The position numbers and the translations under genes were made by a program. Positions 1 through 38,204 of a stretch of 38,204 bases of DNA are shown here, piece by piece (the stretch's first letter is position 1; each line of letters opens with the position of its first letter). This DNA is from a virus. Below the pieces are notes generated by a model. It was not told the DNA's origin and searched no databases. It saw nothing but the letters and a program-made list of their open reading frames with translations. The stretch spans positions 1-38,204 of IMG/VR virus record IMGVR_UViG_3300021361_000004. One strand, given 5' to 3'.

Positions 1-112
1 CCGGCTCTGAGGCAGACTGAGAGGCAGCGAACAAGCCTTGAAGTCGCTCAATCTCGCGCTCTGCCTTCTCAAGCTCATCGCGCTCGTTGCAGTCGCTGCC
101 ACAGGTGGGACA
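1..112. repeat. Left copy of the 112-bp terminal duplication
   Basis: These 112 bases are repeated exactly at 38093-38204. The repeat lies inside a reading frame that stays open and in phase across the join, so it most likely reflects the overlap of a circular assembly (unit length 38,092 bp) from a circularly permuted or terminally redundant genome. A genuine short direct terminal repeat cannot be excluded from sequence alone. Confidence 0.9.
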
Positions 113-535
113 GGCGCTACCCTGCGCCTCGGGCTGCTGTGCGCAGGAGTACATGCATGTGCCATTGAATGAACCCTCGCCAGGATCACTCTTGCAGAAC
201 TTTGGCTCTGTCGGCTGTGTTGCTGGGGGAGCGGAGGCGCAAGCCCTGCAAATGTGCTGGAGTTTCGCGCCGAAAAATGTTCGCAGGCACGAAATGCACT
301 CGTTGGAATAGGCGTGATCGCCCCGGGTCGGGTACGAGCGCTCAGCGTGGGTCGTGTCCTTCAGCAGTCGGAAACCTTCCGGCACCACCCCGGCCTGCTG
401 GTTGGCGAGGGCGGCGCGTTCGACCTCGCGGGCGAACTCGTAGACATTGAGTTCACGACCCACGCCCGAACTGAGCTTGTCGTAAATATCGTAAATCGCT
501 TGATCCGTCAGCGCTGCTTTATTGCCAGTAGTCAT
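1..535 (-). CDS. Cysteine-rich phage protein, N-terminal part (281 aa when the circle is closed)
   Basis: This frame starts at ATG 533-535, after an AGGAG about ten bases upstream, and runs off the window at base 1. It continues in phase at 38092 and stops at 37782, giving 281 aa. Residues 1-75 look globular. Residues 80-99 hold two CxxC pairs (C80/C83 and C96/C99), a zinc-ribbon-like arrangement, and six more cysteines follow at 114, 127, 131, 142, 145 and 149. A short charged helix (about 150-167) precedes the C-terminal domain encoded at the other window end. The start codon overlaps the stop of the 41-aa gene upstream. I do not recognise a function. The modular build, with its PVA and LPDG..LYT segments, recalls Ead/Ea22-like phage accessory proteins, but that is only a resemblance. 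Confidence 0.8.
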   Translation of the reverse strand, partial: MTTGNKAALTDQAIYDIYDKLSSGVGRELNVYEFAREVERAALANQQAGVVPEGFRLLKDTTHAERSYPTRGDHAYSNECISCLRTFFGAKLQHICRACASAPPATQPTEPKFCKSDPGEGSFNGTCMYSCAQQPEAQGSACPTCGSDCNERDELEKAEREIERLQGLFAASQSASEP

Positions 536-657
536 TTGCAAGATACTCCTTGACAGTGATAAGCAGGGCTGGGCACATGTACAGGGACTGTATGCCAGCC
601 GTACCAACTCACCCACTGTGACCAGCAGAATATTGTGATTACTGCGAATTTACGCAT
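532..657 (-). CDS. Small hydrophobic protein, 41 aa
   Basis: This short frame begins at ATG 655-657 behind a very good ribosome binding site (GAGGAG, six-base spacer) and ends in TGA 532-534, overlapping the ATG of the 281-aa gene. Its start lies just inside the end of the 77-aa gene upstream. The N-terminus (MRKFAVITIFCWSQWVSW) is a basic pair followed by a hydrophobic, tryptophan-rich stretch, as in a short signal anchor or membrane peptide. The tail, about 20 residues, has two cysteines. No lipobox is convincing. No family is recognised. The start and stop overlaps with both neighbours and the strong binding site are the main support for it being real. Confidence 0.6.
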   Translation of the reverse strand: MRKFAVITIFCWSQWVSWYGWHTVPVHVPSPAYHCQGVSCK

Positions 658-883
658 GATTATCTCCTCGTGCGCGGGCAGCTACGTTTGCAAAGAACTT
701 AGCCACTTCTTCACACTCTTGTGGTGTCATGTACAAATAGACGTCACTTGCAGGGGCATAGCCTCCACCTTCCTCAGCGAAGCAAGATGGGGTCATGATT
801 CTCACAGACCCAAATCTTGCACTGGCTGAAGGAGCGACATCCACCAGCACGGCCCCATATCTGATGCTAACTACTCTGCTCAT
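650..883 (-). CDS. Hypothetical protein, 77 aa
   Basis: ATG 881-883 overlaps the stop of the upstream 204-aa gene in an ATGA arrangement and has an AGGA six bases upstream, so it is preferred over the longer frame that would read back through the triplet repeat. The protein mixes beta-like segments (SRVVSIRYGAVLVDV) with a C-terminal helix (MTPQECEEVAKFFANVAAR). It has no transmembrane segment and no motif that I know. It sits in the leftward accessory run together with the repeat protein, the 41-aa peptide and the 281-aa protein, and is probably translated by coupling with them. The function is unknown. Confidence 0.7.
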   Translation of the reverse strand: MSRVVSIRYGAVLVDVAPSASARFGSVRIMTPSCFAEEGGGYAPASDVYLYMTPQECEEVAKFFANVAARARGDNHA

Positions 884-1494
884 TTGCAGTCCTTGAGAAG
901 TTGCAGGAGAGTGGAGGCTTCCCAGCGGAAGTGTTCCGACCACGCCGCCGACCACGCCGACTCCGCCGCCGACTCCGCCGCCGCCGCCGCCGACTCCGCC
1001 GCCGACTCCGCCGCCGCCGACCACCACGCCGACTCCGCCGCCGACTCCGCCGCCGACCGCGATACTTCGGCCGCTCCTGCTTCGAGCCAATCAATCACTT
1101 TTTGCAGTGCTTGGCGGCATTGTTCAGCGTAAGGCTCCGTGTTGCTTTTCAGTCGCTCAAGGTCGCGGCGATGACGTTGGCTGGCGAGTAGTGCTTTGAC
1201 AGGCTCGACGTTCGCGCCGACCGGGATTGCGGCGAGGAAATCCTCCGAGAACTGCTCAGCTTCACCCTTGGGCAGGCCTTCGAAGATGCGATCCTCAAGC
1301 CGCGCGAGCCATTCAGGCAAGCCCAGTTCGGTCTTGTATGCCGCATGGTTGTAGGCTTCAAGAGTGCAGCCGACTGCGCAACCCTTGCCCGACTCCCATC
1401 CGATGCCTTGGGTCAGGTGCTCGTCGGCGCGATGGGCTGCAAGCCGGGCTTGATACTTAGCCTTGATGGCCGGGTCCCCATGAAATGCTTTCAT
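880..1494 (-). CDS. Alanine-rich SAAE-repeat protein, 204 aa
   Basis: The start is ATG 1492-1494, which follows AAGGAGA with a seven- to eight-base spacer; the open frame upstream of it has no such signal. Residues 1 to about 150 form a mixed helical domain (MKAFHGDPAIKAKYQ, GKGCAVGC, LPEWLARLEDRIFEGLPK). Residues about 155-190 are a low-complexity array of SAAE/SAAESAW units encoded by GCC/GAC/TCC triplet repeats, and the protein ends WSEHFRWEASTLLQLLKDCK. Proteins with this N-terminal domain and A-rich repeat tails occur in phages and bacteria as hypothetical proteins, as far as I recall. The array is probably a long amphipathic or surface helix. It is the first gene of the leftward block, facing a candidate promoter at 1600-1628. 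The function is unknown. Confidence 0.8.
   Translation of the reverse strand: MKAFHGDPAIKAKYQARLAAHRADEHLTQGIGWESGKGCAVGCTLEAYNHAAYKTELGLPEWLARLEDRIFEGLPKGEAEQFSEDFLAAIPVGANVEPVKALLASQRHRRDLERLKSNTEPYAEQCRQALQKVIDWLEAGAAEVSRSAAESAAESAWWSAAAESAAESAAAAAESAAESAWSAAWSEHFRWEASTLLQLLKDCK
938..1058. repeat. GC-rich triplet-type tandem repeat encoding SAAE units
   Basis: The plus strand reads as repeated gccgactccgcc units with gccgcc expansions and two accacgcc interruptions. On the minus strand these encode the SAAE/SAW array of the 204-aa protein. The composition leaves several other frames open, which explains spurious overlapping frames here. Such an array can change copy number by slippage. 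Confidence 0.85.
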
Positions 1495-1599
1495 ATTCAG
1501 TTCTCCTTTGGCATGATTGCCAGCCCTTACTGTACACCCATCGGGTAGCGTGCCTATAGGGTAACTACCTACTTGGTGCTCTGTGGGAGATGGGCACAA

Positions 1600-1628
1600 T
1601 GGCTAGGCCAGCAAGGAGCTGGTGTCAA
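1600..1628 (-). promoter_or_regulatory. Candidate sigma70-type promoter for the leftward block
   Basis: On the minus strand, a perfect TTGACA (1628-1623) is followed after 17 bases by TAGCCA (1605-1600), a weak -10. It would give a leader of about 100 bases before the 204-aa gene. The interval 1495-1641 separates divergent genes and also carries an imperfect palindrome (tagggtaactaccta, about 1556-1570) that could bind a regulator. No clear rightward promoter is seen here. Confidence 0.4.
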
Positions 1629-1641
1629 TTAGGAGAGCGTA

Positions 1642-1878
1642 ATGTCTAACCATGAATTCCGTCGCCATCAGCTTTACGTTAAAGTGGTGGCTACTCGCAA
1701 GGCCATGCGCACCGCCGTGCGTCAAGCTCTGGCCCACGTCAAACTGGAGGATGTCAAGACTCGCTTTACGCTGAGCGACGTGCTCCAGGTTACGCGCCCA
1801 GGTGTTAATCTGCGAGACTTTAAAGCCGCCATGCGTGAGCAGTACAAGCAATCGCACTCTCGTGGAGGTCGCAAATGA
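1642..1878 (+). CDS. Small basic protein, 78 aa
   Basis: ATG 1642 follows TTAGGAGAGCGTA, a good ribosome binding site. The protein is strongly basic (many R, K and H), predicted mostly helical, and has no cysteine or membrane segment. The middle (ALAHVKLEDVKTRFTLSDV) and tail (DFKAAMREQYKQSHSRGGRK) suggest a compact DNA- or RNA-binding protein, but I see no recognisable helix-turn-helix and assign no family. It is the first rightward gene, followed at once by TGCCACC repeats and a strong terminator, so it is probably expressed separately from the primase-helicase. An early host-takeover or regulatory protein would fit this position, by inference only. Confidence 0.75.
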   Translation: MSNHEFRRHQLYVKVVATRKAMRTAVRQALAHVKLEDVKTRFTLSDVLQVTRPGVNLRDFKAAMREQYKQSHSRGGRK

Positions 1879-1885
1879 AGATGCT

Positions 1886-1912
1886 TGCCACCAAGTGCCA
1901 CCAAGCGCCACC
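1886..1912. repeat. Three TGCCACC-type units with 10-bp period
   Basis: TGCCACC occurs at 1886-1892 and 1896-1902, and CGCCACC at 1906-1912, each separated by AAG. The same heptamer is highly repeated downstream of the primase-helicase gene (4148-4357), so these are probably part of the same binding-site family. Confidence 0.6.
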
Positions 1913-1950
1913 CATTGCTGTCCGCCCCTAGCAGCAGCGTACAATGGCAA

Positions 1951-1988
1951 AGCCCCTGGTCGTGGAGCACATGACCAGGGGCTTTTCT
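1951..1988 (+). terminator. Rho-independent terminator after the 78-aa gene
   Basis: A perfect 11-bp stem, agcccctggtc (1951-1961) and gaccaggggct (1973-1983), with an 11-base loop is followed by ttttctct. Its orientation fits ending rightward transcription of the 78-aa gene before the primase-helicase promoter. Confidence 0.85.
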
Positions 1989-2022
1989 CTAGACTCACAA
2001 GCTGGCGGGCTCGTGAATACGA

Positions 2023-2054
2023 TTGACAATGAACTAAGACGTTGCCAGTATAGC
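2023..2054 (+). promoter_or_regulatory. Candidate promoter for the primase-helicase gene
   Basis: A perfect TTGACA at 2023-2028 lies upstream of CAGTATAGC (2046-2054). A 17-base spacer gives CAGTAT and a 20-base spacer gives TATAGC, so the -10 assignment is uncertain. The position directly after the terminator and before the next gene makes a promoter likely. A short inverted repeat, cagccc (2056-2061) and gggctg (2079-2084), would fold the leader just before the ATG at 2086. Confidence 0.5.
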
Positions 2055-2085
2055 ACAGCCCGCCGCACGACAATAGCGGGGCTGC

Positions 2086-4143
2086 ATGCTTTCTTATCAA
2101 GAAATAACACTTCAGATGCCCAATGGCATCGACACTCAAGTACCCGGGCTGGACGTAGTTTACGAATACTTGCGAAAACGAGGGGTCAGTAAGCAAGAGA
2201 TTGAAGAACATGGATTACGAATTGTTCCAGCTCGGGAGCTAATTCAGGCGGCGCGGGGAGGCATCATACGAGATGATCCTCGGCTGGCCATCGTCTTCCC
2301 CCATGCGGACCCACAAGGGCGCCCACTAGATTGGTGGAGCGCGCGACTTGTGGATGCGGGACTGCGTCCCGCAGCCAAAGGCTGGGCTGGTCTAACAGAG
2401 ACTAAGCTGGGCAAGATGTTCTGCCCGCCGAACGAGCCTCCGCATGGCTATCTGGTACCTTCACTGGACTGGACTAAGCTTCAGCATGGTGATAAGATAT
2501 ATATACACGAATCATGTATCAAAGCAATCAACGGAGCTCGACTCGGCTACTGGTCTATTGGACTAAATGGTGTTTGGGGCTTTACATCGAAAAAGCATGG
2601 GGTTGGTCTTATAGATGAGCTCCGAGGGCTGCCTTGGAAAGCTCTTGAACTTAATCCCGTTATTGTCTTTGACTCAAATGCGGACGATAATTGGGATGTG
2701 CGTGGAGCTATCAGCGCTCTGGCACAGCGGCTGCATGCAGTTACTGGACAAAGGGCCAGTCACTTACTGCTCCCCAGAAATCCTGGTGGAGACCATTGGG
2801 GGTTTGACGACTACGTCGTGCACATGGGTGACGTACAAGCACGAGCCTTCTTGGATGGAGAAGCCAAAGAAGTAGAGATATCTGAATTCGAACAACTTCG
2901 TCTCCGTCTCAACGATGAAGTCTGCGTAGTGCGCTCATTGGGACGCATAGCGGAACAAGATACAGGCACGTTGATGACACGGGGGACGTTTACAGAAGTA
3001 AATTACGCTCATTTTACATGTGAAATAGAAGATAAGAAGATTAATGTACCCAAGGCATGGCTAATGGATGAAAGACGAGTGGAGGTGGAATGTCTCAAAT
3101 ACGTTCCAGGTGGGGAGCGCATATCTGTAGGTCAGTATCTTAACCTGTGGCGTGGCATGGGCGTGGAGCCTGCTGTGGGTGGCAGCGTGCAGCCCTGGGT
3201 AGGGTTGTTGGCCCTCCAGGTGCCATCTGAAGCCCTGCGCAAGTGGCTCATACAGTGGTTTGCCTATCCCTTACAGACATTAGGGGCCAAACTCAACACT
3301 TACGTGCATCTGTATGGCCCGAGCGGCACGGGTAAGAATGGACTATTGGCTCCACTTATTAAAATCTACGGTGATAATGGAGTGGTCATTGGTAAGGACC
3401 AAATTGGGTCTACATTTAATAGCGTCTACGCCACGAGACAATTCGTTAATATTGACGAAATTCATGGGGGTACGTCTGCAGATGCGTTGGCAATCACTAA
3501 CCGTATCAAGCTTCTCACTACGTCTCCTACCCTGACAGTCAACAGGAAAGGGGAGCCTGAGTACATGGTGGATAACCATGTTAATCTGGTTACTACATCT
3601 AACTATAGTGATAGCATCAAGCTTGACGAGGGTGATCGCCGAGCGTGCGTTATTCAGTTTGGTAGGCGTGACTCAATGCTGGGTAAGGAAGTGTTCGACA
3701 ACTACTTCGCGTGGGTTGACAATGGGGGAGCCGAAGCGCTGTACGAATATCTTCTAGGGGTTGACCTATCAGACTTTGATGCTAAGGGATGGGCTCCATT
3801 TACTGAATGGAAAGAGATGGTCACCGATGCAACGCGTGGACCAATGGAAAAGTGGGTGCGTGACCTTTGGGATGACCCAGATAGTGTTCTTCCTAGAATT
3901 ATGCGGGGGCAGAAAGTGTTTACTCCCGAACAAATTGGCTTGGCATATTCTGAGGGGGACACAGCTAAGAATACGCTCGGGCTACGGAATGCTGTGGGCA
4001 AGCGAATGCAAGATTTGGGCTTTAAGAGAGTGGAAATTAAGATTGACGGCAACAAGGTGCGTGCCTGGATTGTGGGGGGGCGGGATAGAGAGTGGTCCAA
4101 TGACGAAATCCGCAGGGCAATTAAAGTCAAAGACAAATATTAA
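2086..4143 (+). CDS. Primase-helicase: TOPRIM-like (DUF3854-type) domain plus SF3-like helicase (DUF5906-type), 685 aa
   Basis: The N-terminal third has a TOPRIM-like segment around residue 196 (VIVFDSNADDN, then WGFDDYVV), as in DUF3854 proteins that accompany replicative helicases. The C-terminal half is a superfamily-3-like ATPase: Walker A GPSGTGKN at 411-418, Walker B VNIDEIH with D457/E458, then NLVTTSN and EGDRRACVIQF, the usual order in DUF5906 phage and plasmid helicases. It would unwind DNA at the fork and perhaps prime it. It lies beside the TGCCACC repeat region, the candidate origin. The ATG at 2086 is taken; an in-frame ATG at 2116 is possible, since neither start has a strong ribosome binding site. 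The zinc-binding and catalytic core of a classical primase is not obvious, so priming is inferred. Confidence 0.85.
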   Translation: MLSYQEITLQMPNGIDTQVPGLDVVYEYLRKRGVSKQEIEEHGLRIVPARELIQAARGGIIRDDPRLAIVFPHADPQGRPLDWWSARLVDAGLRPAAKGWAGLTETKLGKMFCPPNEPPHGYLVPSLDWTKLQHGDKIYIHESCIKAINGARLGYWSIGLNGVWGFTSKKHGVGLIDELRGLPWKALELNPVIVFDSNADDNWDVRGAISALAQRLHAVTGQRASHLLLPRNPGGDHWGFDDYVVHMGDVQARAFLDGEAKEVEISEFEQLRLRLNDEVCVVRSLGRIAEQDTGTLMTRGTFTEVNYAHFTCEIEDKKINVPKAWLMDERRVEVECLKYVPGGERISVGQYLNLWRGMGVEPAVGGSVQPWVGLLALQVPSEALRKWLIQWFAYPLQTLGAKLNTYVHLYGPSGTGKNGLLAPLIKIYGDNGVVIGKDQIGSTFNSVYATRQFVNIDEIHGGTSADALAITNRIKLLTTSPTLTVNRKGEPEYMVDNHVNLVTTSNYSDSIKLDEGDRRACVIQFGRRDSMLGKEVFDNYFAWVDNGGAEALYEYLLGVDLSDFDAKGWAPFTEWKEMVTDATRGPMEKWVRDLWDDPDSVLPRIMRGQKVFTPEQIGLAYSEGDTAKNTLGLRNAVGKRMQDLGFKRVEIKIDGNKVRAWIVGGRDREWSNDEIRRAIKVKDKY

Positions 4144-4147
4144 CAGA

Positions 4148-4357
4148 GGTGGCAGGTGGGACCTGCCACCGGTAACACATGCCACCAGCGTCCTGCCACC
4201 TAGGTAAGTTGTTGTTTTGTAAGGGGTAATTGGTAAGAGGTGGCAGGTGGCATGTTAAAACTATAAAAGTAATAAGTGTATACGTGCTAGGCTAATTGAA
4301 TAGTATGCGCGTAATTGGGGCAACCAAACCACCACCTGCCACCTGCCACCTGCCACC
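4148..4357. other. TGCCACC iteron cluster with AT-rich core; candidate replication origin
   Basis: No gene is seen between 4144 and 4579. TGCCACC or its complement occurs at 4148-4154 (inverted), 4164-4170, 4180-4186, 4194-4200, 4239-4245 and 4246-4252 (inverted tandem), and 4337-4357 (three perfect tandem heptamers). The first two form a 10-bp inverted repeat around GGG (4148-4170). Between the arrays lies an AT-rich stretch (4253-4315). Iterons flanking an AT-rich element next to the helicase gene are typical of replication origins, but a regulatory operator array is also possible. Confidence 0.5.
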
Positions 4358-4398
4358 TTTGGCCCTTTCGGCCCCACCTCCCCGAAACAGGGCCAAAG
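4357..4398. repeat. 10-bp inverted repeat with 22-base loop
   Basis: ctttggccct (4357-4366) pairs perfectly with agggccaaag (4389-4398), directly after the tandem TGCCACC units. There is no T-run after the right arm, so it is not an obvious terminator. It may be a structural part of the origin or of the leader RNA. Confidence 0.5.
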
Positions 4399-4449
4399 TC
4401 TCGTAGACGAAGCGTCCGAATTGCTTCGCGTGTCTCGTCGAGCTCGACC

Positions 4450-4560
4450 GTCGACATCGACAGGGAGCAGAAAGAAACTCTTTACATTGCTTTACAGAGT
4501 AGCAACAAAGAACAGAGATGGTGAGAGTACACTCTCGTACATGGCTAGCGCGGTGCTAGC
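4450..4560 (+). promoter_or_regulatory. Upstream control region of the 108-aa gene, with elements shared with the terminase leader
   Basis: Three elements occur in order: gtcgacatcga followed by acagggagcagaaag (4450-4474), ctttacattg (4480-4489), and two gctagc palindromes (4544-4549 and 4555-4560). A small inverted repeat, gagagt-ac-actctc, lies at 4524-4537. Variants of the first two elements and gctagcg recur in the same order at 5013-5273, upstream of the terminase genes, which suggests shared control. No convincing sigma70 -10 box is visible. Confidence 0.4.
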
Positions 4561-4579
4561 CAATAACAGGAGAACTGAA

Positions 4580-4906
4580 ATGGCTACCAAGACTGTTAAG
4601 CAAGGCACGATGGCTAAGGCTGGTGTGATGACCCAAGTGGTCGCAGCGGTGACTGCACCTGTCGTGGAAGAGAAGGCTGACAAGCCCAAGACCGTGGCCC
4701 TCCGTGGCGGCGCAGCCGTGACGCGCATTGTCATCAAGGAAGGTGTGAAGTACAGCACCAAGGCTGAGCACAACCAAAACTGGTGGAACGCCCTGGTCAA
4801 GTCCTGCAAGGAGCCTGCCAGCGTGGAAGAGGTCATCAAGCGTGAGCAGGTGCCCAGCCACTTCATCGGCTACTGCCTGCGTCGTGGCTACCTGCAAGCG
4901 GCATGA
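4580..4906 (+). CDS. Hypothetical protein, 108 aa
   Basis: ATG 4580 is chosen because it follows ACAGGAGAACTGAA, a clear ribosome binding site; an in-frame ATG at 4541 lacks one. The N-terminal 40 residues are low in complexity and rich in A, V, K and T. The rest looks folded: LRGGAAVTRIVIKEGVKY, then HNQNWWNALVKSC and a C-terminal helix-rich part that includes VPSHFIGYCLRRGYL. It has no membrane segment and no known motif. It stands alone between the candidate origin and a strong terminator, under its own control region, so it could be highly expressed. The aromatic and basic C-terminal part might bind nucleic acid, but that is speculation. The function is unknown. Confidence 0.75.
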   Translation: MATKTVKQGTMAKAGVMTQVVAAVTAPVVEEKADKPKTVALRGGAAVTRIVIKEGVKYSTKAEHNQNWWNALVKSCKEPASVEEVIKREQVPSHFIGYCLRRGYLQAA

Positions 4907-4965
4907 CCGCGCAGGAGGTGGAGCTGCCACCTGAAGCGTGGCTCATCTGGTTCGGTGTACTGTAG
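4903..4965 (+). CDS. Possible 20-aa leader-like peptide
   Basis: An ATG at 4903 overlaps the stop of the 108-aa gene (ATGA) and opens a 20-codon frame (MTAQEVELPP, then EAWLIWFGVL) that ends four bases before the terminator stem. It has no ribosome binding site of its own and would rely on coupling. It may be chance; its placement is the only support. Confidence 0.2.
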   Translation: MTAQEVELPPEAWLIWFGVL

Positions 4966-4968
4966 TCA

Positions 4969-4998
4969 AAGGCCCTGCAAGAGCAGGGCCTTTTCTTT
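4969..4998 (+). terminator. Rho-independent terminator after the 108-aa gene
   Basis: aaggccctgc (4969-4978) and gcagggcctt (4983-4992) form a perfect 10-bp stem with a four-base aaga loop, followed by ttctttt. It separates the 108-aa gene from the packaging operon. Confidence 0.88.
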
Positions 4999-5090
4999 TG
5001 TGCTAGCGTCTGGTCGACGTCGATCTTGACAGGAAGCAGAAAGGATTGTGACGACAGGAAGCTGACAGGTTCGGGAATGCTATTGAAAGC

Positions 5091-5138
5091 CGGGGGAGGA
5101 GAGCCCCCAGTCATGGTGTGGGTCTCAGTCCTCCCCCG
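5091..5138. repeat. GC-rich inverted repeat upstream of the terminase genes
   Basis: cgggggagga (5091-5100) is perfectly complementary to tcctcccccg (5129-5138) across a 28-base loop. The purine-rich left arm resembles a Shine-Dalgarno sequence and would be masked in the folded RNA. There is no T-run, so a simple terminator is unlikely. Confidence 0.55.
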
Positions 5139-5145
5139 CATACAA

Positions 5146-5210
5146 TTTCTTGTGAAAACTGAATGCAGAGTTTCAGCCATTTTCTTGTGAAAACTGAACA
5201 CAGAGTTTCA
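5146..5210. repeat. Two 30-bp direct repeats, 35-bp period
   Basis: The copies at 5146-5175 and 5181-5210 match at 28 of 30 positions; only the central dinucleotide (TG versus CA) differs. Each begins tttcttgtgaaaactgaa and ends cagagtttca, and each has near-inverted arms tgaaaact and agtttca, as in a protein-binding operator. Five bases separate them. Confidence 0.75.
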
Positions 5211-5282
5211 TAGGAACCTGAGGGCAGAGGTTGCATAGTTCGCACTTTACATTGAGAACTATTTGTGCTAGCGTGCAGGCCC

Positions 5283-5627
5283 ATGGACAAAGATAAATGC
5301 TTTGAGGTAATCGAGAACGCAGGGTACATCCCAAGAGCCAAGAAGGCCAGGGATGGGTTCTCTCGTGGAGATGTTGTCAATGCATTCCAGGACGCATTTG
5401 ACATCGTAGGCGGGACGACTAGACTCGCGCTATGGGCCAATGAGAACCCAGGAGAGTTCTACAAGCTCTATGCGCGTCTGCTACCCAGTCAAGCACAAAT
5501 CATTGGCTCCCCCGTGCGGCCCCAAATCATACATGCCATCCCCCCATCAGTGCTAGATAATCACCCAGGGGAAGTTTTGGACATAGTTACACTGGAGCCC
5601 ATTGATGGCGATGCAGTCGATCTATAA
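5283..5627 (+). CDS. terS: Probable terminase small subunit, 114 aa
   Basis: The protein lies directly before, and overlaps, the large terminase gene, the usual place of the DNA-recognition subunit of the packaging motor. It is about the usual size, largely helical, and has an N-terminal region (GYIPRAKKARDGFSRGDVVNAF) that could form a DNA-binding helical bundle. A central GGTTRLALWANENPGEFYKLYARLLP segment, described here only by its key residues L-W-A-N-x-x-P and Y-x-L-Y-x-R-L-L-P, matches the typical end of phage small terminases. ATG 5283 is preferred over GTG 5265, although its ribosome binding site is weak. The identification rests on position and this C-terminal pattern. Confidence 0.7.
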   Translation: MDKDKCFEVIENAGYIPRAKKARDGFSRGDVVNAFQDAFDIVGGTTRLALWANENPGEFYKLYARLLPSQAQIIGSPVRPQIIHAIPPSVLDNHPGEVLDIVTLEPIDGDAVDL

Positions 5628-6951
5628 GCCTCGCCCCCACTTCGGGCCGCTACATCAGCGACGGTTCCGTTGGTTCATGATGGTAGCGCATCGCCGTGCG
5701 GGCAAGACTGTCTCAGCTGTTAACGATCTTATTGAGCGGGCTACCTACAATACGCGCGAGAGCCCGCGCTACGCGTACATAGCTCCTCTGTTAAAGCAGG
5801 CGAAGCAGATTGCTTGGGATTATCTCAAGAAGTACGCCGCCCCGTTCGATCCCCGTATTAATGAGAGCGAGCTGTGGGTAGAGCTACAGGCCCTGCCAAA
5901 CTCCCCAAGAATTACCATCTACGGCGCGGATAACCCGGACGCGTTCCGGGGTTTGTATTTTGATGGGGTTGTTCTAGACGAGTTTGGTAATATGAAGATG
6001 AGCGTGTGGAAGGAAGTTATCCTTCCTGCGCTCATCGACCGTCGGGGTTGGGCTGTCTTCATGGGGACCCCGAATGGTCCCAATCACTTCCGCGATATGT
6101 GGTACGAGGCGGAGGGTAACCCGGAGTGGGGCCGGCTATTCCTCCCCGCATCCACTACGAATATCATCCCACTTAGCGAGTTGGAGATGATGAAGCGGAT
6201 GATGGATCCTGAAGAGTACGCTCAGGAAATGGAGTGCTCTTTTGAAGCTAGTGTGCGAGGAGCTATCTATGCAAGACAGATGGATCAAGTCGTCGTCGAG
6301 CAGCGAATTGGTAGCTTCAAGGCTGAACGAGGGTTTCCTGTCCATATCGTCAGTGACCTTGGCTTCTCAGATACCTGTACTTGGGGATTCTTTCAGGAGA
6401 GGCCGGACGGTATTGTCATCGATCGTGCGTATGGAAATAACATGCAGCCGATCAGCCACTATGCGGAATATATCAAGAAGTACTTTAGAGAGACTGGCCA
6501 TCAAAGAGGTGTCATCTGGCTTCCTCATGATGCGCGTGCCAAATCTCTGCAGACTGGTAAGTCAATCGTCGAACAATTCATCAAGCACGGTCTTTCACCT
6601 AGAATTGTCCCCAATCTTGACGTGTCCGACGGTATCGCCGCTGCGCGACAAATCTTCCCCAGCCTATTCTTTAATCAGCCACAAACGCAGACCTTGGTAC
6701 TGGCTCTTAAGAGCTATCATCGTAAGTATGATGAGGATCGTAAGGTCTATACGGACGAGCCGGTACACGATTGGAGTTCCCACTGGGCTGATATGGTCCG
6801 CTATCTTGCCCTCGTCAGTAAGCGGGCGAAGCAGCCAGGGCGGCGCGTGCCACAAGAGCTTGTCGACCCAGCAGACAATGGGCTACACTACGGCTTTGCG
6901 CTGAATGACATCTGGGACTGCGCCCCTAAACCAAGGAATATTAGACTATGA
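5605..6951 (+). CDS. terL: Terminase large subunit, 448 aa
   Basis: This is the ATP-driven packaging motor and nuclease that cuts concatemers and fills the prohead through the portal. The ATPase half has Walker A VAHRRAGKT at residues 27-35 and Walker B GVVLDEF with D125/E126, then the coupling-type FMGTPNG. The RNase H-like nuclease half has D251 and D256 (VSDLGFSDTCTW) and a late acidic residue, D396 (HWADMVRY). The length is normal for podovirus-type terminases. ATG 5605 follows GGAG with a seven-base spacer; it overlaps terS by 23 bases, and the stop overlaps the portal start in ATGA. The packaging type (headful or direct repeat) cannot be read from the motifs. Confidence 0.93.
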   Translation: MAMQSIYKPRPHFGPLHQRRFRWFMMVAHRRAGKTVSAVNDLIERATYNTRESPRYAYIAPLLKQAKQIAWDYLKKYAAPFDPRINESELWVELQALPNSPRITIYGADNPDAFRGLYFDGVVLDEFGNMKMSVWKEVILPALIDRRGWAVFMGTPNGPNHFRDMWYEAEGNPEWGRLFLPASTTNIIPLSELEMMKRMMDPEEYAQEMECSFEASVRGAIYARQMDQVVVEQRIGSFKAERGFPVHIVSDLGFSDTCTWGFFQERPDGIVIDRAYGNNMQPISHYAEYIKKYFRETGHQRGVIWLPHDARAKSLQTGKSIVEQFIKHGLSPRIVPNLDVSDGIAAARQIFPSLFFNQPQTQTLVLALKSYHRKYDEDRKVYTDEPVHDWSSHWADMVRYLALVSKRAKQPGRRVPQELVDPADNGLHYGFALNDIWDCAPKPRNIRL

Positions 6952-8936
6952 GCACTGTAAACTCTAGCACAGCAGACGGCAAGGACCCAGACGAATACAC
7001 AGCGGATTGGTGGGCTGGAGAAATTGAGCGGCAGGAGAAGGACCTGCGGGATTACTTCTGGCAAAGCGGAGTTAAAATCCAAAGCAAATTCCTGGATACG
7101 CGTGATGATCCCAATACTTTGATGGATCAAACTCCTAACGAAGCTCGTAGATATAATCTATTCTGGACAAATACGCTTATTCTTAAGAGCGCGCTTTACG
7201 CCAAGCCGCCTAATCCGCTGGTTAAGCGGATGCATGATGATCCAAACGACCCAGTCGCTCGTACTGCTGCGCTAATCTTGCAGCGTATTCTCAACCAGGA
7301 CATTGAAAAGCAGAACTCCACTGTGCATACGGCTTTCTCACAGGCTGTGGAGGACCGACTCATCCCCGGCCTGGGGCAGGTCTGGGCTCGTATGGACGTA
7401 GAGACTGAAAGTCGTACTATTCCTGAGGTGAAACACCCTGAGACGGGGGAAGTTCTCCAGGAAGAACAGCAGTATCAAGCCATCACTAAGCAGGATGTTA
7501 GCCTGGATTACGTGTACTGGATGGACTTCCTATGGTCTGCGGCCCGCACCTGGGAAGAAGTGTGGTGGGTCGCCCGTCGAATCTGGCTTAAGAAGAAGGA
7601 TTTTATCTCCCGTTTTGGGCAGCAGGAATGGGATGACCTTCAGGCCTATCAGAAGAATAATGTCACCGAGTCTGGGTACCCCCGTGGCTTCGCCAAGGGG
7701 CGGGTGGAAATCTTTGAGATCTGGTGTGACGCGACGATGAAGGTCTACTTCCTCCACGCGGGCAGCAAGACCTTTGTGGAAGACCCCAAAGACGACCCGT
7801 TGCAGCTTGATGATTTCTGGCCGTGCCCTTGCCCGCTGCTGGCAACTCACACCACGAATAATCTGGCCCCTCGTGCTGATTACAGCATGCTGCAGGACCA
7901 GTATCAGGAGCTGGATACCCTAAACGATCGCATCTCCACCCTTACGCGTGCCCTCCGTATTGTGGGCATGTATGATAAGACTAATACTGATCTTGCGCAG
8001 CTTCTCACAGGGCCTGAATTCCAGATGATTAGCTGTGATAACTTCGGTGCGCTTGCTGAAAAGGGCGGTATCCAGGGTGCGGTGGACTGGTTCCCCGTAC
8101 AGCAGATTGCCGATGTGCTGGATAAACTCAATAATCAGCGTACCTTGGTCGTTGGGCAGCTCTACGAGCTTACGGGTATCTCCGATATTATGCGTGGAGC
8201 GAGTAATCCACGCGATACGCTGGGCGCGCAGCAGTTGAAGGCGCAGTATTCCAGTGTGCGGCTGCAGCTTATGCAGAATGACGTAGCCCGTTTTGTTTGC
8301 GAGGCGCTTAAGATCAAGTCAGAGATTATCTGTAAGCATTTTGACCCAGCAATCATTGCTAATATGTCGGCAATTCAGTACTCGGAGACTGCGCAGGACC
8401 CGCAACTGCTCCAGGCTGGTATCCAGATGCTGAAAAACTTCGATTCGACAACTTATCGAATCGACATTACTGAGGAAAGCCTCAGTATGGCCGACTACAC
8501 GGCCGAACGCGAGATGCGCGTGGCGTATATCACGGCCGTTGGGCAATTCCTTAGCCAAGCTGCACAGATGGTGGCCGGTATGCCAACTGCCATGCCATAC
8601 CTTATTAAGATGATCCAGTGGGTCACTGCTAGCTTCCGTGGTAGTGATGATATTGAAACTGTGCTAGACCAAGCGGCACAGATGGCGATGCAGCAGCCTC
8701 CACAGCCCCCAGGCGGCGCGCAGCAAAAGCCTCCACAGCCCAGCCCGCAAGAGCAGGAAGGGGCTAAGGCGAATGCTCAAATTCAAATTGATAACAATAA
8801 GGCCCAGAAGGATGCTATGGTTAAGACTATGGACGCCAATCTGGAATTGAGGAATGACCTCTTGACCAAACGAGTGGAGGCGCAAATTGACGCAAACTCA
8901 GACATCCGGAACAACGCCGGACAGCAACCTCAATGA
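6948..8936 (+). CDS. Portal protein, 662 aa
   Basis: The gene follows terL with a four-base ATGA overlap, the classical place of the portal, the dodecameric ring through which DNA enters and leaves the head. Size and composition fit podovirus portals: an acidic N-terminus, a YNLFWTNTLILKSALYAKPP segment near residue 70, a wing/stem core, and a long C-terminal helical, glutamine- and proline-rich tail (MQQPPQPPGGAQQKPPQPSP, then QIQIDNNKAQKDAM), like the barrel and crown of long portals. No cysteine protease or other fused domain is seen. The call rests on position, length and overall pattern. Confidence 0.88.
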   Translation: MSTVNSSTADGKDPDEYTADWWAGEIERQEKDLRDYFWQSGVKIQSKFLDTRDDPNTLMDQTPNEARRYNLFWTNTLILKSALYAKPPNPLVKRMHDDPNDPVARTAALILQRILNQDIEKQNSTVHTAFSQAVEDRLIPGLGQVWARMDVETESRTIPEVKHPETGEVLQEEQQYQAITKQDVSLDYVYWMDFLWSAARTWEEVWWVARRIWLKKKDFISRFGQQEWDDLQAYQKNNVTESGYPRGFAKGRVEIFEIWCDATMKVYFLHAGSKTFVEDPKDDPLQLDDFWPCPCPLLATHTTNNLAPRADYSMLQDQYQELDTLNDRISTLTRALRIVGMYDKTNTDLAQLLTGPEFQMISCDNFGALAEKGGIQGAVDWFPVQQIADVLDKLNNQRTLVVGQLYELTGISDIMRGASNPRDTLGAQQLKAQYSSVRLQLMQNDVARFVCEALKIKSEIICKHFDPAIIANMSAIQYSETAQDPQLLQAGIQMLKNFDSTTYRIDITEESLSMADYTAEREMRVAYITAVGQFLSQAAQMVAGMPTAMPYLIKMIQWVTASFRGSDDIETVLDQAAQMAMQQPPQPPGGAQQKPPQPSPQEQEGAKANAQIQIDNNKAQKDAMVKTMDANLELRNDLLTKRVEAQIDANSDIRNNAGQQPQ

Positions 8937-9120
8937 TTTGATGGCTGCAGTCCAGGGCGCGCAACGCACTTATGACGATCATGCTAAGAATCTAGCTGCG
9001 GCGCAGCTAGGCGTGACTGAGGCTAATGCTCGCTTAGTCACTGCTCAGACTGAAGAATCCAATGCTCAAGCTGCGCTCGCTGCTGCCAAAGTTGCTCTTC
9101 AACAAGCCCTTGCAGGTTAA
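8887..9120 (+). CDS. Small alanine-rich coiled-coil protein, 77 aa
   Basis: The frame begins at TTG 8887, which follows GTGGAGG with a suitable spacer, and overlaps the portal end by 50 bases; an internal ATG at 8941 has no ribosome binding site. After a polar start (TQTQTSGTTPDSNLN), the rest is one long A/Q/E/T-rich helix with clear heptad character (YDDHAKNLAAAQLGVTEA, EESNAQAALAAAKVALQQ). Small coiled-coil proteins in this place between portal and scaffold are common in podovirus-like genomes and are possible head-assembly factors. The function is not established. Confidence 0.65.
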   Translation: MTQTQTSGTTPDSNLNDLMAAVQGAQRTYDDHAKNLAAAQLGVTEANARLVTAQTEESNAQAALAAAKVALQQALAG

Positions 9121-9123
9121 CTG

Positions 9124-9528
9124 ATGCCAACCTATGACTACCAATGCCAAGAGTGTGGAAAACGAGACTCAGTCTTCCAGTCGATCGGCGAGTATTCACG
9201 AAACCCCACACGGCCGACTTGTTCTGAGCACGGCATCATGGAACGACGTCTATCGGTTGTCCCCGCAATGTCAGGCCTCGCCAACGCCCTTGCAGGTGAT
9301 CGCCACTACGAAGGGATGGTGGGAGCTAATGGTGAAGATATTGGAAGCCGCACCAAACATCGCGAGTACATGAAGCGTTCTGGTCTCACTACGATTGATG
9401 ACTTTAAGGGTCATTTTGATCGCAAGGCTAAAGAACGCGACGAATTTTACCGTGGGGAGCAGAAAGATACTTCTCTACGTCAAGAAATCACTTCTCAAGT
9501 GATGCAGGCTGTGGCCCAACCCGACTAA
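9124..9528 (+). CDS. FmdB-type zinc-ribbon protein, 134 aa
   Basis: The N-terminus (MPTYDYQCQECGK) is the hallmark of FmdB-family zinc ribbons, with C8, C11, C33 and H36 as likely zinc ligands. The remaining 95 residues are charged and helical (DFKGHFDRKAKERDEFYRG). It lies between the portal and the scaffold, where many podovirus-like genomes carry a zinc-ribbon protein. It may regulate late genes or take part in head assembly; neither is shown. It starts three bases after the upstream stop, so translation is probably coupled. Confidence 0.8.
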   Translation: MPTYDYQCQECGKRDSVFQSIGEYSRNPTRPTCSEHGIMERRLSVVPAMSGLANALAGDRHYEGMVGANGEDIGSRTKHREYMKRSGLTTIDDFKGHFDRKAKERDEFYRGEQKDTSLRQEITSQVMQAVAQPD

Positions 9529-9548
9529 AACTGAATAGGAGCATAAAA

Positions 9549-10745
9549 ATGCCCGTAGAATCAATGCACGATGACATCGCCTCTGCTATCGCGGAGCTTA
9601 GTGGAGGTAATAATGACCAAGGACAGCGGAGGGAAGCCCCGGCGCCCAGCCCTTCTCCAGCCCCTGCCACAAGGGAAGATGGTCAGGCAACCCAGGGAGC
9701 GCGAAATCGAGACGCTACAGGAAGATTTGCCCCAACGACGCCAGCTAAGGACGCGCCTGCTACGGATGGGCAACAGGCTACGCAAGCCCTAGCCCGCCAG
9801 CCTGTCCCAGCCCCTAGCCCGGTAGATGGCCAGCAAGCCACTCAACAGGCCGCTGGAGCCGCCAATGCACAGGCGGCAAGCCCTAGCCCCCAGCAGGCGG
9901 GTTTAAAGGCTCCTGTGTCCTGGACTCCAGACGAGAGGCAGGGGTGGGAGGCGATGGACCCCAAGGCTCAAGCTGCTGTGCTGCGTCGAGATCGGGAAGT
10001 AGATAACGTTTTGCGCCAAACGGCGGATGTGCGCAGGTATGCACAAGAATTGAATGACGTTATCCAGCCTTACATGCCCATGATTGCTGGGGAGGGTAGT
10101 ACTCCGGCGCGTGCGGTAGCAGAACTTTTCCGTACAGCGGCGTTTATCCGCACAGCTCCACCCTTGCAGAAAGCAGCGGCAATTGCGGATCTTATCTTCC
10201 AGCACGGGGTAGATATCCCCACACTGGACGCTCAGCTTAGTCAGCGCGCGCAGGGGCGTCCATACCAGCAAAACCCGCAAGAGAATCAGATGCGACAGAT
10301 GCAGCAGATGATTCAGCAGCAGTTGGCCCCTGTGCAGCAGTTTATGCAAGGCATCCAGAGCAGTCAGCAAAATCAGGTGCAGCAAACTCTGCAACAATTT
10401 ATGGCTGATCCACAGAATGAGTTTGTCTCTGACCCAGAGATTTCTAGCTCTATGGCGGATCAGCTTGAAATTGCCGCGCGCAGGGGCCAGCAATTGAGCT
10501 TGCAAGAGGCCTACAGGCGTGCTACATTATGGCATCCGACGTACTCAGAGATCATCCAACGCCGGTCTCTAGGTGATTCAGCCGCTCAGCAATCCGCAGC
10601 GGCCGCCAGAGCGACCAACGCGGCTGTCAGCGTCAAGCCTTCGGGCGGCGCACCTTCGCAGGGGAACCAGGATGAAAGTGACGGCAGTCTTCGAGGCGAC
10701 ATTCTCTCATCGATGACTAAACTTTCACGAAATTCACGGGTTTAA
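9549..10745 (+). CDS. Probable scaffolding protein, 398 aa
   Basis: ATG 9549 follows AATAGGAGCATAAAA. The protein is low in complexity and hydrophilic: residues about 20-130 are rich in A, P, Q and S (PAPSPSPAPATR, QQATQQAAGAAN), followed by a helical core (MDPKAQAAVLRRDREVDNV) and a Q/M-rich coiled-coil stretch (MRQMQQMIQQQLAPVQQFM). An extended, helical, disordered protein immediately before the major capsid gene is the usual signature of a procapsid scaffold. A basic serine-rich end (GDILSSMTKLSRNSRV) could be the coat-binding part, as in P22 scaffold, by analogy only. Confidence 0.82.
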   Translation: MPVESMHDDIASAIAELSGGNNDQGQRREAPAPSPSPAPATREDGQATQGARNRDATGRFAPTTPAKDAPATDGQQATQALARQPVPAPSPVDGQQATQQAAGAANAQAASPSPQQAGLKAPVSWTPDERQGWEAMDPKAQAAVLRRDREVDNVLRQTADVRRYAQELNDVIQPYMPMIAGEGSTPARAVAELFRTAAFIRTAPPLQKAAAIADLIFQHGVDIPTLDAQLSQRAQGRPYQQNPQENQMRQMQQMIQQQLAPVQQFMQGIQSSQQNQVQQTLQQFMADPQNEFVSDPEISSSMADQLEIAARRGQQLSLQEAYRRATLWHPTYSEIIQRRSLGDSAAQQSAAAARATNAAVSVKPSGGAPSQGNQDESDGSLRGDILSSMTKLSRNSRV

Positions 10746-10766
10746 CCTTTCCTTTGTGAGGACAAC

Positions 10767-11729
10767 ATGGCATTTCCAAATGTGACAGATATCGTCGCAA
10801 CGACGATTGAAAAGCGCTCCAAGAAGATTCAGGATAATGTTACCAAGAATAACGCTCTCCTGACCTATATCGAAGATAAGGGCAACGTTCGCTCATTCAG
10901 CGGTGGCTCGTTGATTTTCGAAGAGCTTTCCTTCCAACAAAACGGCAATGCGGGCTGGTATTCGGGTTATGACCTGTTGCCGGTCGCTGCGCAGGACGTC
11001 ATCTCGGCAGCGCAATTTAACATCTGCCAAGCTGCCTGCCCGGTCACTATCAGTGGCCTGGACGAGTTGCGCAACGGTGGCCCTGAGCAGATGATCGATC
11101 TGGTCGAAGCGCGTATGAAGGTGGCTGAGTCGACGATGGCAAACATCATTGCTCAGGGTATCTACAGTGATGGCACGGGCTCCGGTGGTAAGCAGATTGT
11201 GGGCCTGGACGCGATGGTGCCTGTCACCCCCACGTCTGGTGTCTACGGGGGCATCGACCGGTCTGTGTGGAACTTCTGGCGCAATGTGGTGTCCAGCGGC
11301 GTGGCGCTCACAGCGGCTAACATCCAAGCAGCTATGAATGCGGTTTGGGCTCAGTTGGTCCGTGGCATGGATCGTCCTGATCTTATCGTCATGGATAACT
11401 TCATGTGGACGGCCTACATGGGTAGTCTCCAGCCGCAGCAGCGCTTTACAGACCCCGCTAAGGCAAACCTCGGCTTCCCGTCTATTAAGTTTATGGATGC
11501 AGACGTGGTGCTGGACGGCGGTGTGGGGGGTTTCGCGGTCACCAAGACTGCGTACTTCCTTGATACGAAGTTTGTGTCGTACCGTCCACACTCCAAGCGC
11601 AACATGGTGCCTCTGAATCCGAACCGTCGCTATGCCATCAACCAGGACGCTGAGGTACAAATCCTCGCCTGGGCTGGCAATATGACTTGCTCGGGTGCTC
11701 AGTACCAAGGTCGTCTAATCAGTGCCTAA
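10767..11729 (+). CDS. Major capsid protein, 320 aa
   Basis: This is the shell protein, placed right after the scaffold with a good GTGAGGACAAC ribosome binding site. The length and pattern fit the HK97-fold coat proteins found in podovirus-like genomes: an N-terminal helix (FPNVTDIVATTIEKRSKK), a G-rich beta segment (SFSGGSLIFEELSF), the spine-helix region (MIDLVEARMKVAESTMANI), and a C-terminal A-domain part with PDLIVMDNFMWTAY and FVSYRPHSKRNMVPL. There is no cleavable N-terminal delta domain, consistent with the separate scaffold gene. It is probably the most abundant virion protein. Confidence 0.9.
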   Translation: MAFPNVTDIVATTIEKRSKKIQDNVTKNNALLTYIEDKGNVRSFSGGSLIFEELSFQQNGNAGWYSGYDLLPVAAQDVISAAQFNICQAACPVTISGLDELRNGGPEQMIDLVEARMKVAESTMANIIAQGIYSDGTGSGGKQIVGLDAMVPVTPTSGVYGGIDRSVWNFWRNVVSSGVALTAANIQAAMNAVWAQLVRGMDRPDLIVMDNFMWTAYMGSLQPQQRFTDPAKANLGFPSIKFMDADVVLDGGVGGFAVTKTAYFLDTKFVSYRPHSKRNMVPLNPNRRYAINQDAEVQILAWAGNMTCSGAQYQGRLISA

Positions 11730-11752
11730 TTCTTCATGGCGCTAGAGTGAGT

Positions 11753-11772
11753 AGGCGGGCTTGCGCCCGCCT
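11753..11772 (+). terminator. Stem-loop after the major capsid gene
   Basis: aggcgggc (11753-11760) and gcccgcct (11765-11772) form a perfect 8-bp stem with a ttgc loop between the capsid gene and the next gene. Only ctcc follows, with no T-run, so it may be a partial terminator or an RNA-processing or stability element that sets capsid expression apart. Confidence 0.45.
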
Positions 11773-11793
11773 CTCCAATGCAAGGAGTTCAAA

Positions 11794-12444
11794 ATGCCTG
11801 CTACCTATCAAACCGATGGCGCTCAGGACTGCCACCAGCCTGGAAATGACACTGGAGCGGCCTGCACAGGCATCGGCTTCGGTGGCAATTACAGCGGGCA
11901 GCCTGTTCCCGGTAACTTTAGCATTCAAACATCTCCGTTGCCCGGTGCTTGCATCGGCATGGGGTCGAACGCTAGTTCTAATGATAGCCTAGCCACTATG
12001 GTGATTGACGTTACCTTTACGGCTGGCTCGGGATACAATAACGGTGTATTCAATGTGGAGAGCGACGCGTCCGGCGGCGCACCTGCAAAGATTTCCATGG
12101 CGCAGTTCACTGTTACGGGCGGGGCTATCGCGGCAGCTAAGGTAATCCGTGCAGGCAATGATTTCACGGGCACGCCCACATTCACACTTGCCAATGCCTA
12201 TCTGGCAAATGGTCAGTCTGGCGGCGTGGGTTCAGGCACTGGTGGGGCGTTGACTGCGGTCACTGGCTCTTCTCCAGAGTCTTTTGCTCTGGGCGCAGCG
12301 TATGGCTCTGGGAAGAGTCTTATGATGCAGCAAGCTGCGGCCACTATCGCGCAAGGAGCGACCGGCACGGGCCTGAACCCGTACTACAATCGTTCGCCAC
12401 GCACAGCAAATTCTGGTGACTTTGTGGCGTCGGTTTCTCCGTAA
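11794..12444 (+). CDS. Probable minor capsid/decoration-type protein, 216 aa
   Basis: ATG 11794 follows CAAGGAGTTCAAA; the open frame upstream reads through the stem-loop and is ignored. The protein is rich in G, A, S and T and predicted to be all beta, with segments such as MVIDVTFTAGSGYNNGVF and AGNDFTGTPTFTLANA that resemble the repeated strands of secreted or virion surface proteins. It has no membrane segment. Its place directly after the major capsid gene suggests a head decoration or minor capsid protein, but no family is recognised, so this is inference from context. Confidence 0.6.
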   Translation: MPATYQTDGAQDCHQPGNDTGAACTGIGFGGNYSGQPVPGNFSIQTSPLPGACIGMGSNASSNDSLATMVIDVTFTAGSGYNNGVFNVESDASGGAPAKISMAQFTVTGGAIAAAKVIRAGNDFTGTPTFTLANAYLANGQSGGVGSGTGGALTAVTGSSPESFALGAAYGSGKSLMMQQAAATIAQGATGTGLNPYYNRSPRTANSGDFVASVSP

Positions 12445-12468
12445 TTCCAACCAAAACAGGATACAATC

Positions 12469-13068
12469 ATGATTCAAGAGCTTGATTACGACTACAATGT
12501 CCACCAGAATAACAAGGGCGATGAGAATCTTGCTGTTCGGTTTTACATTGCCCCCATCAAAAACCCCGCAAAGTCCACGGATGCGGGTCGACCCATTTTC
12601 GACGACACGCAGATGGTTGAGATTCGTGTGCGTGGTGATCGTAACAATGTGGTGCAGCGTCCCGTGCGCGAGGAAGATAAGCGTCGGTTTCGTGATGCGT
12701 GGCGTGCCTTTGAAGAAGGCAGTAAGGACCTTGATAGTGGCACCCCATTGAGCCAATGGCCTATTGCTTCGCAGTCCTTTGTAGAAGAGATGAAGTACCT
12801 TGGCTTCCACACTGTAGAGCATCTTGCCACTGCAAATGACCGAGTTTGTGCCGACATTCCCGGTCTTGTCACGATGCGCGAGCGTGCAAAGCACTACATC
12901 GAGCTTGCCAAGGGGGTTTCCCCTATTGAAGGCATGCAAGAAAAGTTGGACGAGCAAGAGCACACTATCCAGGCCCAGGCAGCGCAGCTCGCAGACTTGA
13001 ATCGTATGGTTCAGGAACTTAAGGCTGCAAGTGGTGAGAAGTCTGGAGGCAGCGCTGCTAAGCGCTGA
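12469..13068 (+). CDS. Conserved head-region protein of unknown function, 199 aa
   Basis: The start follows AACAGGATACAATC. The N-terminal part is mixed alpha/beta (LAVRFYIAPIKNP, DDTQMVEIRVRGDRNNV), followed by a segment of charged helices with a possible helix-hairpin-like LGFHTVEHLA, then NDRVCADIPGLVTMRERAKHY by key residues. The end is a clear coiled coil (EKLDEQEHTIQAQAAQLADL) with a G/S/K tail. Proteins of this build lie between capsid and tail-adaptor genes in several podovirus-like genomes. A role in head completion is possible; no enzymatic motif is seen. Confidence 0.6.
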   Translation: MIQELDYDYNVHQNNKGDENLAVRFYIAPIKNPAKSTDAGRPIFDDTQMVEIRVRGDRNNVVQRPVREEDKRRFRDAWRAFEEGSKDLDSGTPLSQWPIASQSFVEEMKYLGFHTVEHLATANDRVCADIPGLVTMRERAKHYIELAKGVSPIEGMQEKLDEQEHTIQAQAAQLADLNRMVQELKAASGEKSGGSAAKR

Positions 13069-13074
13069 TAAGAC

Positions 13075-13806
13075 ATGGCGGGGTTTAATCGCTATCTGAG
13101 TGGGCAGCAAATCGTCACTGAGGTGATGAAAGGGCTGGGCTTGACTGCTCCCACGTCTATTTCAGATAGTACAGACCCCACGGCCATGCAGATGTGGCAG
13201 TTGGCGACCGACTGTGGTCGCCAGCTCCTAAATAGGCACGATTGGGAGTTTTTGCAGAAAGACTTCGTTATTACAACGAATGGGTCTGCGACCTACACTA
13301 TTCCACCTGACCTAAATAATTTCCAAGATGATGCGTCTTGGAACCGCACTACGAGGCTTCCTGTGTTTGGCGCGCTGCGTGAATACGAGTGGCAAGCGCT
13401 AAAGGCACGAAATCTTGCAGGTACGACCTTCGTTATGCTGTACCGCATGGTTGGGGATCAACTGGAGTTTTATGAGACTCCGACAACCCCCCAAGAAGTT
13501 CATATTCCATACACGTCCTGCGGGTGGGTACAGGTCGGAGGTCCAACGTCTGGAACTTTCTCTGACACCCTTGGCTCCAATAGTGATGTTATCATGTATG
13601 AGCCAGAAATGTTCAAGGCATTTCTGAAGTTTAAGTGGCTGGATGCTAAGGGTCTGGATGCCAACAGGGCTGAAGACACGTTCAACACGTTGCTCAGCAA
13701 TGCCAAGAGCAATGATGCCCCTCGCCGCATGATTTCCCTTGGCAAGAATAATGGGTTCCCATACCTGAGTGTTCTCAATATGCCTGACTCGGGGTATGGG
13801 TCATGA
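13075..13806 (+). CDS. Tail adaptor protein, tail tubular protein A-like (gp11-like), 243 aa
   Basis: The protein has the usual size and helical N-terminus of head-tail adaptors of short-tailed phages (ATDCGRQLLNRHDWEFLQKD, then FVITTNGSATYTIPPDL), followed by beta segments (FVMLYRMVGDQLEFYETP) and a C-terminal helical part (EMFKAFLKFKWLDAKGLD) rich in basic residues. In T7 and P22 the corresponding protein forms a ring below the portal that holds the nozzle. The next gene encodes a nozzle-like protein and overlaps it by four bases (ATGA), which fits. It begins six bases after the preceding stop. Confidence 0.75.
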   Translation: MAGFNRYLSGQQIVTEVMKGLGLTAPTSISDSTDPTAMQMWQLATDCGRQLLNRHDWEFLQKDFVITTNGSATYTIPPDLNNFQDDASWNRTTRLPVFGALREYEWQALKARNLAGTTFVMLYRMVGDQLEFYETPTTPQEVHIPYTSCGWVQVGGPTSGTFSDTLGSNSDVIMYEPEMFKAFLKFKWLDAKGLDANRAEDTFNTLLSNAKSNDAPRRMISLGKNNGFPYLSVLNMPDSGYGS

Positions 13807-15452
13807 TGCCAGTTGCGCAGAAGCCCCCAATTCCCCCAGTTGCCAAGACGCACACTATTCCGGCCCCCATTGGGGGCCTGAATGCTAGGGATCCATATTC
13901 TGCAATGCCTGAGACTGACGCGGTCTCGTTGGTAAACTGGATTCCAGATACTGGCGGTATTAAGAGCCGTAAAGGATATAGTGAGTGGGCGATTAACTTT
14001 CCAGGTGGGAAGTCAGTAAACACGATTTTTGGATACATTCCTCCAGGAACTACGTACCCTGGAGGATCATTTCTTACTGATCCAACTACGATGCCCGGTA
14101 AGCTCTTTGCAGCTACGGACACAGCCATCTACGACATTACTGGTACGACGAATGCTCCCACGTCTAGCTACGCGCTGTCTGGGGCGTCTAATGCTGGATG
14201 GATGTCTACCACTCAGTTTACGAATTCTGGCGGGGCATATTCCGTTTGTTGCTCAGAGACAGATGGATATCTGTACTACGACGGCACGACCTGGAATAAG
14301 CCTACAATGGGCACAGGTACTGGACAGATTGCAGGTATTGATCCTGGAAAGTTTGTTTTTGGACTTTCCTTTAAGAATCGGCTATGGTTTGTTGAACGTA
14401 ACAGTACGCGTGCATGGTATCTAGCCCCGAGTTCTATCACGGGCACAGCTAATCTCTTTGACTTTGGCGCGTATTTTGAACATGGTGGTAATCTAGAGTA
14501 CCTCGCTCGTTGGACTATTGACGCTGGTGAAGGTATTGATGACTACTTCGTCGCAGTGGGATCTAATGGCGACGTGCTGGTGTATCAGGGGGCTGATCCA
14601 TCTAGTATTTCCACCTGGGCACTGGTAGGAACGTGGTATATCGGGCAGGTGCCCGTGGGGCGCCGTGCCTTTGTTCAGTATGGCGGTGACCTTATTCTCA
14701 TTAGCGGACAGGGCGTCTATCCCATCAGTTATGTTACTCGTGGCGGTGCGGACTTCTTACAGGCATCTGCAAAGGAGTACAGCAGTAAGATTCGGCCTTT
14801 GATTGGTAAGGATCTTTCTGCTAGCTTTACCACACGAGGATGGCAAGCGCTTGTCCACCCCACTGAGCGTACGATGCTGATTAATGTGCCCAATTATGGA
14901 GCGCAGAATAATCGACAGTATGCGATGTCCACCACACAGAATAGCTGGTGTATCTTCCAGAATATTCCCATCTACAGCATCGGTACGACTGCTGGCTTCG
15001 CATTTGCTGGTACAGTGGATGGGCGAGTATTGCTACTGTTCAATGGCTATCAGGACGATGTTCCTTACGCTGGCGGTACTGGTGCAGCTATTTACGGACA
15101 GATAATTCCCGCTTTTTCGTATCTATCTAGCCCTGCGCAGCAGAAGTTTGTCTCTCTTGTTCGACCGTGCTTCTTAGCTGCCGCACCTCCAAATGTTACT
15201 GCTGGAGTTAACACTAACTTCGACATTAATAACACAGGTGGAACCCCAGCGTACACAGCCCCCACAACTTCAACATGGGATAGCGCGCACTGGGATAGCG
15301 CAGTTTGGTCTGGGGCTGTGAGTGTATATGCCACTTGGATTGGCGCGGGAGCCATTGGCTTTTCTGCTTCATTGGCGATGACTACGGCCACAGTTGCGGA
15401 TACGACACTCACTGCAATTGACTACGTCTACACCCCGGGAGGGGTTTTGTGA
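13803..15452 (+). CDS. Tail nozzle protein, tail tubular protein B-like, 549 aa
   Basis: The start overlaps the adaptor stop; ATG 13803 and ATG 13806 are both possible. The N-terminus (APIGGLNARDPYSAMP, DAVSLVNWIPDTGGIKSRKG) is characteristic of nozzle proteins that close the short tail and form the exit channel in podovirus-type tails. The remainder is a beta-propeller-like series of strands with repeated aromatic/glycine motifs (KFVFGLSFKNRLWFVERN, YFVAVGSNGDVLVYQG, GGDLILISGQGVYPIS). The length is in the lower part of the range for this family. It probably also binds the tail fibre. Confidence 0.78.
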   Translation: MMPVAQKPPIPPVAKTHTIPAPIGGLNARDPYSAMPETDAVSLVNWIPDTGGIKSRKGYSEWAINFPGGKSVNTIFGYIPPGTTYPGGSFLTDPTTMPGKLFAATDTAIYDITGTTNAPTSSYALSGASNAGWMSTTQFTNSGGAYSVCCSETDGYLYYDGTTWNKPTMGTGTGQIAGIDPGKFVFGLSFKNRLWFVERNSTRAWYLAPSSITGTANLFDFGAYFEHGGNLEYLARWTIDAGEGIDDYFVAVGSNGDVLVYQGADPSSISTWALVGTWYIGQVPVGRRAFVQYGGDLILISGQGVYPISYVTRGGADFLQASAKEYSSKIRPLIGKDLSASFTTRGWQALVHPTERTMLINVPNYGAQNNRQYAMSTTQNSWCIFQNIPIYSIGTTAGFAFAGTVDGRVLLLFNGYQDDVPYAGGTGAAIYGQIIPAFSYLSSPAQQKFVSLVRPCFLAAAPPNVTAGVNTNFDINNTGGTPAYTAPTTSTWDSAHWDSAVWSGAVSVYATWIGAGAIGFSASLAMTTATVADTTLTAIDYVYTPGGVL

Positions 15453-15949
15453 TCGTCACCCAGCCTAGAGAAAAGCTTTGGGCTTGGATGAATTCTCGAA
15501 TGGGCATCGGTTGGACTGATGATTTCCGTGCAATTGGCCTAGTAAAAGATGGTTGCCTTGTGGCCTGTGTTGGCTATAATGGCGCTGTTGGACGAACGTG
15601 CATGATGCACAGTGCCATCGACGATCCTTCAGCGATTAGTCGAACATTCGTCAAGGCGATCTTCGAATACCCATTCCAGCAGCTCAACTTGCTGTGGCTC
15701 TTTGCCCCAGTTGATAGTTCAAATGAGCGAGCGATTAAGCTGGATCTTCATGTGGGGTTTAAGGAGATCAATCGCTTTAAGGGCGCAGCGCTAGACGGTA
15801 GTGATGTAGTCTACCTCGCGATGAGCCGAGACGAATGCAGGTGGATTAATGGGAAGCAAAAGCGCCCCCGCAGCGCCCGACTACACAGCAGCAGCTCAGA
15901 CTCAAGCTGCTGCGAGTCAGCAGAATACGCAGCAGCAGACGACTGCTAA
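15449..15949 (+). CDS. GNAT-like N-acetyltransferase fold protein, 166 aa
   Basis: The start is GTG 15449, after GGGAGGGGTTTT, overlapping the nozzle stop by four bases. Residues 1 to about 130 follow the order of a GNAT fold: a first helix, strands (FRAIGLVKDGCLVACVGYNG), a helix, the core strand LLWLFAPVDSSNERAIKL and a final VGFKEINRFKGAALDG strand pair. Many podovirus-like genomes carry such an acetyltransferase-like gene between nozzle and internal virion genes. The pyrophosphate loop (R/Q-x-x-G-x-A/G) is poorly kept, so activity is uncertain. The last 34 residues overlap the next gene by 101 bases in another frame, are low in complexity and are probably incidental. Confidence 0.65.
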   Translation: MIVTQPREKLWAWMNSRMGIGWTDDFRAIGLVKDGCLVACVGYNGAVGRTCMMHSAIDDPSAISRTFVKAIFEYPFQQLNLLWLFAPVDSSNERAIKLDLHVGFKEINRFKGAALDGSDVVYLAMSRDECRWINGKQKRPRSARLHSSSSDSSCCESAEYAAADDC

Positions 15950-17024
15950 CCGTCCCAATCTCTACACCCCTTGGGGCTCTGAGACATGGAGCTCGCAAGC
16001 TGGTACCGACCCATCCACTGGCGACCCAGTTACGAACTGGTCTGCCAATATTAACCTCACCCCCGCGCAGCAGCAAGCGCTGAATAGCCAACAGGGCATT
16101 CAGCAGGGGCTGTCACAGGGTGCACAAACTCTTATTGGACAGGCCACTTCCAGCTTCCAAAACCCAGCAGACTGGAACTCGTTGCCTGCTCAAGCAGGCA
16201 ACGTCAGTGCCCCCACAGGCTACCAGAACTACTCTGGAATTAACCCCAATGTGCCGAATAGCACCATTGGTGGAGCTGGAAATATACAGGGTAGTCTAGG
16301 CCCCAATTCTGCTCAGCTTCAGCAGCAGGCGCAGAACGCTACGTGGCAGCTTCAGCAGCCGTATCTTCAGCAACAGACACAAGCATTGCAGACTCAACTT
16401 GCCAATCAGGGCATTACCCCTGGTAGTCAAGCCTACAATCTTGCAATGATGCAGAATAATGACTCGGTTAATCGAGCGCAGCTTATGTCTGTGCAAGCTG
16501 GTCAGCAGGAAGCTCAACAACTGTTTAACCAGAATCTTGGTGCTGGTCAGTTTGCCAATCAGGCTCAACAGCAGCAGTTTAGTCAGAATCAGGCACAGGC
16601 ACAGTTCGGCAACACTGCTGCTCAGCAGCAGTATCAGAACCAGATGCAGCAGAATAGTTACCAGAATCAACTTCTGCAACAGGAAATGCAGAATCAGATT
16701 AGTTCTGGTAGCTTTAATGATCAGAATAGGCAACAAGCTATTTCTGAGATGATGCAGCAGCGTAGTCAGCCCCTTAACGAGCTCAACGCACTTCTGTATG
16801 GACAGCAGGTTCAAAACCCATCTATGCCAAGTTTTGCTCAGGCAGGCAGTGCAGAAACTCCGCAACTGCTCAATGCAGCAGGGATGCAGTATCAGTCTGG
16901 CCTTGATGCTTCTAATGCTGCTAATGGACTTTTCGGTAGCAGCATGGGCGGTCTGTTTAGCCTTGGCAGCGCTGCCATGAATAATGGTGGTTGGGGTAGC
17001 CTCTTTAGCATGGGGGGCAGCTGA
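15849..17024 (+). CDS. Glutamine-rich internal virion-like protein, 391 aa
   Basis: ATG 15849 follows AGGTGGATTA and lies 101 bases inside the acetyltransferase gene. The N-terminus (MGSKSAPAAPDYTAAA) is typical of a group of podovirus structural proteins. The body is extremely rich in Q, N, A and S (SAQLQQQAQNATWQLQQPYL, QQYQNQMQQNSYQNQLLQQE), and the end is glycine-rich (GLFGSSMGGLFSLGS). It is followed by more Q/A-rich proteins in tightly overlapping order. By position these are internal virion or ejection proteins that leave the head with the DNA and extend the short tail across the cell envelope. No enzymatic motif is seen. Confidence 0.65.
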   Translation: MGSKSAPAAPDYTAAAQTQAAASQQNTQQQTTANRPNLYTPWGSETWSSQAGTDPSTGDPVTNWSANINLTPAQQQALNSQQGIQQGLSQGAQTLIGQATSSFQNPADWNSLPAQAGNVSAPTGYQNYSGINPNVPNSTIGGAGNIQGSLGPNSAQLQQQAQNATWQLQQPYLQQQTQALQTQLANQGITPGSQAYNLAMMQNNDSVNRAQLMSVQAGQQEAQQLFNQNLGAGQFANQAQQQQFSQNQAQAQFGNTAAQQQYQNQMQQNSYQNQLLQQEMQNQISSGSFNDQNRQQAISEMMQQRSQPLNELNALLYGQQVQNPSMPSFAQAGSAETPQLLNAAGMQYQSGLDASNAANGLFGSSMGGLFSLGSAAMNNGGWGSLFSMGGS

Positions 17025-17608
17025 TGAGTTGGCTCGGCGACAATTTAGACTTTGAGAAGTTTAACCTAGGCAAGATCTGGGATAACATTAAGTCTAACCC
17101 TTTGCAAGCAGCCCTTGGCGCTGAAGACCCACTTTCTGCCAAAGTGTGGAATGGAGTATTGGGCACGAATTGGCAGCCCTCGGTAGATCAGATGGGTGGC
17201 CCTACGGGTGCTACCTTCAACGCAGCGCAGCGTGCTGGCATCAACACCGGCCCAGCTAGCACGATGCACGATATTGCTCATGCTATTGCAGGCGCAGAAG
17301 CTGGCAGCTACTTTGGCGGAGCTCTTGCCAGCAGTGGCGGCGGAGTCACCAGTGTTGGCGATCTTGGAGATTTTACCCCTGCCAGTGGAGGCTCTAGCTC
17401 ACCTGGGCTTGGCAGCTTCATGCATGGGCTACCAAGCCTCCCTGGCCTTGGCGGAGGAGGGGCTAACCAAGCTCAACTCCAGCAACAGCAAGCATTCGCC
17501 AATATGCTTCGGCAGAATCAATACTACTCTTTGGCTAAACAAGCTCAAGGTGACCCAGGATGGATCAACAGCAACTCCTCAGCCCAGACCAGTACGCCCA
17601 GCTACTGA
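17024..17608 (+). CDS. Glycine/alanine-rich virion protein, 194 aa
   Basis: The start shares one base with the preceding stop (TGATG). The N-terminus (MSWLGDNLDFEKFNLGKIWD) is amphipathic, and a short motif (DPLSAKVWNGVLGTNWQP) precedes an A/G/S-rich middle with a weakly hydrophobic helix (AHAIAGAEAGSYFGGALA) and a Q-rich end (QAQLQQQQAFANMLRQNQYY). Its place between two Q-rich virion proteins suggests a small ejection or internal protein. No family is recognised. The last 49 bases overlap the next gene. Confidence 0.6.
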   Translation: MSWLGDNLDFEKFNLGKIWDNIKSNPLQAALGAEDPLSAKVWNGVLGTNWQPSVDQMGGPTGATFNAAQRAGINTGPASTMHDIAHAIAGAEAGSYFGGALASSGGGVTSVGDLGDFTPASGGSSSPGLGSFMHGLPSLPGLGGGGANQAQLQQQQAFANMLRQNQYYSLAKQAQGDPGWINSNSSAQTSTPSY

Positions 17609-18012
17609 CCCTTGGTTCGCAAAATCAACTTAATGCGAACCAAATTCAGTACCAATCGAAGCTGGCGGACCAGCTTCGTCAGGGCAATATGCCACAGACT
17701 CAGATGTATGGACGCGTTGCCGTGGCCCCGTCCCCTCTTGCCATGCTGGGCGGTTTGGCTCGCGAGAATGTTGCGGCTCATAAAGACCAACAGGTTTCTC
17801 AGATGATGCAGAACCAGGCTATGAATAGCCAAATGCAGGCTGCGCTGATGCTACGCGCCCTGGGTGTAGGTGGGCAACAGCAGCCCCAGCCTATCCAGGG
17901 GCAGGGGCTACACCTTCCAGGGCAATTCCCGCAAAACCCGGCGCTGGGACAAAGTTCCCCTATGGGGCAGTACCCGCAGCTTGGTAATCAAGACATGCCT
18001 GGAGATCAGTAA
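17560..18012 (+). CDS. Glutamine-rich virion protein, 150 aa
   Basis: ATG 17560 lies inside the preceding gene, behind the purine-rich CCCAGG. The N-terminal half is helical and Q/N-rich (DQQQLLSPDQYAQLLTLGSQ, NQIQYQSKLADQLRQ). The middle has MLGGLARENVAAHKDQQVSQ, and the C-terminal 50 residues are proline-, glutamine- and glycine-rich (QQQPQPIQGQGLHLPGQFPQ). The overlap with both neighbours and the shared composition place it in the ejection-protein cluster. Its function is not known. Confidence 0.6.
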   Translation: MDQQQLLSPDQYAQLLTLGSQNQLNANQIQYQSKLADQLRQGNMPQTQMYGRVAVAPSPLAMLGGLARENVAAHKDQQVSQMMQNQAMNSQMQAALMLRALGVGGQQQPQPIQGQGLHLPGQFPQNPALGQSSPMGQYPQLGNQDMPGDQ

Positions 18013-19088
18013 TGGCTGACCCATTTGATCTTGCTTCATACGCTGCGCAAATGCCGCCGGAGCAGGCGCAGATGATTCAGGCTACCGCGTTGCGCAACGT
18101 GCAGAACTCTGACGCCTTTCAGCAGGCAAATCAGATGGCGTACCGCTATTCGCCCCTGGCTGCGATTGCTGCGATGGCTAATAATCCTGGAGTTGCCGCA
18201 GCTGCCAAACAGGCTGATACAGATGCTCAAAGTCAATACAAGCCACTGAGCCTGGGTCAGACAGGATTTGCCCTCCCAGGTAGCGGACAGTTTGTTGAGT
18301 CCCCCATGTACATGCAAGAGAAGCAAATGGCTCGTGACCAAACGATGGCCATGCTTCAGCAGACTCTTGCTATGCGACAAGCTGAGATTGATCAGCGGGC
18401 TGAAGCCAATCGTAATTCTGTTGAGCAACGGGCAGAAGCTGCTCAACAGCATTACGCCCTTGGAGGCATCATGGCACAGATTGCTCAGCAACGTGCTGAT
18501 AATCAACAACAGATGTTGCAGGCCCAATTGCAGAATCGAGACCAGAACCATATTCAACAGTATGCGAACGGTCTGTCGCGGGATAATATCCCTGCCGCGT
18601 ACACGGGTCTTCAACTTGTCAGTAACATGATGCAGCGATACCCGCAAGGTGATATCCCAGGCTTTGGGTCTGTCACTAATGCCATGCCAAATTGGATGAT
18701 GAGCCAAGAGGGCCAGGGTAATCGCACTGACATGCAAGCTGTTGCCAATCAGCTTCTTAAGTCTCTATCTGGCTTGGCTGTTTCTAATGAGGAAAATAAG
18801 CGATTCCTCACCCAGATTGGTCAGGGTGTTGGCATGAACGCTGACCAACTCCGCCGGGGCTGGGCAAATACATACACTGAGCTAATGGGTAAGATTCAAA
18901 ATCGCCAGGGGCAGCTCAATCCCAACCAGAAGCAGCAGTACATTGATCAGGGCGGCCAAACGTTTGACACTTCTACCCCGGGCTGGGTTGCGGATATTCA
19001 GAAGCTTCAGCAGCCTGGGGCGGCTAATCAGCCTCAGGTGGCAGCCCCAGGCGATAAGTGGCTTCCTAAGCCGGGTCAACCCCAATGA
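18012..19088 (+). CDS. Internal virion-like protein, 358 aa
   Basis: The start shares one base with the preceding stop (TAATG). The protein is highly helical and rich in Q, A and M, with a predicted long coiled coil around residues 95-180 (AMLQQTLAMRQAEIDQRAEA, QQRADNQQQMLQAQLQNRDQ). A more ordered part follows (GLQLVSNMMQRYPQGDIPGF, LLKSLSGLAVSNEENKRFL) and the protein ends in a P/G/Q-rich tail. The composition and position fit an ejection protein that forms part of the trans-envelope channel, as T7 gp15 does, although I see no direct homology. It overlaps the next gene by four bases. Confidence 0.65.
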   Translation: MADPFDLASYAAQMPPEQAQMIQATALRNVQNSDAFQQANQMAYRYSPLAAIAAMANNPGVAAAAKQADTDAQSQYKPLSLGQTGFALPGSGQFVESPMYMQEKQMARDQTMAMLQQTLAMRQAEIDQRAEANRNSVEQRAEAAQQHYALGGIMAQIAQQRADNQQQMLQAQLQNRDQNHIQQYANGLSRDNIPAAYTGLQLVSNMMQRYPQGDIPGFGSVTNAMPNWMMSQEGQGNRTDMQAVANQLLKSLSGLAVSNEENKRFLTQIGQGVGMNADQLRRGWANTYTELMGKIQNRQGQLNPNQKQQYIDQGGQTFDTSTPGWVADIQKLQQPGAANQPQVAAPGDKWLPKPGQPQ

Positions 19089-20773
19089 GTCAGTACACGC
19101 CGCAGCAAATTCAAGCTGCTATGCAGAGAGCGCAAGCTGCGGGCGATACTGCGGCTGTAGCGGACCTTCAGAACCGTTTGCAGCAGGCCCAGGCTACCCC
19201 TGTAGCCCAGCCCCCGGCCGCGCAGGCGTACGACCCCTCCTGGCGCGCTGGGAGCAGTAGCCTTGCGCACCAAGCCCTTGGGGGCGGGGCCTTTGCCAGC
19301 GGAGTGGGCGACAGCGCCATTAAGACCTATCTGGGGTTGAAGCAATTCTTTGGCGGTCTTTCTCCTGATGAGCGCGGTGTGCTGGCGGCAATGGACCAGG
19401 AGAGTGCGGAAGATCCCAATAAGTGGACTCGCGCGGGGGGTAATATCGCAGGAACAGCGGCCTCCCTAGCTGTACCTGGTGGAGCTGCTACGCGCGGTGT
19501 GATGGGTCTTGTGGGCGGAGCTGGACGATTGGCTCCCTATCTAGCTGGGTCTGCTGTGGCGGGGGCTACGGGCTTCGCCACTACACCCGTTCCCGGGCAA
19601 ACAGTGGGAGATGTGCTACAGCAGAAGGCCATGGCTGGTGGACAAGATGCGCTGATGGCTCCTCTTATGCAAGGTGGAGTTAATGCCCTTGCCAAGCCAG
19701 TGACTGGTCTATTCCAGTCACTGCCGGAAGCAGCAACCCTTTTCAAGCAGGGAGTTAATCCAACTCTGCAACAAGGGGCGCAGAGCATGCTGGGCCGTGC
19801 GATTGGCGGCCTGACTTCTGGTATGAGCGACGTGCGTAATCGTCAGCAAAATGAAGTATCACAAGCCCTTCTTCAACGATCTACTCAAGGCAATGTTAAT
19901 CTACCAGGTGCCACAGGCAACGAAATCCGTGATGCTGTGGATAACTATGTGGGTGGCCTATACGATAGTGCCCTCCAGGGTAAGGTAGTCCCCATCTCCC
20001 CCACACTGCGTTCCAATGTAGCTCAGGCTGCTAGTGCGATGAATAAGCAGGGGCAATTCGCAAATGAAGCTGCCCAAGCTGGCGGAACTGTGGGTAACGT
20101 GATGGGTAACAGTGCTACGAACATCAACGTGTCTCCGCAGACGCTTGCGAATAACTACCTCTCTCCACTTGCCGAGGAAGCGTATGCCAATGTTCCTTCA
20201 CAGGTGCGCTCGCGTATTCTGGATGCTCGCAATTTGTTGCTGGATGCTCGCAATAACCGGCTTAGCCCAGATGAGCTAAATACGGTCAACACAGCGGACA
20301 GTCTCAACTTTGACCTTAATCGTATTCGTGAGGCCACGTCTGGAGCGGCCGGTAACGAAGAAGGTATTAACCTTTCCCGACTAGCTAGCGCGTACTCCAA
20401 TAAAGGAGAGGACGCCGCTGCCGCCGCAGGCAGTGGGAATACTACGCTGGCAGATCTTATCGCCCCCGTGCAGCGCATCATTGGCACGACCCCACGTCAA
20501 GACGAGTCTAGGACGATGCTTGCCACTGCCAAACGGATTAGTGGCCCGGCTATGATCGCTGCTGGAGCAGCTCTTGGGGGCGTACCCGGTGCGCTAGCTG
20601 GGGCTGGGGCCTACGGTTTGGGCGCTCTAGGCCAGTCTGCGCAGGGCGCTAAATTCCTGCTTGGTCAAAATGACTGGCAACAGGCGCTGGCGGAAGCTTT
20701 GCGGCGTGCTCAGCCTCAAATTGCCGGAGCTACCGCCGTTGCGGCCCCTGCAATCAATAGTCCTAATCAGTGA
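19085..20773 (+). CDS. Large internal virion / DNA-ejection protein, 562 aa
   Basis: This is the longest protein of the ejection cluster, with an ATGA overlap to its upstream neighbour. After a Q/A-rich helical start (MSQYTPQQIQAAMQRAQAAG), it has glycine- and alanine-rich amphipathic segments that could insert in membranes (RGVMGLVGGAGRLAPYLAGS, then AVAGATGFATTPVPG; near the end MIAAGAALGGVPGALAGAGA). Between them is a long helical region (NYLSPLAEEAYANVPSQVRS, ILDARNLLLDARNNRLSPDE). This pattern matches DNA-transfer proteins of short-tailed phages. No transglycosylase or protease motif is visible in it. Confidence 0.68.
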   Translation: MSQYTPQQIQAAMQRAQAAGDTAAVADLQNRLQQAQATPVAQPPAAQAYDPSWRAGSSSLAHQALGGGAFASGVGDSAIKTYLGLKQFFGGLSPDERGVLAAMDQESAEDPNKWTRAGGNIAGTAASLAVPGGAATRGVMGLVGGAGRLAPYLAGSAVAGATGFATTPVPGQTVGDVLQQKAMAGGQDALMAPLMQGGVNALAKPVTGLFQSLPEAATLFKQGVNPTLQQGAQSMLGRAIGGLTSGMSDVRNRQQNEVSQALLQRSTQGNVNLPGATGNEIRDAVDNYVGGLYDSALQGKVVPISPTLRSNVAQAASAMNKQGQFANEAAQAGGTVGNVMGNSATNINVSPQTLANNYLSPLAEEAYANVPSQVRSRILDARNLLLDARNNRLSPDELNTVNTADSLNFDLNRIREATSGAAGNEEGINLSRLASAYSNKGEDAAAAAGSGNTTLADLIAPVQRIIGTTPRQDESRTMLATAKRISGPAMIAAGAALGGVPGALAGAGAYGLGALGQSAQGAKFLLGQNDWQQALAEALRRAQPQIAGATAVAAPAINSPNQ

Positions 20774-20780
20774 GTAGAAT

Positions 20781-22397
20781 ATGCCACGTGATTCAAACGG
20801 CAATTATACCCTCCCATCATCAGTAAACCCGGTAGTGTCTGACACCACTATCACGTCCTTGTGGGCGAACACTACCTTGGCCGATGTGGCGCAGGGTGTG
20901 TCTGATAGCCTTGACCGGTATGGCAGGGGAGGTATGCTCGCGCCGTTTAAGATTGCCGATGGATCTGTGGGCGCACCAGGACTTTCGTTCTCTAATGAGG
21001 CCAGCACTGGTTTCTGGCGCAAGAGCGCTGGAGTCGTGGCCCTTAGTATCCTAGGCACTGAGACATTTGATTTTAGTGCGGCAGGTATCGGCATGCCAGC
21101 GGGCGTCGCCAATGGAGTAGCTTACTTCAACGGCGCCGATGTGCTAACGTCTGGCAGTGTATTTCAGTTTACATCCAGCACTGATAGTAGACTATCAGTA
21201 TCTGCCCCTGCCGGAACAGGCGCCAGCTATCTAGATCTTATAAATGCGTCTAATCTCGTTGTTGGCATAGAGAATAGTGTTGGCGGCGATCTTATAGCTG
21301 GCAGTTCCCCTTACTATGGGGTTATTGCTAATGGTGGGGCGTATGGCCTTCACTTTGGTGTTAGCGACGCAATTGCCGCCTCGCTAAATGCTGCGGGCAA
21401 CTTGGGGCTGGGGATGCTACCCAGTGCTTGGGAATCTGGTGCAAAGGTCTTACAACTTTCTACCTCAGGCGCTGGGGGTACAGCCGGTAGCGCAGGCTCC
21501 ATCTGGGCTAGAGGTGACTCACTACGCCTTATTGAGAATGCGGTCTACACAGGGTCACAGTATACGTATCTCGCCAATGGTGGGGCGGCAGCATTTTCTA
21601 TCCTTAATGGGTACTTCCAGTGGCAGACAGCAGTAGCTGGCGCTGCCGGATCTGCGGCGTCATTAGCACTGCAGATGACGCTAAACAATGCCGGCAATCT
21701 TGGCATAGGGCCTAATCTAGCCACACCCTCCCCATGGAGCCTTGGCCGTGCTATTGAAGTTGGCTATGCGGGTAATGCTGTTTGGGGATATCAGCAAGGC
21801 AATCTATATTTAACGTCTAATGTGTATTACAATGGGGGATGGGTATATGCCTCCACTGGCGCAATAGCGTACTACAACATAAATTCTGGTGCTCATTCTT
21901 GGGGATCTGCTCCAAGCGGCACTGTGGGCTCTTCCGCCACACTCAGCCCATTCCTGGTGTTGGATGTGTACGGTAGGTTATACGGAACTGCTCTTCACAA
22001 TAACCCACAACCCCCATCTGGCGCAATTAATCAGTACATCGCGTCTGGCACGTACAGCCCCGTAATCACAAATGTGTCTAATATCTCCGGTAGTGGTGTT
22101 GTCTACGGAGCTAATTGGGTTCGCGTTGGTAATGTCGTGACTGTAAAGGGCAGCGTTGGATTTAACGTTGCAGTTTCAAATACCAGCACTTCAGCAACCG
22201 TCTCCTTACCTCTCGCATTGTCAGGTAATTTTGCGAATGCTAATCAGGCTATTGGCCTTGCAGTTGCGACGTACACGGCATCTGTCGCGGCAAATGTGGG
22301 GTCAGTTGCTGGAACTCAGACTGTGTCTTTGCAGTTCCAAAGCAACGCATCTGGCGCTACAGTTGTCGAATTTGATTTTAGCTACGTGGTATTCTAA
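20781..22397 (+). CDS. Tail fibre protein, 538 aa
   Basis: The N-terminus (MPRDSNGNYTLPSSVNPVVS, TITSLWANTTLADVAQ) is typical of virion-anchored fibres and fits attachment to the tail. The segment GAPGLSFSNEASTGFWRKS is a known fibre shaft signature. The shaft continues with repeated LNAAGNLGLG and MTLNNAGNLGIG units. The C-terminal part (SGTYSPVITNVSNISGSG, YGANWVRVGNVVTVKG) resembles the receptor-binding beta domain of many phage fibres. I see no intramolecular chaperone triad at the end. It probably works together with the SGNH-hydrolase protein downstream in host recognition. Confidence 0.85.
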   Translation: MPRDSNGNYTLPSSVNPVVSDTTITSLWANTTLADVAQGVSDSLDRYGRGGMLAPFKIADGSVGAPGLSFSNEASTGFWRKSAGVVALSILGTETFDFSAAGIGMPAGVANGVAYFNGADVLTSGSVFQFTSSTDSRLSVSAPAGTGASYLDLINASNLVVGIENSVGGDLIAGSSPYYGVIANGGAYGLHFGVSDAIAASLNAAGNLGLGMLPSAWESGAKVLQLSTSGAGGTAGSAGSIWARGDSLRLIENAVYTGSQYTYLANGGAAAFSILNGYFQWQTAVAGAAGSAASLALQMTLNNAGNLGIGPNLATPSPWSLGRAIEVGYAGNAVWGYQQGNLYLTSNVYYNGGWVYASTGAIAYYNINSGAHSWGSAPSGTVGSSATLSPFLVLDVYGRLYGTALHNNPQPPSGAINQYIASGTYSPVITNVSNISGSGVVYGANWVRVGNVVTVKGSVGFNVAVSNTSTSATVSLPLALSGNFANANQAIGLAVATYTASVAANVGSVAGTQTVSLQFQSNASGATVVEFDFSYVVF

Positions 22398-22399
22398 TC

Positions 22400-22696
22400 A
22401 TGAGCGGAGAAGGTGTCGATCGTCGTAAGTCAACTGACCTAGAGCGTCACTTGCAAACAATTCTAATAACTCTAACGACCGGCGCAATTATGTTCGCCAC
22501 AGGGTATGTGTTTCAGGATAACGCTACTAAGGCAGCGAGTAAGATTCAGCTAGAATTTTTAACTAATCAGATCGTTGATATGAGATCGGACATTAAAGAG
22601 ATGAAGCAACAGTATGTCACCAAGGAAGAATTGTCTTATCTCCAGGCTCGTCTAAACAAACTTGAACAGGATAAGTATGATCACCAACATCACTGA
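22400..22696 (+). CDS. Small membrane protein with coiled coil (spanin- or XhlA-like), 98 aa
   Basis: A charged N-terminus (SGEGVDRRKSTDLERH) is followed by one hydrophobic segment (LQTILITLTTGAIMFATGYV, residues about 19-38) and then a helical, heptad-rich tail (FLTNQIVDMRSDIKEMKQQY) ending in histidines. The topology is N-in/C-out with a periplasmic coiled coil, as in inner-membrane spanins, or in small XhlA-like proteins that assist lysis. It directly precedes and overlaps the lysozyme gene, so a lysis role is likely. No partner lipoprotein with a lipobox was found, which argues for caution. Confidence 0.6.
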   Translation: MSGEGVDRRKSTDLERHLQTILITLTTGAIMFATGYVFQDNATKAASKIQLEFLTNQIVDMRSDIKEMKQQYVTKEELSYLQARLNKLEQDKYDHQHH

Positions 22697-23105
22697 GCAG
22701 CTTGACCGAGATGAGGGTACTAATCCCTGCGTCTACAAAGATAGCCGAGGCTATGAGACTATTGGTCGAGGAATTCTGGTGGACTCCACTATCTCAGGTG
22801 CGGGCCTGCGCCCCAATGAGATTGCTTTCATTAATCAGAATCGTGAAGCAGAGATTGCTAAGGAAGTCGAGTACACCCTTCCGTGGAGCCGTACACTTAG
22901 CGCGGCCCGACTGGGCGTACTGCTGAATATGACTTTCCAGCTTGGCATGCCCAAGTTGCTGGAGTTTAAAAAGTTTCTGGCTGCCATGCAGCGCGGAGAT
23001 TGGTCTACTGCGGCCACGGAAATGCTGGACAGCAATTGGGCCAAACAGACGCCTGAGCGTGCGAAGCGTCTTCATGATCAAGTACTTGAGGGGGTGTGGA
23101 AATGA
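22677..23105 (+). CDS. Endolysin, T4-type lysozyme (GH24), 142 aa
   Basis: The enzyme cleaves the glycan strands of peptidoglycan at the end of infection. The catalytic pattern of T4 lysozyme is complete: E13, D22 and T28 in DEGTNPCVYKDSRGYETIG, with the same 9- and 6-residue spacings as E11/D20/T26 of T4. The helical C-terminal domain (LGVLLNMTFQLGMPKLLEF) follows. ATG 22677 is chosen since AGGA lies five bases upstream; an in-frame TTG at 22662 would add five residues. There is no signal peptide or SAR anchor, so it depends on a holin, probably the one encoded at 24756. It overlaps both neighbours. Confidence 0.93.
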   Translation: MITNITEQLDRDEGTNPCVYKDSRGYETIGRGILVDSTISGAGLRPNEIAFINQNREAEIAKEVEYTLPWSRTLSAARLGVLLNMTFQLGMPKLLEFKKFLAAMQRGDWSTAATEMLDSNWAKQTPERAKRLHDQVLEGVWK

Positions 23106-24745
23106 CGTCTGCTAATGCTGTCCGCAACTACAGAGACATTGGTTCCCCCGCAACTAGCGAGGGCGCAGGATACGATCGTAATTTTGCTGCTGAGCGCGTT
23201 ATCGGAATTCGCCCTAAGCTATTCAGTTTTGGCAATTCTATCAATAAGCGTAATCAGCTTGGAGAAAGTCAGGCAAACTACTTTAGCGCATGGGGTTTCC
23301 TAACTTGGATTCACGCGCTTAGTGGAGCAGCGTTTGATCGTTGTCGTTCCAATAGCTACAATTGGGGAGCCCAAGGCAACCCGGGTGGCAATGAGACTAT
23401 TGACCAATTTGGATGCTATGGATGGGGCGGTGCGCAGATTAACTACTCCGCCGCCTACTCCATGCTTAACCATCTGCCTAATGTTATCAGCAGTGTAATT
23501 GATACCCCCGACATTGTATACGTCAGTTCGATATTTGAAAATGATATTGGTGCTAACGCAGCGCCCAATGTCAATCAAATTATTCTTTCAGCTAAGCGGA
23601 TGCTTCAGCTATTCCGCAATGCTTGGCCCAATGCTCTAATTGTACTGTCCTGCCCCGGCCCCAGCACGGGGTACACTACGCCTGCTCAGCATCAGGCATT
23701 CCAACAAATCACAGCTTGGGTTCAGTCCCTAAGTTCTTCCCCACATGTGCTGGTAGAAGATAACTTGGCTATGATCCAGCCTGGCACGCTAGATCAGCCC
23801 ATTGCTAGTTACACAAGCGATAATATCATTCATCAGAATGAGCGTGGAGCGTATGTTCGAGCTAAGGCTTGGCTCGCTAAACTTGGCTATCTTTTCCCTG
23901 AGCGCAAGGCTATTCCCCAAAGCCCCTACAACTCTACTACGCCGGACGGAGTATTCCAGGTTAATCCGGATTTTAGTCTGTTGGGTGCCCCAGGGGGATC
24001 AGTTAACGGTGTGGTCTACACATCATATGACTGGTACGCAGACTCAGGTATTGTACCCACTGTGACTGCCAACGCCCAGGGCAGCGGCATCAATATCTCC
24101 ATTTCTGCTTCCTCAACTACATCCCCTGGCTCTGGAGTTAGCTTTGCCAGCGATGCTGGTCAGCCTACTGTCCCCAATAGCGCAACTCTGCAGTCGCTAG
24201 TTGACATCACAATTAATAATCCTGCTAATCTAGCCGAAATTACCCACCGAGTTAATTACTCAGGCGGTACGGCTAACCCATGTGGAATTTGGTGGCAGAG
24301 TTCTTTTCTCACCTCATATCCACAGGGTATGAGTGATGTTTGGCAGTCAGGAGATACTTTCACGCTTAGCAGTCCACCCCTGCCCCCTGGTTCCACCAAT
24401 ACGAACGCGTTCACCCAAACCGGGCTTATTGCTGTGGCCGGCATGACCGCAAGCACTCCAGCCAATCAGCTACCCAACGTCACAGTTAAATCTCAGAATT
24501 TGGTGCAGACGATTAATAATTCTCCACAGGGGCTTTCTATTGCCACAGGTAGTTCCTACACAAACCAGACACCCATTCCGCAACAGATTGTAATCACTGG
24601 CACAGCCACCTGGACAAGTCTAACACTTACGCGGTCTGGTACAGCAGTTGCTCTTCCCACAGCCAATGGCGTGATTACACTTGCTCCTGGAGATTCGCTT
24701 AGCGTTGTCTACTCGGCGGGCACTCCTGTCTTTACTATCATTTGA
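23102..24745 (+). CDS. SGNH/GDSL-hydrolase domain tail protein, 547 aa
   Basis: Residues about 35-260 carry the blocks of an SGNH hydrolase: FSFGNSI with the probable nucleophile S46, GWGGAQI with G108, FENDIG with N147/D148, and a late acid-histidine pair (D240 and H244, in SDNIIHQN; the usual spacing is DxxH, here one residue longer). Such domains in phage tails act as esterases that remove acetyl groups from surface polysaccharides. Residues 270-547 form beta-rich modules (GSGINISISASSTTSPGSG, LAPGDSLSVVYSAGTP) suited to sugar binding or trimer formation. The start overlaps the lysozyme stop (ATGA), behind GAGGGGG. Its place inside the lysis group rather than beside the fibre gene is unusual. 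Confidence 0.8.
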   Translation: MTSANAVRNYRDIGSPATSEGAGYDRNFAAERVIGIRPKLFSFGNSINKRNQLGESQANYFSAWGFLTWIHALSGAAFDRCRSNSYNWGAQGNPGGNETIDQFGCYGWGGAQINYSAAYSMLNHLPNVISSVIDTPDIVYVSSIFENDIGANAAPNVNQIILSAKRMLQLFRNAWPNALIVLSCPGPSTGYTTPAQHQAFQQITAWVQSLSSSPHVLVEDNLAMIQPGTLDQPIASYTSDNIIHQNERGAYVRAKAWLAKLGYLFPERKAIPQSPYNSTTPDGVFQVNPDFSLLGAPGGSVNGVVYTSYDWYADSGIVPTVTANAQGSGINISISASSTTSPGSGVSFASDAGQPTVPNSATLQSLVDITINNPANLAEITHRVNYSGGTANPCGIWWQSSFLTSYPQGMSDVWQSGDTFTLSSPPLPPGSTNTNAFTQTGLIAVAGMTASTPANQLPNVTVKSQNLVQTINNSPQGLSIATGSSYTNQTPIPQQIVITGTATWTSLTLTRSGTAVALPTANGVITLAPGDSLSVVYSAGTPVFTII

Positions 24746-24755
24746 GGAGAATTAG

Positions 24756-25328
24756 ATGGATTGGTCTGATCTTGGAAAGCAAGTAGCGAATGCTGCTCCC
24801 ATTCTTGGTACTATTCTAGGCGGGCCAGGGGGCACGGCCATTGGCAGTCTGATTGCTAGTGCGTTCGGCACCGGTAATGACCCCGCTGCCATCAGCGCTG
24901 CCATCACGGCCAATCCAGACGCAGCGATTAAGCTCAAGCAGATTGAGTCTGATAACCAGGTGCAGCTCGCTACCGTGGCGGCGGAGCAGGCTAAGGCTTT
25001 GATTGCAGCACAGACTCAAAATGCTAGCGACGTCAATAAAACTATGCAGAGCGAATCTACTAGTGATCACTGGCCCACGTATAGCTGGCGCCCGTTCATT
25101 GGGTTTGTGTTCGGTCTAATGGGTCTGGTACTTGCCGTCACCATAAGTGTGTGCTACATTAGTGTGATGTTCTTCAAGGCTGACGCTGCGCCGCTGGCAA
25201 CCCTGCCAGCTATGCTCGGGGCCATGATTGGCATCATGGGGGTAATCTCCCCCGTGCTGGGCATTGCGTCTTATTTCCGTGGTAAGATGCAAGCCAACCC
25301 CACGCTCCCCACTGATAACCGAGGATAA
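24756..25328 (+). CDS. Holin, three-transmembrane type, 190 aa
   Basis: The protein follows the pattern of the 3-TM holin family known from gene-transfer agents and phages (Holin_3TMs). There is a weakly hydrophobic G/A-rich segment at about 15-38, a helical linker (IKLKQIESDNQVQLATVAAE, QAKALIAAQTQN), the conserved TYSWRPFIGFVFG start of the second segment (about 114-140), and a third segment at about 147-174 (MLGAMIGIMGVISPVLGI), ending in a polar tail. It would open the inner membrane to release the lysozyme. GAGGAGAATTAG is a strong ribosome binding site. Confidence 0.83.
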   Translation: MDWSDLGKQVANAAPILGTILGGPGGTAIGSLIASAFGTGNDPAAISAAITANPDAAIKLKQIESDNQVQLATVAAEQAKALIAAQTQNASDVNKTMQSESTSDHWPTYSWRPFIGFVFGLMGLVLAVTISVCYISVMFFKADAAPLATLPAMLGAMIGIMGVISPVLGIASYFRGKMQANPTLPTDNRG

Positions 25329-25329
25329 A

Positions 25330-25623
25330 ATGAGCCATATTCACTTTCACCTTCCCATTAGCACGGTTGACTTTCTGGTAAATCTCATCCGCAAAACTCC
25401 TCTACCGCATGAGATTTCGGATCCTGTAGTGCGTGAACTACAACGGCAAGCGAATGATCCTGTAATCCAAAGCATGCAGGTCACCCCTGCTACGACTACA
25501 GACACAGGCCAGACTACTAAGTCGGTAGAAGGTAATACGGCTGCCCTGTCTGGGGCTGAGCCTGCCGAGGGCCCAAACTACGCCGCTTCCACCCAGCAGC
25601 CCCCGTTGGAGCAGGCAAAGTAA
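25330..25623 (+). CDS. Hypothetical protein, 97 aa
   Basis: ATG 25330 follows CCGAGGATAAA, one base after the holin stop; the longer open frame upstream overlaps the holin and is not used. The N-terminal 50 residues are folded-looking and histidine-rich at the start (MSHIHFHLPISTVDFLVNLI), then RKTPLPHEISDP. The C-terminal 45 residues are disordered and rich in T, A, P, Q and E. There is no membrane segment. It is the last gene of the rightward block, ahead of the terminator. The HIHFHLP start is a chance-looking metal-ligand cluster; no function is known. Confidence 0.65.
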   Translation: MSHIHFHLPISTVDFLVNLIRKTPLPHEISDPVVRELQRQANDPVIQSMQVTPATTTDTGQTTKSVEGNTAALSGAEPAEGPNYAASTQQPPLEQAK

Positions 25624-25640
25624 GCTGCCTGAACGCAATG

Positions 25641-25672
25641 CAAAGGGCCGCCCTAGGGCGACCCTTTGTTTT
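25641..25672 (+). terminator. Terminator at the end of the structural block
   Basis: caaagggccgccc (25641-25653) and gggcgaccctttg (25656-25668) pair with one mismatch around a TA loop, followed by tttta. It lies between convergent genes. The T-run favours stopping rightward transcription; the stem could also slow leftward transcription. Confidence 0.85.
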
Positions 25673-25688
25673 ATGGCTCTACAGTGGG

Positions 25689-26282
25689 CTAGAAGTACTC
25701 TTCAGTGCTGCCTAGCGGCGTGCCTGGGTGCAGGCACGGGGCCGGGCCGTTGCGGCTCTCCAAAAACGTCTCTTCACGCTTGCAAATCTTGCATTTACAG
25801 ACAGCCGCACGCTGGCCGTGGCTGATAACCCAGCCCTCCACCGTGTATCCCGCAAGATCGGCAATCTTACGGAACATTTCGCTTTCTAGGCTGTGGTTCT
25901 GGTCATTGGAGAGGTTTGGCAGTGAACCTCCAGCGTCTCCTGTGTAGACGGCGGAGAACTGCGCCTGCTTATCCAATGCTTCCCCGTACTGCTTACCAGC
26001 GGTGTCTCTTACTGTATCACAGTGCTCACGTATAAGAAGTAGGTAGCCAATGAGGTCATCAATGTCATCCTTAATGTCCCCCTTGTTTTCGGCAAGGGCC
26101 TTAAAGATGTCGTAGTTAAGTTGTTTGCAGATGTTTTCTATGCGATCCCACTTGCGCGACATAACCATGAAGGCTCCGATACCCTCCCGCTTACGCCAGC
26201 TAGACCCGTAGTCTGCATCTTTCTTTTCTACAGTCTTGACTATATTCATTGCCAAGACTCGCATGTTGGTGAAGTTAGTCAC
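25689..26282 (-). CDS. Nmad1-like (DUF1599) nucleotide-modification-associated protein with zinc-ribbon tail, 197 aa
   Basis: Residues about 15-90 carry the pattern of the DUF1599/Nmad1 domain, a MazG-like all-alpha fold: KKDADYGSSW (D22, D24), MSRKWDRIENI (K44, R47), then a DDIDDLIGYLLLI metal-binding-type helix (D72, D73, D75, D76). The family occurs beside genes that modify pyrimidines in phage DNA and probably hydrolyses or binds nucleotides. A linker leads to C162, C164, C167 and C183 plus H185, a zinc-ribbon-like cluster. GTG 26282 is chosen because CGGAGGACAGAAC precedes it; ATG 26264 is an alternative. It overlaps the hydroxymethylase-like gene by eight bases and is last in the leftward operon. 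Confidence 0.72.
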   Translation of the reverse strand: MTNFTNMRVLAMNIVKTVEKKDADYGSSWRKREGIGAFMVMSRKWDRIENICKQLNYDIFKALAENKGDIKDDIDDLIGYLLLIREHCDTVRDTAGKQYGEALDKQAQFSAVYTGDAGGSLPNLSNDQNHSLESEMFRKIADLAGYTVEGWVISHGQRAAVCKCKICKREETFLESRNGPAPCLHPGTPLGSTEEYF

Positions 26283-27255
26283 GTTCTGTCCTCCGGTTAA
26301 CCCAGCCTTGGAAGGAATGCTTCCAGTCTGATTCTTCAATGTGTTCGAAACTAAAAGGCTGAGCTTTCTTTCGTAGAATATATGTCTTGAGAATAGGCAC
26401 AGCAGTGCGGCGCATAAAAGCAGTCTTGACGACGCTATCATGCCCACGCACTACATCATGACAGTCTGCAATAAAGTCACCAATTGTCTCCTTTCCTTGC
26501 AGTAGTGGGACTGGCTTGGCATTCGTGTATAGCTCGTAATCATCCTCTGCGTGTGTGGGCAGAGCATGTAGGTCCACCAGCTTGCCGGGGCCAAAATCCA
26601 AGTACATATGGAAGTTATTGGATAGCTGATAGTACGTTCCTACTCGCACCCCAAGCGTCGTAGCCATTAGCTCCTGCAGCATGGAGAAGTGTACAGCATT
26701 CGCCCCATATGCTCCCCACATAATGTCATTACTGCGGCAGCAGACGGTCATATTTAGCTCACCATCCTGCACTTCAAAGTAGATGTGTGTGTTGCAGGGA
26801 ACGTCTTTGTAGTTGGCAGCAAAGTCAGTTCTAGCATCCCACATCTGCACCACGACTCGACGATTGTTGGGTTTACGCAGCTCCTCCAAAGCTAGATGAA
26901 TCTGGTTCATATCAAAGTGCCTAAACCAGCGATGTCCGTAGGCTCCATGCTGAGTACCATCGGACTCAGCAAACTGGCTGAAACTACTGTTGAACTGCAA
27001 CAGCCACTCCACCCGGTTTGCACCGGAAAGCATCCAGATAGTTTCTGCAAGGTGGAAGACGTGATTAGCGTCCCGCCACGCGGGGGATACCAGCCTCTCG
27101 CGGGGATGCAGGTACTCTGTTATAACCGGCCCTGGAGCGCGAACTACTCGCCCATTGCGACTATCACTAATCACGCCCTTAGTCTTTAGGTGCCATAGGG
27201 CATCGTTAAGAGCGTGGTTGACATTTGTGGCCGTGATAATGCGGGCTTTACTCAT
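26275..27255 (-). CDS. Thymidylate synthase / dNMP hydroxymethylase family protein, 326 aa
   Basis: This enzyme family transfers a one-carbon unit from methylene-tetrahydrofolate to C5 of dUMP or dCMP. Visible family features are SRNGRVVR near the start, AYGHRW, the paired arginines NRRVVVQMW, the catalytic Cys154 in DVPCNTHIYF, CRSND (R174, D177), N186 in GANAVHF, and the H216-x-Y218 pair in NNFHMYLD. Asn at 186 aligns with the Asn that selects uracil in thymidylate synthase; T4 dCMP hydroxymethylase has Asp there. The context of modification genes makes 5-hydroxymethyl-dUMP formation more likely than plain dTMP synthesis. ATG 27255 follows AGGAG; the longer open frame upstream overlaps the MazG gene and is rejected. 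Confidence 0.82.
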   Translation of the reverse strand: MSKARIITATNVNHALNDALWHLKTKGVISDSRNGRVVRAPGPVITEYLHPRERLVSPAWRDANHVFHLAETIWMLSGANRVEWLLQFNSSFSQFAESDGTQHGAYGHRWFRHFDMNQIHLALEELRKPNNRRVVVQMWDARTDFAANYKDVPCNTHIYFEVQDGELNMTVCCRSNDIMWGAYGANAVHFSMLQELMATTLGVRVGTYYQLSNNFHMYLDFGPGKLVDLHALPTHAEDDYELYTNAKPVPLLQGKETIGDFIADCHDVVRGHDSVVKTAFMRRTAVPILKTYILRKKAQPFSFEHIEESDWKHSFQGWVNRRTERD

Positions 27256-27679
27256 GGTTAAGAATCTCCTCCAACAGCTTCTTAATCTTAGGCTCGGGCT
27301 TCCAGTAGTTTGGACCTTTCTGCACCTTTCCATTGACAATAATGGGCTGTCCGTCTTCTCCCAGTTTGGAGAAGTTGCTGTCCATAATCGTGTGCAGCAC
27401 CATCTCCATGGGCAGGCCAGCGCGGGCACCTTCGCTAAGGCAGTAGACAATCATATCTCCAAGCCAATCCGCTAGGTCCGTAAGCAGTTCCACCTCAGGT
27501 GTGTCCTTATTGACGAACTTGCTAAGAATATCGTCGGCTTCCTTTACCTCTTCCGAGATAATTTCTCGAAACCGCACCAGCCGTTCCACGCCCTCGAAAA
27601 TGGGGCGATTTGGTGTTGGCAGTCCATACATGCGATTGAACTGCTGGATACGTGAGAAAATGTCTGGCAAATGCTTCAT
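27248..27679 (-). CDS. MazG-like nucleotide pyrophosphohydrolase, 143 aa
   Basis: This is an all-alpha NTP pyrophosphohydrolase of the MazG/PRA-PH group. The metal site is the two helix motifs EEVKEADD (E43, E44, E47, D50) and LTDLADWLGDMIVYC (D68, D71, D75). The C-terminal part (MDSNFSKLGEDGQPI, then KGPNYWKPEP) is typical of the phage and bacterial members that I know. It converts dNTPs to dNMPs and pyrophosphate. Beside a hydroxymethylase-like gene it may destroy the canonical dNTP or supply dNMP substrate, as analogous enzymes do in phages with modified bases. The start overlaps its upstream neighbour in ATGA and has AGGA in front. Confidence 0.85.
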   Translation of the reverse strand: MKHLPDIFSRIQQFNRMYGLPTPNRPIFEGVERLVRFREIISEEVKEADDILSKFVNKDTPEVELLTDLADWLGDMIVYCLSEGARAGLPMEMVLHTIMDSNFSKLGEDGQPIIVNGKVQKGPNYWKPEPKIKKLLEEILNHE

Positions 27680-27867
27680 TCTAGTCCTTTTATTGAAAAG
27701 TTGTTTTCCATGGCAAATTGGTGGAGTTGGCTCTCATCTACGAACTGCTTAAATTCGAACTGGTCCTCCGACCCGTAGAGGTAGACGCATGTGTTAAGCG
27801 CACCATGCGCCTTACCCACTATCTTTATCTCACCCCGCATTGTAGCGGTTTCTAGCCCGTCCGCCAT
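27676..27867 (-). CDS. Small protein, 63 aa
   Basis: ATG 27867 follows GAGGGTTAAGA and overlaps the end of the upstream gene by 38 bases. A second ATG at 27840 overlaps that stop region but lacks a binding site. The protein reads as a small alpha/beta unit (EIKIVGKAHGALNTCVYLYG, then EFKQFVDESQLHQFAMENNF). The C-terminal helix ends in SIKGLE. It has no known motif. Because it is locked between the pyrophosphorylase-family gene and MazG by overlaps, it is probably co-translated with the modification genes; whether it takes part is unknown. Confidence 0.65.
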   Translation of the reverse strand: MADGLETATMRGEIKIVGKAHGALNTCVYLYGSEDQFEFKQFVDESQLHQFAMENNFSIKGLE

Positions 27868-28663
27868 TCTTAACCCTCATATATTTGGAGAATTCGCACA
27901 TGCAATTTTGAAAGTCTTGCATGTGCATATCGTGTAGATACTGCGGCAGTAGTGGCTTGGTGGCTGCCCAGCAGTCGCCGAGGGCCACTGTAAAGCTACA
28001 AGGGCTTACAGTAGCGCCGTAGAACGCTTGTAGACCCCGCAAACTACCCGGCCCAGGGGCGGCCCAGGTGTGCCAGTCCGGCGCGGCCTGGAGCGGGTGC
28101 CCCTCGGTATTCTTTAGGTCCGCAATAATCTGCCCAGCCATGAAAGTGCTGACTCCATTAAGTTGACAGAGTACTTGGCAGGCAGAGACTAGAGTACCAC
28201 TAAAGTGCGCATGCTGCAAAAATGCCTCCCCCCGCGCAGGCTTTAACACGCGGTCAATGATATAGTCCACCTTATCCATACTGATGCCATTGGTGCTGAC
28301 CAAATAGGCATTACCGAAGATAGGGCCTTCTTTACGAAGATTCTTAAGCTCTTTCTTGATGCTTTCAAGACAAGTGTTATCTTCTATCGCAATTACGTCT
28401 TTGAGGTGGTCAAGCGTGGGGATGTTATTGATTAGACGGGCAAGCAGAATTTGCCATACTTCGTGATACTGTGGACGCCAATTCTCAGCAAGCCATTTCG
28501 TTACCTTATCATCTTCACGCCGCACGTTGCAGTAGCGGACATTACCCATCACTGGGTCGTCATGCCAACCATACTTCCAAGTTGGCATTGCGAATGCTAT
28601 TCTTTTGCGAAGGCGAATATTCTCACGTTCGATGATCCAGTAGGAAAGTTCTTGTGTTCTCAT
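27830..28663 (-). CDS. Alpha-glutamyl/putrescinyl-thymine pyrophosphorylase / 5-hmdU-kinase helical-domain family protein, 277 aa
   Basis: The protein has the conserved features of the helical, DNA-glycosylase-like family described with hypermodified thymines (Pfam HMUDK_hel; aGPT-PPlase of Iyer and co-workers): NVRYCNVRREDDKVTKWLA at 41-59, GNAYLVSTNG at 117-126, NGVSTFMAGQIIADLK at 169-184, DWHTW at 196-200, GPGSLRG at 204-210, and a late QNCMCEFSKY at 252-261. Family members act on activated 5-hydroxymethyl pyrimidines in DNA and replace the leaving group with another moiety; this is known from prediction and from thymine-modifying phages. No P-loop kinase domain is fused here. ATG 28663 follows GGGAG and overlaps the membrane-protein stop. 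Confidence 0.78.
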   Translation of the reverse strand: MRTQELSYWIIERENIRLRKRIAFAMPTWKYGWHDDPVMGNVRYCNVRREDDKVTKWLAENWRPQYHEVWQILLARLINNIPTLDHLKDVIAIEDNTCLESIKKELKNLRKEGPIFGNAYLVSTNGISMDKVDYIIDRVLKPARGEAFLQHAHFSGTLVSACQVLCQLNGVSTFMAGQIIADLKNTEGHPLQAAPDWHTWAAPGPGSLRGLQAFYGATVSPCSFTVALGDCWAATKPLLPQYLHDMHMQDFQNCMCEFSKYMRVKNGGRARNRYNAG

Positions 28664-29082
28664 TTCGTATCTCCCATGCGCTTAGCTTCACATGCGGACT
28701 TTAGCCATTCCACGCAGTTACGATCGAATACTGTGCGGCTATTCATAAGGGATGCTAGGGGACTACTGGGTCGGTAGGTAGCCTTTACGTCAAGCGCAAT
28801 GCGAAATAGCTCCGACTTAACTTGTTCCCACGCTTGTTCATCTAGCATGAAACTAGCTGTATCATAATACACAGGTTTAATCACTGGCAGCTTATCTCGC
28901 TCCAACTTGTTAGCTTCCCGCAGCTTACCCCACTCCACAGCCTTACTTACCGAGAAACGAATAACTGCGTAAACGCTACCAATGATGAAGGTCTTGTAGG
29001 CCCAGAATAGAATTATCACCCACAGGGCGATTTGCGGCAATCCTGCAATAGCCTTGATGACATCTTGAAGTTCTTCCATCAT
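28660..29082 (-). CDS. Membrane protein within the modification operon, 140 aa
   Basis: ATG 29082 overlaps the glycosyltransferase stop (ATGA) with GGGGTG upstream; a longer frame from 29115 is possible but lies within the glycosyltransferase gene. Residues about 12-45 are hydrophobic (AGLPQIALWVIILFWAYKTF, then IIGSVYAVI), enough for one long or two short transmembrane helices. The rest is soluble and charged (KAVEWGKLREANKLERDKLP, SPLASLMNSRTVFDRN). I know no family. It stands between two DNA-modification-type genes, so it may anchor or regulate them at the membrane, or it may only share the transcript. Confidence 0.68.
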   Translation of the reverse strand: MMEELQDVIKAIAGLPQIALWVIILFWAYKTFIIGSVYAVIRFSVSKAVEWGKLREANKLERDKLPVIKPVYYDTASFMLDEQAWEQVKSELFRIALDVKATYRPSSPLASLMNSRTVFDRNCVEWLKSACEAKRMGDTK

Positions 29083-29855
29083 TTTGCGCACCCCGCTTGG
29101 TAAGCCTTCTTCCATTGGATAAGCACGTCAGTGCGCACTCCTCCCCCAAAGGATCCTTTAGTCTCCTTCTTTACTACTTTGACGAAGCCGGGGTGGAAGC
29201 GTGCGAGCTTTTCAGCGTTGATAGCTTGCAACTCGCGGGTTCGGAAACCTGAGCAGCCCCCGCTAACTCCGCTGCCAGCTTGGTTATTCGCCCACCAGTT
29301 GAGAATGCAGTTACGCATCCCCAGCCGTAGAAGTCGCAGGGCAACATCAAAGTCTTCCATCACTTCCATACGGTCAAAGGCAATGCATTCACGCATGAGA
29401 ATGTCTCGCCTGTACCCCAGCACACGCATGATACGGGTATTGTGAATAGTAGAGTCAGTGCAGCGATTGGCTCCTTCCCGTGCGGCGATGCCCACATGGG
29501 GGTGCCACTCGAGCTCACTCTGAATATCCTCAATTAGGCGCTCCATATCCCCCAATTCAAGATCGCGCAGCTTGGTGGGGTCATCCATCCTACGCCGGTA
29601 GAACGTTAGGTCATCGTCAAGCATCAGCAGCTTGGTGTGCGTTCCTGCATTCTGCACAATCCAGTCCCGCGTGGGGGCAATGGTGTTGATGTGGTCAGGT
29701 AGAATTAGAATCCTGGTGGTGGGACTCTCATACTTGGCGTAGTGCTTAAACTCTAGAAACTGCACCACGAGCATGTGGGGGATGCGAGCGGCCTCTAGCT
29801 GCTCATGTGTGGGCTGGCTTTTCCAGCGTCCACAAGTTGGGATTACAATGTCCAT
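29079..29855 (-). CDS. TET-associated-type glycosyltransferase (TAGT), GT-A fold, 258 aa
   Basis: The sequence follows the TAGT family that Iyer and co-workers linked to modification of hydroxymethylated bases in phage DNA. It has the N-terminal strand MDIVIPTCGRWKSQ, LPDHINTIAPTRDWIVQNAG, the metal/nucleotide-sugar motif LMLDDDLTF (D80-D82), GIAAREGANR, VMEDFDVALRLLRLG with E167/D168/D170 as candidate catalytic acids, SGGCSGFRTRE at 198-208, and the end RTDVLIQWKKAY. It should transfer a sugar from a nucleotide-sugar donor to a hydroxymethyl group on DNA. The start is ATG 29855, behind GGAGAGAGC. It heads the modification sub-operon, just after a stem-loop. No TET/JBP oxygenase is encoded in the window. 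Confidence 0.8.
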   Translation of the reverse strand: MDIVIPTCGRWKSQPTHEQLEAARIPHMLVVQFLEFKHYAKYESPTTRILILPDHINTIAPTRDWIVQNAGTHTKLLMLDDDLTFYRRRMDDPTKLRDLELGDMERLIEDIQSELEWHPHVGIAAREGANRCTDSTIHNTRIMRVLGYRRDILMRECIAFDRMEVMEDFDVALRLLRLGMRNCILNWWANNQAGSGVSGGCSGFRTRELQAINAEKLARFHPGFVKVVKKETKGSFGGGVRTDVLIQWKKAYQAGCAK

Positions 29856-29870
29856 GCTCTCTCCATGCAA

Positions 29871-29896
29871 GAGACCCAGCTCTCAGGCTGGGTCTC
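29871..29896 (-). terminator. Stem-loop before the modification operon
   Basis: gagacccagc (29871-29880) and gctgggtctc (29887-29896) form a perfect 10-bp stem. On the minus strand it is followed by TTGCATGG, without a real T-run. It lies between the charged-protein gene and the TAGT gene and may attenuate read-through into the modification genes or act as an RNA-processing site. Confidence 0.5.
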
Positions 29897-29925
29897 GTAC
29901 TAGGCGACGGCAATCTTGTTTAAGA

Positions 29926-30390
29926 TTACTCCATCACTTCTTCTTGTGTTTCTTCCTCAACCTTGGCCTTAGCAGCTTTGGTTTCGGCAGACTCTTCTAC
30001 CTTCTTACCCTTGGGCTCCTTCTTTTCCTTTGGCTCAGCCTTGGGCTTCGGCGTCACAATTTCGCCCGGGTTGTGACCCTCGATGGAGATGTGGCCGTGC
30101 TTGGCATCCCAGATGAGGTCCGGAGTGGTGATGCCAGCGTCCAGAGCTTCTGCTACCGTCTGCTCCTGCTTGTACAGGGCAAAACGAGTGTGGGCCTTGG
30201 AGCCTTCCCGCTTCGGATTGGCGCTAACCAGGAGGGTGACCTTGGCAGTATCTGCCACACCCTTCGGTCCACGCGGCTTGGCTTCCCTAGCCGTAGCTTC
30301 AGTTTGCTCAGAGGTAGCTTCTTGCTTTACTTCTTCCTTAACAGGCGTCTTGGCCGCAGTCTTCTTGGCAGGAGCGTTCTTATGGAGCAT
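29926..30390 (-). CDS. Highly charged A/K/E-rich protein, 154 aa
   Basis: ATG 30390 follows AAGGAATAATT. Both ends are low in complexity: an N-terminal lysine/alanine/threonine-rich part (NAPAKKTAAKTPVKEE) and a C-terminal K/P/E-rich part (KPKAEPKEKKEPKGKK). Between them, residues about 40-105 form a compact core (VTLLVSANPKREGSKAHTRF, then LYKQEQTVAEALDAG, DLIWDAKHGHISIEG). The core resembles small conserved phage proteins with NPKR-GSK and TVAE motifs, whose function I do not know. The basic tails suggest binding to nucleic acid. It stands between the helicase and the modification genes. Confidence 0.72.
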   Translation of the reverse strand: MLHKNAPAKKTAAKTPVKEEVKQEATSEQTEATAREAKPRGPKGVADTAKVTLLVSANPKREGSKAHTRFALYKQEQTVAEALDAGITTPDLIWDAKHGHISIEGHNPGEIVTPKPKAEPKEKKEPKGKKVEESAETKAAKAKVEEETQEEVME

Positions 30391-30474
30391 AATTATTCCT
30401 TATGTGGTTAGGGGACGGCGCCCAGGTGGCAGGCGCTGGAGCCATTATGGCAGAGCTGCACTCTGTGGCAAATG

Positions 30475-30503
30475 GTATTTTCTTATTGAACTACTCAAGT
30501 CAA
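30475..30503 (-). promoter_or_regulatory. Weak candidate promoter upstream of the charged-protein gene
   Basis: On the minus strand TTGACT (30503-30498) is followed after 17 bases by AAATAC, a poor -10. The gap 30391-30509 is the longest break in the leftward run between 36 kb and 25.7 kb, apart from the 35.1-kb terminator region. It could hold a start site for the modification genes, but the boxes are weak. Confidence 0.22.
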
Positions 30504-30509
30504 TAGCTT

Positions 30510-31913
30510 TTACTTATGAGGGCTAACTTCATAAAGAAGTTGTAGGAAGTTAGATTGATCAAGGTCTGATCGCTCTAGTAGTTTTGCCATCCTCTCATCA
30601 ATAGTGTTACGTGCCAGGATGCGATGGATGGTTACAGTATCTTTCTTATTGCCCCGGCGGCGCACTCGGTCACGTACTTGCTCGTAAAGCTCCAGCCTCC
30701 AAGTAAGTCCCACCATAATGATGTCTGCACAGTTCTTCTGTAGTCCATCGATTCCCAAAGCAATGCTCTGCGGGTGACCCATCACGTAATCAAGCATTCC
30801 GTTGGAGAACTTCTGAATATTCTCATCGTCCTTCTTGGCGTTACTTGTGCTGATGCAAGTAATGCCAAGATCACTTAGTCTATCCATGTCAGCTACAAAC
30901 TCGTACGTGATAAGAGCGCTGGCCCCCTGTAGCTGCTCAATTAGTTCGCTAACAGCCTCAATCTTTACGTCGTGCAGGGGTGTATACTCATCCCCATCAT
31001 GTATCAGAATACCATTGGCAATCTGTCGACACTTGCCTGTAGCTACCGCTCCATTCGCAGCCACAACCTTACCACTCTCAATATCAGCCATCAGTAGTTC
31101 TTCCATGGCAATGTACTGTCGCATCGCGGCTGGGGGAAGATCTACCCAAATATCATTAAAGACTACCTCGGGTAAGTCTAGTCCTTCCTCGCTATTAATG
31201 ACGTACACTAGTGGAGCGATCTTATCTGCTACTCGCTTCTCAGCCCCCGGCTGTGGTGTCCACGTATAGCCTCCGTATCCGCTTGGGTAGAAGAATGCAT
31301 TTCGGTAGCGAGTAATGTACTTACCCAGCGCTGCACCCTCGTCCACAATGTAGATCTGCCCAAATAGATCCATCAGTGATTTAGAGCGGAAGCTGCCAGT
31401 GAGTATATACCTACGCTTAAAGAATTTAAGCACACTCTTGAGAAGCTTGAAGCGCACAGAGTTCCAGGTCTTAAACTTTGTCGATTCGTCAACAATGAGC
31501 ATTTGGAACTTATTGCCCACTTCTCGCACTCGCTTATTATCAACAGCTTTGCCATCATACCCGAATAGCCACGGTAGACCTTCGGGATTTATGACGTAAA
31601 TATCGTAATCATCTGATGACAGTACCTTCTCTTTATCAGCCCCGTGCATCACGCCTACGCGCAGCCCATCAAAGTCTGCCCAATCATGACATTGATGAGG
31701 CCAGACTCTATACATGGGGCGGATGGGGCAAATGACTAGAGTCTTATTTACGAATCCTTTTTCTTGAAGGATGAGAGACGCCGCATAGACGACGCTGGTC
31801 TTCCCTCTCCCTGGCTTCCACAGCAAGCCTCCGCAGGCTTGGCTGATCATCAACTCCACGCCAGTGATCTGAAAGGACGTAGGTTTCCAAGAAGGTAATT
31901 GCTTCTGCAACAT
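30510..31913 (-). CDS. SNF2-type superfamily 2 DNA helicase/translocase, 467 aa
   Basis: The two RecA-like halves are readable: a Q-like SFQITGVELM, Walker A KPGRGKTS (33-40), motif Ia LVICPIRPMYRVW, the DEAD/H-box equivalent IVDESTKF, motif III YILTGSF, and in the second half ALITYEF, then QVRDRVRRRGNKKDT as the arginine-finger motif VI, ending in TIDERMAKLLE. This is the short phage version of the SNF2 family, which remodels or moves along duplex DNA during replication or recombination. ATG 31913 has AGGAG nine bases upstream. It overlaps the VRR-NUC gene by 170 bases; in many phages the two are neighbours and probably cooperate. Confidence 0.87.
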   Translation of the reverse strand: MLQKQLPSWKPTSFQITGVELMISQACGGLLWKPGRGKTSVVYAASLILQEKGFVNKTLVICPIRPMYRVWPHQCHDWADFDGLRVGVMHGADKEKVLSSDDYDIYVINPEGLPWLFGYDGKAVDNKRVREVGNKFQMLIVDESTKFKTWNSVRFKLLKSVLKFFKRRYILTGSFRSKSLMDLFGQIYIVDEGAALGKYITRYRNAFFYPSGYGGYTWTPQPGAEKRVADKIAPLVYVINSEEGLDLPEVVFNDIWVDLPPAAMRQYIAMEELLMADIESGKVVAANGAVATGKCRQIANGILIHDGDEYTPLHDVKIEAVSELIEQLQGASALITYEFVADMDRLSDLGITCISTSNAKKDDENIQKFSNGMLDYVMGHPQSIALGIDGLQKNCADIIMVGLTWRLELYEQVRDRVRRRGNKKDTVTIHRILARNTIDERMAKLLERSDLDQSNFLQLLYEVSPHK

Positions 31914-32157
31914 TGTCGAATACTCCTACGGGGTAGCCCCGTGCAGCAAGCTCCGCAAGCCGTTCAGGTTGATTACGGTCACCTGTGAGTGGTCTGCCCG
32001 GAGCTTTAAACTCAATAAACGCAATACGAGGGTAAACAAAAAGCCATAGACGGTCGGGCCAGCCGGTGTTTCCAATTAGGTTGAGCTTGAGGGGTAAAAT
32101 GGACTGGGCACGCGCCCAGTCCACCACTTCATTTTCTACACGTAGCTCAGGACGCAT
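31744..32157 (-). CDS. VRR-NUC domain nuclease, 137 aa
   Basis: The core is a PD-(D/E)XK-type nuclease of the VRR-NUC family: E4 and E8 in the first helix, GWPDRLWLF with D35, IAFIEFKAPGRP with E49-x-K51, then DRNQPERL with Q63, and a last strand-helix pair (GYPVGVFDNVAEAITFLE). Such enzymes cut branched DNA; a stand-alone copy next to a SNF2 helicase is common in phages. The domain ends near residue 94. The last 43 residues are basic, look unstructured, and lie wholly over the helicase gene, so they are probably a by-product of a late stop. The start overlaps a 36-aa membrane-protein gene. Confidence 0.83.
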   Translation of the reverse strand: MRPELRVENEVVDWARAQSILPLKLNLIGNTGWPDRLWLFVYPRIAFIEFKAPGRPLTGDRNQPERLAELAARGYPVGVFDNVAEAITFLETYVLSDHWRGVDDQPSLRRLAVEAREREDQRRLCGVSHPSRKRIRK

Positions 32158-32246
32158 TGTAGACCTACCAGCAAAAGCAGAATGCTAATGGCCGTAATGA
32201 ATCCCAAGATAAATGACTTAAGAATAGTCCTAGCCACCGAAAGCAC
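32136..32246 (-). CDS. Small single-pass membrane protein, 36 aa
   Basis: GTG 32246 follows a perfect AGGAGG with a five-base spacer, overlaps the end of the Cas4-like nuclease gene by 17 bases, and ends 22 bases inside the VRR-NUC gene. The peptide is a basic start (VLSVARTILKS) followed by a strongly hydrophobic helix (FILGFITAISILLLLVGLQC) and a five-residue end. A longer open frame exists upstream but would lie inside the nuclease gene. The function is unknown. The ribosome binding site and the one clean TM helix are the main support. Confidence 0.58.
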   Translation of the reverse strand: MLSVARTILKSFILGFITAISILLLLVGLQCVLSYV

Positions 32247-32943
32247 AAGGCCCTCCTTTCGCTTTAGCAAAGTCGCACCAGCGGCATCCATCATGCGGAC
32301 GTGGGGCGCAGATGGTATCCCTCTGCATCTGCTCAACACGGCCGTTCCAAAGTGCTTTCAGCTTTTCTTCGGCACTTGACTTAACAGATAGCTTTGCTGG
32401 TGGCGCTGTGCCCTCCAGATAGTAAGTGGTGACTTCTACTACTTCGACACCAATCCACTTTCGCAACCCCCCAAGGGCGTAGAGCTTTCGTTGGTCCGCA
32501 TGTGTCTCCTTCGGAGAGCCTGATTTCCATTCTCCAATGCGCAGGACGTTATCTGAGCAGCGGGCGGCATCAAGCACCATGAGGCAGCTAGTGGTTTTAG
32601 ATATGGTACCGGATAGATACCACTCGTCATCAAAACCCAGCCGGTGCTCTGTGTATCGGTCGCCATTGGGGTGCTCCTTGAATTCCTCTATTACGTGGAA
32701 GTACTCCTCACTAATACTGGCCTCCTTCTTAGGACCGAAGCGCTTGGTGGGATCACCATTGAGCAACATCTCCTTATCAATGTTGCCCAGGATGTAATTC
32801 TCTACTCGATCGTGCATAGAGAGACCACGCGCTGCCGCTGGGCCAGGGGGTGCGGTAGGCAGCTTCATTACACTCTTGTAGTGCCAACGACGTGGACAGC
32901 CCTGGTAATTTTCCCATTGTGAGAATGACCAGCGGAAAATCAT
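32230..32943 (-). CDS. Cas4/RecB-like PD-(D/E)XK nuclease with probable Fe-S cluster, 237 aa
   Basis: The RecB-family nuclease motifs are present in order: FSQWENYQGCPRRW, RGLSMHD with H44, D125, GEWKSG with E138-x-K140, and the QRKLYAL motif with Q151 and Y155. Cysteines C16, C212 or C220, C223 and C233 are placed as in Cas4/AddB-type nucleases that hold an iron-sulphur cluster (one Cys near the N-terminus and three near the end, in DGCRWCDF and GPCAF). It is probably an exonuclease for recombination or for degrading host DNA. It overlaps the 102-aa gene (ATGA) and the 36-aa membrane protein. There is no CRISPR array in the window. Confidence 0.82.
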   Translation of the reverse strand: MIFRWSFSQWENYQGCPRRWHYKSVMKLPTAPPGPAAARGLSMHDRVENYILGNIDKEMLLNGDPTKRFGPKKEASISEEYFHVIEEFKEHPNGDRYTEHRLGFDDEWYLSGTISKTTSCLMVLDAARCSDNVLRIGEWKSGSPKETHADQRKLYALGGLRKWIGVEVVEVTTYYLEGTAPPAKLSVKSSAEEKLKALWNGRVEQMQRDTICAPRPHDGCRWCDFAKAKGGPCAFGG

Positions 32944-33248
32944 GATGGCTTCCGCCCAGTTAAAATCTCACTGAGGCTCATTCCTGCATCCATTTGTGCT
33001 TGCTGGTGCTCTAGACGCTGTAGGGAGGAATCTCGTAGAAATGCTGCGGCTTCCATCAACTTTGCTGGATCTCCGCAGAAAGTGTCTGCCACCAGCACAT
33101 CACCATCTACTTCAGTAAGCTCCTTGTTGATTGGCAGCACAATCACCACGGCATGTAAAATACCTAGGTGCTCAGGAGTTTTCTCTTCTGTTACCAAAGC
33201 CAGCATCCTGTCAGCTAGATCTATCATTTTTTCTTCAGTTTCGTTCAT
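32940..33248 (-). CDS. Hypothetical protein, 102 aa
   Basis: ATG 33248 follows AAAAGGAGAAGATAA and overlaps the polymerase stop by 14 bases; the stop overlaps the nuclease start in ATGA. The protein begins with a helix (ETEEKMIDLADRMLALVTEE), continues as beta strands (LGILHAVVIVLPINKELTEV, then DGDVLVADTFCGD) and ends in a helical part (KLMEAAAFLRDSSLQRLEHQ) with SLSEILTGRKPS. It has no catalytic motif or membrane segment. Lying between a DNA polymerase and a recombination nuclease, it may be a small accessory factor; no family is recognised. Confidence 0.7.
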   Translation of the reverse strand: MNETEEKMIDLADRMLALVTEEKTPEHLGILHAVVIVLPINKELTEVDGDVLVADTFCGDPAKLMEAAAFLRDSSLQRLEHQQAQMDAGMSLSEILTGRKPS

Positions 33249-35127
33249 TTATCTTCTCCTTTTCAATATCGGCCCAGTTAGGGCCCCGGTAGCCTTCGGA
33301 AAGAAATGGCACGTCAAAGCGGGGTGCGTCCATTGCCGTTTGTAGACGGTGCATTGCGGCCTCTGCTTCTTCAACTGGGGCACTGACGTTAAGTTCATCA
33401 TGCACTGCGGCCATCAGCATATCACCCGGCTTGCGCAATGCGTGCCAATCCACAATGGCTTGTTTCGTCTGGTCTGCAGCTGAGCCTTGAATTAGGTAGT
33501 TAAGTAGCTTGTAGGAAAGATCACGCTCATCGTTAGGCTCACGATAATACCGTCTACCTCCCCAGGTAGTAATATAGCCGCCGGATCGTCCCCTACGCCG
33601 AGTTCCTTTAGAGAGCTCGTCAATTTCTGGGATAGCTGCGAAGTAAGCTGCTCTAGTACGACGGGCGTCATCTTCTGACACTCCCAGGGCAGCAGCGAGG
33701 TTAGGAATTCCTCGACCGTATAGGATGCCGAAACCCGTGATCTTAACGTGTTTTCTTGAGAGGTCAATTGAAGTATTCTCCAGAATAATTGCCTTCACAG
33801 CTTCGTGTGGGTCGATACTTGGATTGGCCTTGAAGGCAGCGGCCAACGATCCCTCAGTGTAGTGGGCAAGGATGCGCATCTCCTGCGCTCTAAAGTCTCG
33901 CATAAGCCAGATGTGGCCCTCCTCAGGAAGTAGGTAGCTACGCAGATGCATAACCTCCGGACACCAAGGTGGAATTACTCCACGCACAACCTCGGGAATT
34001 GTGAGCTCCTCGAAATCATTGGGCGGATTCTGAAAATTTGGTGCTCTACAAGACATGCGCCCGGTGCGAGTACCAGATAGGTCCCCATCTGCTCCACGGT
34101 CACCACGCACTTGATTCCACTGAGGATGTAGACGCCCACCCTCACGTAGAGCTTGAGCCAGCCATGGGCCTGCGAACGTGCCAAGGCACGTTTCGATAAC
34201 GCCACGGTATGCCAAGCACTCAAGGATTTGAGGGTCATGAATCCTTCCGACAAGGTTTTTCCGTGCCGTCGAACGCTTTCCTGTTGGCGTGAGTGCCCAC
34301 TCGGTAACCATTCCCGCGCGCTCAAGAGCTTCTGCCAGCTGGGCGTCTTTGTTGATATCAAATTCGCCAAGTCTGCTAAAGATGTATTCGTCACAAACTT
34401 TCTGTGCTCCACGGTACACCTCCACTTCCTTCTCTAGCTTCTCAACGTCTAGTCTCGTGCCGTGGCGTGTGCTTTCGCACAACACTACCATGAGTTTCTG
34501 CTCACGTTGATATGCTTCAAGCATTCCTTGCTCAAGGACTTTGGGATAGAGATGATTATGCAGTGCATAGGTCCTATCTGTGTCACCCTCGGCGTATTTG
34601 CCGACGATATCGCCCGGAGCAAGGCAGATATAGCGGCCCCACTTATGCTTCGTTTCAGTTTCATCTCCCTTAAAATCTCCGATTGTAATACCCTGTCCCT
34701 TCATAGGCTGATGCGCCAGCAGCCAGTCTCGCACCTCATCACGCTCCTCGGGAGCCATGCCCAGTATGCGCTCGGCGCTGGGCTTTAGACTGTAGCTGAA
34801 TGCGTAGGGGTCAGTTAGGAAAAGACTGTACTGGGTGTCGTGGGTGAGCAGTGGATCCTGGCATTCCCAGCCAAAATACTGCCGCAGGATACTACTCTCG
34901 AACGGCGCGTTGTGCGCTAGCCATGCTACCCCCTTACCCACATGCTCCAGTGCGGCCAGGAGGGCTGTACGCCCCTCCTCGAACGTACAGTTATTACCCC
35001 TGGGGTGGCCCCAGGCATAATAGCGGCTGGGAGAATCTCCAAGCTTAATAGATACTCCAACCGGCTTGGGCGGGTTGTAGACTGGATTGCCTACAATGCC
35101 CTCAGTTTCAAAGTCAATTGTGATCAT
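33235..35127 (-). CDS. DNA polymerase I-type (family A) with 3'-5' exonuclease, 630 aa
   Basis: This is the replicative polymerase. The exonuclease domain has D5/E7 in TIDFETEG, LAHNAPFES (with Glu77 where Asp is more common), and KYAEGDTDRT with D182/D184. The polymerase domain has motif A MRDFRAQEMR (D411), motif B (O helix) R458-x3-K462-x3-F466-x3-Y470 in KITGFGILYGRG, and motif C AVHDELN (H576, D577, E578). F466 at the E. coli F762 position predicts discrimination against dideoxynucleotides. There is no 5'-nuclease domain, as usual in phage enzymes. ATG 35127 follows TGGAG with a five-base spacer, just after a terminator. Confidence 0.95.
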   Translation of the reverse strand: MITIDFETEGIVGNPVYNPPKPVGVSIKLGDSPSRYYAWGHPRGNNCTFEEGRTALLAALEHVGKGVAWLAHNAPFESSILRQYFGWECQDPLLTHDTQYSLFLTDPYAFSYSLKPSAERILGMAPEERDEVRDWLLAHQPMKGQGITIGDFKGDETETKHKWGRYICLAPGDIVGKYAEGDTDRTYALHNHLYPKVLEQGMLEAYQREQKLMVVLCESTRHGTRLDVEKLEKEVEVYRGAQKVCDEYIFSRLGEFDINKDAQLAEALERAGMVTEWALTPTGKRSTARKNLVGRIHDPQILECLAYRGVIETCLGTFAGPWLAQALREGGRLHPQWNQVRGDRGADGDLSGTRTGRMSCRAPNFQNPPNDFEELTIPEVVRGVIPPWCPEVMHLRSYLLPEEGHIWLMRDFRAQEMRILAHYTEGSLAAAFKANPSIDPHEAVKAIILENTSIDLSRKHVKITGFGILYGRGIPNLAAALGVSEDDARRTRAAYFAAIPEIDELSKGTRRRGRSGGYITTWGGRRYYREPNDERDLSYKLLNYLIQGSAADQTKQAIVDWHALRKPGDMLMAAVHDELNVSAPVEEAEAAMHRLQTAMDAPRFDVPFLSEGYRGPNWADIEKEKINERN

Positions 35128-35136
35128 AGTTTCTCC

Positions 35137-35174
35137 AGAAAAGAGCCTCGACTCTCACTGCTAAGAGTCGAGGC
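35137..35174 (-). terminator. Terminator between the 294-aa gene and the polymerase gene
   Basis: On the minus strand an 11-bp perfect stem (gcctcgactct at 35145-35155 with agagtcgaggc at 35164-35174) is followed by TCTTTTCT. A second, weaker inverted repeat (gccaggg 35179-35185, ccctggc 35202-35208) lies just upstream. Polymerase expression would then depend on read-through, so this may tune its level relative to the abundant 294-aa protein. Confidence 0.8.
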
Positions 35175-35217
35175 GAAAGCCAGGGTTAGAACTGAAAACA
35201 GCCCTGGCAGGAGACAA

Positions 35218-36102
35218 TCAATACTTCTTGGCGCGCTTGGTGGCTGCGGCCGTCACTTTGGGGTCAGCCTTCTCGGCAACGCCTGCGCCCTCAGACATCT
35301 TACCATCCTTAGTGGAACTCACCTCGTCGTAGGGGAGCAGACATAGGCGCTGTGCCTCTTCCAGCCGCTGCTCCAGCACAGCCAATACTTCTTCATCTTG
35401 AACTACGCTGGTCGGCGTAAAGACACACTTGAATTGAGTCTTAGCATCGGGACGGGTAGTGAATTCCGTAACTGCCGCCCACGGTGGGATGCCTGCTTGA
35501 GCCGCAAGCCCGTTGACGAAATTGCTGTACTCCTTTGCGCTGGTAACCGGTAGATCAACAATCGCCATCTCTGCCTTCTTGCAGTCTTCAGCAGACTCCG
35601 CTGCGTCGGCAGGCAGCAGCACAAGACGACGGGTTTCCTTGCACGCCTTGCCGCGCGAGCCCGCGCGCAAAAACTCGCTACCCCATTCATTGTACGCGCA
35701 ACCCTTGCACGACCTGGGTGTTTCACGTGGCGTCTTATCAGAATCACCTGGTACATTCTCATCCGGTACATTCTCATGCGCCACCATGTCTTCACCCTCC
35801 AGGCTAAGAGAGAAACAAACGGGATTCTGGAGGTTATTGGGGTCGAAGAGAGTATCGTAGAATGTGTTACGATGACCTGCCGCAAGGATGATTACGGGCA
35901 GCATGTTGCCCTTCACAGGATTGCCCCCGTAGGTAAGCTGACCTGCACGTAGGCTAATCTTGCTTACGCTGGGCCTCTCCTTAGCTGCTACGTCTTTGGC
36001 CTGGGCGTTGAGCTTGGCACGCCAAGCATCAGGGAGGGCCATTGCTGTCCCAGCACCACTGATGGGCGCGAGTGCTGTAGATTCTTTCTTAGCTGCTGGC
36101 AT
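35218..36102 (-). CDS. Conserved replication-region protein, possibly ssDNA-binding, 294 aa
   Basis: ATG 36102 follows AAGGTGAAATGAA. After a disordered start, residues 44-170 contain strands (KISLRAGQLTYGGNPVKGNM, LPVIILAAGH) and four cysteines placed like a zinc site: C96, C132 and C135 (SCKGCAYNEWGS), and C154 (GSRGKACKETRRLVLL). A second half has VTSAKEYSNFVNGLAAQ and VTEFTTRPDAKTQFKCVF, then a lysine/alanine tail. Proteins of this pattern lie beside polymerase and ligase genes in many podovirus-like genomes. I infer a single-strand binding or replication accessory role from its place and the terminator behind it, not from a proven homology. Confidence 0.72.
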   Translation of the reverse strand: MPAAKKESTALAPISGAGTAMALPDAWRAKLNAQAKDVAAKERPSVSKISLRAGQLTYGGNPVKGNMLPVIILAAGHRNTFYDTLFDPNNLQNPVCFSLSLEGEDMVAHENVPDENVPGDSDKTPRETPRSCKGCAYNEWGSEFLRAGSRGKACKETRRLVLLPADAAESAEDCKKAEMAIVDLPVTSAKEYSNFVNGLAAQAGIPPWAAVTEFTTRPDAKTQFKCVFTPTSVVQDEEVLAVLEQRLEEAQRLCLLPYDEVSSTKDGKMSEGAGVAEKADPKVTAAATKRAKKY

Positions 36103-36103
36103 T

Positions 36104-36526
36104 TCATTTCACCTTTGAGGTAGTGAGCTTATAAACAGGGAACTGCTCAACGCCGGGAATGACTTCACCGTTCTCCCAGCGCTCCCGGAACGCAACCTTA
36201 CCAGGGCGTCGCTCAAGTAGTTCGAATGCATCGTTATCCTTGATGTATTCGTACAGCTTGTTCCAGTCCTTAACGGAAGGCTGTTGCTCCGGTGCGCCCA
36301 GTGTAACACGAATACTACTGGAACCCAAGCTGCCGACGCCCTGTGACAACATCTGCTGAATGAGAAGATCCTTGGCTTGGCTCTCGTCCGTAGCCAGCTT
36401 GGCCACTTCCTTATCAAGTGCTAGACGAGCTGTGCGCTTCTCATTAAAAAAGTCTGTGAGCCACGTAAGCTCTTGCAAGCTAAGCTGCTCCGTGGATGCT
36501 TTGTTAATCAGTTCTTGAAGTTCCAT
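36104..36526 (-). CDS. Conserved phage protein, 140 aa
   Basis: ATG 36526 follows CAGGAAATAT and overlaps the upstream 77-aa gene by 23 bases. The first 65 residues are helical, with coiled-coil tendency (ELTWLTDFFNEKRTARLALD, KEVAKLATDESQAKDLLIQQ). The remainder (SSSIRVTLGAPEQQPSVKDW, AFELLERRPGKVAFRERWEN, then PGVEQFPVYKL) matches a small phage protein pattern that I have seen next to replication genes. The function is unknown. A Gam-like or other DNA-end-binding role is conceivable, because of the helical start, but not supported further. Confidence 0.7.
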   Translation of the reverse strand: MELQELINKASTEQLSLQELTWLTDFFNEKRTARLALDKEVAKLATDESQAKDLLIQQMLSQGVGSLGSSSIRVTLGAPEQQPSVKDWNKLYEYIKDNDAFELLERRPGKVAFRERWENGEVIPGVEQFPVYKLTTSKVK

Positions 36527-36737
36527 ATATTTCCTGAGAAACTAAAGAGAGGAATTTCTCGGCTTCCTCAAAGCCGGTCTGCACCATGCAATCATGTAGC
36601 ATGGGTAGCAGATTGGGGCCAGTCGGCTGATACGTGGAGTCTAGCACATTAGCACTATGGAACTGCACAGCGTCAGCCATGGTGTAGTCCACACGCAACA
36701 GTACGCCCTGATACTCATATACGTAAGAGTGGGTCAC
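36504..36737 (-). CDS. Hypothetical protein, 77 aa
   Basis: The start is GTG 36737, overlapping the ligase stop by four bases (GTGA), with GAGG a few bases upstream. The protein is a short alpha/beta unit: THSYVYEYQGVLLRVDYTMA, then helices (LLPMLHDCMVQTGFEEAEKF, LSLVSQEIYG). There is no membrane segment and no known motif. It is linked by overlaps to both the ligase and the 140-aa gene and is probably translated by coupling. The function is not known. Confidence 0.65.
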   Translation of the reverse strand: MTHSYVYEYQGVLLRVDYTMADAVQFHSANVLDSTYQPTGPNLLPMLHDCMVQTGFEEAEKFLSLVSQEIYGTSRTD

Positions 36738-37618
36738 ACGTCCTCACGAATGCCGTAGTACCTAGGGAATCGTGGTTTATCCTTCACACCATAGCCGAAG
36801 CTACGCCAGTGAATAGTCTTGCCCAGCAACAGATTGGGCGTTTCCCAGACTATTCGCCGCTCGGCGTGCGACATAGTTCCTGGAGCGACGCGTAACTCGC
36901 CCCAAGTAGCATCCCGTACAATAATGGTTCCCACCATGCCAGAGGGGACGAGTCCGTCAGCGCGTTTGCTGCGCTTGGCACGGCCAAGCTCATCAGTATC
37001 CAGGTCATTCTGGTTGCTAGAGCCTTGCTCGATACCGATGACTTCCGCTTCACCATCTTGGAACCTCTTAAGCTTCATTAGGTAGCCTTCACGCAGCGTG
37101 GAGCGCCCGTGCTTATAGGGGCCAATAGCTGAGCGCAGCATCACACCCTCGTAACCACGCTCTAACACCTCATTCTCGTAAATCTCAAGTTGCACCTGAT
37201 TTTCCACAGGTGTTTGTTCTACATGGATAATACGCCCTCCGCCCTCTACTTCTCCACACGCAAACTCGAAGCTAGCGTCGAATACGTCTCGGTACAGTCT
37301 ATCTGGGGTGTCAAACATCCAGTAGGTAAAATTTGGCTGGCCGTCGAAACTCATTACCCCACTCTGAGTACGTCCTAGCACCTCACCTTCTGTGGTACTA
37401 CCGACAATAAGCTCGCCGTCGAGATTGTGTAGGTTCTTGGCCCACGTCTGCACGAAGCGGTTACGGATGGGCTTGGCGTTGCGACTATATGCTACGCCCT
37501 CCCACACAATGCAACGCACTCCATCCAGCTTTGGGCTAACCAGCAGTGGGTAGTGCAGCGTACTCAGGTCTACGCCATCCAGACTGGCGCTAAGCATAGG
37601 TTTGAAAGGTAGAGTCAT
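36734..37618 (-). CDS. ATP-dependent DNA ligase, 294 aa
   Basis: The enzyme seals nicks during replication through an enzyme-AMP intermediate. Visible nucleotidyltransferase motifs are motif I SPKLDGVRC with the adenylated K30, motif III NLDGELIVG (D67, E69), motif IIIa TYWMFD, motif IV YEGVMLRS, and motif V LMKLKRF. A short OB-like domain follows (EAEVIGIEQG and GMVGTIIVRD, then GELRVAPG). The length is close to that of small T7-type ligases. ATG 37618 is chosen because GAGG precedes it and the catalytic lysine falls at the expected distance; a much longer frame upstream would overlap two other genes. Confidence 0.92.
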   Translation of the reverse strand: MTLPFKPMLSASLDGVDLSTLHYPLLVSPKLDGVRCIVWEGVAYSRNAKPIRNRFVQTWAKNLHNLDGELIVGSTTEGEVLGRTQSGVMSFDGQPNFTYWMFDTPDRLYRDVFDASFEFACGEVEGGGRIIHVEQTPVENQVQLEIYENEVLERGYEGVMLRSAIGPYKHGRSTLREGYLMKLKRFQDGEAEVIGIEQGSSNQNDLDTDELGRAKRSKRADGLVPSGMVGTIIVRDATWGELRVAPGTMSHAERRIVWETPNLLLGKTIHWRSFGYGVKDKPRFPRYYGIREDV

Positions 37619-37620
37619 TC

Positions 37621-37785
37621 TTAACCTCGTCCGATTAGGTAGCCCAGGAATACACCCAGGGCCATGCCCAGCATAAACCAATTCGGGCGCACCCAGGTGT
37701 CTGAGTGCTCCAACTCTTGCGCATACCCGACTTCGAATTGGCAGTCGTGCAGGTTGCGGGGGGTAGTGTAGTGTGAGCGCCTCAT
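37621..37785 (-). CDS. Small membrane protein, 54 aa
   Basis: ATG 37785 follows AAAGGAGAAGCC, a strong ribosome binding site, and overlaps the stop of the 281-aa gene in ATGA; it ends two bases before the ligase ATG. The first 32 residues are polar (RRSHYTTPRNLHDCQFEVGY, then AQELEHSDTW), and the C-terminus is one glycine-rich transmembrane helix (WFMLGMALGVFLGYLIGRG). The expected topology is a tail-anchored protein of the inner membrane. No family is recognised. Tight packing between two genes supports it as real. Confidence 0.68.
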   Translation of the reverse strand: MRRSHYTTPRNLHDCQFEVGYAQELEHSDTWVRPNWFMLGMALGVFLGYLIGRG

Positions 37786-38204
37786 GGCTTCTCCTTTGCT
37801 CGTTGCATGGCGGCGTCAATAGCGGTGTTGGCATCTTCCGGATAAATGATATCCCATTGACCGCCCCATCCGCCGTTTTCATTCCATTTACAGATTGCAA
37901 AATCCTCAGACTCGTCACGCGCAAAGCGATACCTATCCGCATCCCGCGCCACATCCTCCGGCACCGCCGAGTGCGGGGGTTGGGGAGTGGTGTAGAGCTT
38001 GTGCGAGCCGTCCGGCAGCTTTGCAAATGGCATCACCTTGATGTCTTCGGCCTCCCCGCCGTCAAACCAACCCGTGACAATATGCTGCGCCACCGGCTCT
38101 GAGGCAGACTGAGAGGCAGCGAACAAGCCTTGAAGTCGCTCAATCTCGCGCTCTGCCTTCTCAAGCTCATCGCGCTCGTTGCAGTCGCTGCCACAGGTGG
38201 GACA
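37782..38204 (-). CDS. Cysteine-rich phage protein, C-terminal part (residues 142-281 of 281)
   Basis: This is the continuation of the gene that starts at 535. It enters the window at 38204 in phase (CPTCGSDC, then the charged helix) and stops at 37782. The C-terminal domain (VAQHIVTGWFDGGEAEDIKV, LPDGSHKLYTTPQ, DADRYRFARDESEDFAICKW, DANTAIDAAMQRAKE) has the DA-RYR and D-AIDAAM segments common in phage accessory proteins of unknown function. A shorter start (TTG 38126) would only arise if the window were read as linear. Its end overlaps the 54-aa membrane-protein gene. The last 112 bases duplicate 1-112. Confidence 0.8.
   Translation of the reverse strand, partial: CPTCGSDCNERDELEKAEREIERLQGLFAASQSASEPVAQHIVTGWFDGGEAEDIKVMPFAKLPDGSHKLYTTPQPPHSAVPEDVARDADRYRFARDESEDFAICKWNENGGWGGQWDIIYPEDANTAIDAAMQRAKEKP
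38093..38204. repeat. Right copy of the 112-bp terminal duplication
   Basis: Identical to bases 1-112. One copy should be removed to obtain the 38,092-bp circular unit. Confidence 0.9.

Follow-up and report, generated by a model that had tools for sequence, protein, structure and literature searches.

A candidate phage cassette for glycosylated 5-hydroxymethyluracil in DNA, with a TAGT glycosyltransferase beside an HMUDK_hel protein

The window is the whole linear IMG/VR contig IMGVR_UViG_3300021361_000004 (38,204 nucleotides). It contains a seven-gene cassette that, judged from its sequence, probably leads to the replacement of thymine, or part of it, by glycosylated 5-hydroxymethyluracil (hmU) in phage DNA, with the HMUDK_hel protein as recognition partner. 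We propose more tentatively that a predicted dUMP hydroxymethylase and HMUDK_hel, as the subunit recognizing hmU in DNA, form a constant core. The adjoining decorating enzyme may have been exchanged repeatedly beside this core, giving base-J-like glycosylated hmU in many environmental phages.

The cassette and its main proteins

The genes of the cassette are listed in Table 1. Elsewhere the window encodes a primase, terminase, portal, tail proteins, amidase, polymerase and ligase, which make up a full phage set. A Megablast search of phage records with the right half of the window gave no match. The first six cassette genes overlap by 4 to 38 bases, and the Nmad1-like gene follows after a 10-base gap. 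All seven frames are open on the minus strand, so the original prediction of seven overlapping genes holds except for the last. The cassette is not a chance arrangement, because its gene order is kept in loci L001 and L002 and in dozens of other contigs. The gene island first noticed is real but not isolated; the module is common in environmental phages.

Table 1. Genes of the cassette in transcription order (starts of all seven are refined calls)
Feature	Position	Strand	Details
TAGT-family DNA glycosyltransferase, predicted for hmU	29079..29855	-	258 aa; PF20691, phrog_842
Small membrane protein, single TM	28660..29115	-	151 aa; no family match
HMUDK_hel protein (aGPT-Pplase1)	27830..28663	-	277 aa; PF18723, phrog_2396
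63-aa protein, homologues in near relatives	27676..27867	-	between HMUDK_hel and MazG-like genes
MazG-like nucleotide pyrophosphohydrolase	27248..27679	-	143 aa; phrog_671 only
Thymidylate-synthase homologue, predicted dUMP 5-hydroxymethylase	26275..27255	-	326 aa; PF00303, phrog_5131
Nmad1-like (DUF1599-like) protein	25689..26264	-	191 aa; phrog_1485, PF07659 sub-threshold

Profile searches gave firm assignments, well above the cut-offs, for the TAGT, HMUDK_hel and synthase-homologue proteins. The synthase homologue matched PF00303 at 73 bits (cut-off 24.3) and, in agreement, phrog_5131 (E=4e-96), as expected of the thymidylate synthase/hydroxymethylase homologue first proposed. Its start is preceded by GGAGGAG as ribosome-binding site. 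It keeps the catalytic C146 and N177, carries H147N and has lost W80. The same pattern occurs in phages M6, P26218 and LuckyBarnes. N147 is present in all 162 synthase sequences and N177 in all 161 that cover that column. The nearest PDB relative is a CMP 5-hydroxymethylase (E=6e-22), with a thymidylate synthase at 2e-12. Asn177 is associated with uracil selectivity, and dCMP enzymes mostly have Asp (PMC8670742). The best call for the protein is a dUMP hydroxymethylase, because Asn177, H147N and the loss of W80 occur together as in the 5hmdU phage M6. The conservation of Asn177 also points to uracil and not cytosine as the target. The original prediction had allowed loss of either dT or dC; only replacement of uracil/thymine stands.

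The TAGT protein matched PF20691 at 77 bits (E=2e-21, cut-off 27.5) over profile positions 1 to 198 of 205. It also matched phrog_842 (E=3e-46), which is annotated as a beta-glucosyl-HMC-alpha-glucosyltransferase. The AF2 model (pLDDT 94.8) has a GT-A fold, and its best PDB matches are UDP-sugar GalNAc transferases (E~5e-6). The Asp-rich metal motif DDD is invariant across 47 TAGT sequences. Profile coverage and fold together bear out the assignment to the TAGT type, a family of DNA glycosyltransferases (PMC13390438). The family does not fix the acceptor, because T6-like phages have a TAGT that is linked to hmC and probably acts on glucosyl-hmC (PMC13390438).

The HMUDK_hel protein matched PF18723 at 102 bits (E=4e-29, cut-off 25) over profile positions 6 to 275 of 281, and phrog_2396 at E=3e-39. 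The family given in the original prediction was therefore right, and the aGPT-PPlase name attached to it is older usage. A sequence search of the PDB gave no match for this protein or for the TAGT. The AF2 model (pLDDT 94.2) has PUGT and OGG1/MutY as its top PDB matches, none individually significant (best E=0.16, TM 0.44). No similarity to ADDT was found in a profile comparison. A pyrophosphorylase role was rejected, since no phosphorylated base is expected as substrate where there is no kinase and Pfam has superseded the name.

The MazG-like protein matched phrog_671 (nucleotide pyrophosphohydrolase, E=1.7e-17) and no Pfam family, so the proposed hydrolase has a PHROG match as its backing. 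It is predicted to cleanse the dNTP pool. Near the synthase gene in relatives, the pool enzyme was MazG at 10 loci and an HD 5'-deoxynucleotidase at 72; both were together at none.

Partner exchange and the absent enzymes

We counted the partners of HMUDK_hel at 63 dereplicated IMG/VR loci whose flanks were covered. A TAGT gene adjoined it at 49 loci, a P-loop kinase gene at 6 and a gene for another protein at 8, and no locus had both TAGT and kinase. In M6-like phages HMUDK_hel adjoins the 5-hmdU kinase; in the window it adjoins the glycosyltransferase. TAGT, HMUDK_hel and the synthase occur together in IMG/VR contigs and in the cultured Brevibacterium phage LuckyBarnes. The HMUDK_hel tree requires at least seven changes between kinase and TAGT, in the maximum-likelihood tree and in all sampled bootstrap trees, or about six without the doubtful L165.

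The HMUDK_hel residues R13, R49, D52, R76, N79, K131, D182, D196, E257 and K260 are invariant in all partner classes. No column was discordant between TAGT- and kinase-partnered homologues. No fusion of HMUDK_hel with a TAGT or a kinase was found. From the partner swapping, the unchanged invariants and the weak likeness to PUGT and DNA glycosylases, we infer that HMUDK_hel is an hmU-DNA recognition or base-flipping partner common to several decorating enzymes. It is absent from MW202897 (TAGT, synthase and HD) and P26218 (kinase and synthase), so neither TAGT nor kinase strictly requires it.

The exchanged decorators, where the core is read as a modular chassis, are the TAGT glycosyltransferase, the P-loop kinase and other glycosyltransferases. 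The slot proteins of L035, L037, L038 and L005 had no Pfam match, and those of L035 and L092 had no PDB match.

The window has no match to a 5-hmdU kinase (PF18748, PF18747) or to ADDT (PF18724). Its P-loop motifs are limited to a helicase, a terminase and one ORF without a family. Searches with PF18748 detected the kinase in M6, Sonora and P26218 as well as in the five kinase-slot records covered; ADDT occurs in the first three of these. There was no kinase in more than 30 searched records with a TAGT beside HMUDK_hel, many of them near 40 kb. A TET/JBP oxygenase (PF12851) was found in 0 of 49 records (the window and 48 others), nearly all of which have the synthase. The same search found it in all three TAGT contigs without the synthase (L138 to L140). 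The window bears out the earlier statement that neither a P-loop kinase nor a TET/JBP is visible. As the contig may be incomplete, a kinase or ADDT might be encoded beyond its ends. The new aminoalkyl species once suggested for virion DNA are unlikely, since ADDT (aGPT-Pplase2 in Pam3) is absent from the window.

Predicted pathway and competing readings

The synthase homologue would convert dUMP to 5-hydroxymethyl-dUMP, as its residues and its homology to the M6 enzyme suggest. The MazG-like enzyme may lower the competing dTTP pool, a role that the HD 5'-deoxynucleotidase probably fills in many relatives. The phage PolA would then incorporate hmdUTP. With a sugar nucleotide of the host as donor, the TAGT would glycosylate the hydroxymethyl group once it is in DNA, and the resulting nucleotide would be base-J-like. 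HMUDK_hel may recognize or flip hmU in DNA for whichever decorator is present, whether TAGT, P-loop kinase or another glycosyltransferase. Hydroxymethylation at the nucleotide level followed by glycosylation of DNA had been suggested at the outset. It fits both the synthase residues and the conserved neighborhood of TAGT, HMUDK_hel and synthase.

Several other readings were weighed. HMUDK_hel could itself be catalytic, acting in every pathway on a shared intermediate (hmU-DNA or hmdU nucleotides) with the TAGT or kinase after or beside it. Its many charged residues that are invariant in all partner classes and its weak fold likeness to the transferase PUGT would suit an enzyme, but we consider this unlikely. 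Some phages with TAGT and synthase, or kinase and synthase, lack HMUDK_hel, so it catalyzes no obligatory common step. To our knowledge, no reaction fits between hmU and both the glycosylated and the kinase-route products. An ordinary thymidylate synthase, with unmodified DNA and a TAGT that acts elsewhere, is an improbable reading of the synthase homologue. Thymidylate synthase genes are common in phages, and hydroxymethylases and synthases are hard to distinguish from sequence (PMC5977210). However, H147N and the loss of W80 are shared with M6, which is thought to use 5hmdU, and the nearest PDB relative is a hydroxymethylase. The coupling with HMUDK_hel is also near-invariable, and the TAGT belongs to a DNA glycosyltransferase family (PMC13390438).

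The other two readings change the product. An off-contig or host kinase or amino-acid transferase could carry the pathway beyond glycosylation to an M6-like aminoalkyl product. The synthase, HMUDK_hel and pool-control genes are indeed common to M6-like phages. The lack of kinase and ADDT matches in the window, and of any kinase in the TAGT-partnered records, makes this very improbable. A cytosine route, with dCMP hydroxymethylation and glycosylation as in T-even phages, agrees with the phrog_842 annotation and with the hmC link of the T6-like TAGT. It is very improbable and was rejected on account of Asn177, which the window shares with every relative covering the column, against mostly Asp in dCMP enzymes (PMC8670742).

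Known systems and the remaining genes

The preferred reading, glycosylated hmU, places the cassette near several known systems. The modified base of Pseudomonas phage M6 is 5-(2-aminoethyl)dU. Phages of the M6/YuA type (M6, Pam3, Sonora and Rhizobium RHph_I65) resemble the window in having a dUMP-hydroxymethylase-type synthase, an HMUDK_hel adjoining the decorator, an HD-type pool enzyme and a nearby PolA. They differ in having a 5-hmdU P-loop kinase and ADDT, some with further enzymes, whereas the window has a TAGT beside HMUDK_hel instead.

TET/JBP-TAGT systems, and JBP with JGT in kinetoplastids, likewise glycosylate a hydroxymethyl-pyrimidine in DNA; the kinetoplastid product, base J, is hmU carrying glucose. 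There an oxygenase hydroxymethylates in DNA (compare L138 to L140); in the window this would occur at the nucleotide level. The dCMP hydroxymethylase of T4 and T6 has Asp at 177. Their hmC glucosylation also combines a synthase-family hydroxymethylase with a DNA glycosyltransferase, which is a TAGT in T6-like phages (PMC13390438), but it has dCMP specificity and no HMUDK_hel was seen. In the DNA of Bacillus phage SP-15, too, a hypermodified uracil carries a sugar, but its side chain is dihydroxypentyl with phosphoglucuronate, and the 10-gene cluster is a different one (PMC5977210).

In HTVC023P-type pelagiphages, a thymidylate synthase, aG/PT-PPlase1, 5'-deoxynucleotidase and glucosyltransferase are co-located near the DNA polymerase, with the function left open (PMC9599517). 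This cluster, compared by its published description, is likely the same kind of module. The co-location itself is therefore not new since that 2022 report, and earlier discussion of TAGT with aGPT-PPlase may exist. Added here are the kinase partner swap, the residue signature, the TET/synthase dichotomy and the conservation of HMUDK_hel.

Glucosylated hmU was called unreported from phages in 2019. From the cassette one would expect many environmental phages, and the cultured LuckyBarnes, to carry glycosylated hmU made by a route other than that of base J. HMUDK_hel would be recast from a kinase part or pyrophosphorylase to a partner of unrelated decorating enzymes. The reading points to a modular armor kit for viral DNA. 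Possible gains include tools for labeling hmU in DNA and fresh explanations for restriction resistance.

The Nmad1-like protein matched phrog_1485 (E=3e-5). Against DUF1599 (PF07659) it reached 13.2 bits where the cut-off is 25 (E=0.004 for one genome), a sub-threshold match. A homologue in Pseudanabaena phage Pam3 (E=1.7e-12) is annotated 'nucleotide modification' and lies in the same neighborhood. Eighteen loci, Pam3 among them, have a homologue, usually near the synthase.

The membrane protein had no Pfam or PHROG match, and neither L001 nor the other loci have a homologue of it. It is probably accessory and outside the pathway, in which it had been included; it is not conserved among relatives. 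The 63-aa protein has homologues in near relatives only (L001, L002, L016 to L018, L020, L023, L025, L027, L042 and L044), where they sit between HMUDK_hel and MazG or the synthase.

The cassette in the window

The cassette lies on the minus strand, downstream of a SNF2-type helicase gene and a small lysine-rich gene. It contains, in transcription order, genes for a TAGT glycosyltransferase (PF20691), a one-TM protein, HMUDK_hel (PF18723; formerly aGPT-Pplase1), a 63-aa protein, a MazG-like hydrolase, a thymidylate-synthase homologue and an Nmad1-like protein. The original prediction was of seven overlapping genes. Their presence and order held, and overlaps of 4 to 38 bases join the first six; the last gene starts 10 bases behind its neighbor. 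Pfam scores far over the cut-offs bore out TAGT, HMUDK_hel and the synthase. The MazG-like assignment comes from PHROGs, and the Nmad1 assignment has a sub-threshold profile score. The window is a single IMG/VR record with a complete complement of phage gene types.

The cassette is real, conserved and widespread. Comparison supports well its reading as a putative variant of thymine hypermodification with a glycosyltransferase in the kinase's place. In kinase-type systems, the kinase holds the position that the glycosyltransferase holds here. In pelagiphages, the synthase, aG/PT-PPlase1, a 5'-deoxynucleotidase and a glucosyltransferase were found together, with function left open (PMC9599517). 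Glucosylated 5hmdU was as yet unreported in phages according to PMC6449724, and SP-15 carries glucose on another hypermodified uracil (PMC5977210). To these papers the present analysis adds the exchange of partners, the split between TET and synthase, and the residue signature.

Predicted source of the hydroxymethyl group

Aligned to E. coli thymidylate synthase, the window synthase keeps Cys146, Arg166, Asp169, His207, Tyr209 and Asn177. His147 is replaced by Asn, and Trp80 is lost. Asn147 is invariant over the 162 synthase sequences of the comparison set, which lack Trp80 throughout, and Asn177 occurs in all 161 that cover the position. Enzymes linked to modified DNA are told apart from those of unmodified DNA most clearly by positions 177 and 147; at 177, Asn corresponds to dUMP and Asp to dCMP (PMC8670742). 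The synthase of Pseudomonas phage M6, where 5hmdU is the presumed precursor of the modified base (PMC6449724), has the same signature. The closest solved structure is a CMP hydroxymethylase (E=6e-22), with all thymidylate synthases behind (2e-12). The product is probably hydroxymethyl, not methyl.

The TET/JBP oxygenase (PF12851) was found in 0 of 49 records searched, a set in which no control gave a match. The same search matched it in three TAGT contigs (L138, L139 and L140), each without a synthase homologue nearby; these served as the positive control. There it is a clean alternative hydroxymethyl source. Since the oxygenase is absent from the 49 records but present in these synthase-less contigs, TAGT appears to pair with either source, a DNA-acting oxygenase or a nucleotide-level hydroxymethylase.

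Near the synthase, 10 loci have a MazG-like gene, 72 an HD (YfbR-like) nucleotidase and 0 both. Both enzymes may reduce competing dTTP or dTMP.

HMUDK_hel and its partners

TAGT and the synthase repeatedly adjoin HMUDK_hel in IMG/VR relatives. Of 498 matching HMUDK_hel relatives, the best 80 were retained. The partner count covers 65 dereplicated loci, 63 with covered flanks. The partner was TAGT in 49, the 5-hmdU kinase in 6, neither in 8 and both in 0, proportions that are not a census because loci were collected by similarity to the window. The synthase was present in 62/62 of these loci where its place is covered. The kinase profile (PF18748) matched M6, Sonora, P26218 and the kinase-slot contigs, and had zero matches among searched records with TAGT beside HMUDK_hel.

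On an IQ-TREE phylogeny of 113 HMUDK_hel proteins, the partner must have switched between kinase and TAGT at least 7 times, in the best tree and in 200/200 sampled bootstrap trees. Omitting L165, a locus from the TAGT search with TAGT plus a doubtful kinase-like gene, leaves about 6. The invariant residues (R13, R49, D52, R76, N79, K131, F174, D182, D196, G204-P205-G206, G210, C256, E257 and K260) are identical for either partner, and no alignment column is fixed to differing residues between the kinase and TAGT classes.

The AlphaFold2 model of HMUDK_hel is all-helical and confident (pLDDT 94). Its top PDB matches are PUGT, OGG1 and MutY (E 0.16 to 1.4, none significant singly), and matches 1 to 9 are all of PUGT or OGG1/MutY glycosylase type. 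PUGT is phage PaMx11's 5-PmdU glycinyltransferase; OGG1 and MutY are glycosylases that flip bases. Our hypothesis gives HMUDK_hel the task of presenting hmU bases in DNA to whichever enzyme decorates them. MW202897 (TAGT and synthase) and P26218 (kinase and synthase) lack HMUDK_hel, which argues against a strict requirement for it.

The TAGT model has a GT-A fold near UDP-GalNAc transferases (pLDDT 95). In T6-like phages, TAGT is thought to add a second glucose to hmC (PMC13390438).

Variant loci and minor features

Coordinates of the cassette and of side features in the window and comparison loci
Locus	Coordinates	Feature
Window	25689-29855	Seven-gene cassette
Window	27676-27867	63-aa protein between HMUDK_hel and MazG/synthase, kept in near relatives
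Window	15449-15949	Acyl-CoA N-acyltransferase family gene (phrog_4470, E=1e-30), among structural genes
L004	6119-7093	Radical SAM/SPASM protein adjoining divergent TAGT and HMUDK_hel
L005	7022-7999	GT-B-like slot protein, no group-1 glycosyltransferase match
L084	797-1942	GT-B-like slot protein, weak group-1 glycosyltransferase match below cut-off
L092	5730-7001	As L084
L035	6112-7008	Slot protein of ~300-aa family
L037	6088-7008	As L035
L038	4591-5502	As L035
L137	5246-6900	Two tandem HMUDK_hel copies beside TAGT, 98.7-kb contig
L165	4080-7639	HMUDK_hel, weak kinase-like gene (HMUD2 E=0.011), TAGT
LuckyBarnes (L011)	6442-10457	Synthase, two tandem TAGTs, unannotated HMUDK_hel

The 63-aa protein is, speculatively, a candidate inhibitor of host base-excision enzymes. 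L165 is the sole apparent exception to partner exclusivity. The eight loci with neither partner are L004, L005, L035, L037, L038, L061, L084 and L092. L061 has no protein in the slot beside HMUDK_hel, L004 has a divergent TAGT just under the cut-off (1e-5), and the slot proteins of L005, L035, L037 and L038 are unassigned. The radical SAM/SPASM protein of L004, with a homologue in L005, might further modify the base or sugar. The ~300-aa family has no Pfam match. Its PATRFYEMLSAGLP motif resembles GT-B glycosyltransferases, and it is possibly an undescribed DNA glycosyltransferase family. Brevibacterium phage LuckyBarnes possibly carries hmU with two sugars. It is cultured and is a ready organism for testing the cassette prediction.
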